Shown here piece by piece: positions 1-64,000 of a stretch of 64,000 nt of DNA. Each line of letters opens with the position of its first letter. The stretch's first letter is position 1. The notes beneath the pieces were generated by a model that had not been told where the DNA came from, ran no database searches, and worked only from the letters and a program-made list of their open reading frames with translations. Origin of the DNA: Mycolicibacterium nivoides (lineage in GTDB: Bacteria; Actinomycetota; Actinomycetes; Mycobacteriales; Mycobacteriaceae); the NCBI RefSeq assembly GCF_003855255.1, contig NZ_CP034072.1:62001-126000 (forward strand). The letters are read 5' to 3'. A program made the position numbers and the translations under genes.

Positions 1-67
1 GCAACGATGCGGCAGCAAAGAAACCCGAGGGGCCGGAGCCGACGATCGCTACATGATATGGGCGCAT
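1..67 (-). CDS. fprA: FprA-type NADPH-ferredoxin reductase, N-terminal fragment
   Basis: Only the first 22 codons lie in the window; the gene runs off the left edge. The translation begins MRPYHVAIVGSGPSGFFAA, which contains the GxGPSG dinucleotide-binding turn that starts the FAD domain of FprA, an adrenodoxin-reductase-like flavoprotein that moves electrons between NADPH and ferredoxin. The ATG is at 65-67, and a purine-rich AGAAGG lies a few bases upstream on the minus strand. It is divergent from prfB, as in M. tuberculosis, with about 150 bases of promoter region between. The identity rests on the short N-terminus plus this gene order. Confidence 0.85.
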   Translation of the reverse strand, partial: MRPYHVAIVGSGPSGFFAAASL

Positions 68-217
68 ACCCTGCCTTCTTACGAGCGGAAAAGCCATCAC
101 AGCCCGACTCAACTGCGTGCTGTGACGGGTACCACCCGATGCTAAACACAGATCGTCGGCGGTGCCGCCAGTCGGAGAGAACTGCCGCCGAAATGCCGCC
201 GGGTACCCTGAACATTC

Positions 218-1336
218 GTGGATCCAGACCGCCAAGCAGCCGTAGCCGCACTCGACACCACCCTGACGACCGTGGAGCGGGTGCTCGACATCGATGGCCT
301 GCGCCAGCGGATCGACATGCTCGAGCAGCAGGCCTCCGACCCGAACCTCTGGGACGACCAGTCGCGGGCGCAGAAAGTCACCAGTGAGCTCTCGCATGCG
401 CAGAGTGAGATGCGCCGGGTGCAGGACCTGCGTCAGCGCGTCGACGACCTGCCGGTGCTGTTCGAACTGGCTTTTGAAGAAGCCGGAGCAGAAGGTGACG
501 ATGCGGTCGCCGAGGCCGACGCCGAACTCGCCAAGCTTCGCGAGGAGATCGAGACCCTCGAGGTCCGCACCCTGCTCTCGGGTGAGTACGACGAGCGCGA
601 GGCCGTCGTGACGATCCGCTCCGGCGCCGGTGGCGTCGACGCCGCGGACTGGGCCGAGATGCTGATGCGGATGTACATCCGATGGGCGGAGAAGCACGAC
701 TACCCGGTCGAGGTGTTCGACACCTCCTACGCCGAGGAAGCCGGGATCAAGAGCGCGACCTTCGCCGTGCACGCCCCGTTCGCCTACGGCACCCTCTCGG
801 TCGAGCAGGGCACCCACCGGCTGGTCCGGATCAGCCCGTTCGACAACCAGAGCCGGCGCCAGACGTCGTTCGCCGACGTCGAGGTGCTCCCCGTCGTGGA
901 AACCACCGACCACATCGACATTCCCGAAGGGGATCTGCGCGTCGACGTGTACCGCTCCAGCGGTCCCGGCGGGCAGTCGGTGAACACCACCGACTCCGCT
1001 GTCCGGCTCACCCACATCCCCACCGGTATCGTGGTGACCTGTCAGAACGAGAAGTCCCAGCTGCAGAACAAGGTCGCGGCCATGCGCGTGCTGCAGGCAC
1101 GGCTGCTGGAGCGCAAGCGATTGGAAGAGCGCGCCGAGATGGATGCGCTCAAGGGCGACGGTGGCAGCTCGTGGGGTAACCAGATGCGGTCCTATGTTCT
1201 GCACCCCTATCAGATGGTGAAGGATCTGCGCACCGAGTACGAGGTCGGAAACCCGGCCACGGTGCTGGACGGAGACATCGACGGATTCCTGGAAGCAGGG
1301 ATCAGATGGCGCAACAGAAAAGATGACGACGACTAA
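218..1336 (+). CDS. prfB: Peptide chain release factor 2
   Basis: RF2 recognises UGA and UAA in the ribosomal A site and triggers peptidyl-tRNA hydrolysis. The 372-residue protein has a coiled N-terminal domain, the anticodon-like SPF tripeptide at residues 206-208 and the catalytic GGQ at 251-253 within [10 protein letters not shown]. The start is a GTG at 218 (VDPDRQAA...), matching the N-terminus of mycobacterial RF2. The reading frame is continuous, so the programmed +1 frameshift that autoregulates RF2 in enterobacteria is absent. It heads a long same-strand run (mscS, Pro-rich protein, ftsE, ftsX, smpB), and the next gene overlaps its end by 14 bases. Confidence 0.97.
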
Positions 1337-2300
1337 TACGGTGCTAGCCCTTCCCCTCGCCGAGCGCTGGCACGATTTCTGGCACGGCGAGATCGGCGTG
1401 TGGATCCTGACCACCGGGCTGCACATCGCCCTGCTGCTGATCGGCGGCCTGCTCGCCGCGCGCTTCATCAACTGGGCCGCGCAACGCGTCGTGCGCCGGA
1501 TCGACGCCGAGTATCAGGAAAGCGACGCGCTGGTGCGCTCGGAGAGCGCCAAGCACCGGCAGGCCGTTGCCTCGGTGATCTCGTGGGTGTCGGTCGCAGT
1601 CCTTTTCATCATCGTGCTCGTCGAGGTCACCGATGCCCTCCAGGTGCCGGTCGCCTCCCTGGTCGCCCCGGCCGCCGTGCTCGGTGCCGCGCTCGGTTTC
1701 GGTGCGCAGCGCATCGTGCAGGACCTGCTCGCGGGTTTCTTCATCATCACCGAGAAGCAGTACGGCTTCGGTGACCTCGTCAGGCTGACGATCGCTGCCG
1801 CCAACGAGGCGGAGGGCACGGTCGAGGACGTCACGCTGCGCGTCACCAAGCTGCGGTCATCCGAGGGCGAGATGTACACCGTGCCCAACGGCCAGATCGT
1901 CAAGGCGCTGAACCTGTCCAAGGACTGGGCACGCGCGGTCGTCGACATCCCGGTCCCGGTGAGCGTCGACCTCAACCTGGTCAACGACGTGCTCAATGAC
2001 GTCGCCGAGAAGGCGGCCGACGACGGCGAGCTGTCCAAGCTGCTGCTCGACAAGCCCCAACTGATGGGCGTGGAGAGCATCGGACTCGACACCGTGAACC
2101 TGCGGATGGTCGCGCGGACCCTGCCGGGCAAACAGTTCGACGTGGGCCGACGGTTGCGGGTACGGGTGGTGCGAGCGCTGCGTCGAGCCGGCGTGGTGAC
2201 GTCGTCGGACGCGTCGGTCGCCGCAGCGGGGGACTTCATGAATCAGCCCGCTGTCACCGAGAAGGTCGCGATGCCTCCGGCCGAGGAGCCGAAGAAGTGA
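1323..2300 (+). CDS. MscS-family mechanosensitive channel
   Basis: Small-conductance mechanosensitive channel family protein, 325 residues, predicted in the cytoplasmic membrane, where such channels release solutes on hypo-osmotic shock. Hydrophobic segments lie near residues 21-55 and 78-105. A Gly/Ala-rich pore-type helix ([22 protein letters not shown], about 115-140) leads into the beta domain. The ATG at 1323 overlaps the end of prfB, and the stop overlaps the following GTG, so the genes are translationally linked. The M. tuberculosis gene in this position is annotated only as a membrane protein. The MscS assignment comes from the pore-helix pattern. The tail after residue 300 is Ala/Pro/Glu-rich. 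Confidence 0.85.
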
Positions 2301-2824
2301 AATTCGACTTCACCCGGGTGACCGATGCCATCACCAAGCTCTGGCACAGCCGCGTCGGCCGGATCCGCACGTCCACGGTGGTGCTGATCATCGTGTTCAT
2401 CGCGCTGTCGTGGGTGCAGCAGGAGTACCGGCCCCAGCAGCCCGCACCGAAGTCGCCCGACACCCAGGTGGTGCCGCCCGGATTCGTGCCCGATCCCGAC
2501 TACACCTGGGTGCCGCGCACCAAGGTGCAGGCGCCCCGCACCACGACGCCGACCGAGACGCCGGAGACCACCGAGACCACGATCCCGACGACCACGACGC
2601 CGACCGAGACGCCGGAGACCACCGAGACCACCATTCCCGGTGCGCCGACGAGCCCGACCACGACGCCGCCGCCGGGTGCTCCGCGGACGACGGTGATCGA
2701 TCCGGACGGTCCCGGACTGCTTCCGCCCATCACGTTGCCGGTGTTCCCGGGGCCGGCGCCGAGTCCCACGGTCGAGCAGCAGCAACCCGGCCTGGAGCCG
2801 GTGGCACCGACATTGCCGCGATAG
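2297..2824 (+). CDS. Pro/Thr-rich single-pass membrane protein
   Basis: Protein of 175 residues with a short basic cytoplasmic N-terminus, one hydrophobic segment (VVLIIVFIALSWV, about residues 27-39) and a long extracytoplasmic tail dominated by Pro, Thr and Glu. The tail holds two tandem copies of a 17-residue unit (TPTETPETTETTIP...). It corresponds in position and composition to the proline-rich membrane protein before ftsE in M. tuberculosis. Its function is unknown; the place between a mechanosensitive channel and FtsEX suggests an envelope or cell-wall-spanning role (inference). The GTG start at 2297 overlaps the mscS stop in a GTGA arrangement. Confidence 0.8.
   Translation: MKFDFTRVTDAITKLWHSRVGRIRTSTVVLIIVFIALSWVQQEYRPQQPAPKSPDTQVVPPGFVPDPDYTWVPRTKVQAPRTTTPTETPETTETTIPTTTTPTETPETTETTIPGAPTSPTTTPPPGAPRTTVIDPDGPGLLPPITLPVFPGPAPSPTVEQQQPGLEPVAPTLPR
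2540..2631 (+). repeat. 51-bp in-frame tandem repeat
   Basis: Two copies that share 41 identical bases (2540-2580 and 2591-2631), offset by 51 bases (17 codons), inside the Pro/Thr-rich tail of the preceding gene. Such repeats can change copy number without a frameshift, so the length of the extracytoplasmic stalk may vary between strains. Confidence 0.85.
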
Positions 2825-2852
2825 CCTGACCTGCCCGATGCTTTCGCCCCGC

Positions 2853-2858
2853 TACACT
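2853..2858 (+). promoter_or_regulatory. Candidate -10 element for ftsEX
   Basis: TACACT fits the mycobacterial TANNNT -10 pattern and ends 8 bases before the GTG at 2867 and 11 before the ATG at 2870. The resulting transcript would be leaderless or nearly so, giving ftsEX a promoter separate from prfB. No clear -35 element is visible. Confidence 0.4.
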
Positions 2859-2869
2859 GGCGTGCCGTG

Positions 2870-3559
2870 ATGATCACCCTCGACCACGTGACGAAGCACT
2901 ACAAGTCTTCGGCGCGCCCAGCGCTCGACGACGTCTCGTTGAAAATCGACAAGGGTGAGTTCGTCTTCCTGATCGGCCCGTCGGGTTCGGGCAAGTCGAC
3001 GTTCATGCGGCTGCTGCTGGCAGCCGAGACGCCCACCACCGGTGACATCCGGGTGTCCAAGTTCCACGTCAACAAGCTCGCCGGCCGGCACGTGCCGAAC
3101 CTGCGCCAGGTCATCGGCTGCGTGTTCCAGGACTTCCGGCTGCTACAGCAGAAGACCGTGTTCGAGAACGTGGCGTTCGCCCTTGAGGTGATCGGCAAGC
3201 GCGGCGAGGTGATCAACCGGGTGGTCCCGGACGTGCTGGAGATGGTCGGTCTGTCCGGCAAGGCCAACCGGCTGCCGAGCGAACTGTCCGGTGGCGAGCA
3301 GCAGCGTGTCGCCATCGCGCGGGCCTTCGTCAACCGCCCGCTGGTCCTGATCGCCGACGAGCCCACCGGAAACTTGGATCCCGAGACCAGCAAGGACATC
3401 ATGGATCTGCTGGAGCGGATCAACCGCACCGGAACCACGGTGCTGATGGCCACCCACGACCATCACATCGTCGACTCCATGCGTCAGCGGGTCGTCGAAC
3501 TCGAACTCGGCCGGCTGATCCGTGATGAGCAGCGCGGCGTCTACGGAATGGATCGCTAA
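2870..3559 (+). CDS. ftsE: Cell-division ABC ATPase FtsE
   Basis: ATPase of the FtsEX complex, which couples the cytoplasmic divisome to activation of peptidoglycan hydrolases (RipC in mycobacteria). The 229-residue protein shows Walker [10 protein letters not shown] at 36-44, the ABC signature LSGGEQQ at 139-145, Walker B LVLIADEP from 158 and the H-loop THDHHIV near 195-201. The ATG at 2870 is preferred because the protein then begins [11 protein letters not shown] as in M. tuberculosis FtsE; a GTG three bases upstream is the alternative. It is directly adjacent to ftsX with no spacer. Confidence 0.97.
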
Positions 3560-4456
3560 GTGCGCTTCGGCTTTCTTGTCAATGAAGTTCTGACCGGGCT
3601 TCGTCGCAACGTCACGATGACGGTGGCGATGATCCTGACCACCGCGATCTCGATCGGGTTGTTCGGTGGCGGTCTGCTGGTGGTGCGGCTGGCCGACCAG
3701 TCCCGCGACATCTACCTGGACCGCGTCGAGAGCCAGGTGTTCCTGACCGACGACATCTCGGCCAACGATCCCAACTGCGACGAAGAAGCGTGCAAGTCGC
3801 TGTACCGCATGATCGACGACCGCGACGACGTGCGCTCGCTGAGCTTCCTCAACCGCGAGCAGGCCTACGACGACGCGATCAAGAAGTTCCCGCAGTACAA
3901 GGATGTCGCGGGCAAGGACGCGTTCCCGGCGTCGTTCATCGTCAAGCTCAACGACCCCGAGCAGCACGAGGCGTTCGACAAGGCGATGCAGGGGCAGCCC
4001 GGTGTGCTCAACGTGCTCAACCAGAAGGACCTGATCGACCGCTTGTTCGCGGTGCTCGACGGTCTCAGCAGCGTCGCATTCGCGGTGGCGCTGGTGCAGG
4101 CGGTGGGTGCGGTGCTGCTGATCGCCAACATGGTTCAGGTGGCCGCGTACACGCGGCGCACCGAGATCGGCATCATGCGACTGGTCGGCGCGACCCGCTG
4201 GTACACCCAGTTGCCGTTCCTCGTGGAGGCGATGATCGCGGCCCTGATCGGTGTGGTGATCGCGATCGTCGGGCTGATCGTGGTGCGAGCGGTGTTCCTG
4301 GAGAAGGCGCTCGACCAGTTTTATCAGTCGAATTTGATTGCCCGGGTCGACTACGCTGACGTGCTCTACTTCAGCGCACCGTGGATGCTGTTCCTCGGCC
4401 TGGCGATGTCCGGCATCACCGCGTATGTGACGCTGCGGCTCTACATACGAAGGTAG
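3560..4456 (+). CDS. ftsX: Cell-division membrane protein FtsX
   Basis: Membrane partner of FtsE, 298 residues. There is one transmembrane helix near residues 22-44, then a large extracytoplasmic loop of roughly 115 residues carrying two close cysteines ([11 protein letters not shown]). Three more helices follow at about 165-190, 215-245 and 270-293, the standard FtsX topology. In mycobacteria the loop binds the hydrolase RipC. The loop cysteines could form a disulphide. The GTG start immediately follows the ftsE stop codon. Confidence 0.96.
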
Positions 4457-4466
4457 TCGTGAACTA

Positions 4467-4958
4467 GTGGCGACCAAGAAGTCCAGCCCCGCCGGCAATA
4501 AGCAGATTGTGGCCAGCAATCGCAAGGCGCGGCACAACTACATGATTCTCGATACCTATGAGGCGGGTATCGCGTTGATGGGCACCGAGGTCAAGAGCCT
4601 GCGCGAAGGTCAGGCCTCACTGGCCGACGCGTTCGCCACCGTCGACGACGGCGAGATCTGGCTGCGCAACGTGCACATCGCCGAGTACCACCACGGCACC
4701 TGGACCAACCACGCGCCGCGGCGCAACCGCAAGCTGCTGTTGCACCGCAGGGAGATCGACAACCTGATCGGCAAGATCCGCGACGGCAACCTCACGCTGG
4801 TGCCGTTGTCGATGTACTTCTCCGACGGCAAGGTCAAGGTCGAGTTGGCGCTGGCCCGCGGCAAACAGGCCCACGACAAACGTCAGGACCTGGCCAAGCG
4901 CGACGCCGACCGGGAGATCACCCGCGAGTTGGGCCGCCGGGCCAAGGGCATGTCCTGA
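4467..4958 (+). CDS. smpB: tmRNA-binding protein SmpB
   Basis: SmpB binds the tRNA-like domain of tmRNA and brings it to stalled ribosomes. The 163-residue protein has the typical beta-barrel segments ([20 protein letters not shown] and VKSLREG) and a basic C-terminal tail ([18 protein letters not shown]) that folds in the mRNA channel. The GTG start at 4467 lies 10 bases after ftsX. Its RNA partner ssrA is encoded 0.7 kb downstream on the same strand, so both parts of trans-translation are together. Confidence 0.97.
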
Positions 4959-4965
4959 GCACCGC

Positions 4966-5021
4966 GAGCGACCGTGTCTGTACGCCGACACGCCGTCAAT
5001 GGCGTACTCGGACGGTCGCTC
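4966..5021. terminator. Imperfect hairpin after smpB
   Basis: A perfect 10-bp stem (GAGCGACCGT at 4966-4975 with its complement at 5012-5021) encloses a second 6-bp stem (TACGCC at 4981-4986 with GGCGTA at 5001-5006). It lies just after the smpB stop and has no U tract. It may be a tailless mycobacterial terminator or an interspersed palindromic repeat. Confidence 0.45.
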
Positions 5022-5052
5022 GTCGCGGCCTTGGGGTGTCGTCGTCGGAAGT

Positions 5053-5589
5053 ATGGAACTGATGGGTCCGATCGATCTGTTGCGGGACGAGATTGTCCGG
5101 AGCGGTCTGCTCGCGGTGCCAGTGGCCGACGACGGATTCGTTCATGGCACTGCTCGGATGCCCGCGATCGGGATCGATGTCAACGTGAACGTCGACCCCG
5201 AACTCGACGACCGCCCCGATCCGGATGCCGCTGTGCTCCTCGGTCGTATTGAGCGACTGCTCGCGATCACCCCCGAGCAATGGGCTCGGACCATCGACTC
5301 GATCGCGGAGGAGATCGAGGAGGCGGTCGGCGATCAGCCCGTCCACGAGACCACCGACCTGCGCGACGACCTGGTGCTCGCGTCAACCGTTGTCTTTCAC
5401 GACGCGTTCCTGCTGTCGTTCGGCGCGCCGAAGCAGTTCCCTGACAGCTGGGTCCGCGTGCAGCTCGATCCGGATTTCGACGTCGACGGCGTCAGCGTGG
5501 ACGACAAGGACGACGATATCGAGGTCATCGAATTCGATTCCGGCGACGACCTCCTCGACCACCTCAGCGCCGCAGCCGACGACCGCTAG
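5053..5589 (+). CDS. Acidic conserved hypothetical protein
   Basis: I do not recognise this family. From the ATG at 5053 it is 178 residues, soluble and strongly acidic, especially the last 40 residues (VDDKDDDIEVIEFDSGDDLLDHL). It has no signal peptide or membrane segment. The middle (LASTVVFHDAFLLSFGAPKQFPDSWVRVQLDPDFD) looks like a compact alpha/beta fold. The frame is open from 4999, but that would place the start inside the preceding hairpin. ATG 5062 (MGPIDLLRDE) is another possible start and has better spacing from GGAAG at 5047-5051. It lies between smpB and ssrA, transcribed in the same direction. Confidence 0.65.
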   Translation: MELMGPIDLLRDEIVRSGLLAVPVADDGFVHGTARMPAIGIDVNVNVDPELDDRPDPDAAVLLGRIERLLAITPEQWARTIDSIAEEIEEAVGDQPVHETTDLRDDLVLASTVVFHDAFLLSFGAPKQFPDSWVRVQLDPDFDVDGVSVDDKDDDIEVIEFDSGDDLLDHLSAAADDR

Positions 5590-5627
5590 CGGGCGTGAGC
5601 GACACGAAAACACCTCGGAATAATGGC

Positions 5628-5658
5628 TTGGCGTTCGCCGTTGAGTCTGGCGTACCAT
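5628..5658 (+). promoter_or_regulatory. ssrA promoter
   Basis: TTGGCG (5628-5633) and TACCAT (5653-5658) with a 19-base spacer form a SigA-type promoter. The expected start near 5665 gives a precursor leader of about 27 bases. The leader contains a 7-bp hairpin (CCTGCCG 5666-5672 with CGGCAGG 5678-5684) just before the mature 5' end. Confidence 0.55.
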
Positions 5659-5691
5659 TGACTGTCCTGCCGAGATTCGGCAGGGATGCGA

Positions 5692-6059
5692 GGGGCTGAT
5701 CGGTTTCGACTTCGCGCATCGAATCAAGGGAAGCGTGCCGGTGCAGGCAAGAGACCACCGTAAGCGTCGTTGCAACCAATTAAGCGCCGATTCCAATCAG
5801 CGCGACTACGCACTCGCTGCCTAAGCGACTGCGTGTCTGTCAGACCGGGAGCGCCCTCGGCCCGGACCCTGGCATCAGCTAGAGGGACCCACCCACGGGT
5901 TCGGTCGCGGGACCTGTGGGGACATCAAACAGCGACTGGGATCGTCATCTCGGCTTGTTCGCGTGACTGAGAGATCCGAGTAGAGGCAAAGCGAACTGCG
6001 CACGGAGAAGCCTCGAGGAAGTGCCGTAGGACCCGGGTTCAATTCCCGGCAGCTCCACC
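5692..6059 (+). ncRNA. ssrA: Transfer-messenger RNA (tmRNA)
   Basis: The RNA begins GGGGCTGATCGGTTTCGACT and ends with a T arm (GGGTTCAATTCCC) and AGCTCC, which pairs with the 5' GGGGCT to form the alanyl acceptor stem. The tag frame is 5786-5824 and encodes ADSNQRDYALAA then TAA. With the tRNA-borne Ala this gives a tag ending in the ALAA degron read by Clp proteases. The last base of the CCA end is not encoded (the genome has CCG). The tag differs from the M. tuberculosis tag at one residue (Asn for His after the first Ser). Its protein partner smpB is nearby. Confidence 0.97.
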
Positions 6060-6068
6060 GGAAAGATG

Positions 6069-6104
6069 CAGGTCAGGGATCTAATCCCTGACCTGTTTTC
6101 TTTT
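6069..6104 (+). terminator. Rho-independent terminator of ssrA
   Basis: A perfect 12-bp stem (CAGGTCAGGGAT at 6069-6080, complement at 6084-6095) with a 3-base loop is followed by TTTTCTTTTC. This is a strong intrinsic terminator, unusual in a genome where U tracts are rare. Confidence 0.93.
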
Positions 6105-6189
6105 CCGTCACCATGTCGTGGCGGTGGAATCTCCCGCGGTCCGTCAGGCAAGGATGTTCATTCTTCCTGGATACGGGTTAGGTTGAGGA

Positions 6190-7137
6190 ATGTTCTCTCG
6201 CCGCATTCACAGCCCTCAGGCGGGCAGTGCGCGGTCAGGTGGTCGCTGGGTCGGGCTTGGCGCTGCTGCACTTCTCACCTCTGGTATCCCACTCGTAGGA
6301 CTCTCCGCACCGCCGACAGCGGCTGCCGCCGACTGCGCCGATGCGGAGGTGGTCTTCGCACGGGGCACGGATGAGCCGGCCGGTATGGGCCGGGTCGGCG
6401 ATGCCTTCGTCGATTCGCTGCGCAAGCAGGCCGTCGGCATGAACATCACCTCTTATGGGGTGAACTACAAGGCCAGCAAGCTGCAGCTGCACGGTGGTGA
6501 CGGCGCCAAAGACGCGATTTCCCACATCAAGTCCACGCTGTCCTCCTGCCCCGACACCAAGATCGTGCTCGGTGGCTACTCGCAGGGTGCGAGCGTGATC
6601 AACATCGTGGCCGGCAACCCGCTCGGTGGCATCACCTGGGGCGATTCGCTCCCGGCTCAGTACGCGGACAACGTCGCGGCCATCACTACTTTCGGCGACG
6701 TGGGTACCCGCACCAAGCAATCGATATCAACCCAGAGCGCACTGTATGGGTCCAAGGCGATCGACCTGTGCAACCCCATGGATCCGATCTGTCATGAGGG
6801 CCAGGGCAACGAATGGAGTGGACACACCGAGGGCTACGTCCCCGTGTACACCACCCAGGCGGCGGCTTTCGCCGCATCCAAGCTGCTGGCCGGCTCGAGT
6901 CAGACGGTGCCGGGGTACGGCCCGGCGCTGCCGGATTACGGGTACGGCCCGGAAACGCCGGGCTACAGCCAGTACCCGGGCTACGGGTCTGCGCCGGGGT
7001 ACGACCCCAACAGCTCGCTGCACGGTCCGCAACCGGGGTCCAGCCCCGAGACACCCGGATACGGGCAGCAGCCGCCGGTCTCCGGTCCGTCGACACCCGC
7101 GCCTGCCGCGCCGCCCACCGGAATCGGATGGGTCTGA
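6190..7137 (+). CDS. Secreted cutinase-like esterase with Pro/Gly/Tyr-rich tail
   Basis: Member of the mycobacterial cutinase-like (Culp) serine esterases, which hydrolyse ester or lipid substrates outside the cell. There is an N-terminal signal peptide with a hydrophobic core ([16 protein letters not shown]) and an Ala-rich cleavage region (TAAAADC). The nucleophile elbow is GGYSQGA, with Ser131. The second motif [10 protein letters not shown] gives Asp198 and SGHTEGY gives His212, with the 14-residue spacing normal for cutinases. From about residue 235 the protein continues as a low-complexity tail of PGYG-type repeats that ordinary cutinases lack; it may attach the enzyme to the wall or hold it extended (inference). 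Confidence 0.92.
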
Positions 7138-7153
7138 GCGGTTTCAGACCGCT
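7137..7153. terminator. Small shared hairpin between convergent genes
   Basis: AGCGGT (7137-7142) and ACCGCT (7148-7153) form a 6-bp stem with a 5-base loop. It covers the stop codons of the cutinase and of the convergent histidine kinase, which are only six bases apart. It is the only candidate terminator for either gene. Confidence 0.35.
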
Positions 7154-8379
7154 GTCTGCGACGGTAGGGAGATCGCGATCTCGGTGCCGCGGGCATCGTG
7201 GACGTCCAGCACGCCACCAAGCGCCAACACCTTGGCGCGAATCGACGCGAAGCCGATGTGACCGGTTTCGACGCTCAGCGCGAGGCGCTCCGGTTGGATG
7301 CCAACGCCGTCGTCCGCGACGCACAACGTGGCTCGCCCTTCGGACCGCTGCAGGGTGAACGTCAGGTTGTCGGCCTTGGCGTGCTTGATCGCATTCGTCG
7401 AGAACTCTCGCGCCGCGCTGTAGAGCAGGTGATCGGCGTCGGTTCGCAGATCATCGGGCCAATCGTCGAATTCCACGTGGACGGCCAGGTTGGTCCGGGC
7501 CGCGATGCCGTCAGCCAGTGAGGTGATGGCGGCCCTGAGCCCGGCTCGGGCCAGCACCTCGGGGTGCAGTTCACGGACCACGTCGCGAAGCAGTCGGGAG
7601 CACTCGCCGAGCGCCAGATCGACGCGGTCCATCGATTCGGCGGATCCTTCGCGAACCTCTTCCATCTCCCGGCGTGACGCCAGGACATACTGCAGTGCCC
7701 CATCGTGCAGTCTTTCGGACAGGGTTTGCCTCTCGCGCTTTTCGAGGGTGACGATCTCCTCGAGCAGTCGACTTCGTTCCTGGGCCAGCCGGGCGATCGT
7801 CCGCTCTTTCGATTGCTGGATCCACGACAGCGTGACCGACCCCGCGGCCAACCCGAACAACACTCCCGTCGTGGTGAGAATCGAACCCCACGGCTCGTCG
7901 CCGTTGGCGGCCTGGTCTACCCACAGCACGACGACGTATGCGGCGACGGTGGGGACGGCGATCACCGCACTCACGAAGGGATCAAGCTGAGCCGCGGCGA
8001 TCAGTGGGATCAGAAACAGTCCGTAGTGGAGCACATCGGAGGTCCAGGTGTTCGGTGAGCTGAGACCCGATTCCACCGAAAGTATCGACACCACAGCGAC
8101 ATCCGCGAACAACATGAGCAGCGCAACTGAACGCCGGGCCTCGATCCCGGCATGATTGGCCGGCCGCATCGCCCAGAGGCCCCAACAGGCGATCGCCGCT
8201 ATGTAGCCGATCCAGATCAGTCCGTAGGGCCAGCGGTAGGTTTCGGGCGGTTGCAGGAACAACGCGAAGAAGATGAACGCCACCAACAGAATCCGCAGGG
8301 CGAATTGCAGCAGCAGCCCGCGAAAAGCTGCGCCCTGGGCGTATTGCCCCAAAGCCGTTGCCGCCGCGCGCCTGACCAT
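7144..8379 (-). CDS. Membrane sensor histidine kinase, NarL/DesK type, orphan
   Basis: Two-component sensor kinase of 411 residues from the ATG at 8379. Four to six hydrophobic helices occupy roughly residues 20-190, followed by a coiled linker (EERTIARLAQERSRLLEEIV). The HisKA_3-type phosphoacceptor lies in ERLHDGALQ. The HATPase domain shows the N box NAIKHAKA and the G box DDGVGI and ends with GTEIAISLP. The frame extends upstream to 8796, but the extra residues are Arg/Pro-rich and run into the divergent gene, so they are unlikely to be real. No response regulator is adjacent, so its partner must be elsewhere. Confidence 0.85.
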   Translation of the reverse strand: MVRRAAATALGQYAQGAAFRGLLLQFALRILLVAFIFFALFLQPPETYRWPYGLIWIGYIAAIACWGLWAMRPANHAGIEARRSVALLMLFADVAVVSILSVESGLSSPNTWTSDVLHYGLFLIPLIAAAQLDPFVSAVIAVPTVAAYVVVLWVDQAANGDEPWGSILTTTGVLFGLAAGSVTLSWIQQSKERTIARLAQERSRLLEEIVTLEKRERQTLSERLHDGALQYVLASRREMEEVREGSAESMDRVDLALGECSRLLRDVVRELHPEVLARAGLRAAITSLADGIAARTNLAVHVEFDDWPDDLRTDADHLLYSAAREFSTNAIKHAKADNLTFTLQRSEGRATLCVADDGVGIQPERLALSVETGHIGFASIRAKVLALGGVLDVHDARGTEIAISLPSQTAV

Positions 8380-8513
8380 TCTCGACTCCCGCCAACCGCA
8401 AGGTTCGGCAGGAGTATAGGGCGATTCGATCGTGTCCTGAGGCAGGTTAATGAAGTTTCCCCACTTGCCTGCGATCATGGATAACGGTTCCTGCGTGTGA
8501 CGAGACGGGGGAG

Positions 8514-9251
8514 TTGATCGAATTGTTCTCTGCGCAGCGCGAGTTTTCGGCGTACGGCCCGTCGCACTGGGTCGTGCTGGCGGTGTTCGCAACGGGCGCC
8601 GTGCTTCTGGTGATGATCGGCCGCAGGCAGACCGAATCGCAGGCCCGAATCCTGAGCCGTGTCCTGGCGGTCCTGCTCGTCGTGGCATTCGTCGTCGCCT
8701 TGGCCTACAAGCTGGTCGATCCCACCATCGACACCTCGGTGCCGCTGCAGCTGTGTGATCTCGCGGAACTCGCGGCGGCCTATGCCTTGTGGTCACAACG
8801 GCATTGGGCCTTCGTCCTCACCTATTACTGGGGCCTCGTCCTGAGCTCGCAGGCATTGATCACACCTGACATCGGCACGCCGAAGGAGGGCGCTCCGGAC
8901 TTCCCCCACCACCTCTTCGTCACCTTCTTCACGCTTCATGTGCTGGTCGTGTTGGCTGCCGTCTATCTGACGTGGGGGAGAGGTATGCGACCGCGGTGGC
9001 GCGACTACCGCTTCGCCGTCATCGCGACCCTGGGATGGGCGGCATTCACTCTCGCCTTCAACACGATCACGGGAGCCAACTACGGCTATCTCAACCGGAA
9101 ACCTCCCACCGCGTCGCTGCTGGACGTTCTGGGTCCGTGGCCGGTGTATCTGCTGACTGAGGTCACGATCGTCCTGATCGTGTGGGCGCTGATGACCTGG
9201 CCTTGGGAGCGGGTGAGGCAGCGCGCGACGACAGCCGCGCCCCAGCTGTGA
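8514..9251 (+). CDS. YwaF/TIGR02206-type integral membrane protein
   Basis: Protein of 245 residues with about six membrane helices. It resembles the TIGR02206 (TP0381/YwaF) family: an N-terminal F.AYGPSHWVVLAVF segment, the central VPLQLCDLAE and HLFVTFFTLHVLVV segments, and NTITGANYGYLNRKPPTASLLDVLGPWPVYLL near the end. Its function is unknown. The start is uncertain. TTG 8514 directly follows GGGGGAG (8507-8513), which is too close for good initiation, whereas TTG 8523 has a 9-base spacer and suits the family N-terminus better. It is divergent from the histidine kinase, so a regulatory link is possible. Confidence 0.75.
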   Translation: MIELFSAQREFSAYGPSHWVVLAVFATGAVLLVMIGRRQTESQARILSRVLAVLLVVAFVVALAYKLVDPTIDTSVPLQLCDLAELAAAYALWSQRHWAFVLTYYWGLVLSSQALITPDIGTPKEGAPDFPHHLFVTFFTLHVLVVLAAVYLTWGRGMRPRWRDYRFAVIATLGWAAFTLAFNTITGANYGYLNRKPPTASLLDVLGPWPVYLLTEVTIVLIVWALMTWPWERVRQRATTAAPQL

Positions 9252-9271
9252 AATTGCTGTCAGTAGACGTG

Positions 9272-9315
9272 CAAAGTGATTATTGACACCGACACTTTGA
9301 CAGGCTAGGTATATT
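9272..9315 (+). promoter_or_regulatory. Promoter with inverted repeat upstream of mmpL
   Basis: Two TTGACA hexamers (9283-9288 and 9297-9302) precede TATATT (9310-9315) in a locally AT-rich stretch. An inverted repeat CAAAGTG (9272-9278) / CACTTTG (9293-9299) brackets the first -35 element and could be an operator. The spacer from the first TTGACA to TATATT is long (21 bases), so the exact pairing is uncertain. Confidence 0.4.
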
Positions 9316-9448
9316 ACGCGCGTTTGCGAATGTGTATCGCTTGCGACCTGTCCCACCCGGGCGACAGTGGCCTGATCGAAGGGGCGGGTTGTGTGCAGAC
9401 CACGGCATCACGCGAACGCGCGGAAGATCGCACCCCGGAGCACACGCG

Positions 9449-12319
9449 ATGAGTAGCCACAGCAGCGGCACGCAGGACAGGTCGGGCATCGCCCGGGCCA
9501 TCCGTGTGCTGGCGGTACCCATCGTGCTCGGCTGGATCGCTCTGACCGTCCTGACGAATGCGCTCGTCCCGTCGCTGGAGAAGGTCGGTGAGGAGCACAC
9601 CGTCGGGCTGAGCGCCAACGACGCCCCGGCGATGATCGCGATGCGCAAGATCGGCGCCGATTTCCAGGAGTTCGATTCCGACAGCAACGCCATGGTGGTG
9701 CTGGAGGGCGAGCAGCCGCTCGGCGACGACGCGCACCACTACTACGACGGCGTCGTCGACAAGCTCGAGGCCGACACCGCCCACGTGCAACACGTCGCCG
9801 ACTTCTGGGGCGACCCGCTGACGGCCTCGGGTGCGCAGAGCAACGATGGCAAGTCGGCCTACGTCCAGGTCTATCTGCGCGGCAACCAGGGCGAGACCCT
9901 GGCCAACGAGTCGGTGGCCGCGGTGCGGGAGATCGTCAACCAGTCGTCGCCTCCGCCCGGGGTCAAGGTGTACGTGACCGGCGGCGCGCCGCTGATCAAC
10001 GACCAGCACCACGCCGGTGACAAGAGCATCGCCAAGGTCACCACCATCACGCTCGTGGTGATCGCCGTGATGCTCGTGCTCGTCTTCAGGTCTGTCGCCA
10101 CCATGATCCTGGTGCTCGTCATGGTGTTCATGGAGCTCGGCGCTGCCCGCGGCATCGTGGCGTTCCTGGCCCACACCGACATCATCGGGCTGTCGACCTT
10201 CGCGGTGAACCTCCTGACCTTGATGGTCATCGCGGCCGGCACCGACTACGCGATCTTCGCGATCGGTCGCTATCAAGAGGCGCGCGGCGCCGGCGAAGAC
10301 CGAGAAACCGCGTACTACACGATGTTCCGCGGCACCTCTCATGTGGTCCTGGGTTCCGGCATGACCATTGCCGGTGCCATGTTGTGTCTCAGCTTCACGC
10401 GCCTGCCGTATTTCCAGACCATGGGTGTGCCGTGTGCTGTGGGTACGTTCGTCGCGGTCGTCGCCGCGCTGACGATGGGCCCGGCGGTCATCGTGATCGG
10501 CAGCCGGTTCGGGCGTTTCGAGCCCAAGCGCAGCATCCGGTCGCGCGGCTGGCGTCGCGTCGGCATCGCCGTGGTGCGGTGGCCCGGCCCGATCCTGGCC
10601 GCGACGTTGGGCCTGGCGCTGGTCGGCCTGCTCACGCTGCCGGGTTACAAGACCAATTACGACGCCCGCAAATACCTGCCCTCCGACCTGCCTGCGAATG
10701 TCGGATATGCCGCGGCCGAAAGGCATTTCAGCGCCGCCCGGATGAACCCCGAACTGTTGATGGTCGAGGCCGACCACGACCTGCGAAACCCGGCTGACTT
10801 CCTGGTCATCGATAAGATCGCCAAGGGGATCGTCCGGGTGCCCGGCATCTCCCGGGTACAGGCGATCACCCGGCCCAACGGCCGCCCGATCGAGCACACC
10901 TCGATCCCGTTCCTGCTCAGCCGGCAGGGCACGACCAACACGATGAACCGGAAGTACCAGCAGGACCGCATGGACGACATGCTGGTTCAGGCCGATGAGA
11001 TGCAGAAGTCCATCGACACGATGGAGCAGATGTCGCGGCTGACCCAGCAGATGGCCGACATCACGCATTCGATGGTGGCCAAGACCAAGGTGATGACCCT
11101 CGATATCGCCGAATTGCGCGACAACATCGGCGATTTCGACGATTGGCTGCGTCCGCTGCGCAATTACCTCTATTGGGAGCCGCACTGCTCCGACATCCCG
11201 CTGTGCTGGTCGATCCGGTCGATCTTCGACACCCTCGACGGCATCGACGCCCTGACCGATGACGTTCAGGAGTTGGTGCCCGAGCTGGAGCGGCTGGACA
11301 CGTTGATGCCGCAGTTGGTCGCGCTGATGCCCGAGCAGATCGAATCCATGAAGTCCATGAAGACGATGATGCTGACGCAGCGGGCCACGCAGGCCGGTCA
11401 GCAGGATCAGATGGCCGCGATGCAGGAGAATTCGACGGCCATGGGCAAGGCCTTCGATGAGGCCCGCAATGACGACACGTTCTATCTTCCGCCGGAAGCC
11501 TTCGACAACAAGGACTTCAAGCGTGGCATGAAGAACTTCATCTCTCCCGACGGAAAGTCGGTGCGGTTCATCATCAGCCACGAGGGCGATCCCGCGACGC
11601 CGGAGGGCGTCAACCATGTGGACCCGATCAAGTTGGCGGCCAAGGAGGCGCTCAAGGGCACGCCGCTGGAAGGTTCCAAGATCTATCTGGCCGGCACCGC
11701 GGCCACGTACAAAGACATGAAGGACGGATCTTTCTACGACCTGCTGATCGCCGGAATCGCCGCGGTATCACTGATTTTCATCATCATGCTGCTCATCACG
11801 CGCAGTGTGGTGGCGGCGGCGGTGATCGTCGGTACGGTGCTGCTGTCCCTCGGCGCGTCGTTCGGATTGTCCGTGCTCGTGTGGCAGCACCTTCTCGGGC
11901 TGGAACTGCACTGGATGGTGCTGGCGATGTCGGTCATCCTGCTGCTGGCGGTCGGTTCCGACTACAACCTGCTGTTGGTGTCGCGGTTCAAGGAAGAACT
12001 GTCCGGTGGCCTGAAGACCGGCATCATCCGGGCGATGGCGGGAACCGGCTCGGTGGTGACCTCGGCGGGCCTGGTGTTCGCCTTCACCATGGCGTCGTTC
12101 GCATTCAGCGATCTCAAGGTCATGGCACAGGTCGGCACCACCATCGCACTCGGTCTGCTGTTCGACACTCTCATCGTGCGGTCGTTCATGACCCCGGCGA
12201 TCGCGGCGCTGCTCGGCCGGTGGTTCTGGTGGCCGCAGGTCATCCAGTCGGCGGCGTCGAAGCGGCGGCTGGCTGAGCTCCAGCGCCGGCAGACATACAA
12301 AGCTTCCGCACAGCCCTGA
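9449..12319 (+). CDS. MmpL-family RND lipid/siderophore exporter
   Basis: MmpL proteins export lipids, glycolipids or siderophores across the mycobacterial inner membrane. From ATG 9449 (GGAG at 9437-9440) the protein is 956 residues, the usual length of MmpL4/5-type members. TM1 lies near residue 20. The first periplasmic domain is followed by the TM2-6 block ([17 protein letters not shown]...). The proton-relay [11 protein letters not shown] lies in the first half and [16 protein letters not shown] in the second. A long Gln/Met-rich coiled coil in the second periplasmic domain ([15 protein letters not shown]...) is typical of siderophore-type MmpLs. No mmpS partner is adjacent. The substrate is not determinable here. 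Confidence 0.92.
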
Positions 12320-12380
12320 CTTAATAAGCAGATCTAACTTAATTGGTGGAAGCCGGAAACACCCGCTTCCGCTGACTCTG

Positions 12381-12411
12381 GACCGACGGCGGCTATGGTC
12401 CGCCGTCGGTC
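12381..12411 (+). terminator. Hairpin terminator after mmpL
   Basis: A perfect 12-bp stem (GACCGACGGCGG at 12381-12392, complement 12400-12411) with a 7-base loop lies 61 bases after the mmpL stop. It has no U tract. It is probably a tailless (I-shaped) terminator. Confidence 0.6.
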
Positions 12412-12460
12412 TGTGCCACCGGGCCGTTCCGGCTGGTGCGGGTCTGTAGCTGACAGGTAA

Positions 12461-12511
12461 ACGAAACTGCCCATGTGCGAGTCGAAAACTCTCGCACATG
12501 GGCAGTTTCGT
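12461..12511. terminator. Long perfect hairpin with 21-bp arms
   Basis: Arms 12461-12481 and 12491-12511 are exact reverse complements around a 9-base loop (TCGAAAACT). It begins 5 bases beyond the stop of the 32-residue minus-strand gene and lies downstream of mmpL on the plus strand, so it can act on both transcripts. The length and perfection suggest a mobile palindromic repeat used as a terminator. Confidence 0.65.
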
Positions 12512-12515
12512 CTAA

Positions 12516-12614
12516 CTACTTCTTGTTGCCCCCGGGTCGCGGAGGTGGCGGCGGCTTGGCCTTGGTCGTCGGCTCGAACTTGCCGCCCTTTTTCGGATCG
12601 AATGTTCCGGCCAT
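12516..12614 (-). CDS. 32-residue Lys/Pro-rich small protein
   Basis: A short frame starting ATG at 12614 and ending TAG at 12516. The product begins MAGTFDPKKGGKFEPTTKAK, then has a run of five prolines, and ends RPGGNKK. On the minus strand GAGAGGGA lies about five bases before the ATG, a strong ribosome binding site. The hairpin directly after the stop supports a real transcription unit. The protein is highly basic with no hydrophobic segment, and I know of no function. It would be missed by annotation cut-offs above 50 residues. Confidence 0.65.
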   Translation of the reverse strand: MAGTFDPKKGGKFEPTTKAKPPPPPRPGGNKK

Positions 12615-12976
12615 GGTGATCCCTCTCGCTCGTTTCGATAGTCCCACCACTTCCCACCGTAACCACGATGGCAAGGCCCGGCGGGGCGAACGGCGATGAA
12701 CAGCTGAGAGTTCCGTGTGAACCGTGCAGGTGCCAACGCCTTTCGCGGCGGATCGGCGTGACGAGGCCGGCGGGAATCACGGTGAGCGGAACGTAGCCGG
12801 CCGTACCAGGTCACCGTGGTGAGGCGGGGAAAGGCGACACGCCGGGTCTGGTTGCGACACGGTCACGGGACGATACCTATCGGTACATCACCGGTCACAT
12901 CGGCAACATTGATCACTAACGTCACATCAGCCAACTGTGACGTCATGTCGACGTCCCTGCATTGGGAAGGTGTGAC
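12615..12976. other. Intergenic region with an inverted repeat before the DUF4185 gene
   Basis: No coding frame of credible composition is seen in these 362 bases, which lie between divergent genes. The notable element is ACGTCACA (12919-12926) and its complement TGTGACGT (12936-12943), separated by 9 bases, 34 bases before the DUF4185 start. The half-site resembles cAMP-receptor-type halves but in the outward order. A dyad GATACC...GGTA near 12870 is weak. Confidence 0.4.
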
Positions 12977-14416
12977 ATGTCGCGACGTCCTCGAGGTGCT
13001 TCGACGATGGCAGCGGCGGCCGCAATCGGACTCGTCGTCGCCGTCGGCGTAGCGCCCTCGGCATCGGCTGAACCCTGTGAAGGCGCTGCTGCGGCCGCGC
13101 AACCCCTCCCGAACCAGGCCTTCCAGATCCCCAAGCCGTCCAGGCTCGCCCCGCTCAACCGGCCGATCGGGCACATGCCCGCCGGGGCCAACGACCGGGC
13201 CCCGCTGCCCAAGCTCGGGCAGTTGCCGCTGGCCCTGCTCAAGGCGCTGATGCCGAACTCCGGGCAGGTCAGGCAGAAGGCGGCGGTCGTCCCGGCACCC
13301 AATCCCGGCGGCGCCCAGCCTGTCCCGAACGCGGCACAACCGGCGCCGGCCCCGGCGGCGGCTCAGCCCGCGCCGGCTCCCGCGGCGCAACCGGCGCCAG
13401 GGGCGCCTCCCGGCACATCGATCGTCGGGTGGGTGACCGGACCCGACAGTCCCAACCAGACGATCAAGCGCTTCGCCATCACCGGCACCGACCTCGGAAT
13501 CATGTGGGACAACGGGGATCCGGTGAACCGTCAGGTGTTGATGGCCTTCGGTGACACCAACGGATACTGCGGCATTCCCGGTAAGCAGTGGCGATACAAC
13601 GCGCTGTTCCGCAGCCAGGACGGCTCGCTGTCGCAGACCGTTGCTGTGCCCGACGGTGTGGTCGCCAACAAATACTCGGGTTCTCCGGTGTGGCGCCAGG
13701 GCATTTCCAAGCAGATCATCAACAGCATCGGCCGGGCACCGGAGGAGACGGGGATCATCCCGACCGCGGGTATCGCCGTCGGGCGCAACCAGTATCTGAA
13801 CTTCATGTCGATCCGGAACTGGGACAGCCCCGGAGCTTGGTCGACCAACTTCTCGGCGATCGCGATGTCGCCGGACAACGGCGAGAACTGGGGTGTCTAC
13901 CCAGGGACCATCCGTCCGCCCGGTGGCGGCAACGAGAACTTCCAGATGGGCGCATTCCTCAAGCCCGGCCCCGGTGATCCGTACATCTACACGTTCGGCA
14001 CACCGAACGGGCGCGGCGGGTCGGCCTATATCGCGCGGGTGTCCCCGGCCTTCATCCCGGACCTCACGAAATACGAGTATTTCAACGCCGACAACAATGC
14101 CTGGGTGCCGGGCAATCCGGCGGCGGCGACACCGGTGATCCCTGGCCCCGTCAGTGAGATGTCCGCCCAGTACAACACCTATCTCAAGCAGTACCTCGTG
14201 CTGTACGGCAACGGTGCCAACGATGTGGTGATGCGGACAGCGCCTGCACCCCAGGGGCCGTGGAGCCCGGAACAGTTGATCGCGCCGTCGTCACAGATCC
14301 CCGGCGGCATCTACGCGCCGTATCTGCACCCGTGGTCGACGGGCAAGGAGCTGTACTACAACCTGTCGCTGTGGTCGGCCTACAACGTCATGCTGATGAA
14401 GACCGTGTTGCCCTGA
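12977..14416 (+). CDS. Secreted DUF4185 protein, possible endo-D-arabinanase (GH183-like)
   Basis: Protein of 479 residues from ATG 12977, which is preceded by GGGAAGG. There is a signal peptide (AAAAAIGLVVAVGVAPSASAEP), a Pro/Ala-rich linker to about residue 150 with PAPAA repeats, and then a beta-propeller-like DUF4185 domain (TSIVGWVTGPDSPN, MAFGDTNGYCG, WRYNALFRSQDG, YSGSPVWRQ, GPWSPEQLI, GGIYAPYLHPW). From memory, DUF4185 members have recently been described as endo-D-arabinanases (family GH183) acting on mycobacterial arabinan. Whether this paralogue is active is unknown. The end overlaps the convergent tetR by 29 bases. Confidence 0.8.
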   Translation: MSRRPRGASTMAAAAAIGLVVAVGVAPSASAEPCEGAAAAAQPLPNQAFQIPKPSRLAPLNRPIGHMPAGANDRAPLPKLGQLPLALLKALMPNSGQVRQKAAVVPAPNPGGAQPVPNAAQPAPAPAAAQPAPAPAAQPAPGAPPGTSIVGWVTGPDSPNQTIKRFAITGTDLGIMWDNGDPVNRQVLMAFGDTNGYCGIPGKQWRYNALFRSQDGSLSQTVAVPDGVVANKYSGSPVWRQGISKQIINSIGRAPEETGIIPTAGIAVGRNQYLNFMSIRNWDSPGAWSTNFSAIAMSPDNGENWGVYPGTIRPPGGGNENFQMGAFLKPGPGDPYIYTFGTPNGRGGSAYIARVSPAFIPDLTKYEYFNADNNAWVPGNPAAATPVIPGPVSEMSAQYNTYLKQYLVLYGNGANDVVMRTAPAPQGPWSPEQLIAPSSQIPGGIYAPYLHPWSTGKELYYNLSLWSAYNVMLMKTVLP

Positions 14417-15050
14417 CCCGTCCGTTGGTCTGTCGCCCAGGTGACAGCGGCGCCAACATCGCCTCGAGGCCGTATTCGAATACCGCGTCGTAATCGGTGG
14501 GGGACTGCAGGGCCGCGACGAGCGCCTGATCCGGCCAATCCGCGGTCCACAGCGACGGGTCCTCCTCCTGGTGCCGCGGGCCCCGCACGGCCGAGAACAG
14601 CATCACCGCAGAGGCGGTCACGTGCACCTGCACGGCCCGCAGCACCAGTGCGGCGCGGGTCCCGGTGAGGCCGGCCTCGGCCAGCTCGGCGGCGAGTTTC
14701 TGCTGGACTGGCAGGAACAACGTCGGTGTCCGATCCCGCTCGTGGGCGATCGCCAGCAGGTGTTGGCGGCGGATCAGCAGGCTGCGCTGGTTGCGGGCAA
14801 GCGCGGCAATCCGATTCACCGGAGTGTCGCCCTCCATGGGCAGCCCGGCCATCTCGGCGACCAGGCGGTCGACCAGGCTGTCGAAGAGCGCGTCACGGCC
14901 GCCGACGTGCCAGTAGATCGAGGTGACGGCCACGCCGATCCGCTCGGCGAGCCCGCGCATCGAGAATGCCTCCACCCCATCGGATTCAATGAGGCCGGCT
15001 GCCGCGTCGAGGATGACGTCGGCGTCGATCGCCTTTGCCTTCGGGCTCAT
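14388..15050 (-). CDS. TetR-family regulator of the Rieske/amidohydrolase cluster
   Basis: Protein of 220 residues. The N-terminal HTH (FSMRGLAERIGVAVTSIYWHVGGRDALFDSLV, about residues 28-58) is classical TetR. The C-terminal domain (PVQQKLAAELAEAGLTGTRAALVLRAVQVHVTASA) would bind an effector. The ATG at 15050 overlaps the stop of the Rieske gene in an ATGA arrangement, so the two are co-transcribed. The long palindrome in the promoter of this operon (16419-16453) is the likely operator, giving autoregulation and joint control of the divergent amidohydrolase operon. Confidence 0.9.
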   Translation of the reverse strand: MSPKAKAIDADVILDAAAGLIESDGVEAFSMRGLAERIGVAVTSIYWHVGGRDALFDSLVDRLVAEMAGLPMEGDTPVNRIAALARNQRSLLIRRQHLLAIAHERDRTPTLFLPVQQKLAAELAEAGLTGTRAALVLRAVQVHVTASAVMLFSAVRGPRHQEEDPSLWTADWPDQALVAALQSPTDYDAVFEYGLEAMLAPLSPGRQTNGRVRATRSSSA

Positions 15051-16384
15051 CCGCCGGCTTCCGCCTCGGAGATGCGTTCGGGCCCGGGCAGGTCGAGGTA
15101 GCGCTCGAGATTGCGGTGCATGTTGATGATTCTCCGCTCCTCGGCCGACAGCACCAGGTGGGTGAAGCCCGGCTGGTGCAAACCGCGCTGCAGGCCGGTC
15201 AGTACGGCGATGTCCTGGCTCATCACCACTCCGGGATGAGCTTCGTCGGCGCCCATCCGGACGTCCGTCGGCCTGACCCGCGGTGCCTGCGCCGGCATGC
15301 GGGTCATCAGCGTCATCACGAGCTGCCCTCGGTCGGGGTCGGGCCCGGGCAGCGACGTCATCACCGTCAGATGGTCGGCGCTGGCCAGCAGGGTCAGGTT
15401 GGGGAAGATGTTGTACTGGTGCAGGCACATCACCTGGTCGGTACTGGCCCAGCCGATGTCGACGCCGCGCTCGGCCGCGAATTCCTTGATCTGCGTGGCG
15501 ATCACGTCGGCCACCGTCTGGCCGGGCGACCGCCGGTCTCGGGGGAAGGGCGTGCCTTCGGCGAGACCCATCAGGGCACCCTGTGTGTACACGTAGGCGT
15601 CCCACACTTCTTCGTCGCTCAGCGATCCGGCGAGTCGCGGGCTGGGAACTCCGTAGAGGGATTCGGATTTGCCGGTGTGGCCCCAGATCTTCTGTGGGGC
15701 GTACACGTCGTCCATGCACCGGTGCAGTTCGGGATGCAGGGTCTGGACGTGATAGGTCTCGCTGTAGCCGTCGGCGATTGTCTTCCAGTTGGCGTCGACG
15801 TCGATGGTCATCGTTGCGTAGCAACGGAAGTCGCCGAGGCCGCACCAGGCGATGTCGCCGGGGACCGCCTCCAGGTAGTCGGCCAGGGGCATCGCGGCGG
15901 GGTCGAGGTTGACGAAGACCAGCCGTTCCCAGGTGTCGACCCGCACCGGAGCCAGCGGAAACTCCGACATGTGCACCGACCCGAACCCCTTGCGGTTCGG
16001 GATTCGTTTGAGCGCCCCGGCCAGGTCCCAGGTCCAGCCGTGGTAGCCGCATTTCAGTTCCCGCAGCGAGGAACCGACGCCGGTGCACAGGGCGTTGCCG
16101 CGATGGCGGCAGGCGTTCTGGAAGGCGCGCAATTCACCGTCGTCCCCGCGGACGATCAGCACCGAGTAGGGGCCGCAACGGTATTCGAAGTAGTCGCCCG
16201 CCTCGGCCACGTGATCGACCGTGCACGCTGCCTGCCAGACCCGCGGCCACATGCGCTCCACCTCGAGTTGGGCGAACGCCGGTGAGACGTAGCGTTCGGC
16301 AGGCACCAGGGTGGGGCGCGCCGGTGGATCGCCGATCGCGTCCACCCGTCGTGGGTTGTCGGTGTGCGTGGAAGTCAGGGCCAT
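15047..16384 (-). CDS. Rieske non-heme iron oxygenase, alpha subunit
   Basis: Ring-hydroxylating/demethylating type oxygenase of 445 residues. The Rieske 2Fe-2S centre is C92-x-H94...C112-x2-H115 (ACRHRGNALC and KCGYHGWTW). The mononuclear iron site lies in DGYSETYHVQTLHPEL with His212 and His217 and an acidic third ligand downstream. The ATG at 16384 has GGGAGG seven bases upstream; an ATG at 16399 is a possible alternative. No reductase or ferredoxin gene is adjacent, so electrons must come from elsewhere. The substrate is unknown. It forms an operon with the tetR gene and is divergent from the amidohydrolase. Confidence 0.9.
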   Translation of the reverse strand: MALTSTHTDNPRRVDAIGDPPARPTLVPAERYVSPAFAQLEVERMWPRVWQAACTVDHVAEAGDYFEYRCGPYSVLIVRGDDGELRAFQNACRHRGNALCTGVGSSLRELKCGYHGWTWDLAGALKRIPNRKGFGSVHMSEFPLAPVRVDTWERLVFVNLDPAAMPLADYLEAVPGDIAWCGLGDFRCYATMTIDVDANWKTIADGYSETYHVQTLHPELHRCMDDVYAPQKIWGHTGKSESLYGVPSPRLAGSLSDEEVWDAYVYTQGALMGLAEGTPFPRDRRSPGQTVADVIATQIKEFAAERGVDIGWASTDQVMCLHQYNIFPNLTLLASADHLTVMTSLPGPDPDRGQLVMTLMTRMPAQAPRVRPTDVRMGADEAHPGVVMSQDIAVLTGLQRGLHQPGFTHLVLSAEERRIINMHRNLERYLDLPGPERISEAEAGG

Positions 16385-16418
16385 GGAGGTGCCTCCCATT
16401 GAGAAGGACAAACTCGGG

Positions 16419-16453
16419 ACGGTGGCAATGTAACGGTGTTACATTGCCACCGT
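16419..16453. promoter_or_regulatory. 35-bp perfect palindromic operator
   Basis: ACGGTGGCAATGTAAC (16419-16434), a 3-base centre (GGT) and the exact reverse complement (16438-16453). It sits between the divergent Rieske-tetR operon and the amidohydrolase gene. The core TGTAAC...GTTACA is typical of TetR-family sites. It most likely binds the TetR encoded at 14388-15050. Confidence 0.85.
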
Positions 16454-16484
16454 AGCGGCCTGAACGCCTCAAGGGAGCAAAAAC

Positions 16485-18245
16485 GTGTTCGATCTCAAAA
16501 TCACCGGCGGCACCGTCGTCGACGGGACCGGTGCGGACCGGTTCACCGCCGATGTCGCGATCAAGGACGGCAAGATCGTCGAGGTGCACCGGCGCGGCGC
16601 CAACGACCCTGCCCTGGGCGGCGACGCAGCCGAAACCATCGACGCCACAGGCAAGATCGTGGCCCCCGGCTTCGTCGACATTCACACCCACTACGACGGC
16701 CAGGTCTCCTGGGACGCCGTGCTCGAGCCGTCCAGCAACCACGGCGTCACCACCGTGGTGGCGGGCAACTGCGGTGTCGGTTTCGCACCGGTCCGGCCCG
16801 GTCAGGAGGAGTGGCTGATCTCCCTGATGGAGGGTGTCGAGGACATCCCCGGCACGGCCCTGACCGAGGGCATCACCTGGGGCTGGGAAACCTTCGGCGA
16901 ATACCTGGACGTCATCGGACAGCGCGAACTGGCGGTCGACATGGGTACCCAGATCGCCCACGGCGCCATCCGGGCCTACGCCATGGGGGAGCGTGGCGCC
17001 CGCAACGAGCCGGCGAACCCCGATGACATCAAGGCGATGGCGAAGCTGGTGCAAGAGGCCATCGAGGCAGGGGCGCTTGGCTTTTCGTCGTCGCGCACCA
17101 TCGCGCACACCGCCATGGACGGCGAGCCGGTGCCCGGCACCTTCGCCGCCGAGGACGAGTTGTTCGCCCTGGGCCGGGCCACCGCGGCCGGTGGGGCGGC
17201 GGTGTTCGAGCTGGCCCCGCAGGGCGCCGCCGGCGAAGACATCGTCGCACCCAAGAAGGAACTCGAATGGATGCGCCGCCTCGGCGAGGAGATCGACTGC
17301 GCGCTCAGCTTCGCCCTGATCCAGGTCGACGCCGACCCCAACCTGTGGCGCGAGCAGCTCGATCTGTCGGCGGCGGCGCACAAGGCCGGTAGCCGGTTGT
17401 TCCCGCAGGTGGCGGCGCGGCCGTTCGGCATGCTGCTGGGCTTTCCCGGTCACCACGCCTTCACCCACCGCCCGACCTACCGGCGCCTGCAGGCCGAATG
17501 CACGCGTGAGGAGCTGGCCGAGCGCCTCGCGGATCCGAAGGTGCGCGCGGCGATCCTGGCCGAGGAAGACCTGCCGATCGACCCCGGCAAGCTGTTCGAC
17601 GGCATGTTCATGTTGGCGCAGAACGCGGCAAATCGCCTGTACCACATCGGAGAACCGCCGGACTACGAACCGACCGAGGAACGCACCGTTGCGGCGATCG
17701 CCAAGCAGCGTGGCCTGGACCCGCTGGCCGCGATGTACGACCTGATGCTCGAGGCCAACGCGGGCGCCATGCTGATGTACCCGATGTTCAACTACTCCGA
17801 CGGCAACCACGATGCGATCCGGGAGATGCTCACCCACCCGGCCGGCGTGCTGGGCCTGTCCGACGGCGGCGCGCACTGCAGCATGATCTGCGACGCCTCG
17901 TACCCGACGTTCCTGCTGACGCACTGGGCGCGCGACCGTCATCGCGGCGAGAAGCTGCCGCTGGAGTACGTGATCCGCAAGCAGTCGCACGACACCGCGC
18001 AGCTCTACGGGATGTCGGACCGCGGCGTCATCAGTGTGGGCAAGAAAGCCGACGTCAACGTCATCGACCTGGACGCGCTGACCTTGCACGCGCCGAGGAT
18101 GGCGTATGACCTGCCCGCCGGCGGAAAGCGGTTGGTGCAGGGCGCGAGTGGTTACGAGGCGACGATCGTGAGCGGCACGGTGACCCGTCGGCATGGCGTC
18201 GACACCGGTGCCCGCCCGGGCCGGCTGGTGCGCGGGATCCGCTGA
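16485..18245 (+). CDS. Amidohydrolase, N-acyl-D-amino-acid deacylase-like
   Basis: Metal-dependent amidohydrolase-superfamily enzyme of 586 residues, close in architecture to D-aminoacylases. It has an N-terminal beta sandwich (KITGGTVVDGTGADRF), metal ligands His67 and His69 in GFVDIHTHYDGQ, the NCGVGFAP segment, the late-barrel Asp in LSDGGAHCSM, and a C-terminal ISVGKKADVNVIDLDAL strand. The GTG start follows an AGGGAGC site. It is the first gene of the operon facing the Rieske gene across the palindrome, so it probably opens or deacylates a product in the same catabolic route (inference). Confidence 0.88.
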   Translation: MFDLKITGGTVVDGTGADRFTADVAIKDGKIVEVHRRGANDPALGGDAAETIDATGKIVAPGFVDIHTHYDGQVSWDAVLEPSSNHGVTTVVAGNCGVGFAPVRPGQEEWLISLMEGVEDIPGTALTEGITWGWETFGEYLDVIGQRELAVDMGTQIAHGAIRAYAMGERGARNEPANPDDIKAMAKLVQEAIEAGALGFSSSRTIAHTAMDGEPVPGTFAAEDELFALGRATAAGGAAVFELAPQGAAGEDIVAPKKELEWMRRLGEEIDCALSFALIQVDADPNLWREQLDLSAAAHKAGSRLFPQVAARPFGMLLGFPGHHAFTHRPTYRRLQAECTREELAERLADPKVRAAILAEEDLPIDPGKLFDGMFMLAQNAANRLYHIGEPPDYEPTEERTVAAIAKQRGLDPLAAMYDLMLEANAGAMLMYPMFNYSDGNHDAIREMLTHPAGVLGLSDGGAHCSMICDASYPTFLLTHWARDRHRGEKLPLEYVIRKQSHDTAQLYGMSDRGVISVGKKADVNVIDLDALTLHAPRMAYDLPAGGKRLVQGASGYEATIVSGTVTRRHGVDTGARPGRLVRGIR

Positions 18246-18263
18246 TCCGTAGGGTCTTTCGCC

Positions 18264-19277
18264 ATGGCGGATTTTCGTTACGATCCGCGTCAGCGCCCGG
18301 CGCAACCTCCGGCGCCGGCCGCTGACGCTTTCACCATCCACACTGCCGTTGTCGCCGAAGAGGTTTCGCTGGCATTTGTCCGCGAGGGCATCGGCGGTGT
18401 GCCCCTTCTGCTGGTGCACGGCTATCCCGAGACCAAGCGGATCTGGTGGCGCAACATCGAGGCCCTGGCCGCGGCCGGCTTCGAGGTCATCGTCCCGGAT
18501 CTGCGCGGTATGGGTGACAGCTCGATCCCGCCCGACGACCGGCACGACATCGTCACGTACTCCCGCGATCTGTATGCGCTGGTGCACGACGAGCTGGGGC
18601 ACGAGTCGTGCCTGATCGCCGCGAGCGATGTCGGGGCTGTGGTCAGCACCGACCTGATTCACCGGTTTCCCGGATTCGTCACGCGTTTCTGTGTTTTCAA
18701 CACCGTGCCGCCCATGGCCGTCGACTACTCGGGGATCGGCACGCGGCATCCGGGATCGATCGGCGGCGCGGCCGACCCGACCGGCGATTACCGGTGGATG
18801 CAGGGCGCCTTCCCCGACGAGCTCGCCGCGATGCTGACCACACCCGAGGCGCGCAGGCAGTGGGTGGCGGCGATGTACACCAATCGGTTATGGGGCTCGG
18901 CCTACGCGTTCACCCAGCCCGACGTGGATTTCATGACCGAGCCGTTCGCCGACGAGGCACGGCTACAGGCGGGCTGGGCGTCCTACCAACTGGCCTACGG
19001 CCGCGCGATGTCCGACATCCCGTTGATGGATGCGGTCGAGGTGCCCACGTTGGTGCTGTACGGACCCGACGATCATGTGGTCGGCGAGGATTTCGTCCCC
19101 CGCACCGAGCGCGCGTTTCTCAATCGCATTGGGCCGTTGGTGATTCCGGGTGCGGGTCACTTCCTGCAGTGGGAGCGCGCCGACATCTTCAACCGGTTGA
19201 TCCCCGCGGTGTTCGGCGACGTCATCGTGAACCATCGGCGGGCTGCGCCAGAATCGACCCGCCCAGCCAGCGTCTGA
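18264..19277 (+). CDS. Alpha/beta hydrolase with Asp nucleophile, epoxide-hydrolase-like
   Basis: Protein of 337 residues. It has the oxyanion-loop HGYPETKRIWW (52-62), PDLRGMGDSS, and a nucleophile elbow reading AASDVGAVV, so the nucleophile position (122) is Asp, not Ser. That pattern fits epoxide hydrolases and haloalkane dehalogenases. The late acid lies in LVLYGPDDHVVGED and the catalytic His in IPGAGHFLQWE. It lies 18 bases after the amidohydrolase, hence in the same operon. The last 56 bases overlap the convergent tetR gene. The true substrate is unknown. Confidence 0.85.
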   Translation: MADFRYDPRQRPAQPPAPAADAFTIHTAVVAEEVSLAFVREGIGGVPLLLVHGYPETKRIWWRNIEALAAAGFEVIVPDLRGMGDSSIPPDDRHDIVTYSRDLYALVHDELGHESCLIAASDVGAVVSTDLIHRFPGFVTRFCVFNTVPPMAVDYSGIGTRHPGSIGGAADPTGDYRWMQGAFPDELAAMLTTPEARRQWVAAMYTNRLWGSAYAFTQPDVDFMTEPFADEARLQAGWASYQLAYGRAMSDIPLMDAVEVPTLVLYGPDDHVVGEDFVPRTERAFLNRIGPLVIPGAGHFLQWERADIFNRLIPAVFGDVIVNHRRAAPESTRPASV

Positions 19278-19839
19278 CGAAGCGCCGCAGCTCCTCGGGG
19301 CTGCGGGTGGGATCGTTCGGTGCGACGAAGAACGACAGCATCGTGCGCAGGGTGAACTCCACCAGGTCACGCAGCGATGATTCGTCGTACCCGTACTTCT
19401 CCCAGTCGACGTCGAAGCGCGTGATCATCCGCATACCGAACGCCTGGCCTTCGTCGGAGGCCACGTTGACCGAGCTGGCTGCGGCCTGGGGCCCCGACAG
19501 CATGATGCGCAGGTGCGGTATCCGGGCGACCTCCGCCAAGGTGAACATGACGCCTTCGGTCATCGCCTCGGCGGGATCGGTGATGCCGCGCACGCTCTCG
19601 GCGAGCCGGTCGAGAAACCCGTCGACCGTGGCGATGGCCGCCGCGTGCATCAGGGCCTCGGCCGTGGGGAAGTAGCGGTACACGGTCTGGCGGATGACAC
19701 CGAGCGATGCCGCGACATCGGCGATGCTGATGCTGGTGCCGGTCTCGGCGATCAACCGCACCGCCGCGGCCACGATGCGTTCCGAGGCTTCCTCGTCGCT
19801 TCCGGGTGGCCGCCCGTCCCACCCCCGCCTACGCGCCAC
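19222..19839 (-). CDS. TetR-family regulator next to the metal-dependent hydrolase
   Basis: Regulator of 205 residues from a GTG at 19839 (AGGA about 10 bases upstream), starting MARRRGWDGRPPGSDEEA, the common opening of this mycobacterial TetR group. An ATG at 19887 is an alternative start that adds 16 residues. The HTH is ISIADVAASLGVIRQTVYRYFPTAEALMHAA. It is divergent from the PF10118 hydrolase operon across a near-perfect dyad and convergent with the alpha/beta hydrolase, whose 3' end it overlaps. Likely role: repressor of the divergent operon. Confidence 0.87.
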   Translation of the reverse strand: MARRRGWDGRPPGSDEEASERIVAAAVRLIAETGTSISIADVAASLGVIRQTVYRYFPTAEALMHAAAIATVDGFLDRLAESVRGITDPAEAMTEGVMFTLAEVARIPHLRIMLSGPQAAASSVNVASDEGQAFGMRMITRFDVDWEKYGYDESSLRDLVEFTLRTMLSFFVAPNDPTRSPEELRRFVRRWLGGSILAQPADGSR

Positions 19840-19911
19840 GGTCTGGATTCCTGGCAGGCAACATCCCTGCAGGATATCGCCACCCATCGTTGACGGGCCG
19901 TATCCGCGTGT

Positions 19912-19949
19912 AGTAATCATACAAACCACGCGTTGTTTGTATGATTACT
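19912..19949. promoter_or_regulatory. Palindromic operator with 15-bp arms
   Basis: AGTAATCATACAAAC (19912-19926) and its exact complement (19935-19949) around CACGCGTT. The AT-rich arms contrast with the surrounding GC-rich DNA and lie between the divergent tetR and the hydrolase operon, so this is the probable TetR binding site. TTTGTATGATT may include the -10 region of the rightward promoter. Confidence 0.82.
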
Positions 19950-20005
19950 TTCGATCAGCAGGCAGTCGCGGTTCGAGAGTCTCAAGACAAGGCGAGGTGG
20001 CACCG

Positions 20006-20956
20006 ATGACGGATCTGATCGTGCGGAAGATGAGGTTCGCGTTCGCGGACCACCGCGTCCCGTTCCTGTGGAACGAGACCAACCCGGCGTTCTCGTCGAT
20101 GGCCAACGCGGTGTCGTTCCTGGCCATCGCGTTCGAGAAGATGATCGGCCACATGATCACCGAGGCCATGCCGTTCATCACCGATCCGGAGGTGGCCGAG
20201 GAGGCCCAGGCCTTCGTGCGGCAGGAGGGTCAGCACTCGATGGCCCACCGCCAGCACGCCAAGGGGCTGATCAAGACCTACCCGGCCCTCAAGGAAACCC
20301 TCGACGAGGTGATCAAGGCTTTCGACGACCTCACCGCCGAGACGCCGCTGAAGTACCGGCTGGCCTACACCGCCGATCTGGAGGCGACGTTCACGCCGGT
20401 CTTCAAATTGATGCTCGATCATGACGACACGCTGTTCGCTCCGGGGGACGATCGTGTGGCGTCACTGTTCCTGTGGCACTTCGTCGAAGAGGTCGAGCAC
20501 CGCAGTTCGGCATTGATCATCTACGACGCGGTGGTGGACGACCCGTGGTACCGCATGCGGGTGGCCCCGTCGATCTTCAAGCATGTGTGGGCCGTGCTCA
20601 AGATCGCCACCGAGGGCTTCAACAAACATGTTCCGCTGGAAGAACGACAGATCGACGCGATGTCGATGTTCGGTATGCAGGCACGGAAAAAGGCTCTGCT
20701 GCAAAAGCTTCCGTTCACCAAGACCCCGTATGACGGGCCGGTCGCGAATGCGTTCGCCCATCTGCCGGTGCGCGAGATGCTGACTGCCCTTGCGGGCGTC
20801 GTCCGCAGCCAGGTTCCGGGTCACGATCCGGCCCACGAGAAGCTGCCAGTGCTGGCCGACGAGTGGTTCCAGCGCTACCAGGACGGCTACGACGTGACGC
20901 TGTGGTACACCGCAGGTGACGCCGCAGAGCAGAAAGCGACCACCGCCGATGTCTGA
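20006..20956 (+). CDS. Predicted metal-dependent hydrolase (PF10118)
   Basis: Protein of 316 residues, ATG 20006 with GCGAGG upstream. It matches the PF10118 metal-dependent hydrolase family, which has a ferritin-like all-helical pattern: NPAFSSMANAVSFLAIAFEKMIGHMI, FVRQEGQHSMAHRQH, YTADLEATFTPVF and LFLWHFVEEVEHRSSAL. The EExxH/ExxxH-like acidic and His residues probably bind two metal ions. The reaction is unknown. The next gene starts within its last codons (8-base overlap), so the two proteins are made together. Confidence 0.82.
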   Translation: MTDLIVRKMRFAFADHRVPFLWNETNPAFSSMANAVSFLAIAFEKMIGHMITEAMPFITDPEVAEEAQAFVRQEGQHSMAHRQHAKGLIKTYPALKETLDEVIKAFDDLTAETPLKYRLAYTADLEATFTPVFKLMLDHDDTLFAPGDDRVASLFLWHFVEEVEHRSSALIIYDAVVDDPWYRMRVAPSIFKHVWAVLKIATEGFNKHVPLEERQIDAMSMFGMQARKKALLQKLPFTKTPYDGPVANAFAHLPVREMLTALAGVVRSQVPGHDPAHEKLPVLADEWFQRYQDGYDVTLWYTAGDAAEQKATTADV

Positions 20957-22115
20957 TCTGTGTGCCCCGACCTTCTCGGGTTTGGCTGAGCGCCTGGGCT
21001 TTTCATGTGACACCGCCGGAGGGCTGGTCGAGTTCCGCAGCCCGTTCGGGCTGGAGAACTGGACGCTGCCGGTGCTGGAGATCACCGTGATCGTCGGCGC
21101 GGTCCTGGCCTTGGTGTACGCCATCGTGCGGCTGCGCCGTCACAACGATCCGACCAACCTGGTGCTGTGGTTCGGCGCCATCGCCTATCTGCTGATCATC
21201 GAACCGCCGCTGTATTTTCCGGGCGCGTTCGGGATCGCCGACCACGTCGACACGATGTTCGCGCACAACGTGTTCACCGTCGACTTCCTGTGGGGCCGGC
21301 TGCCGCTCTACATCGTGGCGATCTACCCGATGATGGCGACGGTGGCCTACGAGATCGTCCGGATCCTCGGGGTCTTCCGCCGGCGCGGTGTGCTGGTCGG
21401 CGCGATCTGTGTCGGGTTCGTCCACCACGCGTTCTACGAGATCTTCGACCACATCGGGCCGCAGCTGCGGTGGTGGGAGTGGACCCTGGACCATCCGATG
21501 AACCAGCCGTTCTTCGATTCGGTGCCGCTGCCAAGCGTGGTCGTGTTCGCGGCCCTCTGGCCGATGTCGTTGGCCTTCTGCGTGCAGCTGTTCGTCGGCC
21601 GCCACGTCCAGGACGGCAAGACGTTCACCGGCTTGCAGATCCTGGGGCGCACCGTCGTGGTCGGCGTGCTGGCATCGATCGGGACGGCGGTGCTGCCCCT
21701 GCCCGCCACGCTCGCCGCGACGATCTCGGGGAGCACCGCGGTAGGCGGGGTGGTCTATGCCGCCGAACTCGTGGTGCTCACCGTGGTGGCGATTCCGGTG
21801 CTGTTCAGCCAGTGGTCGAGCCTGCGCAAGGACCGCGACCCGGCAACCGTGCGCTATTCGAACCCGCTCATCCTGGGCTACGCCGCGGTGTATCTGGCCG
21901 TCATGACGGTCCTGTGGCTGACGGCCCTGCCGGCCTACTTCGGCGCCGTCGACGGTGTCACCTCCAACGGTGATCCGATCGGTAGCCTCGCCTACGCGGT
22001 GATCTGCGTGCTCATCGCTGGATTGTCGATCGCCGCGGCCGCTACCGCGAACCCTGCTGACCAGCAGCAACGGCCCGATGCGGTAGCGCCGGAACTGGCG
22101 GGCGAGCGGGAATGA
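20949..22115 (+). CDS. Polytopic membrane protein of unknown function
   Basis: Protein of 388 residues with about nine hydrophobic helices. Notable are the segments WFGAIAYLLIIEPPLYFPGAFGIADHVDTMFAHNVFTVDFLWGRLPLYI and GFVHHAFYEIFDHIGPQLRWWEWTLDHPMNQPFF, which place several His and aromatic residues at membrane edges, perhaps for metal or haem contact. I do not recognise the family. It overlaps the upstream PF10118 gene and is presumably its functional partner in the TetR-controlled operon. The extra upstream frame from 20916 is not needed. Confidence 0.75.
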   Translation: MSDLCAPTFSGLAERLGFSCDTAGGLVEFRSPFGLENWTLPVLEITVIVGAVLALVYAIVRLRRHNDPTNLVLWFGAIAYLLIIEPPLYFPGAFGIADHVDTMFAHNVFTVDFLWGRLPLYIVAIYPMMATVAYEIVRILGVFRRRGVLVGAICVGFVHHAFYEIFDHIGPQLRWWEWTLDHPMNQPFFDSVPLPSVVVFAALWPMSLAFCVQLFVGRHVQDGKTFTGLQILGRTVVVGVLASIGTAVLPLPATLAATISGSTAVGGVVYAAELVVLTVVAIPVLFSQWSSLRKDRDPATVRYSNPLILGYAAVYLAVMTVLWLTALPAYFGAVDGVTSNGDPIGSLAYAVICVLIAGLSIAAAATANPADQQQRPDAVAPELAGERE

Positions 22116-22177
22116 GAAGCGAACCCACAGGCGCGCCACCCGGCTGACCGCGTGGGTGATGGGGCAGAATTGCGGGG

Positions 22178-23173
22178 GTGCCGACACCGCCGCAACGCCC
22201 CGGTGAGCCCGGCCGGCGAGATATACAAGGTCGCGGCCCTGTGCCGCCGCCCGACCCGGCCACCCGGCGGCTGCCCCGACCAGGACGGCCCGAGGCGCCG
22301 ACGGAACAGATCCGGGCCCGCTATCAGCCGCGGGAGGCCGCGACCGAGAAGTTCAGGCCCCCGGAGGCCGCGACCGAGAGAATCGTGCAGAACCGTCCCC
22401 CGGTCGAGCCCAATCGGCCCGGGCCTGAGCCGGCCAAGCCGTCGTCACGATGGCGCAGCCCGCTGGCGATCGTCCTCGCCGCCGTCATCGTCGTCGCACT
22501 CATGGTGATCGGACTGACCGGCGCCGAACTTTACGCCCGGCACAAAGCGGGCTCGGTGCTCGTCGCGGTCACCGAATGTGTGGTGGAGGACAGTGCCACC
22601 GTCTCGTTCGGGGTGAAACCGCCGTTCCTGTGGCAGCACATCACCGGCCACTACACCAACATCTCGGTGGAAACCGGCGGCAAGCAGGTGCAGGCCGCCA
22701 AGGGCATGACCGCAGACGTGGCGCTGTCCGACATCCGCTTGCAGGGCACCGAGGATTCCAAGGGCACCATCGGATCGTTGAGCGCCACGCTGAGCTGGAC
22801 GTCGGCCGGTATCAAGGACACGGTGGCCGAGAACCTGCCCGGCGTCGGCTCCCTGGTCACCGATGTCAGCACCGACCCGTCGGCGGGAACCATCACCATC
22901 GAGGCGGTGGGGGACACCAAGGTGACGGCAAAGCCGTTGGTGAACGACGGACACCTGAACCTGCAGATCACCGACGTCAGCGGTCCGTTCGAGAGAGACA
23001 CCGTGCAGGCAGCGCTCGACGGTCTCATGACGAAGCTGAACGACGCCTACCCGCTCGGGATCCACGCCGACAGCGTCTCGGTTACCGACACCGGCGTGGT
23101 GGGCAAGTTCTCCAGCCAGAACGCATCCATCCCCAACGACGAATCCGCCGACGCCTGCTTCTCCCAGCTGTGA
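22178..23173 (+). CDS. DUF2993 (LmeA-type) membrane-anchored protein
   Basis: Protein of 331 residues. It has a Pro/Arg-rich cytoplasmic N-terminus containing a repeated REAATEKF/PEAATERI unit, one membrane anchor (LAIVLAAVIVVALMVIGLTGAEL, about residues 95-117) and a DUF2993 domain outside (FLWQHITGHYTNISVETGGKQVQAAKGMTADVALSDIRL). DUF2993 includes LmeA, a lipid-binding mycobacterial protein linked to mannan elongation and MmpL3 stability. The GTG start at 22178 is probable. The gene ends on the first base of the chorismate mutase ATG. Confidence 0.83.
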   Translation: MPTPPQRPGEPGRRDIQGRGPVPPPDPATRRLPRPGRPEAPTEQIRARYQPREAATEKFRPPEAATERIVQNRPPVEPNRPGPEPAKPSSRWRSPLAIVLAAVIVVALMVIGLTGAELYARHKAGSVLVAVTECVVEDSATVSFGVKPPFLWQHITGHYTNISVETGGKQVQAAKGMTADVALSDIRLQGTEDSKGTIGSLSATLSWTSAGIKDTVAENLPGVGSLVTDVSTDPSAGTITIEAVGDTKVTAKPLVNDGHLNLQITDVSGPFERDTVQAALDGLMTKLNDAYPLGIHADSVSVTDTGVVGKFSSQNASIPNDESADACFSQL

Positions 23174-23730
23174 TGCCGGCCCGATTCGCAACGGCCGGCG
23201 TGCTGACCCTGGCGGTGCTATGCGGCACTCCGCTCGCCCGCGCACAGGACCCCAGCCCGCTAGTGCCGCTGGTCGACGCCGCGGCGCAGCGCCTGCAGAC
23301 CGCAGACCCTGTGGCCGCCAACAAGTTTCGCAACGGTGGACCGATCGAGGATCCGCGACGCGAACAACAGGTCATCGACGCCACCACGGCCGAGGCCCAC
23401 AGCCGGCATATCGACCCGGCCTACGTCGGCCAGGTGTTCCGGGATCAGATCGACGCGACCGTCGCCGTGGAGTACGGCCTGTTCGCGCGATGGAAGCTGG
23501 ATCCGGTGACCGCTCCCGCAGCTGCCCCGGATCTGGCGGCGTCGAGAACTGCCATCGACGCGCTCAACCACGCGATGGTGAACGAGATCGCCGACCAGTG
23601 GCCGACCCTTCACTCGCCGTCGTGCCCGGCCGACCTGGCGGGCGCCGTCGATGGCGTGGCCACGGCGCGAAATCTTGATCCGCTGTATCGGCAGGCGCTG
23701 GACTACGCCACCAGGTCGTATTGCCGCTGA
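23173..23730 (+). CDS. Secreted chorismate mutase, AroQ-gamma type
   Basis: Protein of 185 residues with a signal peptide (ATAGVLTLAVLCGTPLARAQ) and an all-helical AroQ domain: LVDAAAQRLQTADPVAANKFRNGGPIEDPRREQQVID, then VFRDQIDATVAVEYGLFARW. It resembles exported chorismate mutase Rv1885c, which converts chorismate to prephenate outside the cytoplasm for reasons not understood. Two C-terminal Cys (SCPADL and SYCR) fit the known disulphide. The start overlaps the preceding stop (TGATG), so it is co-translated with the DUF2993 gene. Confidence 0.9.
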   Translation: MPARFATAGVLTLAVLCGTPLARAQDPSPLVPLVDAAAQRLQTADPVAANKFRNGGPIEDPRREQQVIDATTAEAHSRHIDPAYVGQVFRDQIDATVAVEYGLFARWKLDPVTAPAAAPDLAASRTAIDALNHAMVNEIADQWPTLHSPSCPADLAGAVDGVATARNLDPLYRQALDYATRSYCR

Positions 23731-23803
23731 CCGTCGGGCGCATTCGGGAATTGACGTTTCTGTCGACGGTGCGTGGGTACTCCTGGCCGCAGGAGGTCTT
23801 GAA

Positions 23804-24475
23804 ATGCCTACATGGAGTTGGATCGTCATCGTCGTGGTCGCCGTGGTGATCGTGCTGCTCGCAGTGGTCGTGGCCGCATCGATGATGCGTCAGAAGCGCA
23901 GCGAGCGGCTCAAGGATCAGTTCGGGCCGGAGTATGAGCGCACCGTCGAAACAGCCGGTGATCAGCGTGCTGCGGAGCGTGAACTACTTGCGCGCGAACG
24001 CAAGCACAACAAGTTGGACATCAAAGAGCTGGCGCCGGAGTCGCGGGTTCGCTACGTCGAGGCATGGGGCGTCACCCAGGCCGGGTTCGTCGACAACCCC
24101 TCGAAATCGGTCGGTGACGCCGATCGTCTGGTGACCGAGGTGATGCGCGAACGGGGTTATCCGGTAGACGATTTCGAGCAGCGTGCTGCAGATCTGTCGG
24201 TGGATCACCCCAAGGTGGTCGAGCACTACCGGGCGGCGCACATCCTGCACCTCGCGCAGGAGCAGGGCGAGATCGGCACCGAGGCGCAGCGTGAGGCGCT
24301 GGTTCACTACCGCGCGCTCTTCGAGCGATTGGTCGGGGCTGAGCCTGAAACGCAGGCCGGGCCTGACAGCCGCGCCGCCGAACATGTGGCCCAGCCCGAA
24401 CGCGCCACCCCGGCCCAGCGTGAGGCCGGCACGAACGAAGCCGGTACGGATTCGCCCAAGGAGGCGCGAGCATGA
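23804..24475 (+). CDS. Membrane-anchored protein, paralogue of the next gene
   Basis: Protein of 223 residues, ATG 23804 with a perfect AGGAGG at 23791-23796. One N-terminal helix (WIVIVVVAVVIVLLAVVVAASMM), then a cytoplasmic helical region rich in Arg and Glu (RLKDQFGPEYERTVETAGDQRAAERELLARERKH). A module WGVTQAGFVDNPSKSVGDADRLVTEVM recurs in the next gene. The Glu/Ala/Pro-rich tail looks disordered. I do not know a function. Confidence 0.72.
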   Translation: MPTWSWIVIVVVAVVIVLLAVVVAASMMRQKRSERLKDQFGPEYERTVETAGDQRAAERELLARERKHNKLDIKELAPESRVRYVEAWGVTQAGFVDNPSKSVGDADRLVTEVMRERGYPVDDFEQRAADLSVDHPKVVEHYRAAHILHLAQEQGEIGTEAQREALVHYRALFERLVGAEPETQAGPDSRAAEHVAQPERATPAQREAGTNEAGTDSPKEARA

Positions 24476-24810
24476 CGACCCACGAAGAACAAACGACTGT
24501 CTCGCCGGAAGCCACCGAGGCCGAGCCGTCGAGCGAGGACAACACGATGTTGTTCGCCGGCGAGCATCGGTCGGGATTGCACTCGCGCTGGAACGACGTT
24601 CAGGCGGCGTTCGTCGACGACCCGAAAGAATGCGTGCAGAAAGCGGACAACCTTGTGGCAGAAGTCGTCGAGGAGCTCACCGCGAGTTTCGCCGACACCC
24701 GGTCCAGGCTTGAGGCGCAATGGTCTCGAGGCGAGGAGGCATCCACCGAGGATCTCCGTGTGGCACTGACGCGCTATCGCGATTTCTTCCAGCGGCTGCT
24801 GTCGGTGTGA
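24472..24810 (+). CDS. Small soluble protein sharing a module with its upstream neighbour
   Basis: Protein of 112 residues, starting in an ATGA overlap with the preceding gene. After an acidic N-terminus comes RWNDVQAAFVDDPKECVQKADNLVAEVVEEL, clearly related to the W-Q-FVD-P-A-L-V pattern of the upstream protein, and both end with an ALxxYRxxFxRL helix. The pair looks like a duplication in which one copy gained or lost a membrane anchor. Confidence 0.72.
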   Translation: MTTHEEQTTVSPEATEAEPSSEDNTMLFAGEHRSGLHSRWNDVQAAFVDDPKECVQKADNLVAEVVEELTASFADTRSRLEAQWSRGEEASTEDLRVALTRYRDFFQRLLSV

Positions 24811-24823
24811 GGCTCGTCAAGGG

Positions 24824-26395
24824 TTACAAACTGTCCACGATGGCGTTTTTCAGGGCCTCGGAACTGGTGCCGAACACCGCCTGAACGCTGTTGCCGACCT
24901 CGATGACGCCTGCGGCGCCGAGGGCCTTCAGCCGGTCCTGGTCGACCTTGCTCTTGTCGGCCACCTCCATGCGGAGCCGGGTGATGCAGGCATCGACATT
25001 GACGAGGTTCTCCCGGCCGCCGAACGCCGCGATGATCTGTTCGGCCTGAGTGTCCGCGCGCGCGGGTGCGGTCAACGTGCCGGTGCCGCCAGCCGTCACC
25101 GTGTTGGTGGAATCGGCGCCCTCACCGAGGTTGGCCCGTTCCTCGGCCTCGAACTCCGTCTCGGGCTCACGGCCGGGTGTGAGCATGTTCCACCTCTTGA
25201 TCGCGACGTAGAACAACACGAAGTAGACGACCGAGAACACCGCTCCCATCACGATCAGCAGCCAGATGTTCTTCGCCGCGGGCGCCCCGCCATACAACAA
25301 CAGGTCCAGGAGTCCGGCCGAGAACGAGAAGCCCAGGTGGATGTCGAGCAGGTAGGCGATCGCCAGGGACAGCCCGGTCAGGACCGCATGGATGACGTAG
25401 AGAGGGAACGCCACGAACATGAACGCGAACTCGAGCGGTTCGGTCACGCCGGTCAGGAACGCGGTGAGGGCGGCCGCCGAGAGGATGCCGACCGCAACTT
25501 TGCGTTGCTTCTTGTTCGCGGCGAGGATCATCGCCAGCGCCGCGGCGGGCAGGCCGAACATCAACACCGGGTAGAACCCCGAGGTGAGGATGCCCGCGGT
25601 CGGGTCGCCCGCCGCGAACCGGGTGAGCTCACCGGTGACCACCGTGCCGTCCGCGTTCTGATAATCGCCGTAGATGAACCACACGTAAGAGTTCGGGATG
25701 TGGTGCAGGCCCAGGGGAATCAGCATGCGGTTGGCGAATCCGTAGACGAATGCCCCCAGCGCGCCGCTGCCGCCGATGAACCGGCCGAGCCCGGTCAGTC
25801 CCGCGTCGAAGATCGGATAGAAGTAGCTCATCAGGAAGGCGATGAACAAGCTCGCCAGGGATACCACGATCGGCACGAACCGCCGTCCCCCGAAAAAGCC
25901 GAGATAGGACGGTAATTGGATGGTGTGGTAACGGTCGAACAACCATGCCGTGACCAGACCCACTACGATTCCGGCGAACACGCTGTAGTTGATCTGGGCT
26001 TGATCGCCGGCCTTGTCCACCTCGCCGGCCAGCACGATGGGGGACATGGTCTTGAAGACCGCCGCCATCACCAGGTAGCCGACCACCGCTGCCAGCGCCG
26101 TCGAGCCGTCGGCCTTGCGGGCGAAGCCGATCGCGACACCGACCGCGAACAGCAGGGGCAGGTTGGTGAACAGCGCGTCGCCTGCGGCGCTCATCGCCTT
26201 GAAGAAGGGGCCGATGACGGGGGAGTCGATCCGGCCCAGCAGGTCGGGTTGGCCCAGCCGCAGCAGGATGCCGGCGGCGGGCAGCACGGCGATCGGCAGC
26301 ATGAGGCTCTTGCCGAGTCGCTGCAGTTGTGCGAACGCGGGTATACGCAGACCGGATTTCACCTGTGCAACTTCAGATTTCGTCGTATCGCTCAT
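24824..26395 (-). CDS. nagE: PTS N-acetylglucosamine-type EIICB permease
   Basis: Sugar phosphotransferase transporter of 523 residues. The EIIC part has about ten helices ([27 protein letters not shown] at the N-terminus, and the substrate-region [18 protein letters not shown] and [12 protein letters not shown]). An acidic linker leads to a C-terminal EIIB with the phospho-cysteine in [12 protein letters not shown]. The GlcNAc assignment comes from the divergent EIIA-nagB-nagA operon. The ATG at 26395 gives [11 protein letters not shown]. The frame stays open far upstream, which is a GC artefact. Confidence 0.92.
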
Positions 26396-26542
26396 CGCCT
26401 TATCGCCCTCCTGGCCACCCAGCGCGACCCGCCGCGAAGCTGAGCGGAAGCTTAGACGAGAACCCGTAAACTCGAGGCCGTCTTCCGGCCGCGCTCGTAT
26501 TGTTTGTGGCACGAGCCCCCGCGCCGCAAAGGAGCCCCACAC

Positions 26543-27013
26543 GTGAGCAGCACGCGAGTACTCGCCCCGGTCGCGGGGCGCGCAGTAGCACTCCAGGACG
26601 TTCCTGACCCCGTGTTCTCGGCCGGCATGGTGGGGTACGGCGCCGCGGTGGACCCACCGCGCGGCGTGATCGACGCGATTGCCCCGGTCAGCGGCAAGTT
26701 GTTGAAACTGATGCCGCACGCCTACGTGATCATGACCGCCGACAATGTCGGCGTCCTGGTCCACCTCGGGCTGGACACCGTCGCACTGAACGGAGCAGGC
26801 TTCACCACACATGTGAGTCAGGGTGATGAGGTCACCGCAGGCCAGGTGGTGATCACCTACGACGTGCCGGCCGTCGAGGCGAAAGGCCTGAATCCGATTG
26901 TCCCCGTTGTGGTCATGGACGAGCGTGAGCCCGGCAATGTGACGGTGGCCCGGCCGGTGGCCGCAGGAGCCGACATCGATTCGGGTGCAGAACTTTTCAC
27001 GGCGAACAAGTAG
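26543..27013 (+). CDS. PTS EIIA component, glucose/GlcNAc family
   Basis: Soluble phosphocarrier of 156 residues. The start is the GTG at 26543 with AAAGGAG just upstream, giving [17 protein letters not shown]. The PTS_EIIA_1 signature carries the phospho-histidine in [13 protein letters not shown], and a second conserved His lies in [10 protein letters not shown]. It passes phosphate from HPr to the EIIB domain of the divergent permease. It stops directly before the nagB start (TAGATG), so the three genes form one operon. TATTGT near 26498 is a plausible -10 element. Confidence 0.92.
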
Positions 27014-27799
27014 ATGGAAGTCATCATCCTCGCCGATGCCGCGAAGATCGGCGGCGTGGCCGCCGATACGGTCGGCGCGCTGCTGGACCGTAAACCGGAC
27101 GCGGTTCTGGGCCTTGCCACCGGCTCGTCGCCGCTGGCGATCTACGACGAACTCGCCGCGCGGTGTACCGCCGGGCAGATCTCGTTCCGGCAAGCCCGCG
27201 GCTTCACCCTCGACGAGTACGTCGGCCTGCCCGCCGACCATCCCGAGCGCTACCGCAACGTGATCGACACCGTTTTCGTCTCGCGCGTCGACTTCGCCCC
27301 GGGTGCGGTGCTGGGCCCGGACGGCCTGGCGACCGACATCCCGGCGGCGTGTGCGGCATACGAGGATGCCATCCGCGGCGCGGGCGGAGTCGATCTTCAG
27401 ATCCTCGGCATCGGCACCGATGGACACATCGGCTTCAACGAGCCCGGGTCCTCGCTGGCGTCGCGCACCCGCATCAAGACACTGACGCAGCAGACCCGCC
27501 TCGACAACGCCAGGTTCTTCGGAAGCGATCTGGACGCGGTGCCGACGCACTGCCTGACCCAGGGGCTGGCCACCATCATGGCGGCCCGGCACGTGATCCT
27601 GGTGGCGCTCGGCCGCAGTAAGGCCGAAGCGGTGCACCATCTGGTCGAGGGCGCCGTGAGCGCCATGTGGCCGGCGACCATCCTGCAGCATCACCCGCAT
27701 GTCACAGTCCTGCTCGATGAAGCTGCGGCACAGCGGCTTCAACTCATCGGCTACTACCGTGAGACCTACCGCTCGAAACCGGATTGGCAGGGCATCTGA
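27014..27799 (+). CDS. nagB: Glucosamine-6-phosphate deaminase
   Basis: Converts glucosamine-6-phosphate to fructose-6-phosphate and ammonia. 261 residues, the normal size. Visible motifs are the phosphate loop LGLATGSSP, the active-site Asp in FTLDEYVGL, and [14 protein letters not shown] with the catalytic Asp/His/Glu group. It sits between EIIA and nagA with no spacers, so uptake, deacetylation and deamination are co-expressed. Some residues of the allosteric site are not assignable by eye. Confidence 0.96.
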
Positions 27800-28945
27800 A
27801 TGCTGCTGACCGCCGGCACGTTGATCACGGGCGCAGAGCTGTTGCGGCCGGGATGGATTGACGTGTCGGGCGGTCGCGTGACGGCCGTCGGCGCCGGTGC
27901 GCCGCACCGGCCAGCCGATGGTGATCTGGGCCCGGTGACCGTGGTGCCGGGTTTCGTCGACACCCATACGCACGGCGGTGGCGGCGGCAGTTTCTCGGTC
28001 CCATCGGAGGCCGACACGTCGGCCGCGGTGGCGCTGCACCGTCGGCACGGCACCACCGCAATGATCGCCTCGCTGGTCACCGCGAGCCCGGACGATCTCC
28101 TGCATCAGGTGAGGGTGCGGGCCGAGGACGTCCGGGCCGGGCGCATGGACGGAATCCACCTCGAAGGCCCGTGGCTGTCGACGGTGCGGTGCGGGGCCCA
28201 TCAACCCGCGCTCATGCGCGACCCGGATCCGGCAGAGATCGACCGGGTGCTCACCGCCGCCGAGGGGACGATCCGGATGGTGACGATCGCGCCCGAACGT
28301 AGCGGCGCGCTCGCGGCGATCCGGCAGTTCGTCGACGCCGGTGTGGTGGTGGCCGTGGGTCATACCGAGGCGACCTACGAACAGACCCGCGCGGCTATCG
28401 CGGCCGGTGCCACGGTCGGCACGCATCTGTTCAACGCCATGCGCCCGATCGACCGGCGCGAACCGGGTCCGGTGATCGCGCTGCTCGAAGATCCCTCCGT
28501 CACCGTCGAACTCATCACCGACGGGGTCCACATCGATCCGGCCATCTACCGGCATGTCACGCGCTCCGTCGGCCCGGATCGCGTCTCGCTGATCACCGAC
28601 GCGATGGCAGCCACCGGCATGTCCGACGGGCGGTATCACCTGGGCCCGGTGCAGGTCGACGTGGTGGACGGGGTCGCTTTCGTCGGGGGCACCGACACCA
28701 TCGCGGGGAGCACCGCGACCATGGACCGGGTGGTCCGGTTCGCGGTCACCCATTGCGGACTGCCCCGCGACGAGGCGCTGCTGCTCGTCGTTCGTCAGGC
28801 CTCCCTGAACCCGGCGCGGGCGATGGGTCTTCCCGGTGAGGGCCTGATCGCCGGGGCCGCAGCCGATCTCGTGGCGCTGGGTGCGGATCTGACCGTCGCG
28901 GCGGTGATGCGCCGGGGCGTGTGGGAGCTGGAACCGGCGGTGTAG
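27800..28945 (+). CDS. nagA: N-acetylglucosamine-6-phosphate deacetylase
   Basis: Removes acetate from GlcNAc-6-phosphate ahead of NagB. Amidohydrolase-fold protein of 381 residues: [16 protein letters not shown] near the N-terminus, [58 protein letters not shown] and the catalytic [14 protein letters not shown]. The ATG directly follows the nagB stop. Mycobacterial NagA can also feed cell-wall amino-sugar recycling. Confidence 0.95.
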
Positions 28946-29086
28946 CCCGCTCGTCGCGCGCTGTTCGCCCGAGAAGTGTTTTCTGAGGCAAACATTCGCG
29001 TTGCGGGGGCGTTGATTAGCCGTTACAAATTCTTGCACCGGCGTACCGTCACCGGGGTAACGCCGCAGAGCATCTGGGGGTCGTTC

Positions 29087-31720
29087 TTGTCGGACTGGCC
29101 ATTTGTCGCACGGGATGTCGAGCTGCGCGAGGCCGCGCAGGCGCTGCGGGGCGGCGCTCGCGGGGTGGTCATCGCCGGTAAGGCCGGAGTCGGGAAATCG
29201 GCGCTGGCGCGGGTACTGGCCGAGGGTCTGGAGGCAGACGGTTGCCCCGTCCGGTTCGTGCTGGGTACCGAGACCGGGCAGGCGGTGCCGCTCGGGGCAT
29301 TTCGCCACGCGCTCACCCTCGCCGACGCGCATGACCCTACGGTGATGCTCGCCGTCGCACACGAGATGTTGGCCTCCGATCCCGACCTGGTCATCGTGGT
29401 CGATGACGCGCAGCACCTCGACCCGTTGTCGGCGCTGTTGGTCCAGCAACTGGCGGTGCACGGCTCGCCGAGGCTGATCGTCACCATCGGGAACGGCGCT
29501 GCCACATCCGATGCGGTGACGGCCCTGTGGAAGGAACAGCTGCTGCTGCGGCTGGACCTCGAACCCTTCACCCGGGCGCAGACCGCTGAGTTGGCCGCGG
29601 CGGTGTTGGGCGGCGAGGTCGACGAGCGCACCGTCGCAGAACTGCACCGGTTTTCCTCGGGAAGCCCGCTCTACCTGCGGGGTGCGCTCAACGCGGCCCT
29701 GGGCGATGCGGTGCTGGTCTGCGAACAGGGCCGCTGGCGGCTGCGCGGGCAGCTGCGGGCCAGTGCCGATCTGCACGCACTGATCAATTCCCGGTTCGAC
29801 ACCCTGACGCCGGACGAACGCGATGTGGTGGAGGTGGTCTCCACCGCCGAGGTGCTCGACTGGGACGTGTTGGCGGGAGCCTGCGACCTCGACGCGATCG
29901 CCCGGGTCGAACGCAGGGGAGCGATCCAGGTGCTCAACGACGCGGCCTGCACCCTCGTGCAGCCGGGGCACCCCATCATCGGTGAAGTGGCCCGCAGCCG
30001 GTGCTCGAAAACTCGTTCCCGGCAGATCAATACGCTGTTGGCCTCGCTGCTGGAGGCGCACCTGCAGTCGCCGCACAGCGGCCGGCTCCCTGACGTCCGG
30101 GGACGCATACAGCTGGCGCGATTCATGGCGGGAGGCAACGGTCCGACGGATCCGGGAGCCATCGCCGACGCCGCGGCAAGTGCGGTCACCATGTCCAACC
30201 TGGCGCTGGGAGAAGAGCTGGCGCGATACGCACTGGATCACGGTGCCGGGGTACGAGCGGCGATCGTGCTGGCCGACGCGATGAGCTGGCAGGGACGCGG
30301 CGAGCAGGCCGAGGAGTTGTTGGCCCGGTCGGTACCACCGACTGAGGACGAACCGATGCTGGCGCGGTGGGGCTGCCTGCGGGCATCCAACCTGTTCTTC
30401 GGGTGTGCCCGCCCTGACGCGGCGCGGTCGGTGCTCGCCGTGGTGCGGCAACAGGTGCACTGCCCGCAGACGTTGAACCTGGTCGTGGCGATGGAAGCGG
30501 TTTTCGCGTTCTTCGCCGGTGAGCTCGCCGGTGCGATCGCGCTGGGCACCGAAACTCTGGGCGCCGCGGCGTTGTCGACGGCCAACGGGTCGACGGCGAA
30601 CGTATGGGCGGCACTGGCCACCTCGAGTGCGCTGGCCTTGTCGGGCCGTTCGGACGAGGTTGCCGAGGTGGCGCAGGCAGGTGAGTTGGCCGCCGAGGAT
30701 TGCGAGTCGGGGCCGCAGCGCTACTGGCTGGCTTTCGCGCAGGTATCGGCCGCCGTGGCCGAAGGGGAGCTCGAGCGGGCACAGCGGGTCTGTGACCGCT
30801 ACGCCGTGCCGGCGGCCGGTTCTCCGCAGGCCGAGGCCATTGTTACCGCGCTGAGCGGGAGGGTGGCGTTGGCCCGCGGTTGCCTGCCGTCGGCGGCCGA
30901 AGCCCTGCAGGCCGCGTTGTGGGCCACCCCGCAGGTCCTCCCGCCGGGGTGGCTGATGGTGGTCGCCGCATGGCTGGCCCAAGTCGAGGGGATGCGTGGC
31001 AACGGCTCCGCCGCGGGCGCCGCTCTGCTCCGGGCCGAGGCTGCGGCAGCCGGGCCGCTCGAGGTGTTCCGGCCAGAGCTGGACTTGGCCAGGGCCTGGA
31101 CGGCGGCAGCGATCGGTGACACGAGATCGGCCGTCGATCACGTTGCCCGGGCGGCGCAGTGCGCCAAGGCGGGCGGTATGGACACGGTGGAGCTCACGGC
31201 CCTGCACACAGCGTTGCGATTCGGGGAAACCTCGGGTCACCGCAGGATCCAGCAACTGGCGCGCCGCCAGGGTGGCCGGCTGGCCGAGGCCATCGCCGCG
31301 CACAGCCGCGGCCTGGCCCGCCAGGACCCCGGTCAACTCGTCGCGGCCACGGACCGGTTCGAGGTGATCGGTGCGCTGGGGTTGGCCGCCGATACAGCTG
31401 CCCACGCGGCCAGAGAGTATGCCCGGGCCGGTTGCCGCGGCGGTGAATTGGAATCGGCCGCGCGGGCACTGTGGCTGTCGGGCCAGAGTGGCGCGCTGAC
31501 CCCGGCCATGTGCAGCGCCGGAGACCCGCTGCCGCTCACCGAGCGGGAGTGGGAGATCGCCAATCTTGTCGGTATCGGGATGAGCAACCGCCAGATCGCC
31601 GGCGAGTTGTGCCTGTCGGTGCGCACCGTCGACGGGCACCTGTACCGCATGTTCGCCAAACTCGGTGTGGAGGACCGCGACCACCTGGCCCGGCTGGCGC
31701 GTTTCGGGCCGGCCAGTTGA
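29087..31720 (+). CDS. Large ATP-dependent LuxR-type (LAL) regulator
   Basis: LAL-family regulator, about 877 residues from TTG 29087 (GGGGG six bases upstream); a GTG at 28976 in frame would add 37 residues. AAA-type ATPase: Walker [10 protein letters not shown] (31-39), Walker [13 protein letters not shown], then a long helical TPR/MalT-like region. The C-terminal LuxR HTH is [40 protein letters not shown]. By analogy with MalT it integrates an inducer with ATP. It follows the nag operon in the same direction after about 140 bases, so it may or may not control it. Confidence 0.88.
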
Positions 31721-31930
31721 TCAGACGGGGCGTTCGGGGTCCTCACTGGAGGTGCGGGCACCCACGAAATCGAGGAGTCGCGGATCGGTGGAGGTGAACC
31801 GGTCCACTTCCTCGCCGCCATCGCATCGCAGCAACGCGATCGTGAGGCTGTGGACGGTGCGGGTGAGGACGCACCAGTGTGCGCCGGAGTCTTCCCAGCG
31901 CCGCAGATCTGCCACCCGATCGAGGCTCAT
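31721..31930 (-). CDS. Small conserved hypothetical protein
   Basis: Protein of 69 residues from ATG 31930, or 73 from ATG 31942. It reads MSLDRVADLRRWEDSGAHWCVLTRTVHSLTIALLRCDGGEEVDRFTSTDPRLLDF. The AGGAGG just before ATG 31930 is only one base away, so the start is unclear. The composition suggests a small beta-rich domain of the type found beside DUF488 genes. It is tightly divergent from the DUF488 gene (20 bases). No function is known to me. Confidence 0.6.
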   Translation of the reverse strand: MSLDRVADLRRWEDSGAHWCVLTRTVHSLTIALLRCDGGEEVDRFTSTDPRLLDFVGARTSSEDPERPV

Positions 31931-31950
31931 GCCTCCTACCATGGCATGTC

Positions 31951-32310
31951 ATGGCCGAGAAGAACCGTGTGCGGTTGGCGCGGGTGTATACGGAACCCGA
32001 ACCCGATGAGGGGCAGCGGGTCCTGGTCGACCGACTGTGGCCCAGGGGCCTGAAGAAGACCGACCCGCGGGTGGGGCACTGGCTGCGGGCGGTTGCCCCG
32101 TCGACGGAGTTGCGTCACTGGTACGACCACAAGCCGGAGCGCTATGGCGAGTTCGCCGCGCGCTACATCCAGGAGCTGCAGTCCGGTGAGGAGGCCGCGG
32201 GCCTCGATGAGTTGCGGGCGCTGGTCAGCGACGGCCCGGTCACCTTGGTGACCGCCACCCGCGAACTCGACCTGAGCCACCTGACCGTCCTGGCCAAGCT
32301 GCTGACCTGA
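31951..32310 (+). CDS. DUF488 family protein
   Basis: Protein of 119 residues with the hallmark [16 protein letters not shown], the [17 protein letters not shown] middle and the C-terminal [20 protein letters not shown]488 (YeaO-like) proteins are widespread, small and of unknown function; the M. tuberculosis homologue is also found near pgmA/crcB. No Shine-Dalgarno is visible. TACCAT (31937-31942) sits where a -10 element would give a nearly leaderless transcript, inside the divergent gene. Confidence 0.85.
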
Positions 32311-32326
32311 ATTCGGAGGTGGGGAG

Positions 32327-32345
32327 GAAGGTAAACCTACCCTCA
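32327..32345. promoter_or_regulatory. IdeR-like iron box before mbtK
   Basis: The 19-mer here matches the IdeR consensus TWAGGTWAGSCTWACCTWA at 15 of 19 positions, with the core AGGTAAACCTACCCT. A -10-like TACGGT follows at 32351-32356, so bound IdeR would cover the -35 region and repress mbtK in iron-replete cells. Confidence 0.65.
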
Positions 32346-32371
32346 GTCGCTACGGTAGGCTCGGCGCTCAA

Positions 32372-33013
32372 ATGAGCGATATCGATACCGACTTGCCGGG
32401 CGCCCCCGTGCTCAAGCGCGAGCTGACCGACATCACTGATGAGGTGCGCGTAGTCGACGCCCCGCCGACCCCGATCCTGGCCGAGCCGTACGACATCCGG
32501 GTAGCCGACGCCGGTGCCGACGCCGAACTGGTGTCGGAATGGATGAACCGCCCGCACCTGGTGGAGGCCTGGGAGTACGACTGGGCGCCGGACCGCTGGA
32601 GCCGATACCTGCAGGCACAGCTCGACGGTGAATACTCACGGCCGTTCATCGCGAGCTTCCGTGGCAAGCCCGTCGGGTACATCGAGTTGTACCGGGCGGC
32701 CAAGGATTCCATCGCACCCCGGTATGCCGCCGATCCGTACGACATCGGCATGCACGCGGCGATCGCCGATCTGAGATTCGTCAACCGCGGGATGGGCCCG
32801 ATCCTGTTGCCGCGCATCGTGGCCAACGTGTTCGAGCTCGAACCGAACTGCCGGAGGGTCATGTTCGATCCGGACCATCGCAACAACGGCGCCCGCCGGG
32901 TATGCGAATGGGCGGGATGCGAATTCCTGGGCGAGCACCAGATGTCCAACCGGAAGATGGCCCTCTACGCGCTGCCGCGCACACCCGACGACGCTCTCGG
33001 CGCCGCCGGGTAA
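32372..33013 (+). CDS. mbtK: Mycobactin lysine N-acyltransferase MbtK
   Basis: GNAT-family enzyme that transfers the long acyl chain from MbtL to the lysine side chain of mycobactin. 213 residues; motifs [37 protein letters not shown] and [16 protein letters not shown], with the C-terminal [20 protein letters not shown] as in Rv1347c. It is convergent with mbtN, the same arrangement as in M. tuberculosis. ATG 32372 lies at a plausible short leader after the IdeR-controlled promoter. Confidence 0.94.
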
Positions 33014-33026
33014 CTGACGAACCGGT

Positions 33027-34196
33027 TCAGGCTCCGGCGAACTCGGCGTAGCCGTCGTAGTCGGGCTTCATGGCCGCGGCCACCAGCTCCCACAGCACCT
33101 CATCAGTGCCGCCACCGACGCGGGCCAGCTTCATGTCGCGCCACCACTTGCCCAGCGGCGTCTCGTCCACGAGATAGCCGGAGCCGCCGAAGATGTGCAT
33201 GCACTCGGATGCGACCTCTTCGCCCAGCCGTGCTGCGGTCACCTTGAAGGCGGCGGCGGCCCGGAGGTCGAGCTTGCCCTGTGCAGCCGCCCCGGCCAGG
33301 GCGTAACGCAGCAGATCGACGCGGGCCTGCAGATCAGCGATCCGCATGCGCAACGCCTGGTGCTCGTAGAGGGTGTGGCCGAACTGCCGGCGTTTCATCA
33401 TGCGCGCCAACGTGATCCCGAGGATCCGTTGTGATCCTGCGGCGACCTGTCCGGCGATCGACATGCGTTCGTGGGCCAAGCCCCACGAGATCGCCGCCAG
33501 CCCGGTGCCGGCCCGGGCCACCAGATGATCTGCGGGCACCCACGTGTCGATGTGCACCGCAGCCGTGGCCAGGGGTCCGTTGCCGACCTTGCGATACGGC
33601 GTCTGGATCTCGACCTGTGAGGTGGGCACCGCGATGACGACGACGTTGCCGTGCCTGCTGGTCGGATCGTGGTCGACGTTGCGGGCCACCACCATGATGT
33701 GGTCGGCGATCGTCGACAGGGAGACGAACTTCTTGATGCCCTTGATCTCGAATCCGTCACGGGCCGTGCGGACTTCGGTCTCCACGATCTGCAGGTCCGA
33801 ACCGCCGGATTCCTCGGAGGCCGCGATGCACAGCACGGCTTCGCCGTGGATGGCCTGTTCGCAGATGGTGCGCAGGTGGTCGGATTTGCCGAAGCGGCGC
33901 AGCAGGGCGATGGCCGAGTCGTGCAGGCTGACACCCACACCGATGCCCGAGGAGCCGGTCCGGCCCAGAGCGGAGGCCAGTTCGATCAGCTTGGCCACGT
34001 CGGGTTGTTGTCCGTCGCCCCACTTCTCGCTGAACACCCCGTTGCGGCCGAGGTGTTCGATGAGTTGGCGCGGAAAGCTCTCGGTCTCTTCGGCTTCGGC
34101 CGTCCACGTCTTGACCTGGTCATCGAACACCCGATCCAGCAGATCGCGGTACTCGTCGAGAGTGGTGGTGGCCGGCGTCGGCGTGAGCGCGGTCAT
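33027..34196 (-). CDS. mbtN: Mycobactin acyl-ACP dehydrogenase MbtN
   Basis: Acyl-CoA dehydrogenase-fold flavoprotein that introduces the double bond into the MbtL-bound acyl chain. 389 residues from ATG 34196, which overlaps the mbtM stop by 4 bases. Motifs: [40 protein letters not shown] (FAD/substrate region), [46 protein letters not shown] and the C-terminal [42 protein letters not shown]. Part of mbtLMN. Confidence 0.93.
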
Positions 34197-35767
34197 GACT
34201 TCGCTGTCTCCAATTGTCGTTTGACCTCCAGGCGGCGCAGCTTGCCCGAGGAGGTGCGGGGGAGTGACCCCGGCGTCAGGAACACCACGTCGGCGGGCAC
34301 GATGCCGCACTCGGATGCCACCTGCTGGATGACCTGGCTGCGGGCCCCGGCCTCGTCGGGGCCCCGGAACTCGGCGGCGATCACCAGGCCGGAGCGGACG
34401 GAGTTCTCGCCGGCACCCACGGCCACAACGGCGCCTTCGCGAACACCCTTGACCTGAGCGGCAACCCGCTCGATCTCGGTGGGGAAGATGTTGCGCCCGG
34501 CCACCGTGATGAGTTCCTTGGTGCGCCCGCAGACCACCAGTCCGCCGTCGACGAAATAGCCGAGATCGCCGGTGGCGAACCAGTCGTCGGGGTTCAACGG
34601 GGTCTGGCCGAGGTAGCCCGACATCATCGAGGTGCCGCGGATCTCGACCTCACCCACCTCGCGGTCGACGATGCCCGCGTTGTCCTCGCTGGGCCGCAGG
34701 CGCACTTCCATCCCACCGATGGCGTCACCGAGGACCGCGAGTTGCTGCCGGTTGCTCCCGGCGTCCGTCGCGACGGTGATCTCGTCGAGAACCACACCCA
34801 GACCCGGAACGGGAACCGTGACCGCACAGGATGATTCGGCCATCCCGTACGACGGTGAGAGGGCTCCGGGGTTGAAGCCGAATCGGGAGAGCTCGGTGCC
34901 GAACCGGCTCGTCGCCTCGCAGTCGACCGGCTCGCCGCCGTTGAGCGCGAACCGCACGGCCGACAGGTCCAGATCGGTCAGGCGCTTAGAGTACTTGCCG
35001 ATCAGGCCGTAGGCCATGTTCGGCGCGGCGGTCAGGGTGGCGCGGCTCTCGGTGAGCCACCGCACCCAGCTGAACGGCGAGGCCGCGAATGCCATGGTCG
35101 GGGCCTGCCACACCTCGATGCCGTTGACCGCTCCGGCCAGTAGGAAGGTCAGGCCCATGTCGTGGTACAGCGGCAGCCACGAGCACCCGATATCGCTGTG
35201 CGACAGGCTGATCCGCTCGCTGAGTCCACGAAGATTGGCGAGCACCGCCGATGGTGTCAGCTGTGCGGTACGAGGGGTGCCGGTCGAGCCGGCAGTGCCC
35301 TGCAGGACCGCGAACTGGCCGGTTCCCAGCGCCAGCGTTGTGGAGCGTCGAGCGTGGGCGACGACGGCGTCGTCGTGGATCCTCAGCGAGGTCTCGGCTG
35401 TGCGCAGCTGATCCAGGTAGGGGCCGTGGCTGAACACCGTGCCGACGCCGATGTCGGAGAATCGCTTCAACGTGGACTGCGCCCACGTGTCCGCGTCCGC
35501 ACCCCGGATCGGGCCGGGCAGAACGGACAGTGCCGCGCCGGCCAGGAGGGCGCCGACGGCCGTCGCGATGCCCTCCACGGTGGGCTCACCGACCACACCG
35601 ACACCGGTCGAACCATCCTGGCCGATCTGTTCGGCGACGTTCTCGGCGCGCGCGTACACCTCGCCCCAGGGATGGCGGGTCCAGGTGCGTGACTCGTGGT
35701 CGTACACCACGAGGTCGGCGTCAGTAGTGGTCAGCGACGCGGCGAGCGCCGATGCCAGCACGCTCAC
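34193..35767 (-). CDS. mbtM: Mycobactin fatty acyl-AMP ligase MbtM
   Basis: Activates a long-chain fatty acid as the acyl adenylate and loads it on MbtL. 524 residues of the ANL superfamily. The phosphate loop is [16 protein letters not shown], followed by [14 protein letters not shown] (a FAAL-type H-D-M-G loop), [13 protein letters not shown], the hinge [38 protein letters not shown], and the catalytic Lys in [12 protein letters not shown]. It overlaps both neighbours (mbtL and mbtN) by 4 bases. Confidence 0.94.
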
Positions 35768-36033
35768 TGGCTGCTCTGCGCGGCAGGCACTTTCGCCAGG
35801 ATGGCCGCTTCGAGGTCACCGACGGTGTCGCAGCTGAGCAGGTCTTCTTCGGAGAGGGCAACCCCGAGCTTGTCCTCGATCGCCACCATGCCGACGGCGA
35901 ATGCCACCGAGTCCAGGCCGACGTCGTCGATCAGTCGGGATTCCCTGGTCACCCGGCGGACATCGACGTTCATGTCGTCGCGAAGGATCTCGGTGAGGGC
36001 GGCGCTGACCGCTTCGGGTGTTGTCGACTGCAT
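35764..36033 (-). CDS. mbtL: Mycobactin acyl carrier protein MbtL
   Basis: Acyl carrier protein of 89 residues. The phosphopantetheine attachment Ser is in [15 protein letters not shown], and flanking helices end with [18 protein letters not shown]. It carries the fatty acyl chain activated by MbtM, oxidised by MbtN and transferred by MbtK. First gene of the mbtLMN operon, directly downstream of an IdeR-like site. Confidence 0.94.
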
Positions 36034-36062
36034 GGGGTGGCACGGTACACGGCGGAGGAAAG

Positions 36063-36081
36063 GTAGGCTAGCCTTACCAGC
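36063..36081. promoter_or_regulatory. IdeR-like iron box before mbtLMN
   Basis: On the minus strand the 19-mer GCTGGTAAGGCTAGCCTAC matches the IdeR consensus at 14 of 19 positions, with ten of the eleven central bases agreeing. It lies about 30-48 bases before the mbtL ATG and overlaps TANNNT-type -10 candidates, which suits iron-dependent repression. Confidence 0.65.
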
Positions 36082-36125
36082 CTGGCTGTGAGGTCACTAA
36101 CTAAGTCGACGGCCGAGGAACCCGC

Positions 36126-36854
36126 TCAGACCGAACCGACGGCGATGAACATGCCAGTGGCAGCGGCAACCAGGACCAGATCGATCAGGCGTGCGTAGGT
36201 TTGCGGCTGCAGTCGCTGCACGATACGGCGGACCAGGAATGGGCCGATCATCAGCGCCGTACCAATCGCCACACCGCCGGCGATGACACCAGTCGTCAAC
36301 ACCCCGCCGTGACCAAAGGTGGCCAGCTTCGCGGTGTACAGCAGCAAAGCGCTGGCCGCTTCGGTTCCGAGGAAGGCGCCCGCGCCGAGCCCGTAGCCGG
36401 TGAACATCGGCACGCTCAGCGGGCCTGTCGACAAGACCAGGCCGGTGAGGAAACCCACGACTGCACCCGCAACACCGAGCTGCCACAACCGCACTCGCCA
36501 TGCGCGTTTCGCCATCGCTCGACGGACCGGAATCATCACGAGGAAGAACCCGCCCAAGAGTCCATCGACGATCTTCGGGGAGATCGTCAGCAGGGTGTGC
36601 GCGCCGAGGACTGCGGCCGGGGCGCCCGGCGTCGCGTAGGCGAATACAGGTCCCCAACGGATCTGTCGCCACCAGGCGGCCACTCGGCCGATATTGGCCA
36701 TTACCGCGGCGATCGCCATCATCGGGACCGCTGCGCGCGGTCCGTAGAGAAGCACCAGCACCGGCAGCAGCACCAGAGACGATCCGGTCCCGACCAGGCC
36801 GCCGAGTGCTCCGGCGCCCAAGGCGAGAACGAAAACCAGGACGAGAGTCAGCAT
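36126..36854 (-). CDS. TauE/SafE-family anion exporter
   Basis: Membrane protein of 242 residues with about eight helices. The N-terminal GALGGLVGTGSSLVLLPVLVLLYGPRAAVPMMAIAAVMANIGR and the repeated GVAGAVVGFLTGLVLSTGPLSVPMFTGYGLGAGAFLGTEAASALLLY are the two pseudo-symmetric TauE/SafE signatures. These proteins move sulfite, sulfonates or other small organic anions; the substrate here is unknown. It lies beyond mbtL on the same strand but upstream of the iron box, so it is not part of mbtLMN. Confidence 0.87.
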   Translation of the reverse strand: MLTLVLVFVLALGAGALGGLVGTGSSLVLLPVLVLLYGPRAAVPMMAIAAVMANIGRVAAWWRQIRWGPVFAYATPGAPAAVLGAHTLLTISPKIVDGLLGGFFLVMIPVRRAMAKRAWRVRLWQLGVAGAVVGFLTGLVLSTGPLSVPMFTGYGLGAGAFLGTEAASALLLYTAKLATFGHGGVLTTGVIAGGVAIGTALMIGPFLVRRIVQRLQPQTYARLIDLVLVAAATGMFIAVGSV

Positions 36855-37056
36855 CGCAGGACCTTCTCGCCGGCGCGGGGCACGCCGACGGAGATCCTCC
36901 AGGCTTTTGTCCGTTCAGATGACCGCACTCCGTCGGGGACTACGGTGGCGCCGCTCGGACCAGACGCACACCGTGTACTGGCGCACCGGAACCCTAGGCG
37001 CTATCTCCCTCACCCTAACAATGGCGGCCGGCGCTTGCCGCGGCCGCGGCCGACCC

Positions 37057-38121
37057 TCAGAACTGGGCCAGACCGGTCCCGCCGAAGAGCTGACCCGCAT
37101 CGGTCACCGTCACCGAAGGCACCCGTTCGGCGCTCACCACACCCTGCTCACGGGTGATTTCGTCGATGATCTCGAACGACGCGGCGATCCGCTGCGGTGT
37201 GTCGACCACGATCGTCGTCACCGGCACGTGCCGTCCGAACTGAAACAGCTTGTCCCCGTGCGGCTTGCCCTCGCCGGTGAAGCCCCAGACCGCGCGCAGC
37301 ACGGTGGCGCCGCCGGCGGTGCCGGACTGGAGCAGTCTGCGGACGATGGCCCGGTGGACGGGCACCCCGTCGTGTTGTGCGGTCTCGGACGTGTGGACCA
37401 TCAGTTTCTGCCACAGCGGACGGCCCTGGCGGTCGGTGTCGGGCAGTTCGGCCGGGCGTGCCAGCAGTTGACCGCCCTGCTTGCACAGCTGCGCGCGCTC
37501 GACGGTGAGCAACGGATTCTCCAGGAGTTCGGTGAGTTCACCGAGCACGGCGTTCACCTGGGCACCGGTGCCGAGCCCGATGATCATGAGCGGTACCTCG
37601 GTGTTGCGGCTGAAGAACCCGGCGCGTCGACGCTGGCCGTGTGCGGTGCCGTCCACTCCGAGGAACACGGTGGCCCCCGCGAAGCCGCGCTGGTACAGCA
37701 GATCGCACACCGCACGGTAGGCCGGAACTCCACCGATCCGGTGATGGCGGCCGACGTAGACGGTCAGCTTGCAGACGTCGGTGACTGTCGGCGCCGGCGA
37801 CTGGCGGCGGATCAGCTGGGCCCGTTCCAGGGTGATCAGGCCGCGGGGAACCAACTGCACCGTCTGCTCGGCCAGCGCGGAGATCTTCTCGGCCGCATCG
37901 ACAGCTGCGATGGCGATCGGGGGATCCTCCGAGGCGCTCAGTGTCTCGTCGGTGCGCAGGTGGTGGTGCGGACCGAAGCTGGAGATCCCGCGCAGCATCA
38001 CGCTGATCGCGATGTCGCTGCCGCCATACAGATCCAGGAGTGAGTCGGCGACGAAGCGGTGCTCGTGACGCAGTCGCTCGGCGAAGTAGGCGGTCAACTT
38101 GAGGTAATCGGTAGTGGTCAC
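37057..38121 (-). CDS. Protein with three fused DUF190 domains
   Basis: Protein of 354 residues from GTG 38121, which overlaps the crcB stop (GTGA). Three DUF190 modules follow each other: DYLKLTAYFAER..., CKLTVYVGRHHRIGGVPAYRAVCDLLYQRGFAGATVFLGVDG... and QKLMVHTSETAQHDGVPVHRAIVRRLLQSGTAGGATVLRAVWG.... Each has the ferredoxin-like PII-type pattern with a glutamate- or His-led first helix and a loop before VPxMIIG or VPVTTIVVD. Single DUF190 proteins usually sit beside crcB; here three are fused, with the first module the most diverged. Probable regulator or partner of the fluoride channels (inference). Confidence 0.85.
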   Translation of the reverse strand: MTTTDYLKLTAYFAERLRHEHRFVADSLLDLYGGSDIAISVMLRGISSFGPHHHLRTDETLSASEDPPIAIAAVDAAEKISALAEQTVQLVPRGLITLERAQLIRRQSPAPTVTDVCKLTVYVGRHHRIGGVPAYRAVCDLLYQRGFAGATVFLGVDGTAHGQRRRAGFFSRNTEVPLMIIGLGTGAQVNAVLGELTELLENPLLTVERAQLCKQGGQLLARPAELPDTDRQGRPLWQKLMVHTSETAQHDGVPVHRAIVRRLLQSGTAGGATVLRAVWGFTGEGKPHGDKLFQFGRHVPVTTIVVDTPQRIAASFEIIDEITREQGVVSAERVPSVTVTDAGQLFGGTGLAQF

Positions 38122-38483
38122 AGCCGGCCTCCCAGCAACATGCCCAGCCACGCCGCGGCCAGGCCGAGCACCACGCTGACGACGATGTTTCCCACCGCCG
38201 GCCAGATCCGGCGTTCCTCACCCAGGCGTTGCGTCTCCAGCATCCAGGTCGAGAACGTCGTGTAGGACCCGACGAATGCGGTGCCGGCCAACAGCGCGGC
38301 GTGCCGGTCGAGGGCCAGGCCGCCCAGGAAGCCGAGCAGGAACGCGCCGCTGAGGTTGACGGCAAGGGTGCCGAACGGGAAGCCCCGGGTGTGGCGGGCG
38401 GACACCGCGCGGTCGAGGAGGAACCGGCAGACCGCTCCGACGCCGCCCAGCAGCAGGACTCCGGCCCAGACGACGGCGGTCAT
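38118..38483 (-). CDS. crcB: CrcB/Fluc fluoride channel, second copy
   Basis: Small membrane protein of 121 residues with four helices. It carries the Fluc motifs [27 protein letters not shown] and [13 protein letters not shown]. Fluc channels are dual-topology dimers or heterodimer pairs that let fluoride leave the cytoplasm. The ATG at 38483 overlaps the stop of the first crcB, and its stop overlaps the DUF190 start, so the three are translationally coupled. Confidence 0.93.
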
Positions 38484-38875
38484 CGCACCGCGGCCCGGCG
38501 CACCAGGGCGGTGGCGAGCACCACCGCGAGTAGCCCGGCGGCGATGCTGGCCGCGGTGTAGCCCGCGGCCAATGCCCAGTTCCCGTGCTCGAGCATCGTG
38601 ACCGTCTCGACCTGCATCGTGGAGAACGTGGTCAGCCCGCCGCACACCCCGGTACCCAGCAGCGGCCGGCGGTAACTCGACACCGGCAGCCGTTCCAGCA
38701 GTCGCGTGGTGAAGTACCCCAGCATGAATGCGCCGACGATGTTCACGATGAACGTGGGCCACGGCCAATGGCCGGGTTGAGGTGCCGCGAGCACCGCCAG
38801 GCCGGCGCGCGCCAGCGTGCCCAAGGCGCCGCCGACGAAGACCGCGGCCAATTCTCGGGGGTCATGGCCAAACAT
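38480..38875 (-). CDS. crcB: CrcB/Fluc fluoride channel, first copy
   Basis: Protein of 131 residues, four helices, with [26 protein letters not shown] and [15 protein letters not shown]. Together with the overlapping second copy it probably forms a heteromeric, fixed-topology Fluc channel, as in other organisms with paired genes. ATG 38875 is preceded at the exact leaderless distance by a -10 element. I see no fluoride (crcB) riboswitch in the short region shared with the divergent pgm gene. Confidence 0.93.
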
Positions 38876-38881
38876 GAAGTA

Positions 38882-38887
38882 AAAGTA
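38882..38887 (-). promoter_or_regulatory. -10 element for a leaderless crcB transcript
   Basis: On the minus strand TACTTT (38887-38882) is followed by six bases and then the crcB ATG, so transcription would begin at the A of the start codon. This is the standard layout of mycobacterial leaderless genes. Confidence 0.55.
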
Positions 38888-38946
38888 TGGCGTCTGGTGT
38901 GTTGAGTGCCGGGCACCGACATCCGATCGGGAGCACAATCGGGTCC

Positions 38947-40581
38947 ATGGCTGCCAATCCCCGCGCCGGACAACCGGCTCAACCCGAGGATCTGATCGAC
39001 ATCGCCGCGGTGGTGACCGCCTACTACACCCGGCGGCCCGACCCCGATGACATTGCGCAGCAGGTGGTGTTCGGAACCTCCGGGCACCGCGGCTCCAGTC
39101 TGGATACCGCGTTCAACGAGGGCCACATTCTGGCCACCACCCAGGCCATCGTCGAGTACCGGGCGGCACAGGGCACCACGGGCCCGCTGTTCCTGGGCCG
39201 CGACACCCATGCCCTGTCGGAACCGGCCTGGGCCTCGGCACTGGAGGTGCTGGCCGCCAACGATGTTGTGGCGATGATCGATTCGGCCGATCGCTACACC
39301 CCGACGCCCGCGGTCAGCCACGCCATCCTGACCTTCAACAGCGGCCGCGACACCGACCTGGCCGACGGCATCGTCGTCACCCCGTCGCACAACCCGCCGC
39401 GCGACGGCGGCTTCAAGTACAACCCGCCCAACGGCGGCCCCGCCGACACCGATGCGACGGGGTGGATCGCCAAGCGCGCCAACGAGATCCTGCGTGACGG
39501 GTTCAAGGACGTGAAACGCATGCCGCTGTCACGGGCGTTGCAGACGGCGCAGCGTCACGACTACCTCGACGCCTACGTCTCGGATCTGCCCAATGTGGTG
39601 GACCTGCACGCGATCCGGGCCGAGGGCATCCGCATCGGTGCCGACCCGCTCGGCGGGGCCAGCGTGGACTACTGGGGCGCGATCGCCGAGCGGTACAACC
39701 TGGACCTGACCGTGGTGAACCCGCTGGTGGACGCGACGTGGCGGTTCATGACCCTGGACACCGACGGCAAGATCCGGATGGACTGCAGCTCACCGAATGC
39801 CATGGCGTCTCTCATCGCCAACCGCGACTCCTATCAGATCGCCACCGGCAACGACGCCGACTCGGACCGGCACGGCATCGTCACCCCGGACAGCGGGCTG
39901 ATGAACCCCAACCACTATCTGGCCGTGGCGATCGACTACCTCTACACCCACCGGCCGAACTGGCCTGCGGCCACCGCGGTGGGCAAGACCGCGGTGAGCA
40001 GTTCGATCATCGACCGCGTGGTGGCCGGGCTGGATCGCAAGCTGGTCGAGGTACCGGTCGGCTTCAAGTGGTTCGTCGACGGACTGATCGGCGGCGGCAT
40101 CGGCTTCGGCGGCGAGGAGAGCGCAGGGGCCTCGTTTCTGCGCACCGACGGGTCGACGTGGACCACCGACAAGGACGGCATCATCCTGGCGCTGCTGGCC
40201 TCGGAGATCCTGGCGATCACCGGGTCGACACCGTCGCAGCGGTATGCGGAACTGGCCGAACGCTACGGGTCGCCCACGTATGCGCGCATCGACGCGCCGG
40301 CCGACCGCGACCAGAAGGCGCGGCTGGCCAAACTGTCGCCCGAGCAGGTCAGCGCCACCGAACTGGCCGGTGAGCCCATCACCGCGAAGCTCACGTCCGC
40401 ACCGGGCAACGGCGCGGCGCTGGGCGGGCTGAAGGTCACGACGGAGAACGCCTGGTTCGCCGCACGGCCGTCGGGAACCGAGGACGTCTACAAGATCTAC
40501 GCCGAGTCCTTCCTCGGCCCCGACCATCTTGCGGAGGTGCAGGAGGCCGCCAAGGACGTGGTTAATACAGTCATTGGGTGA
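38947..40581 (+). CDS. pgmA: Phosphoglucomutase, alpha-D-glucose specific
   Basis: Interconverts glucose-1- and glucose-6-phosphate, feeding UDP-glucose, glycogen and trehalose synthesis. 544 residues from ATG 38947 ([15 protein letters not shown], as in Rv3068c). Motifs in order: the phosphate/Arg region [10 protein letters not shown], the phosphoserine loop [13 protein letters not shown], the Mg loop [10 protein letters not shown], the sugar loop [12 protein letters not shown] and the phosphate-binding [12 protein letters not shown]. The crcB/crcB/DUF190 genes diverge from it, as in M. tuberculosis. It overlaps the next gene by 4 bases. Confidence 0.96.
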
Positions 40582-41840
40582 GCCTTACGGAGGACGACTG
40601 TCAGAGCGTCACCAAGTCGAAGCTGCCTGGTGAAGTCTGGGTCCTGATCGTCGCCAACGCCGTCATCGCGCTCGGCTACGGCGTGGTGGCGCCGGTACTG
40701 CCGGCCTACGCCCGCCACTTCGGGGTCAGCATCAGCGCCGCGACCTTCGTCATAACCGCGTTCGCGCTGATGAGGCTTTGTTTCGCACCGGCCACCGGGG
40801 TGCTGATCCAGCGGCTGGGGGAGCGCCGGATCTACGTGTGGGGCCTGCTGATCGTCGCCGTAACCACCGGGGCCTGCGCGTTCGCGCAGACGTACTGGCA
40901 GCTGCTGCTGTTCCGGTCGCTGGGCGGTGTCGGCTCGACGATGTTCTTCGTCTCGGCGCTGGGGCTGATGATCCGCGTCAGCCCGGAGGACGCCCGCGGC
41001 CGCGTGGCCGGCATGTTCTCCTCGGCATTCCTGATCGGCTCGGTCGGCGGACCGGTACTCGGCAGCCTCACCGCGGGGCTCGGCCTGAGCGCCCCGTTCG
41101 TGATCTACGGCGCCGCGCTGTTGGTGGCGGCCGCCGTGGTGTTCATCAGCCTGCGGCACTCGTCGCTGGCCGCGCCCGCGCCGGACGAAGGTGCCACGGT
41201 GACCGTCCGCACGGCGCTGCGCAACCGCGCTTACCGGGCGGCGCTGTTGTCGAACTTCGCCACCGGGTGGTCGGCCTTCGGGCTCCGAATTGCCTTGGTG
41301 CCGTTGTTCATCGTGGACGTGCTCCATCGCGGCCCCGGGATGGCAGGGCTGGCGCTGGCCACCTTCGCGGTCGGCAACGTGTCCGCGGTGATCCCCAGCG
41401 GTTACCTCTCCGACCGGGTGGGGCGGCGCCTGCTGCTGATCGTCGGGCTCACCGCGGCCGGGATCTCGACCGTGATGGTCGGGTTCACCGACGGGCTGAC
41501 GCTGTTTCTCGTGAGCGCCTACATCGCGGGCTTCTCGACCGGGATCTTCACCGCGCCCCAGCAGGCCGCGGTGGCCGACATCATCGGCAACAAGGCCCGT
41601 GGCGGCACCGCGGTCGCGACGTTCCAGATGATGGCCGACGTTGGTTCGGTCGGCGGCTCGCTTCTGGTCGGGCTGATCGCGCAGTACCTGTCGTTCTCGT
41701 GGGCCTTCGTGATCAGTGGGGTGATCCTGCTGATCGCCGCCGTCGGCTGGATCTTCGCTCCGGAGACCCGCGGACGGCCCTCCGCAGAGCACACTCCGGC
41801 CCGCGCGCTCGGTCCGGAGGCCGGTGGAGAGGTCCCCTGA
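40578..41840 (+). CDS. MFS drug/metabolite transporter
   Basis: Twelve-helix major facilitator protein of 420 residues. The N-half has [20 protein letters not shown] and the motif-A-like [16 protein letters not shown]; the C-half has [14 protein letters not shown]. It is of the DHA1 efflux type, but the substrate is unknown. The GTG start overlaps the pgmA stop (GTGA), so it is translationally coupled to pgmA. The tail after residue 395 is polar and probably cytoplasmic. Confidence 0.88.
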
Positions 41841-41849
41841 CCAGCGATT

Positions 41850-41878
41850 TTGAACCTGGGGTAGCGGTGGTGTAACTT
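41850..41878 (+). promoter_or_regulatory. Promoter of tRNA-Ala
   Basis: TTGAAC (41850-41855) and TAACTT (41873-41878) with an ideal 17-base spacer. The predicted start is about ten bases before the mature tRNA. Confidence 0.7.
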
Positions 41879-41895
41879 CGTGGGGCACGACAAAC

Positions 41896-41968
41896 GGGGC
41901 TATGGCGCAGTTGGTAGCGCACCACACTGGCAGTGTGGGGGTCAGGGGTTCGAATCCCCTTAGCTCCA
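41896..41968 (+). tRNA. tRNA-Ala (anticodon GGC)
   Basis: A 73-base cloverleaf. The acceptor GGGGCTA pairs with TAGCTCC, with one G-U pair. The D arm is GCGCAGTTGGTAGCGC. The anticodon stem CCACA/TGTGG carries loop CTGGCAG, anticodon GGC. The T arm is GGGG-TTCGAAT-CCCC. The CCA end is not encoded. Confidence 0.96.
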
Positions 41969-41974
41969 CGTTTG

Positions 41975-42011
41975 AAAAACCCGCTCTGACTTCGGTCGGA
42001 GCGGGTTTTTT
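41975..42011 (+). terminator. Rho-independent terminator of tRNA-Ala
   Basis: A 16-bp stem (41975-41990 with 41995-42010, one G-U pair) with a 4-base loop ends in a run of T. It follows the tRNA directly. Confidence 0.93.
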
Positions 42012-42236
42012 GATTTGCTGTTTGGTTGGGTGGTTGGGGCAACCGTCCTGATTCTCTTGAGTCAGCCGTTGACCGGTTGCAGCGCTCGCTGAGTCGCATC
42101 CCGGATGAAATCGGGGAAGTACGGGCCGTGGGGACATTGGCAGCGCCGACAAGCCTGAGCGGGATTCATCGATCGGCCACAGTCGCACAACCACATCGCG
42201 TTCGACGTTGACGACGATACCGATGAGTCCGCCCTC

Positions 42237-42521
42237 ATGGGCTACATGAGCGCGTTGGTCGACGTGTGGCGGCCCGATCACCTGGGTGCGCTAACGATGC
42301 GGGCATGGCGGGCTCAAGGCCGCAAGGCGCCGGGGCCGGTCGTCGGCCGACTGACCTACGTCCGAGACGGAACGCCGTTGAACGCCAATGCTCTTGGCGG
42401 TGAAGTGGATGTCGCCGGAGCTGCGGGTGGCCGGTACATCAGAGTCCCTGGCACTCCGACCGATCCGAGCCTCGAGCACATCCGTCAGGTCCGCAAAGCA
42501 CTCGGATACGCCGACGTGTGA
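42237..42521 (+). CDS. Possible immunity-protein (Imm52-like) remnant
   Basis: From ATG 42237 this encodes 94 residues: MGYMSALVDVWRPDHLGALTMRAWRAQGRKAPGPVVGRLTYVRDGTPLNANALGG..., ending VRKALGYADV. The VGRLTYxRDGTP segment and the Val/Arg-rich end recall Imm52-type immunity proteins of polymorphic toxin systems, by memory only. The same frame continues upstream to 42159 with convincing sequence (HIAFDVDDDTDESAL) but no start codon, so the gene may be a 5'-truncated remnant. No toxin gene is nearby. It lies just after the tRNA terminator. Confidence 0.4.
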   Translation: MGYMSALVDVWRPDHLGALTMRAWRAQGRKAPGPVVGRLTYVRDGTPLNANALGGEVDVAGAAGGRYIRVPGTPTDPSLEHIRQVRKALGYADV

Positions 42522-42638
42522 GTCATCTAGCGCGTCCTGGACGTGGAGACAAGTGGCGTGCGGTTCACTTGAGAGCAGAGATTGCCTCATTGGCAAGGTT
42601 TCTTGGCAGTACCCCAGCGCTCGCTGGAGGATGAAGGA

Positions 42639-43328
42639 ATGATGTCGCAGTCCTCCGCCGAACCTCCCGTCGCCGTCGCCGAACTCGTTGCGCGGTACGC
42701 GGACGAGCCACCACGACGAGTTCCTGGATATGACGCTCTGCATCAGATGGCGGCGGTGCTCCTGGCGGAAAACGCACCACGCGTCGCGCGAGTTTTGGTC
42801 GTCGGCGCAGGCGGTGGCAAAGAACTGGCAATGCTCGCCGACACCCACCCTGGATGGACGATAGACGGTGTCGACCCGTCAGAGGAGATGCTCGACCTAG
42901 CCAAATGCACGGTTGGCTCAAATCTTGGTCGAGTACACCTCATTAACGGTGTCATTGACGACGTCCCCGCCGATGCGCTCTACGACGGGGCGGTCAGTGT
43001 GCTGACAATGCATTTCCTCGACAAAGAAGAACGCCTGCGCACCATATCCGAGATCCACCGGCGGCTGCGTCCCGGTTCGCCTTTAGTCGTCGCGCATTAC
43101 AGCGTCCCAGAAGTCAGCCGCGACCGGTGGATGCGGCGGCACGTTGAGTTTTGCGTCACCGCTGGCCTGGCTCGCGCCGATGCCGAAAACGCCCGACACG
43201 CCGTCGAGGAACGGGTGCCGATCCTCACCCCCGACCAGGACGAGGCCATCCTGCATGAGGCCGGCTTCAACGACGTAGCGCTGTTCTACGCCGCCCTCAC
43301 CTTCCGCGGCTGGGTCGGTTACGCCTGA
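42639..43328 (+). CDS. Class I SAM-dependent methyltransferase
   Basis: Protein of 229 residues from ATG 42639 (GGAGG eight bases upstream; ATG 42642 is equally possible). SAM-binding motif I VLVVGAGGGKELAML, motif II IDGVDPSEEMLDLA, then YDGAVSVLTMHFLDKEERLRTISEIHRRLRPG, the usual motif IV to post-IV region. The substrate is unknown. It stands alone in the accessory stretch after tRNA-Ala, without an evident operon partner. Confidence 0.85.
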   Translation: MMSQSSAEPPVAVAELVARYADEPPRRVPGYDALHQMAAVLLAENAPRVARVLVVGAGGGKELAMLADTHPGWTIDGVDPSEEMLDLAKCTVGSNLGRVHLINGVIDDVPADALYDGAVSVLTMHFLDKEERLRTISEIHRRLRPGSPLVVAHYSVPEVSRDRWMRRHVEFCVTAGLARADAENARHAVEERVPILTPDQDEAILHEAGFNDVALFYAALTFRGWVGYA

Positions 43329-43793
43329 CGCGCACAGCGGCAGCGCCCCCAGTCGACAGTTCTGCCTACCTCGGCCTAGCCGGCCCTGTCTCGTTTCCAA
43401 GAAATGAGACACGCCTTCGGCAGAGCGCCGAGGGAAGCGGCGACCAACCGCAATCCGAATGTGAATGGGTAGTAGCAAGCCCAATCGCAGTGCCACACTC
43501 AACGCAGGCCGGGCTCGTTCGGCTTCTATCGACAACCCCGCCCGCCGACCTCGCCGCATCCCGCGTCCATGGACCGACCAGGCCTTTGGGCACCAACGTT
43601 CCAGCGAGTTCCGGCAATTGCCAACTTTTGCCAATGTACAAATGGAACTGCCAGCGGAGAACTGGAAACGACACGGGCTCGCTGCCCTCGGGCGCAACGG
43701 CTGCCGTCGATCCGTCAAAAAAATTGACGATTCAGTCAGATGATTAGTTGAAAAGCCACAGATAAATCCAATTGGACCGGTACCGTTCCGCTC
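43329..43793. other. Gene-free stretch of 465 bases
   Basis: No frame here has credible coding composition. The sequence becomes less GC-rich to the right, with an A7 run inside a small dyad (CGTCAA 43713-43718 / TTGACG 43724-43729) and AT-rich DNA up to the DUF732 start, probably that gene's promoter region. The short frames on both strands are Arg/Pro/Ser-rich and look like noise. Confidence 0.5.
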
Positions 43794-44108
43794 GTGAAAA
43801 GCCAAGCGGTCAGTCGCCGGATGACGCTATCGATCGTCATAGCAGCAAGTTTCGCGTCGTTCGCGATTGGAGCATCAGGAAATGCTCAAGCTGATGAGCA
43901 GAGTTATCTCGGGGCGCTCGGGCCCCAACTCTTGCCGTCGACGTCGTTGCTGGCGCTCGGTCGCACCATCTGCGACAAGCTGCACTACGACGGTGCGACC
44001 CCGGAAAATGTCCTGATGTCCTTTGAATTGATCGGTTGGGCAAATCCTCAAATGGTGGACGCCGCCCAACATGAGCTGTGTCCGGACACGCTCGCACCCG
44101 CGCCATGA
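43794..44108 (+). CDS. Secreted DUF732 protein
   Basis: Protein of 104 residues from GTG 43794. The signal peptide MTLSIVIAASFASFAIGASGNAQA is followed by DEQSYLGALGPQLLPSTSLLALGRTICDKLHYDGATPENVLMSF and ends near ELCPDTLAP. The DUF732 domain is a small helical module with two Cys that probably form a disulphide. The family is almost restricted to mycobacteria and is exported; its function is unknown. Confidence 0.85.
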   Translation: MKSQAVSRRMTLSIVIAASFASFAIGASGNAQADEQSYLGALGPQLLPSTSLLALGRTICDKLHYDGATPENVLMSFELIGWANPQMVDAAQHELCPDTLAPAP

Positions 44109-44229
44109 CGAAAGGTGCTGGCCTGCTCCGTAGTTCTGTAGGCGAAAAGCCCGCTGCGGCGGAGGCCGGCATCTGATTCGACAGAAACGCCTCGCTCCAA
44201 GTCGGACAAGAGCTTTCGCACGGCCCCGA

Positions 44230-45093
44230 TCACGAAACGGGTATCAAGCGCCGGATGAGGCGCGCCGGGACATGCGGCGACAGGTTCCAGACGGCAGCGT
44301 TGTCGATCCCTGAATAGGCGGGCACGCCGTCGACGAGTAGCGCCGGAACGCGTGACTCTCCGAGCTCATCGGCGGACCACGCGAACAGTGCCTCGATGCG
44401 TGGGCGGATCAGCCCGATGTCGAGGACGTGGCCGAAGCTGTGTTCGTCGTCAACGTAGTCCGAGAGCTTCCCTCCGAGCGGGTACGTGTCGGGCAGAACT
44501 CGCGAGAGGGACAGGAAGATGCCGGTCATGCCCAGACGAGGGTCGCCGAGCAAGGGGGCCAGCGGGGCGCACCAGCCGAGCGCGAGACGAGGCGCTGCGA
44601 CGAGTGCGTGAGCGAACAACACCCGCACCAGCACCAGGTTGATGAAGAACCGCTCGATCGGGTTCTCGCGCGCCGCCAGCTGTTCGTGGTCGAGATAGGC
44701 GGCGACCACAGCGGCGTTGTGGGCCCGATACCAGTTGTGAACCGTTGGGCGCCGGGCGAATTCGATGCACAGCTGTGCGCTGGGCGAGGAAGCCTCGTTC
44801 CTGTGCCCCTCAAGAACTGCTCTTGATTCGGCGGTGTCGTGAAGCAGTCGCTCGTTGACCGCGCGCCACCACGGGCTTCCGGGCGGGATCTCGTCGGCTG
44901 ACCGGGTGGGATTGAGCAGACCGCGGCGGATCTGCCAGCCCATGAACGCCAAGGCCGCGCGACGGTAGGGCAGGTGGTCGCCCCGTCGGTTTGGAGAGCC
45001 CTCGTAGAGTGCGGCCATCAGGGCAACCCGTCCGGCTGGGTCGTCGCGGACGGTTGCCACCTGATCGTCAGCGCGGTCGGCGGCGCTCTTCAT
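44230..45093 (-). CDS. Conserved hypothetical protein, 287 residues
   Basis: I do not recognise this family. It is largely helical with no signal peptide. Features include a basic helix (YRRALAFMGWQIRRGL), a Trp/Arg cluster (SPWWRAVNERLLHDTAESRAVLEGHR), a hydrophobic pair (FFINLVLVRVLFAHALVAAPRLALGWCAPLAPLLGDP) that may insert in or lie on a membrane, and a C-terminal domain ending VPARLIRRLIPVS. It starts 17 bases after the small alpha-CTD-like gene, so both are probably on one transcript. Confidence 0.6.
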   Translation of the reverse strand: MKSAADRADDQVATVRDDPAGRVALMAALYEGSPNRRGDHLPYRRAALAFMGWQIRRGLLNPTRSADEIPPGSPWWRAVNERLLHDTAESRAVLEGHRNEASSPSAQLCIEFARRPTVHNWYRAHNAAVVAAYLDHEQLAARENPIERFFINLVLVRVLFAHALVAAPRLALGWCAPLAPLLGDPRLGMTGIFLSLSRVLPDTYPLGGKLSDYVDDEHSFGHVLDIGLIRPRIEALFAWSADELGESRVPALLVDGVPAYSGIDNAAVWNLSPHVPARLIRRLIPVS

Positions 45094-45110
45094 CCCGAGG
45101 CCGCCGACAT

Positions 45111-45296
45111 CTACACAGCCCGCACTTCGGCGAGGCTGAGATACCCGAAGTTGCGTAACGCCAGGAGTTCGGCGTCACTGGCCGACTGAACCTCGCCGAG
45201 TCGGCGGTAGCCCCCGCGGACCAGTGCGCGTGCGGTGCGGGGGGTGAACTGCTCGAAGTCGGCCGGGATCGGGGGCAACTCTTGGCCTTCACCCAT
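45111..45296 (-). CDS. Small RNA polymerase alpha-CTD-like HhH protein
   Basis: Protein of 61 residues. The pattern FTPRTARALVRGGYRRLGEVQSASDAELLALRNFGYLSLAEVRAV follows the alpha C-terminal domain helix-hairpin-helix, including the LRNFG-x-SLAE signature, but without the rest of the alpha subunit. Such stand-alone modules may bind DNA or other proteins. It lies directly upstream of the 287-residue unknown protein on the same strand. Start ATG 45296. Confidence 0.7.
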   Translation of the reverse strand: MGEGQELPPIPADFEQFTPRTARALVRGGYRRLGEVQSASDAELLALRNFGYLSLAEVRAV

Positions 45297-45383
45297 ACCG
45301 CTGACCGTAGCTGAAACGGCGACGCGCGATGCCTTATCGCGCTCGTCGCGGTGAGCGTACCGGACCGACTTCGCTTGACCGCC

Positions 45384-45824
45384 TCACTTCAAGTCGGACA
45401 AGACCTTGCGGGCCGCTTCGAGTTCGGCTTCCAGTGCGGCGACTCTGGCGGCCTGCTGGGAGCGTGCTTCCTCGATGATCTCGTCGATCGGGGTGGCGAG
45501 GTCATCGTGAAGTTCCTTGGCGGCGCGGGAGACCGCGGCGGCCGCGACCGCGAGGTTGCGGGCGAGATAGGTGGTGCCCTGCTTGAGTTCGGCGTGCCAC
45601 TCGCCGTCGGCCGTACCGGTCACGGTGAGGGTCAGCTCGATTGTCTTGGACCGCTTGCCCGCTGCCTTTTTGGCCGGGGCTTTCCTGGGCTTGTCGTCGG
45701 CGGGCGCTTCGGAGGCGGGCGCGTCGGTCTCGGGCGTGCTCCCGGTCGGGGAGGTCAATGTGTCGGGGGTGTCGGAGTCGGTGGTCAACGTTTCTGGCGC
45801 CTGAGTGTCTACAGTCATTGTCAC
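45384..45824 (-). CDS. Lys-rich small protein with C-terminal coiled coil (DUF6319-like)
   Basis: Protein of 146 residues from a GTG at 45824 with AAGGAG seven bases upstream. An acidic Thr/Pro/Asp N-terminus (about 45 residues) leads to a Lys/Ala cluster (RKAPAKKAAGKRSK) like histone-tail or nucleoid-protein linkers. A short beta region (IELTLTVTGTADGEWHAELKQGTTYLARNLAV) and a helical coiled coil (ARSQQAARVAALEAELEAARKVL) complete it. I think this corresponds to DUF6319, but I am not sure. Its promoter overlaps a LexA-type box, suggesting DNA-damage control. Confidence 0.65.
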   Translation of the reverse strand: MTMTVDTQAPETLTTDSDTPDTLTSPTGSTPETDAPASEAPADDKPRKAPAKKAAGKRSKTIELTLTVTGTADGEWHAELKQGTTYLARNLAVAAAAVSRAAKELHDDLATPIDEIIEEARSQQAARVAALEAELEAARKVLSDLK

Positions 45825-45878
45825 GGTGAACTCCTTCTAAGCATCGCTTGCGCTGGGCGGGCTGGCGGTCGCAGACAT

Positions 45879-45894
45879 TAGAACACACGTTCGA
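45879..45894 (-). promoter_or_regulatory. LexA-type SOS box over the -10 element
   Basis: On the minus strand TCGAACGTGTGTTCTA matches the mycobacterial SOS box TCGAAC-N4-GTTCGA at 11 of 12 defined positions. It runs directly into TAATGT (45880-45875), a TANNNT -10 element, 50-55 bases before the GTG of the Lys-rich protein gene. This layout would give tight LexA repression. Confidence 0.7.
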
Positions 45895-45926
45895 TGTCCG
45901 TGGTCAAGTCGACACGCCCGCTGCGT

Positions 45927-46631
45927 TCACTTTGCCGGGTGGACAACCTCGCTGATTCGAGCGCCGACGACAGAGCTGTCCAGGTGCTGGAGCAGGTCAC
46001 GCGGATCGTCGAAAATTCCCTGCGCACCGGCCTTTTCGAGTTCACAGTCGGCGACGCCGCCGCAACGTACGCCGATGAACGGCACGCCGGCGCGAGTCGC
46101 GGCTTTACCGTCCCACACCGCGTCGCCGACGAAGACCGCCTGACCGGCGGATACGCCGGCGCGTTCGAGGGCCATCTTGACGATGCCAGGGTCGGGCTTG
46201 GCGGTGTCCACGTCCTTCGACGACGTTGCCGCCGCGATGGCGTCGTCGCTGTCGAGAACCTCTCGGGTGATGGCGAGTTCGTCTTCCGGCGCGGAACTGG
46301 CGAGGACCACCCGGACCCCGTTCTCAGCGAGATGGTGCAGCAGTTCTCGTGCGCCCGGGAGGCGCACGATCAGATCTGCGCTGTCCGTGTAGAGACTGCT
46401 GTGACGGTCCTTGAGCCGTTGCTGCACAGCATCACTGGCGTCCTCGGACAGGGTCCTCACCAGGGTGCTGCCGTCCATGCCGATACTGCGATGTATCCGC
46501 CAGGACTCCACGTCGATGTTCTCCTCGCGGAACGCCTGGGCCCAGGCGTGCACGTGGAGGTAGTTCGAGTCGACGAGGGTTCCGTCGACGTCGAACAGCA
46601 CCGCAAAGGGATTGCTCGACGTACTTGCCAT
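45927..46631 (-). CDS. HAD-superfamily phosphatase (beta-phosphoglucomutase-like)
   Basis: Protein of 234 residues from ATG 46631. Motif I FDVDGTLVDSNYLH with both catalytic Asp, an alpha-helical cap, motif II VVLASSAPED, motif III Lys in DTAKPDPGIV and motif IV FVGDAVWDGKAA. It is of the Gph/PGMB group, and the substrate cannot be told from sequence. The frame is open further upstream to 46679, but that part lacks a good start. It lies between the SOS-box promoter and the antiporter gene. Confidence 0.87.
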   Translation of the reverse strand: MASTSSNPFAVLFDVDGTLVDSNYLHVHAWAQAFREENIDVESWRIHRSIGMDGSTLVRTLSEDASDAVQQRLKDRHSSLYTDSADLIVRLPGARELLHHLAENGVRVVLASSAPEDELAITREVLDSDDAIAAATSSKDVDTAKPDPGIVKMALERAGVSAGQAVFVGDAVWDGKAATRAGVPFIGVRCGGVADCELEKAGAQGIFDDPRDLLQHLDSSVVGARISEVVHPAK

Positions 46632-46682
46632 GCCGCGCGGTATACCCGTCTGACAGTGGGGCAAACGGGGCGCTGGCAACGC

Positions 46683-48179
46683 TCAGTCCTCGAGCCCGTA
46701 TTCGTCGAACCAGTAGGCGAGCTTGCCTCGCCGGCTCACAGCGCGCATCCGTGCCTCGGCCGCGTGCCGCATCTTGCTCGTGGTGACGATGAGCAGTTCG
46801 TCGCCGACGGCGATGCGCGTGTCCGGTAGCGGGACGAACGTGCGGCCGTTGCGGATGATCAGCGTGATCACCGCCGGATCAGGCAGGCGCAGTTCGAGGA
46901 TCGTCACGTTGTGCAGCCTCGAATGGGGTTGCACGGTCATGGTCAGCAGCTCGGCGTCGAGCACATCCAGCGGCGCGGCCTCGACCTGGATCTCACGGGT
47001 GATGTCGCGGGTGATCAGGCCCAGCGCGTTCGCCACGAATCGGATGCTGGGCGCCTGTATCAGGGTGAAGATCACGACGAGGACGAACACGATGTTGAGC
47101 AGCCGGTAGCTGTCGGGCACACCGGCGACGATCGGGAAGGTGGCGAGCACGATCGGCACCGCACCGCGCAGCCCGGCCCAGGACAGAAAGAGTTGTTCGC
47201 GCAGCGGGATCCGGAATCCGGCCAGCGACAGCACCACTGACACCGGCCGGGCGATCAGCAGCAGCACCAGCCCGATGACGATCGCCGGGATGATGTCGCC
47301 GGGCAGATCGTGCGGGTTAACCAGCAACCCGAGGAGTACGAACAGACCGATCTGTGCCAGCCAGCCCACCCCCTCGGCGAAGGAACGGGTGGCTGACTTG
47401 TGCGGCAGGCCCGAGTTTGCCAGGACCACTGCCGACAGATACGCGGCGATGAATCCGCTCGCGTGGGCACTGCCTGCGGCGGCGAACGCAATGAAACCGA
47501 GCCCGAACGTGGCGATCGGATAGAGACCCGAGGCGGGCAGCGCGATCCGGCGCAAGGCGAACGCCCCGGCGAACCCCACGCCCAAGCCCAGCAGCGAACC
47601 GGTGACCAGTTCGTAGAGCAGATCGGTGATGGCGCCTTCGGGGTGGAACACGAACGGCACCACGCTGAACATCAGCACGAGGATGACCGCGGGCGCGTCG
47701 TTGAAACCGGATTCGGCCTCCAGCAGGCCGGCCAGCCGGCGGGGCAGCGGCAGGATTCGCAGCACCGAGAACACGGCGGCCGCGTCGGTGGAGGCGACGA
47801 TCGCCCCGAGCAGCAGCGCGAGTTGCCAGTCCATGCCCAGCAGCAGGTGCGCACCGACGGCGGTGATGAGAGTGCTGACCACCACGCCGACGGTGGCCAG
47901 CGCCGACGCGGGTGCCAGGACGCCGCGGATATCGGAGAAGCGTGTGGTCAAACCACCTTCGACGAGCACGATCGCCAGCGCCGTGGTGCACACGTTGCGG
48001 GCAAGTTCGACGTTGTTGAACTCCAGCCCGATCCCGTCGACGCCCAGCACCATGCCGACCAGCAGGAAGAACAGCAGGCTGGGGAACCCGATCCGGGTCG
48101 CGACGCGCGTGCCGATGATGCTCGCCAGCAGCACGATGCCGCCGGTGAGCAAGGTCAGGTACAGCTGGTTCAGGCTCAT
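46683..48179 (-). CDS. CPA1 cation/proton antiporter with TrkA-C domain
   Basis: Protein of 498 residues. About twelve helices form a CPA1 (NhaP2/CvrA-type) antiporter with the ion-binding motif VASTDAAAVFSVLR and ESGFNDAPAVILVL. A cytoplasmic RCK_C/TrkA-C domain at the C-terminus (LPDPAVITLIIRNGRTFVPLPDTRIAVGDELLIVTTS) suggests nucleotide-type regulation. Probably exchanges K+ or Na+ for H+. It is divergent from a TrkA-N regulator 64 bases away, consistent with a shared role in potassium homeostasis. Confidence 0.9.
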   Translation of the reverse strand: MSLNQLYLTLLTGGIVLLASIIGTRVATRIGFPSLLFFLLVGMVLGVDGIGLEFNNVELARNVCTTALAIVLVEGGLTTRFSDIRGVLAPASALATVGVVVSTLITAVGAHLLLGMDWQLALLLGAIVASTDAAAVFSVLRILPLPRRLAGLLEAESGFNDAPAVILVLMFSVVPFVFHPEGAITDLLYELVTGSLLGLGVGFAGAFALRRIALPASGLYPIATFGLGFIAFAAAGSAHASGFIAAYLSAVVLANSGLPHKSATRSFAEGVGWLAQIGLFVLLGLLVNPHDLPGDIIPAIVIGLVLLLIARPVSVVLSLAGFRIPLREQLFLSWAGLRGAVPIVLATFPIVAGVPDSYRLLNIVFVLVVIFTLIQAPSIRFVANALGLITRDITREIQVEAAPLDVLDAELLTMTVQPHSRLHNVTILELRLPDPAVITLIIRNGRTFVPLPDTRIAVGDELLIVTTSKMRHAAEARMRAVSRRGKLAYWFDEYGLED

Positions 48180-48243
48180 CGGGAATCAGTTAATCAGGAC
48201 GAAGGGCCGTGAGTGTGCCGTGCGAATAGGCGAAAATGGTTGA

Positions 48244-48951
48244 GTGGCGGAACGGAATATGCGAGTAGTGGTTGCCGGGGCGGGCAATGTGGGTCGTTCC
48301 GTTGCGCGTGAGTTGCTCGAGAACGGCCACAAGGTCTTGCTCATCGAGCAGCTGCACCGCCGGTATGAGCCCCACACGGTACCGGGCGCCGACTGGTTGC
48401 TGGCCGACGCCTGCGAACTCTCGGCGATGGAGGAGGCCGGGATAGAAACCTGCGACGTGCTGATCGCGGCCACCGGTGACGACAAGTCCAATCTCGTGGT
48501 CGGGTTGCTGGCCAAGTCGGAGTTCGGGGTGCCGCGGGTGGTGGCCCGCATCAACGACATCCGCAACCAATGGTTGTTCGGCCAGGACTGGGGCATCGAT
48601 GTCGCGGTGTCGACGCCGGGCTCCCTAGTGGCCGGTGTCGAAGGTGCAATCGACGTCGGGCACCTGGTGCGACTGATGATGCTGCGCGGGGGACGGGTGG
48701 AACTGACGAAACTCACTCTTCCGCAAGACAACCCGGTGGTCGGGCAGCGGGTGGACCGGTTGGACCTGCCGGCGGACACCGCGTTGGTGACAGTCGTTCG
48801 CGGCAACAAGGTCAGGCTGCCCAAGCCCGATGATGTGCTCGAGGCGGGCGACGAGCTGCTCTTCACCGCTACGCGCAGTTCGGAGAGTTCTCTGCTGGCC
48901 GCCATCCACGGCGGGGAGTTCCTCAGGGAAGTGGTCTCCGACGAACCGTGA
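48244..48951 (+). CDS. TrkA/CeoC-type potassium transport regulator
   Basis: Protein of 235 residues (GTG 48244) or 230 (ATG 48259). The TrkA-N Rossmann domain starts MRVVVAGAGNVGRSVARELLENGHKVLLIE and continues with IAATGDDKSNLVVGLLAKSEFGVPRVVARIND. The TrkA-C domain ends with LPKPDDVLEAGDELLFTA. It resembles mycobacterial CeoB/CeoC, NAD- or nucleotide-gating subunits of Trk uptake systems. No Trk channel is adjacent; instead it diverges from a CPA1 antiporter that has its own TrkA-C. Confidence 0.9.
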   Translation: MAERNMRVVVAGAGNVGRSVARELLENGHKVLLIEQLHRRYEPHTVPGADWLLADACELSAMEEAGIETCDVLIAATGDDKSNLVVGLLAKSEFGVPRVVARINDIRNQWLFGQDWGIDVAVSTPGSLVAGVEGAIDVGHLVRLMMLRGGRVELTKLTLPQDNPVVGQRVDRLDLPADTALVTVVRGNKVRLPKPDDVLEAGDELLFTATRSSESSLLAAIHGGEFLREVVSDEP

Positions 48952-48969
48952 CGCGTGGCGGTCGCGCGG

Positions 48970-50229
48970 CTAATTGGTTGCCGGTGGTGGCTGGGGTTGG
49001 AAGGGTTGGTACCACCACCAGTGGGCGCGTTCCCCGGTCGGTCCGGGACAGGGTGGGACATCGGGTGGGGGTGTGGTCGGAGGGCGGGCCAGTGATCCGC
49101 CGTGTGACTGTCGGCCGGCGCTGTCGGTGACCACCAGCCGGTTCGCGGGCCCGGTGATCGTGATGCCGTTGCGGTGATGCAACCGGTGGTGATACGGGCA
49201 GACCAGCACCAGGTTGTCCAGGTCGGTCGGCCCGCCATCTTCCCAGTGCACGATGTGGTGGGCGTGCAGACCGCGGGTGGCCCCGCAGCCGGGCACCGCA
49301 CAGCAGCGGTCGCGGTGCTCCAGGACCCGGCGCAGCCGGCGGCTGATCTGCCGGGTGGTGCGCCCGGCGCCGATCACCTGCCCGTGGCGTTCAAACCAGG
49401 CTTCGTACGTGGCGTCGCACAGCAGCTCACGTCGTTCGTCGTCGGTCAGCAGCGGACCCAGATGCAGTGCGGCGACCGGCTTGTGGCCGTCATTGCCGAG
49501 GTCGACGTGCACGACCACCGTGGTGTGCTGCCCATGCGGACGGCGCGCCGCCTCGGCATCCCAACTTGCCTCCACCACACCCATGAACGCATCCACACAG
49601 TTGGGGAACGGCGGCGCCTGACCATCATCCGCGTCGTGATCGCGTTTCCAGTCCGCGATCTGCGCATCGTGATGCGACTGCATGGCGGCATCGAACTTCG
49701 CCGCCTCGATCCGCGGCAACCGGATCCGGTAGGTCGTGTACCCGTCTTCGACGGTTTTGGTGATCGAGTGTTCGGGTTCGGGCTCGGGCTGTGCGTCGGG
49801 TTGGGGACGTGGCTCGAGTTTGACCGCCGTGCGCAGCTGAGTAACCGTCGCCACCGCGGCAAGTTCCGCATAGTGCTCATCGGATCCGTCGGCAGCCTTC
49901 TCGGCGATGACACCGACCTGATCCAGTGACAGCCGACCCGCGCGCATGCCTTCGGCGCAGCGGGGGAACTCGTCGAGTCGACGTGCGACTGCGACGACGG
50001 TGTCGGCGTTGTGGGGCGTCACACCGGTCTTCCAGGCCACCAGCGCGGCGATCGAGCGGGCGCCGGTGGCGCCGCACAGTTCGTCGCGGTCCAGTTCGGC
50101 GACGATCTCGACGATGCGTCCGTCGATCGCGTTGCGTTGACCGGTCAGCTCTGGCAACTCCTCGAACAGCACCTCCAGACGCTGCGCCGGGCTCACCTCA
50201 GCGTCGAAAGTGGCTGCGGTGGAAGACAT
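48970..50229 (-). CDS. 13E12-type HNH endonuclease-domain protein (DUF222)
   Basis: Protein of 419 residues from ATG 50229. The N-terminal DUF222 region (AERLDEFPRCAEGMRAGRLSLDQVGVIAE-like) is followed by a C-terminal HNH nuclease (CCAVPGCGATRGLHAHHIVHWEDGGPTDLDNLVLVCPYHHRLHH) with both zinc Cys, the HH pair and the Asn. A Pro/Trp-rich tail follows. This is the multicopy REP13E12 family typical of mycobacteria; members are often near-identical and recombine. In M. tuberculosis some 13E12 loci carry LexA sites; I see none at this promoter. Confidence 0.9.
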   Translation of the reverse strand: MSSTAATFDAEVSPAQRLEVLFEELPELTGQRNAIDGRIVEIVAELDRDELCGATGARSIAALVAWKTGVTPHNADTVVAVARRLDEFPRCAEGMRAGRLSLDQVGVIAEKAADGSDEHYAELAAVATVTQLRTAVKLEPRPQPDAQPEPEPEHSITKTVEDGYTTYRIRLPRIEAAKFDAAMQSHHDAQIADWKRDHDADDGQAPPFPNCVDAFMGVVEASWDAEAARRPHGQHTTVVVHVDLGNDGHKPVAALHLGPLLTDDERRELLCDATYEAWFERHGQVIGAGRTTRQISRRLRRVLEHRDRCCAVPGCGATRGLHAHHIVHWEDGGPTDLDNLVLVCPYHHRLHHRNGITITGPANRLVVTDSAGRQSHGGSLARPPTTPPPDVPPCPGPTGERAHWWWYQPFQPQPPPATN

Positions 50230-50286
50230 GACACCATCATCGCAGAGGGGTACGACAAGTTCTGGATCAAGCTTTAGTCTGATGCC

Positions 50287-50577
50287 ATGGACGCCGAAGA
50301 CGCCGGACCGGAACGTCGGCTGGTCATCAGGGTCAACTCGAACGCCAAGATGTCGCGCGGCAAGGCCGCGGCGCACGCCGTACATGCGGCGCTCAAGCTC
50401 TATGGCATCGAGTACGAGCATCCGGTCATCGTGATCGGTGGCAAGCCCGACGAGATCCTGGCGCAGACGGTGCACGTGCGCGACGCCGGGCGCACCGAGT
50501 TGGAGCCCGGCACGCTGACCGCGGGCGCGAGCTGGGAGTATAAGGACCGCACCGAACCCGACGAGGCGGACGAGTAG
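50287..50577 (+). CDS. PTH2-like peptidyl-tRNA hydrolase-fold protein
   Basis: Protein of 96 residues. RLVIRVNSNAKMSRGKAAAHAVHAALKLYG matches the start of the archaeal/eukaryotic PTH2 fold (strand, catalytic MSRGKAAAQ-type Lys, helix), and ELEPGTLTAGA matches its PGT loop. It is shorter than typical PTH2 (about 115-120), and the conserved late Asp is not obvious, so activity is uncertain. Bacteria normally use the unrelated Pth. It is divergent from the HNH gene and convergent with the monooxygenase gene, 3 bases apart. Confidence 0.7.
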   Translation: MDAEDAGPERRLVIRVNSNAKMSRGKAAAHAVHAALKLYGIEYEHPVIVIGGKPDEILAQTVHVRDAGRTELEPGTLTAGASWEYKDRTEPDEADE

Positions 50578-50580
50578 CCG

Positions 50581-51963
50581 CTATCCCGTTGCGGCCGTGT
50601 GCTCCCCGTGTCCCGGGAGCTCTGGCAGAGCCAGCCCCAGATGCTCGCGCAGAGTCGTCCCCTCGTAGTCGGTGCGGAACACACCGCGCTCCTGCAGCAG
50701 TGGGACGACGCGGTCGACGAACGGGTCGAGCCCGCCCGGGGTGACGTGGGGGACCAGGATGAAGCCGTCGCTGGCGTCGGATTGCACCAGATGGTCGATG
50801 GATGCGGCGATCGTGGCGGCCGAGCCGACGAAGTTCTGCCGCCCGGTCACCTCGACGATGAGCTCGCGGGTGGTCAGGTTGTGTGCCTCGGCCTTGGCGC
50901 GCCATTCGTTGGCGACCGCGATCGGGTCGCGGTGCATCCGCACACTGGCCCTGCCCTTGGCGATGGTGTTCTCACCGACCACCGGGTCGACCGTGGGCAA
51001 CGGACCATCCGGATCGTGATCGGAAAGGTCGCGGTTCCACAGCTGTTCGAGGAATTTGATCGCGGTGGCGGGGGACACCTGGGCCAGCCGCACTTCGTGG
51101 GCCAGGTCGGCAGCCTCGTCGTCGGTGTCCCCGAGGACGAAGGTGGCTGCGGGAAGAATCAGCAACTGGTCGTGACGGCGACCGTATTTGGCCAGACGAC
51201 CCTTGACGTCGGCATAGAACTTCTGACCCTCCTCCAGCGTCCCGTATCGCGAGAAGATGGCATCGGCGGCCGCCGCGGCGAACTCGCGCCCGTGATCGGA
51301 GTCGCCGGCCTGGAAGATCACCGGACGCCCCTGCGGGCTGCGGGGGACGTTGAATCGTCCGCTGATATCGAAATGATCGTCGCGGTAGGCGAACTCACCG
51401 GCAGCCGGGTCAGACAGAAACACGCCCCAGTCCTTGTCGGCGACGACTTCGTCACCGTGCCAGGAGTCGAACAGCGTGTGGGTGGCGGCCAGGAAGCTCT
51501 CGGCCCGTTCGTAGCGCTGGTTTTCGGGAAGGAAGCCGCCGCGGCGGAAGTTCTCGCCTGTGAAGGCATCCCAGGAGGTGACGACGTTCCAGGCGGCCCT
51601 GCCGTCGGACAGGTGGTCCAGCGAGGCGAATTGCCGTGCCACTTCATAGGGTTCGTTGAACGTCGAGTTGATCGTGCCGGTCAGACCGAGCCGATCGGTC
51701 ACCGCGGCCAGCGCGGCCAGCACCGTGAACGTGTCCGGGCGCCCGACGACGTCGAGGTCGTAGATCTGGCCGCCTTGTTCGCGCAGCCGCAATCCTTCGG
51801 CCAGGAACAGGAAGTCGAACTTGCCGCGTTCAGCGGTCTGCGCGAACCGGACGAAGGAATCGAATTCGATGTGGCTGCCGGATTCGGGGTCGCTCCACAC
51901 CGTGGTGTTGTTGACCCCCGGGAAATGTGCGGCCAGATGAATCTGCTTGACGGGCTTGCTCAT
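50581..51963 (-). CDS. FMN-dependent monooxygenase, NtaA/SnaA/DszA family
   Basis: Bacterial-luciferase-fold enzyme of 460 residues using FMNH2 from a separate reductase. Typical features: an N-terminal HLAAHFPGVNNTTVWSDPESGSHIEFDSFVRFAQTAERGKFDFLFLAEGL, the DLDVVGRPDTFTVLAALAAVTDRLGLTGTINSTFNEPYEVARQFASLDHLSDGRAAWNVVTSWD block, and GRPVIFQAGDSDHGREFAA. The family oxidises nitrilotriacetate, sulfones, pristinamycin and similar compounds. ATG 51963 has AGGAA upstream. It follows a second flavin monooxygenase by about 20 bases, so the two form an operon. Confidence 0.9.
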   Translation of the reverse strand: MSKPVKQIHLAAHFPGVNNTTVWSDPESGSHIEFDSFVRFAQTAERGKFDFLFLAEGLRLREQGGQIYDLDVVGRPDTFTVLAALAAVTDRLGLTGTINSTFNEPYEVARQFASLDHLSDGRAAWNVVTSWDAFTGENFRRGGFLPENQRYERAESFLAATHTLFDSWHGDEVVADKDWGVFLSDPAAGEFAYRDDHFDISGRFNVPRSPQGRPVIFQAGDSDHGREFAAAAADAIFSRYGTLEEGQKFYADVKGRLAKYGRRHDQLLILPAATFVLGDTDDEAADLAHEVRLAQVSPATAIKFLEQLWNRDLSDHDPDGPLPTVDPVVGENTIAKGRASVRMHRDPIAVANEWRAKAEAHNLTTRELIVEVTGRQNFVGSAATIAASIDHLVQSDASDGFILVPHVTPGGLDPFVDRVVPLLQERGVFRTDYEGTTLREHLGLALPELPGHGEHTAATG

Positions 51964-51982
51964 GGGCGTTTCCTGGTCCGTG

Positions 51983-53143
51983 TCAGACGGTCGTGTTGCG
52001 GTTGGCGGGGCGGGTGAGGCCGAGCAGGCCACGCAGCGTGGAGGCTTCGTAAGCCTCGCGGAACAAGCCGCGGCGTTGCAGGTCGGGGACCAGTGCATCG
52101 GTGATCTGCTGCAGGTCGTGCGGCAGGGACGCCGGGCGCAGCCGGAAGCCGGTGGCGCCGGCGGTGTGCCAGGCCTGCAACAGGTCGGCCAACTCGCTCG
52201 GGGTTCCGACAAAAATCTCGGCGTCGCTGCGGTATTCGGTGCCGGCCAGCCCGTCGAGGCGGTCGCGTCGGGCCCGCGCCGCATCGGTCGTGTCGTCGAG
52301 GAAGACCACCAGGTCGGCGAATACCCGAACCGGCGGAGCCTGCGTGGGGCGGAGCGCGGCGATGGTGTCGACCAGGGCAGTGACCTCGCCGGCGCTGTGC
52401 GGGGTGACGAACCCGACGTCGGTGCTGCCCGCGATGAGCTGGTAGGCGGGGTCGACGTGGCCGAGTGCGGCCACGATCGGTTGCCCCTGCGGCGGCCGCG
52501 GGGTGATCGACGGCCCCTTCACCGAGAACGACGCGCCCTCGAAATCGATGTAGTGCAGTTTGTTTCGGTCGACGAACCTGCCACTGGCCACATCGCGGAT
52601 CTCAGCGTCGTCCTCCCAGCTGTCCCACAAGCGACGCAGCACTTCCACGTAATCTGCGGCCTCGCCGAACAATTCGGTGGTCAGCGCGGAACGATCCTCG
52701 GGCAGTGCGCGGCGGCCGAAGTGTGCTGCGGCATCCCGGCGAGAGGACACCTGGACCCGGACCCCGGCGCGACCGGTGCTCACGTAGTCGAGTGTCGCGA
52801 TGGCCTTGGACGCATGGAACGGCTCGGTGTGGGTGGTGACGACGGTGGGCACCAACCCGATGTGTCGGGTGCGAGGCGCGACGCGCGCGGCGATGAGCAC
52901 CGCGTCGAGACGGCCGCGCACCTGGTCGGTGCGGTCATCGGGGCGGAACGGGTGATCGGACTGCAGGGTGAGTCCGTCCTCGATCGTGACGAAGTCCAGC
53001 AGGCCGCCTTCGGCCTGCCTGACCAGGTCGGTCCAGTACCGCGGCGAGAGCGTTTCGCCCGCGCGGGCCAGCGGCTCGCGCCAGGATGCCGGGTGCCAGC
53101 CGGTGCCATCGAGTGCGACGGCGAGGTGCAGTGGGGTGCCCAT
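51983..53143 (-). CDS. Luciferase-like flavin-dependent monooxygenase
   Basis: LLM-class oxygenase of 386 residues: LHLAVALDGTGWHPASWREPLARAGETLSPRYWTDLVRQAEGGLLDFVTIEDGL, then VAPRTRHIGLVPTVVTTHTEPFHASKAIATLDYVSTGRAGVRVQVSS, and PRPPQGQPIVAALGHVDP. It is first in a two-gene operon with an NtaA/DszA-type paralogue. Paired enzymes of this kind often attack organosulfur or chelate substrates. No oxidoreductase or transporter is adjacent, so the substrate is not inferable. Confidence 0.86.
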   Translation of the reverse strand: MGTPLHLAVALDGTGWHPASWREPLARAGETLSPRYWTDLVRQAEGGLLDFVTIEDGLTLQSDHPFRPDDRTDQVRGRLDAVLIAARVAPRTRHIGLVPTVVTTHTEPFHASKAIATLDYVSTGRAGVRVQVSSRRDAAAHFGRRALPEDRSALTTELFGEAADYVEVLRRLWDSWEDDAEIRDVASGRFVDRNKLHYIDFEGASFSVKGPSITPRPPQGQPIVAALGHVDPAYQLIAGSTDVGFVTPHSAGEVTALVDTIAALRPTQAPPVRVFADLVVFLDDTTDAARARRDRLDGLAGTEYRSDAEIFVGTPSELADLLQAWHTAGATGFRLRPASLPHDLQQITDALVPDLQRRGLFREAYEASTLRGLLGLTRPANRNTTV

Positions 53144-53297
53144 CGACGGTTCTCACTTTCAGTCGCGGTCTCTGGCGACAACGCGAGCTCACACCCCGGT
53201 AATCCCGGGCGAATGCCGCTGCGAGTGTCCAACCCAGTCTGACCTGCCTGAAGAGATCGACGCAGGGTGATGCGAAACCCGTGGCTCCGCGTGGGCG

Positions 53298-53772
53298 TCA
53301 GGCCGGGATCCACGGCGTCACCCGCGGAATCCAGCGGGGCACGTGACGGCGGTATGCCCCGTATTGCGCACCGAACCGCCTGACGAGGTGGGGGTTCCTC
53401 GATCGTCGGGATCGCGATGACGACGACGGTGCAGAACAGGGCGAACCAGGCGAACAGCCAGGGTGAGGCCGTGGCGACGGCCGTGCCGAGCTGGATGCAG
53501 AACACCGCGGTCATCATCGGATTCCGGACGTGTCGATACGGCCCGCGGAGCACGAGGTTGATCGGAGAACCGATGGCCAGTGTGCCGTCGCCGACGCGGT
53601 CGAACAGCACGACCGTCCAGATCAGGAACCACAGCCCGAGCGCGATCAGGCCGGCGCCTGCGAGGGCGAGGAGCAGGCCCGTCGAGGTGCTGAGGTCGGG
53701 TGCTTTCACGCCGGTCATCCAGATGATCAGGCCGGGAATGAAGACCGTCATGGTGGCCGGGGCAATCAGCAC
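53298..53772 (-). pseudogene. Isoprenylcysteine-methyltransferase-like gene with a frameshift
   Basis: Starting near GTG 53772 or ATG 53751, the frame encodes an ICMT/PEMT-type membrane methyltransferase (LGLWFLIWTVVLFDRVGDGTLAI..., LVLRGPYRHVRNPMMTAVF..., IPTIEEP). At a G5 run on the plus strand (53390-53394) the frame shifts. Removing one base restores the family's conserved end, EEPHLVRRFGAQYGAYRRHVPRWIPRVTPWIPA, and a stop at 53298-53300. As written, translation reads on in the wrong frame for some 190 codons. It is either a recent inactivation, a phase-variable tract or a sequencing error. Confidence 0.82.
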
Positions 53773-53830
53773 CGCTGGCGTCGGCCGGTCTCGAGGGCCT
53801 GGTCGCCTGGATGGGGCCGACCGTGCAGCG

Positions 53831-54484
53831 CTACCTGACGGATCCGAATCCCTGAGTCCGTAATTGCGCCAACCAGGGGTGGCCGGGGTAAAGCCGGGTC
53901 AGCCAGCTCAGGAGCCGTGTTTGCCCCGTACTCGTCAGTCGTGGTGCTGCGCGGCGGAAGTCCTGCTCGTCTTTGGCTGCGGTGCGGTGCGCCTTGAACA
54001 GCAGCGCGACTTCCGGGACCAGGTAGGGGATTCCGTGGCGGAAGCCGATCAGTTCCTGGTAGGGCAACGTGATCGACGGATCGCGCCGGCACTGCCATTG
54101 ATCCCCGCTGTGCGGCTCGCGGAAGACATCGAGGTGATACCGCCCGGTGGTCGGGTCGCGGCACCAGGTTTGGTGCAGGGCGGGGTGATCGCACACGTCG
54201 GAGTAGGGCCACAACCGGCCACCGCCTGCCACGTCCCAATCGAATCCGACGAGTGCACTGGCGATCTGCGGAAAGTCCCGGCGGGGGACGGCAATCTCGA
54301 TGTCGGCATGTGGGCGCGGCGGATCGCCCAGGTACAGATCGATCGCCCAACCTGCGGCCACACACCACGGAGCATCGACACCGGCCAGCCGGCGGGCTAC
54401 CTCGGCCGGCGTCCATGGGTCCCAAAGCTGGTCGGCCTCATCGGCGCTGATCGCCAGGCCGTGCGGGGGAAGGTCATCAGACAT
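53831..54484 (-). CDS. Nucleotidyltransferase-fold protein (aminoglycoside/lincosamide NTase-like)
   Basis: Protein of 217 residues from ATG 54484. The region VAAGWAIDLYLGDPPRPHADIEIAVPRRDF is the pol-beta NTase signature (Gly-Trp, then D-x-E) found in ANT(2'')/LnuB-like enzymes. It continues with DPSITLPYQELIGFRHGIPYLVPEVALLFKAHRTAAKDEQDF, a typical substrate-side motif. The start overlaps the Fic gene by 8 bases. It may be an uncharacterised AMP-transferring enzyme or an antitoxin-like partner of Fic; antibiotic modification is another possibility. Confidence 0.82.
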   Translation of the reverse strand: MSDDLPPHGLAISADEADQLWDPWTPAEVARRLAGVDAPWCVAAGWAIDLYLGDPPRPHADIEIAVPRRDFPQIASALVGFDWDVAGGGRLWPYSDVCDHPALHQTWCRDPTTGRYHLDVFREPHSGDQWQCRRDPSITLPYQELIGFRHGIPYLVPEVALLFKAHRTAAKDEQDFRRAAPRLTSTGQTRLLSWLTRLYPGHPWLAQLRTQGFGSVR

Positions 54485-55280
54485 CGGCGTCCAATATCCT
54501 CTGTGGCCGCAGCCGCCCGCGCAGCACGGCCAGGAACGGTCGCGGGTCGGCGCGCCCGTCGCGCCGGAACGGCATCGAATCACGGGACGCACTGACCCAC
54601 TCGGAACGGGACATTCCGTCGAGGCGTAACCGGCGCCCGGCCCGGTCGGCGAGCAGGTGCAGCAGCAGAGTCCCGGTGCGCCCGTTGCCTTCGCGGAACG
54701 GATGGGTCTGGTTGTAGTCGGCATAGATTCGGGCCAGCCGGTAGGAAAGCGTGCCGTCGTCGATCTCGCGGCCCTCGTCGGCGAGCCTGCCGATCTCGAC
54801 GTGCAGTGCCTCCAGGGCATGTGGAATGCGAGCGCACAGGCCGAAGGAGCTGTCACCCTTGCGGAGTTCGACGATGCGCGGTTCGCCTGCCCAGGCGTAG
54901 ACATCCCCGAACACGTGCTGATGCAGCGACCGGATGTTCAGATCCGTGTCCTGGGCCCGGAGGTGTACTTGCAGGATTCTGCCGGCGGTCGCCACGAATT
55001 CCAGCTGCGCGAGCACCGTGGCGTCCTGCACGCCGAAGTTGTTGCGCAGCACTGATGTTCCCGGGATGAAATACGGGCGGCGACGGGCGAACACTCGTCG
55101 GCGCAGCGGTGGGGCAGCGGTGGGGAGATGCCGTCCGAGGTACTCGCCGAAGGTCTCGGCGCCGCAGAGCAGAGCAGTCAGGGAGTCGATCTGGTCCGGC
55201 GTGGGCCGCCAGCCCTCCAGTCGTTCGGCGGCAACGGTCTGGGCCAGGGCATGACGCTCAGCCTCGTCGGGCTCGGTCAC
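54477..55280 (-). CDS. Fic-domain protein with altered active-site motif
   Basis: Protein of 267 residues from GTG 55280, in a GTGA overlap with the upstream NTase gene. The Fic core is YADYNQTHPFREGNGRTGTLLLHLLADRAG. The catalytic His is residue 194, but the canonical HPFx(D/E)GNGRxxR ends with Thr205 instead of Arg. Fic enzymes AMPylate or otherwise modify target Tyr/Thr/Ser. The N-terminal half has a FGVQDATVLAQLEFVATAGRILQVHL segment and LNIRSLHQHVFGDVYAWAGEPR, as in the class where an alpha-inhibitory motif lies elsewhere; I do not find an SxxxE(G/N) helix. Confidence 0.85.
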   Translation of the reverse strand: MTEPDEAERHALAQTVAAERLEGWRPTPDQIDSLTALLCGAETFGEYLGRHLPTAAPPLRRRVFARRRPYFIPGTSVLRNNFGVQDATVLAQLEFVATAGRILQVHLRAQDTDLNIRSLHQHVFGDVYAWAGEPRIVELRKGDSSFGLCARIPHALEALHVEIGRLADEGREIDDGTLSYRLARIYADYNQTHPFREGNGRTGTLLLHLLADRAGRRLRLDGMSRSEWVSASRDSMPFRRDGRADPRPFLAVLRGRLRPQRILDADV

Positions 55281-56296
55281 CACGTCGAAAACGTCGAGGT
55301 CGACGCCAGGTAGTCGAGTTTGCGCCGGACCCCCGTGAGTTCGCGGCCGATGCTGCGCAGGGCGGTGCGGTCCTGCGGTGAGAGTTCTGACAATTCGACC
55401 CGCTCTGGGAAACCGGCCGAGTCGCCGCCGGCAGCCGGCCAACGCGCGGCCCGCACTCGCCAGCGGATGCTGGACCCGATGGCGTGACATTTCGCGAGCG
55501 CCCGGGCGTCGTCGGCGTCGAGGTAGCGGGTGCCGGCCGCCGCGGCGATCCGGTCGGCGGTGGTCAGCGCGTCGGATCCGCAACTGAGCGCGGCCCAGCG
55601 CGCGATGCGGACTACCGGGTCGACGGCTGCGAGCTTGATGTCGATGCGGCTGTCACTGGACGTCAGTATGCGCAGCCGGGACGGGACGTAGGCGCGGGCG
55701 AAGGTGGAGTCCTGCAGCATCGCCGCCAGCGCGGCCGGCTGCGCCCGGGCTGCGATACCGGCCTGGTCGCGGATATCGGGTCCGTCACCGACGGGAACGG
55801 CGTCGGCCAGCAGACCGATCATCACCACACCCCGATCGGCCGTGGGGTCGCCGGCCCATCGGCCGATGCCGACCGCCCAGTCCTGGGCCGTGCGGTTGAA
55901 CCGCACCCGGGAGGCGACCGCACCGTTGTCGTCGGCGCGGAATCCGCAACAGGCGAGCAGATCGTGGACGTGCGCGGCCTGGTGCAGGGCCGACTCCGTG
56001 GTGACATCGGGGCCGCGGACCACCAGCGTTTCCAGGTCCGATCCGGGCAGGGCATCCCCGCGGCCGACGCTGCCCGAGGCGTACCAGTCGATGTCGGGGG
56101 CCACCAGCCGCGCGGCGGTCGACAGCGCGGCGCGGGCCACGGCCGACCACGCCTCGGCGACGGAGGCGGCACCGACGCGGGTGTCGATCACGGTCTTCAC
56201 CGCATCGTGGGCTGCCGCAGCGGCCGCCACCAGGTCGCTCTCGCCGGCCGCCGACGCGATGCGCCGGTGAGCGTCGTCCAGCGGAGCCACAGCCAT
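55277..56296 (-). CDS. DUF294/GlnD-like nucleotidyltransferase protein
   Basis: Protein of 339 residues from ATG 56296 (the frame is open to 56416). WYASGSVGRGDALPGSDLETLVV carries the NTase motif GS-x9-D-x-E. The C-terminal helical region (PVVRIARWAALSCGSDALTTADRIAAAAGTRYLDADDARALAKCHAIGSSIRWRVRAARW) resembles the DUF294/substrate-binding part of GlnD-type proteins. First gene of an overlapping three-gene operon with Fic and a second NTase, all enzymes of nucleotidyl transfer. The target is unknown. Confidence 0.78.
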   Translation of the reverse strand: MAVAPLDDAHRRIASAAGESDLVAAAAAAHDAVKTVIDTRVGAASVAEAWSAVARAALSTAARLVAPDIDWYASGSVGRGDALPGSDLETLVVRGPDVTTESALHQAAHVHDLLACCGFRADDNGAVASRVRFNRTAQDWAVGIGRWAGDPTADRGVVMIGLLADAVPVGDGPDIRDQAGIAARAQPAALAAMLQDSTFARAYVPSRLRILTSSDSRIDIKLAAVDPVVRIARWAALSCGSDALTTADRIAAAAGTRYLDADDARALAKCHAIGSSIRWRVRAARWPAAGGDSAGFPERVELSELSPQDRTALRSIGRELTGVRRKLDYLASTSTFSTW

Positions 56297-56468
56297 GTCG
56301 GCGATTGTGACAGGCGAAGGGTCCGGTGAGGATTCGGCAACCCAATGCTTACCGCTGGCTACATGAACGAAACACGCGGGTGACAGCTCGGACACGCCAA
56401 GACGCTTATCTATCAAGTGACAGTTAAGGAGCTGGCGGCATCGCCCCCGAGCCTGAGAGAAAACGCCT

Positions 56469-58010
56469 ATGACCAGCAGCGCTACCGCGGCGGGACGTGA
56501 TGTGTCCGACAGTTCTGGCGACCATGACGACCTGGCCGAGTTTGGCTATGACCAGCAGTTGCACCGTCGGCTCGGCAAGTTCGAATCCTTCGCCGCCGGC
56601 TTCTCGTTCGTGTCCATTCTGACCACGATCTTCCAGCTGTTCGGCCTCGGGTTCGGTTTCGGCGGGCCCGCCTTCTTCTGGACCTGGCCCGCGGTGTTCC
56701 TCGGCCAGTTCCTCGTCGCGCTGTGCTTCGCCGAGTTGGCCGCGCGCTATCCGATCTCGGGGGCCATCTACCAATGGTCCCGGCGGATGGGCGGCGAGGT
56801 GATCGGCTGGTTCGGCGGCTGGTTCATGATTCTGGCCCAGATCGTCACCGCCTCGGCCGCGGCGATCGCGCTGCAGGTGGTGCTGCCGTCGATCTGGTCC
56901 GGGTTCCAGGTGATCGGGGAGGACCCGGCCCTGACCTCCCCGAGTGGGGCGGCCAACGCGGTGCTGCTGGGCACGGTCCTGCTGGTGCTCACCACCACGA
57001 TCAATTGCCTTGGCGTCAAATGGATGTCACGTGTCAACAGCGCCGGGGTGATCTGCGAGATCGTCGGTGTCATCGCGGTCATCGGAGTGTTCTTCACCCA
57101 TGCCCAACGTGGCCCACAGGTGGTGTTCGACACCGGTCACGCCGGCGGCCAACCCGGCTACGTCTGGGCCTGGATCATGTCGGGATTGATGGCGGCCTAC
57201 GTCATGGTCGGTTTCGGCTCGGCGGGTGAACTCGCAGAGGAGACCCGCAACCCGCGTCGTGTCGCGCCCCGCACCATCCGGCTGGCGCTGTCGGTCTCGG
57301 CACTCGGCGGCGGACTGATGATCCTGGGCGCTCTGATGGCCGCCCCCAGCCTGACCGACGGACGCCTGGCCACCGAAGGTCTGCCGTACGTACTCGACAC
57401 CGTGCTGTCCTCACCGTGGGGCACGGTGCTGCTGATCGACGTCTGCATCGCGATCACGATCTGCACCTTGGCAATCCAGACGGCGGCCTCCCGGCTGATG
57501 TTCTCGATGGCCCGCGACGGGCGGCTGCCGGCCTCATCGATCCTGTCCCGGGTCAACAGCCGCACCGGCACGCCGATCTGGCCTTCGGTGCTCATCGGCC
57601 TGCTGTGCATCGGGGTGCTGCTGGTCAACGTCGGCAACTCGGCCATCTTCGCGACCCTGGCCAGCGTCTGCATCATCTTGATCTACCTCGCTTACCTGCT
57701 GGTGACCGCGCCGCTGCTGTATCGCCGGCTCAAAGGCTGGCCCGCCCAACGCAACCAGGTCGATGCCGAAGGCCTGCCGCTGTTCTCCTTAGGCAAGTTC
57801 GGTGTCGTCGTGAACGTCCTGGCCGTGCTCTACGGCACGGTGATGATCGTCAACCTGGGATGGCCGCGTGCCGAGATCTTCAACCCCACCGGCGAATTGC
57901 CGATCCTGCAATGGGCCGGACCCCTGAGCATCGCGGCCGCTGTCGTCCTCGGCGCACTGTGCTTCCCGCGCGGCAAGACCCACCCCAAACCCGTCACGAT
58001 CGGAGCCTGA
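56469..58010 (+). CDS. APC-superfamily permease of the nitrogen operon
   Basis: Amino acid/polyamine/organocation permease of 513 residues with about twelve helices. Signature parts are FESFAAGFSFVSILTTIFQLFGLGFGFGGPAFFWTWPAVFLGQFLVALCFAELAARYPISGAIYQWSRRMGG and MVGFGSAGELAEETRNPRRVAPRTI. Position before two DUF1989 proteins, a urea-carboxylase-type protein and allophanate hydrolase suggests uptake of guanidine, urea or a related amide (inference). I see no guanidine-I or -II riboswitch in the 170 bases upstream. Confidence 0.87.
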   Translation: MTSSATAAGRDVSDSSGDHDDLAEFGYDQQLHRRLGKFESFAAGFSFVSILTTIFQLFGLGFGFGGPAFFWTWPAVFLGQFLVALCFAELAARYPISGAIYQWSRRMGGEVIGWFGGWFMILAQIVTASAAAIALQVVLPSIWSGFQVIGEDPALTSPSGAANAVLLGTVLLVLTTTINCLGVKWMSRVNSAGVICEIVGVIAVIGVFFTHAQRGPQVVFDTGHAGGQPGYVWAWIMSGLMAAYVMVGFGSAGELAEETRNPRRVAPRTIRLALSVSALGGGLMILGALMAAPSLTDGRLATEGLPYVLDTVLSSPWGTVLLIDVCIAITICTLAIQTAASRLMFSMARDGRLPASSILSRVNSRTGTPIWPSVLIGLLCIGVLLVNVGNSAIFATLASVCIILIYLAYLLVTAPLLYRRLKGWPAQRNQVDAEGLPLFSLGKFGVVVNVLAVLYGTVMIVNLGWPRAEIFNPTGELPILQWAGPLSIAAAVVLGALCFPRGKTHPKPVTIGA

Positions 58011-58013
58011 CCG

Positions 58014-58841
58014 ATGACCACCGCCACAACCACCGGCGCCCGCGACCACGCCCGGGCCCAGGCAGGCACCCTCACCGACTCCATGCCGGTCGTGCCGGCA
58101 TCGAGCTGGCCCACCCCGCCACAAGGCGTTGCGGCCGAGCGACTGACATGGGCGGAAACAGTTCCCGGCGGCCGCTACACCAACAAGGTGCTGGCCCGCG
58201 GCACCCGGCTGCGGTTGCGCGATCTGGATGGCACCGCGTGCGCCCACCTGCTGCTGTGGCGGGCAGACGCCCCCTGGGAGCGGCTCAACGTCGCCGACAC
58301 CGTGAAAGTGCCCTGGCAGGCCTATCTTTCGGCAGGGCACCCGCTGCTGAGCGACCAGGGACGGGTGCTGGCCACCCTGGTGTCCGACACCTCGGGCCAC
58401 CACGACGCCCTGTGCGGCACCACGACCCTGACCGGCAACGCGGCCAAATACGGTGCGGGCGAGGTGGAGTCGTCCAGCCCCGCCGGGCGGGAACTGCTCG
58501 CGCTAGCCGCCCTCAAGAACGGGCTGACCCGTCGCGACGTGGCGCCGAGCCTGTCGTTCTTCCACGGCGTTCGGGTGGACGCCGACGGCACGCTGGTGTC
58601 CACCGGGTCGGCCGGAGCCGGCACCGCCGTCGAACTGATCACCCATCTGCCGCTGATCGTGGCGGTCGCCAATACCGCCCACCCACTGGATCCGGCGCCG
58701 AAGTTCACCGTCGGCTCGCTCGAGGTGCTGGCCTGGTCAGCGCCCGGTGACCTGGCAGAGATCGGCGCCACGGTCAGTGAGCGCGATCCCGAATACCAAC
58801 GCGCCTACCTGAATTCCGACGATGTCTGGAGTGCCCGATGA
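58014..58841 (+). CDS. DUF1989 protein, urea-carboxylase-associated 2 / CgdA-CgdB type
   Basis: Protein of 275 residues. DUF1989 core: GGRYTNKVLARGTRLRLRDLDGTACAHLLLWRADAPWERLNVADTVKVPWQAYLSAGHPLLSDQGRVLATLVSDTSGHHDALCGTT. The larger of two neighbouring DUF1989 proteins corresponds to the former urea-carboxylase-associated protein 2. In characterised systems the pair forms carboxyguanidine deiminase, which releases ammonia from carboxyguanidine to give allophanate. It overlaps the next gene by 4 bases. Confidence 0.87.
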   Translation: MTTATTTGARDHARAQAGTLTDSMPVVPASSWPTPPQGVAAERLTWAETVPGGRYTNKVLARGTRLRLRDLDGTACAHLLLWRADAPWERLNVADTVKVPWQAYLSAGHPLLSDQGRVLATLVSDTSGHHDALCGTTTLTGNAAKYGAGEVESSSPAGRELLALAALKNGLTRRDVAPSLSFFHGVRVDADGTLVSTGSAGAGTAVELITHLPLIVAVANTAHPLDPAPKFTVGSLEVLAWSAPGDLAEIGATVSERDPEYQRAYLNSDDVWSAR

Positions 58842-59458
58842 CTGTCACCGCTGCCCACACCGTTGTCGATGAAATCGTCGCGCCCCGCGCCCCGTGGTCG
58901 AAGATCGTGCGGGCGGGGGACGTGCTCACCATCGTCGACCTGCACGGCAACCAGGCCGTGGACACGTTGTTCTACGGGGCGGCCGATCACGGCGTGCGGT
59001 ACAGCGCGCCGGCCACGATCGCGGCTCAGGGCAACATCTTCCTGACCACGGGATCGGTGCTGCGCGACAGCGACGGGGCACCGATGCTGACCATCGTCGA
59101 CGACGAGGTCGGTAACCACGACACCCTCGGCGGGGCCTGCTCGCAGGAATCGAACACCCTGCGCTACGGGCACCACACCAAGCATCAGCACGCCTGTGTG
59201 GAGAACTTCATCGGCGAGGGTGCGCGGTGGGGGCTGACCAAGGCCGACATCGTCAGCAACATCAACTTCTTCATGAACGTCCCGGTGGACCCCGACGGCG
59301 CGCTGGGCATCGTCGACGGCCTGTCCGCTCCGGGCAAGACCGTGTCGCTGCGAGCCGAGATCGACACCCTGGTGCTGGTGTCGAACTGCCCGCAGATCAA
59401 CAACCCGTGCAACGGATTCGACCCCACAGCCGTGCGGATGGTCGTGACGCGCCCATGA
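58838..59458 (+). CDS. DUF1989 protein, urea-carboxylase-associated 1 / CgdA-CgdB type
   Basis: Protein of 206 residues with IVRAGDVLTIVDLHGNQAVDTLFYGAADHGVRYSAPATIAAQGNIFLTTGSVLRDSDGAPMLTIVDDEVGNHDTLGGACSQESNTLRYGHHTKHQHACVENF. The His/Cys-rich segment resembles the zinc-binding part of the carboxyguanidine deiminase pair. It probably forms a heteromer with the preceding product. It is followed after 28 bases by the carboxyltransferase gene. Confidence 0.87.
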   Translation: MTVTAAHTVVDEIVAPRAPWSKIVRAGDVLTIVDLHGNQAVDTLFYGAADHGVRYSAPATIAAQGNIFLTTGSVLRDSDGAPMLTIVDDEVGNHDTLGGACSQESNTLRYGHHTKHQHACVENFIGEGARWGLTKADIVSNINFFMNVPVDPDGALGIVDGLSAPGKTVSLRAEIDTLVLVSNCPQINNPCNGFDPTAVRMVVTRP

Positions 59459-59486
59459 CTGACGAGCACTTGCGCGAGGAGCCGAC

Positions 59487-61481
59487 ATGACCGCGATAGA
59501 GGTGATCCGGCCCGGCATGGCCACGACGATCCAGGACTGGCCGGGGCGGACCGGGTACTGGCAGATCGGGGTGCCGCCCTCGGGACCGATGGACGACGTG
59601 TCCTTCCGGCTGGCCAATATCGCGGTCGGCAATCCGGAGGGCGCGCCCGGTCTCGAGGCCACGATGGGCGGACCGGCGCTGCGGTTCGACACCGACACCT
59701 GGGTATGCGTCACCGGTGCGCCCGCACCGGTGACCGTCGACGGAACGCGGGTCGCGCAGTGGGTTCCCGTCCTGGTCAAGGCCGGTCAGGTCCTGGACGT
59801 GGGAATGGTCGACGGCCCGGGCCTGCGGATCTACATCGCGCTGGCGGGCGGGTTGCAATCCGACGAATACCTGGGCAGTGCATCGACATTCACTCTCGGC
59901 CGGTTCGGCGGCCACGAGGGCCGGGCATTGGCCGTGGGGGACAAGCTGGAAACCCTCGACGCGGCCGGTGGAACACGGCGCCGCATCCTGTTCGAGGAAC
60001 AGCCGGCCATCAGCACCCACTGGTACATCGCGGTGACCGTCGGCCCGCACTCCGCACCGGAGTTCTTCACGCGCAACGACATCGACACGCTGCTCAACCA
60101 CGACTACCAGGTGCACTTCAACTCCGACCGCACCGGTGTCCGGTTGATCGGGCCGAAGCCGGAGTGGGCCCGCCCCGACGGCGGAGAGGCCGGGCTGCAC
60201 CCGTCGAACATCCATGACAACGCCTATTCCCCTGGATCGCTCGACTTCACCGGGGACACCCCGATCCTGCTCGGCCCGGACGGCCCGAGCCTGGGTGGTT
60301 TCGTCTGCCCCGTCACCGTCACCGCCGCCGACCGCTGGAAACTGGGTCAACTCGCTCCGGGCGCCACCATCCGGTTCGTCCCGGTCCAGGCGTCGGCGGC
60401 ACCCGCGCCGGCCACTGTCGGCCCCGAGCGACGCGCCTCGATCCCCGCGGTGTTCTCGGCCGGCGGTGACGAGGACGACGGAATCATCGCCGGCACAACC
60501 TCATCCGATGGCACCACGACAGTCACCTACCGCCGGATCGGGGACGACAACGTCCTGGTCGAGTACGGCGATATGCGACTGGACCTGGCGCTGCGGGCCC
60601 GCGCCCATGCGCTGCACCACGCGCTGGAACAACACCGGCCGGACGGGCTGATCGACCTCACACCCGGGATCCGTTCGCTGCAGGTCAAGGTGGACCCGGC
60701 CCGGCTCCCGCAGGCCAAGCTGGTGCCGTTGCTCACCGAGCTCGAAGCGTCATTGCCCGCCGCGCAGGACCTCGTGGTGCCCAGTCGCACCGTGCGGTTG
60801 CCGCTGAGCTGGGATGACCCGTCGACCCGGGAAGCGATCGAACGCTACATGCACGGCGTGCGCGCCGACGCGCCGTGGTGCCCGTGGAACATCGAGTTCA
60901 TCCGCCGGATGAACGGCCTGGCCTCGGTCGACGACGTGCACCGAATCGTCTATGACGCTGAGTATCTGGTGCTCGGTCTGGGAGATGTCTACCTGGGAGC
61001 CCCGGTCGCCACCCCGCTGGATCCGCGTCACCGTCTGGTGACGACCAAGTACAACCCGGCGCGGACCTGGACCCCGGAGAACGCGGTCGGTATCGGTGGG
61101 GCCTACCTGTGCATCTACGGGATGGAGGGGCCGGGCGGATACCAGTTCGTTGGCCGCACCACCCAGATCTGGAACCACCGGCACCCACTGGTGGCCCAGG
61201 GCTTCGAACCCGAACACCCATGGCTGTTGCGGTTTTTCGACCGCATCCAGTGGTATCCGGTGTCCGCCGAGGAGCTGTTGGACCTGCGTGCCGACATGGC
61301 CGCCGGACGCGGCCAGGTCGAGATCACCGACGGAACGTTCTCACTGGCCGAGCATGAGCAGTTCCTGGCCGCCAATGCCGAGGACATCGCGGCTACCCGC
61401 GCGGCGATGGAAGCCGCCCGGGGTGAGGAGCGCGAGCGTTGGGCGGCGGCAGGAGAATTCGCACGAAAGGAGTCTGCGTGA
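59487..61481 (+). CDS. Stand-alone carboxyltransferase part of urea/guanidine carboxylase
   Basis: Protein of 664 residues made only of the carboxyltransferase (CT) domain of urea-type carboxylases. The KipA-like half starts RPGMATTIQDWPGRTGYWQIGVPPSGPMDD and contains LGSASTFTLGRFGGHEGRAL. The KipI-like half contains GDDNVLVEYGDMRLDLALRARAH and GLIDLTPGIRSLQVKVDP. The end (ERERWAAAGEFARKESA) is where the full-length enzyme would continue into the biotin carrier domain. The ATP-dependent biotin carboxylase (about 450 residues, normally N-terminal) and the biotin carrier are both absent, and neither is encoded nearby. A partner elsewhere would be needed for carboxylation. Confidence 0.88.
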   Translation: MTAIEVIRPGMATTIQDWPGRTGYWQIGVPPSGPMDDVSFRLANIAVGNPEGAPGLEATMGGPALRFDTDTWVCVTGAPAPVTVDGTRVAQWVPVLVKAGQVLDVGMVDGPGLRIYIALAGGLQSDEYLGSASTFTLGRFGGHEGRALAVGDKLETLDAAGGTRRRILFEEQPAISTHWYIAVTVGPHSAPEFFTRNDIDTLLNHDYQVHFNSDRTGVRLIGPKPEWARPDGGEAGLHPSNIHDNAYSPGSLDFTGDTPILLGPDGPSLGGFVCPVTVTAADRWKLGQLAPGATIRFVPVQASAAPAPATVGPERRASIPAVFSAGGDEDDGIIAGTTSSDGTTTVTYRRIGDDNVLVEYGDMRLDLALRARAHALHHALEQHRPDGLIDLTPGIRSLQVKVDPARLPQAKLVPLLTELEASLPAAQDLVVPSRTVRLPLSWDDPSTREAIERYMHGVRADAPWCPWNIEFIRRMNGLASVDDVHRIVYDAEYLVLGLGDVYLGAPVATPLDPRHRLVTTKYNPARTWTPENAVGIGGAYLCIYGMEGPGGYQFVGRTTQIWNHRHPLVAQGFEPEHPWLLRFFDRIQWYPVSAEELLDLRADMAAGRGQVEITDGTFSLAEHEQFLAANAEDIAATRAAMEAARGEERERWAAAGEFARKESA

Positions 61482-63139
61482 CCCGCATTGCCGAGATCTA
61501 CCGCACCATCGCCGAGAGCGGACGCGACGAGGTGTTCATCCACCTGCGCCCGCAGGCCGAGGTGGAGGACGAACACCGCGCCGCGCTTGCCGGTGACGGC
61601 CCGCTGGCCGGGTTACTGCTCGCCGTCAAGGACAACGTCGACGTGGCCGGGATACCGACCACTGCGGCGTGCCCGGATTTCCGTTATATTCCCGATGCCG
61701 ACGCACCGGCGGTGACCGCTCTCAAGGCCGCCGGTGCTGTCGTCATCGGGAAGACCAACCTCGACCAGTTCGCCACCGGATTGGTGGGGACACGCAGTCC
61801 CTATGGCGCCGTGCGGGATTCCCGCCGACCGGACTACATCTCCGGAGGGTCGAGTTCGGGTTCGGCGGTGGCCGTCGCGCTCGGCTTCGCCGACATCGCC
61901 ATCGGCACCGACACCGCGGGGTCGGGTCGCGTTCCGGCCGGACTTCAGGGCATCGTCGGAATCAAAGCCACGGTCGGCCTCGTCTCCACCGAGGGTGTGG
62001 TCCCGGCGTGTGCGAGCTATGACTGTGTGACGATCTTCGCCGCTGACCTGGTCACTGCCCAGTCGGCGATTGCCGTGATGAGTGCAGGTGCGCCGCACCG
62101 TCAGTGGCCGGCCGACGTCCCTTTCGCCGCGCCGGTGACTCCCCGAATCGCGATACCGGACACACTGGCCGGGCTCGATGATGAATGGCAGGCCGCGTTC
62201 GGCGCTGCCGTGCGGCAGGCGAATGACGCCGGATTCGACACGGTCCCGATTCCCATGGATGACTTCTTCGCCGCGGCCGGCCTTCTCTACAGCGGCGCGC
62301 TGGTCGCTGAAAGGTGGGATGCGGTAGGGGAGTTCGTCAGCGCAGCCGGTCCCGATGCGAGGCTGGACCCGACCGTGGCGGCCATCATCACCGCGGCGGG
62401 AACGTATTCGGCGGCGGACCTGCTGCGGGACCGGTGGCGGGTCGAGGAACTCCGCGGTAAGGCGCTGGCCCAGCTCGCCGGTTGTCACGCACTCATGGTC
62501 CCGACGGCTCCCGAGCATCCGCGCATCGACGACGTCGCGGCCGACCCGGTCGCGGTGAACTCCCGGATGGGCCGGTACACCAACTTCTGCAACCTGTTCG
62601 ACATGTGCGCCATCGCGATTCCCGCGGGGGTGGTGTCCGACGGTGCGCAGTTCGGAATCACCCTGCTGGCACCGGGATTCCACGATGGCGTCATCGCCGA
62701 TCTGGCAGCCCGGTTCCTCGACGTTCCGTCGGTCGAGACCTGGCCGGAGTCGGGCGGCGCGCCGCTGACCGAACTCGCGGTGTTCGGTGCGCATCTGCGC
62801 GGGCAGCCGTTGGAGCATCAGCTCACCGGGCGGGGCGCGCGCTGGGCGGGCCCGATCACCACCGCGCCGCACTACCGCCTGTATGCGCTCGACACCGTTC
62901 CGCCCAAGCCGGGCCTGACCCGCGTCGGCGAAGGCGGGGCGCCCATCGTGGGTGAGCGGTGGCTGTTGTCCCCGGCCGCGCTGGGGGAGTTCCTGGCCGA
63001 GTTACCCGCGCCGATGATGCTCGGGAAGGTGGAGCTCGACGACGGCCGCTGGATCACCGGATTCGGTTGTGACCACATCGCTCCCGCTCACGGCCGTGAC
63101 ATCACCGAGTACCGGGGCTGGTTGGCCGCGATGGCCTGA
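61478..63139 (+). CDS. atzF: Allophanate hydrolase
   Basis: Hydrolyses allophanate to ammonia and CO2. 553 residues from GTG 61478 (AAAGGAG at 61466-61472), overlapping the previous stop. The amidase-signature triad is visible: Lys51 in AVKDNVDVAG, the cis Ser125 in YISGGSSSGSAVA and the nucleophile Ser149 in GTDTAGSGRVPAG, with the standard 24-residue spacing. The C-terminal domain (from about 400: GAPLTELAVFGAHLRGQPLEHQLTGRGARWAG...) is the AtzF-type decarboxylating module. This gene ties the operon to allophanate, the product of both urea and guanidine carboxylation routes. Confidence 0.93.
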   Translation: MTRIAEIYRTIAESGRDEVFIHLRPQAEVEDEHRAALAGDGPLAGLLLAVKDNVDVAGIPTTAACPDFRYIPDADAPAVTALKAAGAVVIGKTNLDQFATGLVGTRSPYGAVRDSRRPDYISGGSSSGSAVAVALGFADIAIGTDTAGSGRVPAGLQGIVGIKATVGLVSTEGVVPACASYDCVTIFAADLVTAQSAIAVMSAGAPHRQWPADVPFAAPVTPRIAIPDTLAGLDDEWQAAFGAAVRQANDAGFDTVPIPMDDFFAAAGLLYSGALVAERWDAVGEFVSAAGPDARLDPTVAAIITAAGTYSAADLLRDRWRVEELRGKALAQLAGCHALMVPTAPEHPRIDDVAADPVAVNSRMGRYTNFCNLFDMCAIAIPAGVVSDGAQFGITLLAPGFHDGVIADLAARFLDVPSVETWPESGGAPLTELAVFGAHLRGQPLEHQLTGRGARWAGPITTAPHYRLYALDTVPPKPGLTRVGEGGAPIVGERWLLSPAALGEFLAELPAPMMLGKVELDDGRWITGFGCDHIAPAHGRDITEYRGWLAAMA

Positions 63140-63156
63140 GCCGGAATGGGTGGCCG

Positions 63157-63735
63157 TCAGTCTCCGGGGACGATCAGCGAGACCATCGTCTCGAGCTGAC
63201 GGGCCATCTGCCGGTAACTCATCGCGCCCGTTTGGGCCTGCAGCAGTGCGCCCCAGAACACCGATTCCAAAGTGGCGAGCACCTCCGGCCATGCCCCTGC
63301 ACCCAGGGCCGTCGAGATCCGGCGGGTGACCTCGGCGGCGATCCGTGAGCGGACGTCGTCGACCATGTCGTCGTCGGTACTCACCAGCGCCTGGGTGCAG
63401 GCGCGGGCCAAGCGGGGCTCATCGGCCATCAACAGCGTGAGTGCCGTGAGCTGCTCGACGACTCGGCTGGTCGCACTGGCCGCGGGATCGATGTCGAGCG
63501 GCAGCTGAACCACGCGGTCCAGGTAGAGCTCGGCGAAGACCACCTCGATGGACGGGAAGTGTGCGTAGAGCGCCGCGGGTGCCATCTTCGCGCGTGCTGC
63601 CAGCGCCGGGACCGAGACGTCGTCATCTGTATCGAGAAGCTGTGTCGCCGCACCGAACACACGACGCTGCGTGCGGATGCGCCGACACTGTGCGTCGTGT
63701 AGGCGAGTGACCGTAGCCACCACTGGCCTGGACAT
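63157..63735 (-). CDS. TetR-family regulator
   Basis: Protein of 192 residues. HTH VSVPALAARAKMAPAALYAHFPSIEVVFAELYLDRV; the effector domain has LTALTLLMADEPRLARACTQAL and ESVFWGALLQAQTGAMSYRQMARQLE. It is convergent with the allophanate hydrolase gene (17-base gap) and divergent from the ferredoxin gene. A GGACA-N2-TGTCC dyad covers its own start codon and a second lies before the ferredoxin gene, so autoregulation and control of the ferredoxin gene are more likely than control of the nitrogen operon. Confidence 0.87.
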   Translation of the reverse strand: MSRPVVATVTRLHDAQCRRIRTQRRVFGAATQLLDTDDDVSVPALAARAKMAPAALYAHFPSIEVVFAELYLDRVVQLPLDIDPAASATSRVVEQLTALTLLMADEPRLARACTQALVSTDDDMVDDVRSRIAAEVTRRISTALGAGAWPEVLATLESVFWGALLQAQTGAMSYRQMARQLETMVSLIVPGD

Positions 63736-63742
63736 GTGTCCA
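63729..63742. promoter_or_regulatory. TetR-type dyad at the regulator start codon
   Basis: TGGACATGTGTCCA: arms TGGACA/TGTCCA around two bases, covering the ATG of the TetR gene (63735-63733). The same core GGACA-N2-TGTCC recurs at 63872-63883. Confidence 0.6.
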
Positions 63743-63871
63743 AGGTATAGATCCGCGGCGCGATTGGCAATCGCTCAATGAAACTGCCTGGATATACACA
63801 TTTTTAGTTCTGTTCTTCGTGCAGTTCGACCGGCGGCAAGCGGGTGGACGAGACTTTCGAATCGATAAACC

Positions 63872-63883
63872 GGACAGGTGTCC
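63872..63883. promoter_or_regulatory. Second TetR-type dyad, before the ferredoxin gene
   Basis: GGACAGGTGTCC, same half-sites as 63729-63742, 36 bases before the ferredoxin ATG in the divergent intergenic region. The centre-to-centre distance of the two sites is about 142 bases. Confidence 0.6.
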
Positions 63884-63918
63884 AGTAGGATCTGGCCAGA
63901 TCCGAAAGGGGAGGTCCG

Positions 63919-64000
63919 ATGGCTTACGTGATCACGCAGAACTGTTGCAAGGACGCCAGCTGTGTCCCGGTGTGCCCGGTGGACTGCATCCGCCCGGCTG
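63919..64000 (+). CDS. Ferredoxin or FprB-like ferredoxin-NADP reductase, N-terminal fragment
   Basis: The first 27 codons lie before the right edge. ATG 63919 has GGGGAGG at 63908-63914. The product reads MAYVITQNCCKDASCVPVCP then VDCIRPA, a 7Fe/8Fe ferredoxin start with the Cys spacing seen at the N-terminus of FprB, whose reductase part follows a ferredoxin domain. Whether the gene is a lone ferredoxin or a full FprB-type fusion cannot be seen here. Confidence 0.8.
   Translation, partial: MAYVITQNCCKDASCVPVCPVDCIRPA

Follow-up and report, generated by a model that had tools for sequence, protein, structure and literature searches.

How does a carboxylase function when its gene encodes the carboxyltransferase (CT) domain alone? 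Known guanidine carboxylases are single chains comprising a biotin carboxylase (BC), the CT and a biotin carrier (BCCP). By contrast, the window, a 64,000-nucleotide stretch of Mycolicibacterium nivoides (contig NZ_CP034072.1, positions 62,001 to 126,000), contains a guanidine-type CT gene with neither BC nor BCCP, both of which its operon lacks as well; a search of the genome did not find a dedicated BC. We propose that this gene probably encodes one subunit of a split guanidine carboxylase, which would be supplied with carboxybiotin in trans by a subunit that it shares with other enzymes, AccA3 being the most plausible.

The CT gene and its operon

The operon lies at the right end of the window, on a single 6.9 Mb contig. 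Its features are as follows.

56358..56374, + strand: GlnR-box-like site ahead of the permease gene, an exact match to the M. smegmatis consensus Gn2AC-n6-GnAACA
56469..58010, + strand: APC-type permease of the urea/guanidine carboxylase system, 513 aa (TIGR03428, 895 bits; cut-off 740)
58014..58841, + strand: UAAP1, DUF1989, one subunit of carboxyguanidine deiminase (TIGR03425, 299 bits; cut-off 206; PF09347)
58838..59458, + strand: UAAP2, DUF1989, the other subunit of carboxyguanidine deiminase (TIGR03424, 336 bits; cut-off 285)
59487..61481, + strand: stand-alone guanidine-carboxylase carboxyltransferase, 664 aa (D253, D500, K521; TIGR02712 positions 447–1116, CT_A_B, CT_C_D)
61478..63139, + strand: allophanate hydrolase, 553 aa, with a GTG start at 61478 that overlaps the CT stop (TIGR02713 above cut-off; AH_C)
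63157..63735, − strand: TetR-family regulator, convergent (TetR_N)

The CT reading frame begins with ATG. According to Pfam, its product contains CT_A_B (304.8 bits) and CT_C_D (140.9 bits) and matches neither a biotin-carboxylase nor a biotin-lipoyl domain (PF00364 absent). In TIGR02712 (urea_carbox, NCBIfam, 1201 positions), the protein scored 975 bits against a cut-off of 1303.85. Since the alignment is confined to positions 447–1116, the protein is cut off at the domain borders and lacks BC and BCCP. Residues 477–1144 of the 1236 residues of Kluyveromyces lactis urea carboxylase (3va7) likewise align to CT residues 3–658. The BC and BCCP domains that belong to the definition of a guanidine carboxylase are thus absent from the chain, and the protein did not reach the NCBIfam equivalog cut-offs for PxpC (139.5 of 500 bits) or PxpB (32.4 of 145.55 bits). 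Positions 59487–61481 therefore encode a complete urea/guanidine carboxylase CT with no further domain, as the initial annotation had claimed in describing a gene that starts at the CT domain and ends just before the carrier.

The neighbours, previously described as two DUF1989 genes and an allophanate hydrolase with intact motifs, were equally well borne out. The operon encodes the carboxyguanidine deiminase pair and the hydrolase according to TIGR03424, TIGR03425 and TIGR02713, all above their cut-offs, with the TIGR02713 and AH_C matches scored on a longer frame from 61439. The hydrolase also contains three strings of the amidase signature. UAAP1 and UAAP2 share 4 bases, and the gap between UAAP2 and the CT gene is 28 bases, so that it contains no lost BC segment. 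Nor is there a remnant of a frameshifted BC upstream, and the CT gene overlaps that of the hydrolase. A homologue of the TetR regulator is present at 7 of 11 close operons, and we are unsure whether the regulator is a member of the system.

In gene order as described, the operon resembles msmeg_2184–2189 of M. smegmatis, which was published under a urea amidolyase annotation as a permease, two unknown frames, a 'urea amidolyase' and an allophanate hydrolase (PMC4222082). The same source reports that nitrogen starvation induces msmeg_2184, 2185, 2186, 2187 and 2189 by 48-, 13-, 32-, 3- and 4-fold, respectively, under the control of GlnR and AmtR, and that the binding of AmtR was unaffected by urea and different amino acids. 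M. smegmatis GlnR yielded a peak before msmeg_2184, with the motif Gn2AC-n6-GnAACA (PMC3662644). Gn2AC-n6-GnAAC was kept in every one of 12 aligned operon upstream regions, and the final A in 11. Taken by itself, the motif is not significant, with 2 matches in the window versus 1.38 expected, and the zero expectation of a 25-base GlnR-type pattern is no evidence, the pattern having been designed after viewing the sequence. No guanidine riboswitch was matched by Rfam in 55200–63300 up to E = 1.

Active-site residues and conservation

In K. lactis urea amidolyase, K1605 probably acts as general base in the CT reaction (PMC5770610). Guanidine carboxylases have been characterized by an Asp at K. 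lactis position 1584, and an Asp at 1330 distinguishes them from urea carboxylase (PMC11410670). According to the 3va7 alignment, K1605, D1584 and D1330 correspond to K521, D500 and D253 of the window CT, all of which are present. Moreover, each of the 79 CT-only sequences aligned from the clade retained all three residues (76 of these sequences are distinct, as 3 duplicate others). The Lys and the Asp at the D500 position occurred in all 67 full-length rows, including one truncated at a contig end, and the D253 position was Asp in 63 and Asn in 4. At 227 positions, conservation was at least 97% in both the 79 CT-only rows and the 63 Asp-type full-length rows, and none was fixed for a different residue. 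A further 18 positions were conserved across the full-length rows and relaxed in the CT-only rows. A loss of CT catalytic residues, which the initial annotation had named as part of a contrary result, was thus not found.

The CT is ∼62–70% identical to guanidine-type actinobacterial full-length forms (gca; TIGR02712 with Asp at 1330) and shares with guanidine carboxylase these three residues, the partners UAAP1/UAAP2 (CgdA/CgdB) and the allophanate hydrolase. It can also be aligned with the K. lactis urea carboxylase/urea amidolyase (3va7, 5i8i), with which it shares the catalytic Lys and Asp. Unlike that enzyme, it has Asp rather than Asn at 1330 and lacks BC, BCCP and the fused hydrolase.

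The CT-only state is not an oddity of one operon. Among 148 genomes of the genus, including the present one, 51 had a CT match. The 52 matches comprised 37 CT-only and 15 full-length forms, classified by open-frame length, with 42 also read in their surroundings and 10 on frame length alone. One long frame turned out to be CT-only when its surroundings were read (G056), and one genome (G145) contained both forms. In order-wide and phylum-wide samples, 77 of 348 and 16 of 396 genomes, respectively, had a CT match. The best 80 of 551 named loci, which are ranked by likeness to a CT-only query and thus biased upward in CT-only share and no census of genera, comprised 33 CT-only loci, 46 full-length loci and one cut by a contig end. 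All 33 belonged to the Mycobacteriaceae, Nocardiaceae, Gordoniaceae or Dietziaceae, which we group as mycolic-acid bacteria, and among the same best 80 the CT-only form occurred in at least 10 NCBI genera. This group supplied 4 of the 46 full-length loci: two from Mycobacterium and one each from Lolliginicoccus and Smaragdicoccus. A CT-only gene beside the DUF1989 pair, whose recurrence in mycobacteria had been put forward as a check, was found in Mycobacterium and in Nocardia, Rhodococcus, Gordonia, Williamsia, Skermania and Dietzia.

In a tree of 74 sequences, calculated by a quick method with no bootstrap, the CT-only rows of the family formed one clade of 46 (SH-aLRT 99). Its sister comprised 14 full-length rows (SH-aLRT 99), and the union of the two had a support of 87. 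This topology points to a single event, within the mycolic-acid group, in which BC and BCCP were lost.

Against 11 close operons, the dN/dS of the CT gene was 0.07–0.11. The corresponding values were 0.04–0.09 for the permease, 0.07–0.15 for UAAP1, 0.04–0.14 for UAAP2 and 0.10–0.17 for the allophanate hydrolase. The CT-only gene is under purifying selection and is no product of decay.

Candidate sources of carboxybiotin

When the entire 6.9 Mb contig was searched with TIGR02712, it yielded neither a second CT of the urea-carboxylase type nor a full-length enzyme, such as the initial annotation had allowed for elsewhere in the genome. The only other CT-like match on the contig scored 119 bits and was of the PxpC type, beside a PxpB-type gene. 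According to PF02785, the genome encodes five BCs. Two are pyruvate carboxylases (PYC_OADA, HMGL-like), and two are alpha subunits with a methylcrotonyl-type BT domain, each adjoining a Carboxyl_trans gene. The fifth is an AccA3-type protein of 599 aa with no BT domain and a Carboxyl_trans gene about 5 kb off, the Acc names being assigned here from gene context. In contig coordinates, the AccA3-type gene lies 4.6 Mb from the operon. The two pyruvate carboxylase genes are located at L017 5456–8848 and L020 5370–8798. The genome also encodes a free-standing BCCP of ∼75 aa (C1:4618734), related to mycobacterial TB7.3.

To extend the search to other genomes, we took a full-length relative, L074, and queried 54 genomes with its BC domain (threshold E = 1e-90; matches sorted by E-value). 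Of these genomes, 46 were CT-only members of the family, 5 belonged to a distant CT-only lineage and 3 served as positive controls. No guanidine-carboxylase-type BC was found in the 51 CT-only genomes. Their top matches, at most 52% identical and 414 bits, fell within the acyl-CoA carboxylase alpha-subunit range; the three positive controls all gave matches of 74–100% identity and 697–985 bits. An extra BC paralogue in CT-only genomes, also considered, was rejected on copy number: the mean was 4.89 in CT-only genomes (n = 35) versus 4.62 in genomes without CT (n = 13; Mann-Whitney p = 0.42). Genomes with the full-length form averaged 5.71 (n = 14; p = 0.0006), about one copy higher. These counts cover 62 of 64 genomes, leaving out G070 (73% complete) and G145, which has both forms. 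Overall, the unpaired BC-carrier protein of the urea-carboxylase type that had been suggested as a partner was not found in the genome, and the BC-BCCP proteins that are left belong to other enzymes.

Among these, AccA3 ranks first as a candidate, given that several separate CTs already depend on it in M. tuberculosis and that the other two alpha subunits adjoin their own CT. More specifically, M. tuberculosis AccA3 is common to acyl-CoA carboxylases 4, 5 and 6 (PMC11001197), and in pull-downs it paired with AccD4 and AccD5 and less clearly with AccD6, while AccD3 bound nothing (PMC4347857). The proposed arrangement would share the logic of these mycobacterial enzymes, in which separate CT subunits operate on one BC-BCCP alpha subunit (PMC4347857, PMC11001197). 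Against AccA3 stand its distance from the operon and the lack of homology between the window CT and the CTs with which it is known to pair: the CT of acyl-CoA carboxylases acts on acyl-CoA and is not homologous to that of urea carboxylase (PMC3199775). The nitrogen regulator PII has been reported to bind AccA3 weakly and in an ATP-dependent manner, with two tested carboxylase activities unaffected (PMC11001197), a report to which we attach no weight here. In a search for biotin/lipoyl domains, an AccA3-sized frame (605–623 aa) was present in 12 of 12 CT-only genomes.

With pathway steps and residue rules taken from the literature, the proposed route is as follows. The permease would import guanidine. 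A BC-BCCP protein from another locus, for which the acyl-CoA carboxylase alpha subunit AccA3 is the most plausible candidate, would load its biotin with CO2 using ATP, and the CT subunit would transfer the carboxyl group from biotin to guanidine. UAAP1/UAAP2 would then deiminate carboxyguanidine to allophanate, from which the allophanate hydrolase would free the remaining nitrogen. At the level of sequence, the CT-only architecture, its conservation, the retention of residues and the search for a dedicated BC, which found none, argue for this scheme. What we infer from them is that carboxybiotin is taken in trans and that AccA3 provides it. Since in mycobacteria and their mycolic-acid relatives the enzyme is often encoded as its final-step domain only, it probably borrows the biotin machinery of fat metabolism. 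Of the two branches offered by the initial annotation, a split enzyme or a biotin-independent reaction, the first is thus favoured by the kept residues, by the dedicated BC not being found and by the remaining BC-BCCPs of other enzymes, with AccA3 as the presumed partner.

It is unlikely that the carrier is instead the free-standing BCCP, charged by AccA3 or another BC, such that the CT pairs with a free BCCP and not with a BC-BCCP chain. A free BCCP frame of 72–110 aa occurred in each of the 12 CT-only genomes searched for biotin/lipoyl domains, and the free BCCP was the best own-genome match to the carrier part of TIGR02712, at 52.6 bits; its gene, however, is distant from the operon.

We judge it similarly improbable that carboxybiotin is supplied by pyruvate carboxylase or by a methylcrotonyl-type alpha subunit. 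BCCP domains in frames of the corresponding sizes were present in all 12 genomes; by BCCP frame length, 10 of these encode one pyruvate carboxylase and 2 encode two (the present genome and G077). In a clade of seven loci, UAAP1-UAAP2-CT lies 2–3 kb downstream of a pyruvate carboxylase gene in six (L083, L086, L089, L090, L125 and L126). The BC near the cluster in these six loci, examined as a split partner, was rejected as such, being that of the pyruvate carboxylase genes. This proximity speaks for pyruvate carboxylase, but in the loci viewed closely the intervening genes look by eye like ordinary chromosomal context (rsmD, coaD). For their part, both methylcrotonyl-type alpha subunits of the present genome adjoin their own CT gene.

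The CT fold is able to work without biotin, as in the 5-oxoprolinase subunits PxpB/PxpC (KipI/KipA). These have the CT_C_D and CT_A_B domains in common with the window CT and are two short proteins. That the CT protein runs a biotin-independent reaction of this kind is, in our estimate, slightly less probable again. In keeping with it, a PxpB/PxpC-type pair is also present in the genome, and part of the CT-only genomes lack AH_C. Three of six PxpB-type matches, 2phc, 3oep and 2zp2, were compared in printed alignments. The D500 position was Phe in all three; the K521 position was Arg in two, as it was in the PxpB-type protein of the present genome, and Lys, aligned across a gap, in 3oep. Lys at this position is thus not exclusive to carboxylases, and the Asp at the D500 position distinguishes them better from PxpB-type proteins. 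The retention of D500, K521 and D253 in every CT-only sequence, together with the match of the conserved positions to those of full-length guanidine carboxylases, disfavours a biotin-independent reaction for the clade, so this second branch of the initial annotation fared less well.

Finally, although full-length forms exist in the same genus, it is scarcely credible that the gene is what decay has left of such an enzyme, given the purifying selection, the intact operon with its overlapping genes and the occurrence in at least 10 genera among the best 80 of 551 loci.

Variant genomes, a second lineage and implications

A complete route to ammonia is not recognisable in every genome because allophanate hydrolase or AH_C is missing from part of the loci and genomes. 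In 25 of 45 fetched loci of the CT-only clade, allophanate hydrolase was not found in the mapped stretch, some of these stretches ending at contig ends. Six such genomes with an AH_C match elsewhere were fetched. Two (G088 and G050; L127 and L128) encode a close allophanate hydrolase, 62–67% identical, and the other four (G098, G004, G018 and G136; L129, L130, L132 and L133) gave a distant AH_C match of 31–34%. An AH_C search of the 37 CT-only genomes of the genus returned no match in seven (G016, G022, G069, G073, G086, G101 and G130), which are therefore without a recognisable complete allophanate hydrolase. Where the hydrolase is missing, allophanate may be handled otherwise, or the amidase domain alone may act. 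In the present genome, a second AH_C domain stands alone in a 143-aa frame (L131, C1:4736715–4737074), as it does in several relatives.

Some genomes of the family (code g2) encode a CT-only protein and, separately, a full-length enzyme. In at least two, G167 and G342, which were the two fetched, the full-length enzyme is of the Asn type (urea type). Since the two forms coexist there, the BC of the full-length enzyme might serve the CT-only protein in these genomes.

A distant CT-only lineage comprises seven loci.

L094 8031–9938: CT-only gene
L096 5169–7106: CT-only gene
L097 7970–9958: CT-only gene
L098 8219–10198: CT-only gene
L099 8113–10074: CT-only gene
L100 8111–10039: CT-only gene
L101 7975–9954: CT-only gene

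All seven loci include the DUF1989 pair and allophanate hydrolase, and six have a permease match, two of these being about 30% identical. The catalytic Lys and Asp are kept. At the specificity position, the Asp of guanidine carboxylases is replaced by Met (5) or Ile (2), which suggests that this lineage acts on another substrate. No dedicated BC was found in the five genomes of this lineage searched with the L074 BC domain. As these sequences fall elsewhere in the tree, the CT-only form would have arisen, or persisted, at least twice, a reading of which we are unsure given the long branches there and a warning that the tree program attached to them. A CT-like outlier (L095 7992–9974), left out of the counts for the CT-only clade, carries Ala in place of the specificity residue, with Glu and Arg replacing the catalytic Asp and Lys; no DUF1989/UAAP genes were found nearby.

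Tentatively, we extend the proposed split to a broader one, in which the AccA3 of fatty and mycolic acid synthesis may also charge a non-homologous CT. Lipid synthesis and the assimilation of guanidine nitrogen would then depend on one carboxybiotin pool, the second CT-only lineage possibly representing the same arrangement for another substrate.

In 2011, it was asked why CTs of the urea-carboxylase type outnumber their BC in spread, and it was proposed that such CTs collaborate with other BCs or catalyse another original reaction (PMC3199775). In its accessible text, that study covers two-gene CT homologues and full-length enzymes, and not the single-chain CT-only form. We found no published description of a CT-only guanidine carboxylase in the accessible portions of the open-licence literature, which is not proof of absence. 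The CT-only clade provides a clean test case: its CT retains every carboxylase residue, its operon is conserved and a BC dedicated to it was not found. If the present proposal is correct, it represents a new subunit arrangement for a known guanidine pathway. A real split would change the 'urea amidolyase' reading of such operons of the GlnR/AmtR regulon and would mean that carboxylases with differing CT folds share BC-BCCP modules, tying nitrogen scavenging to the lipid carboxylases.
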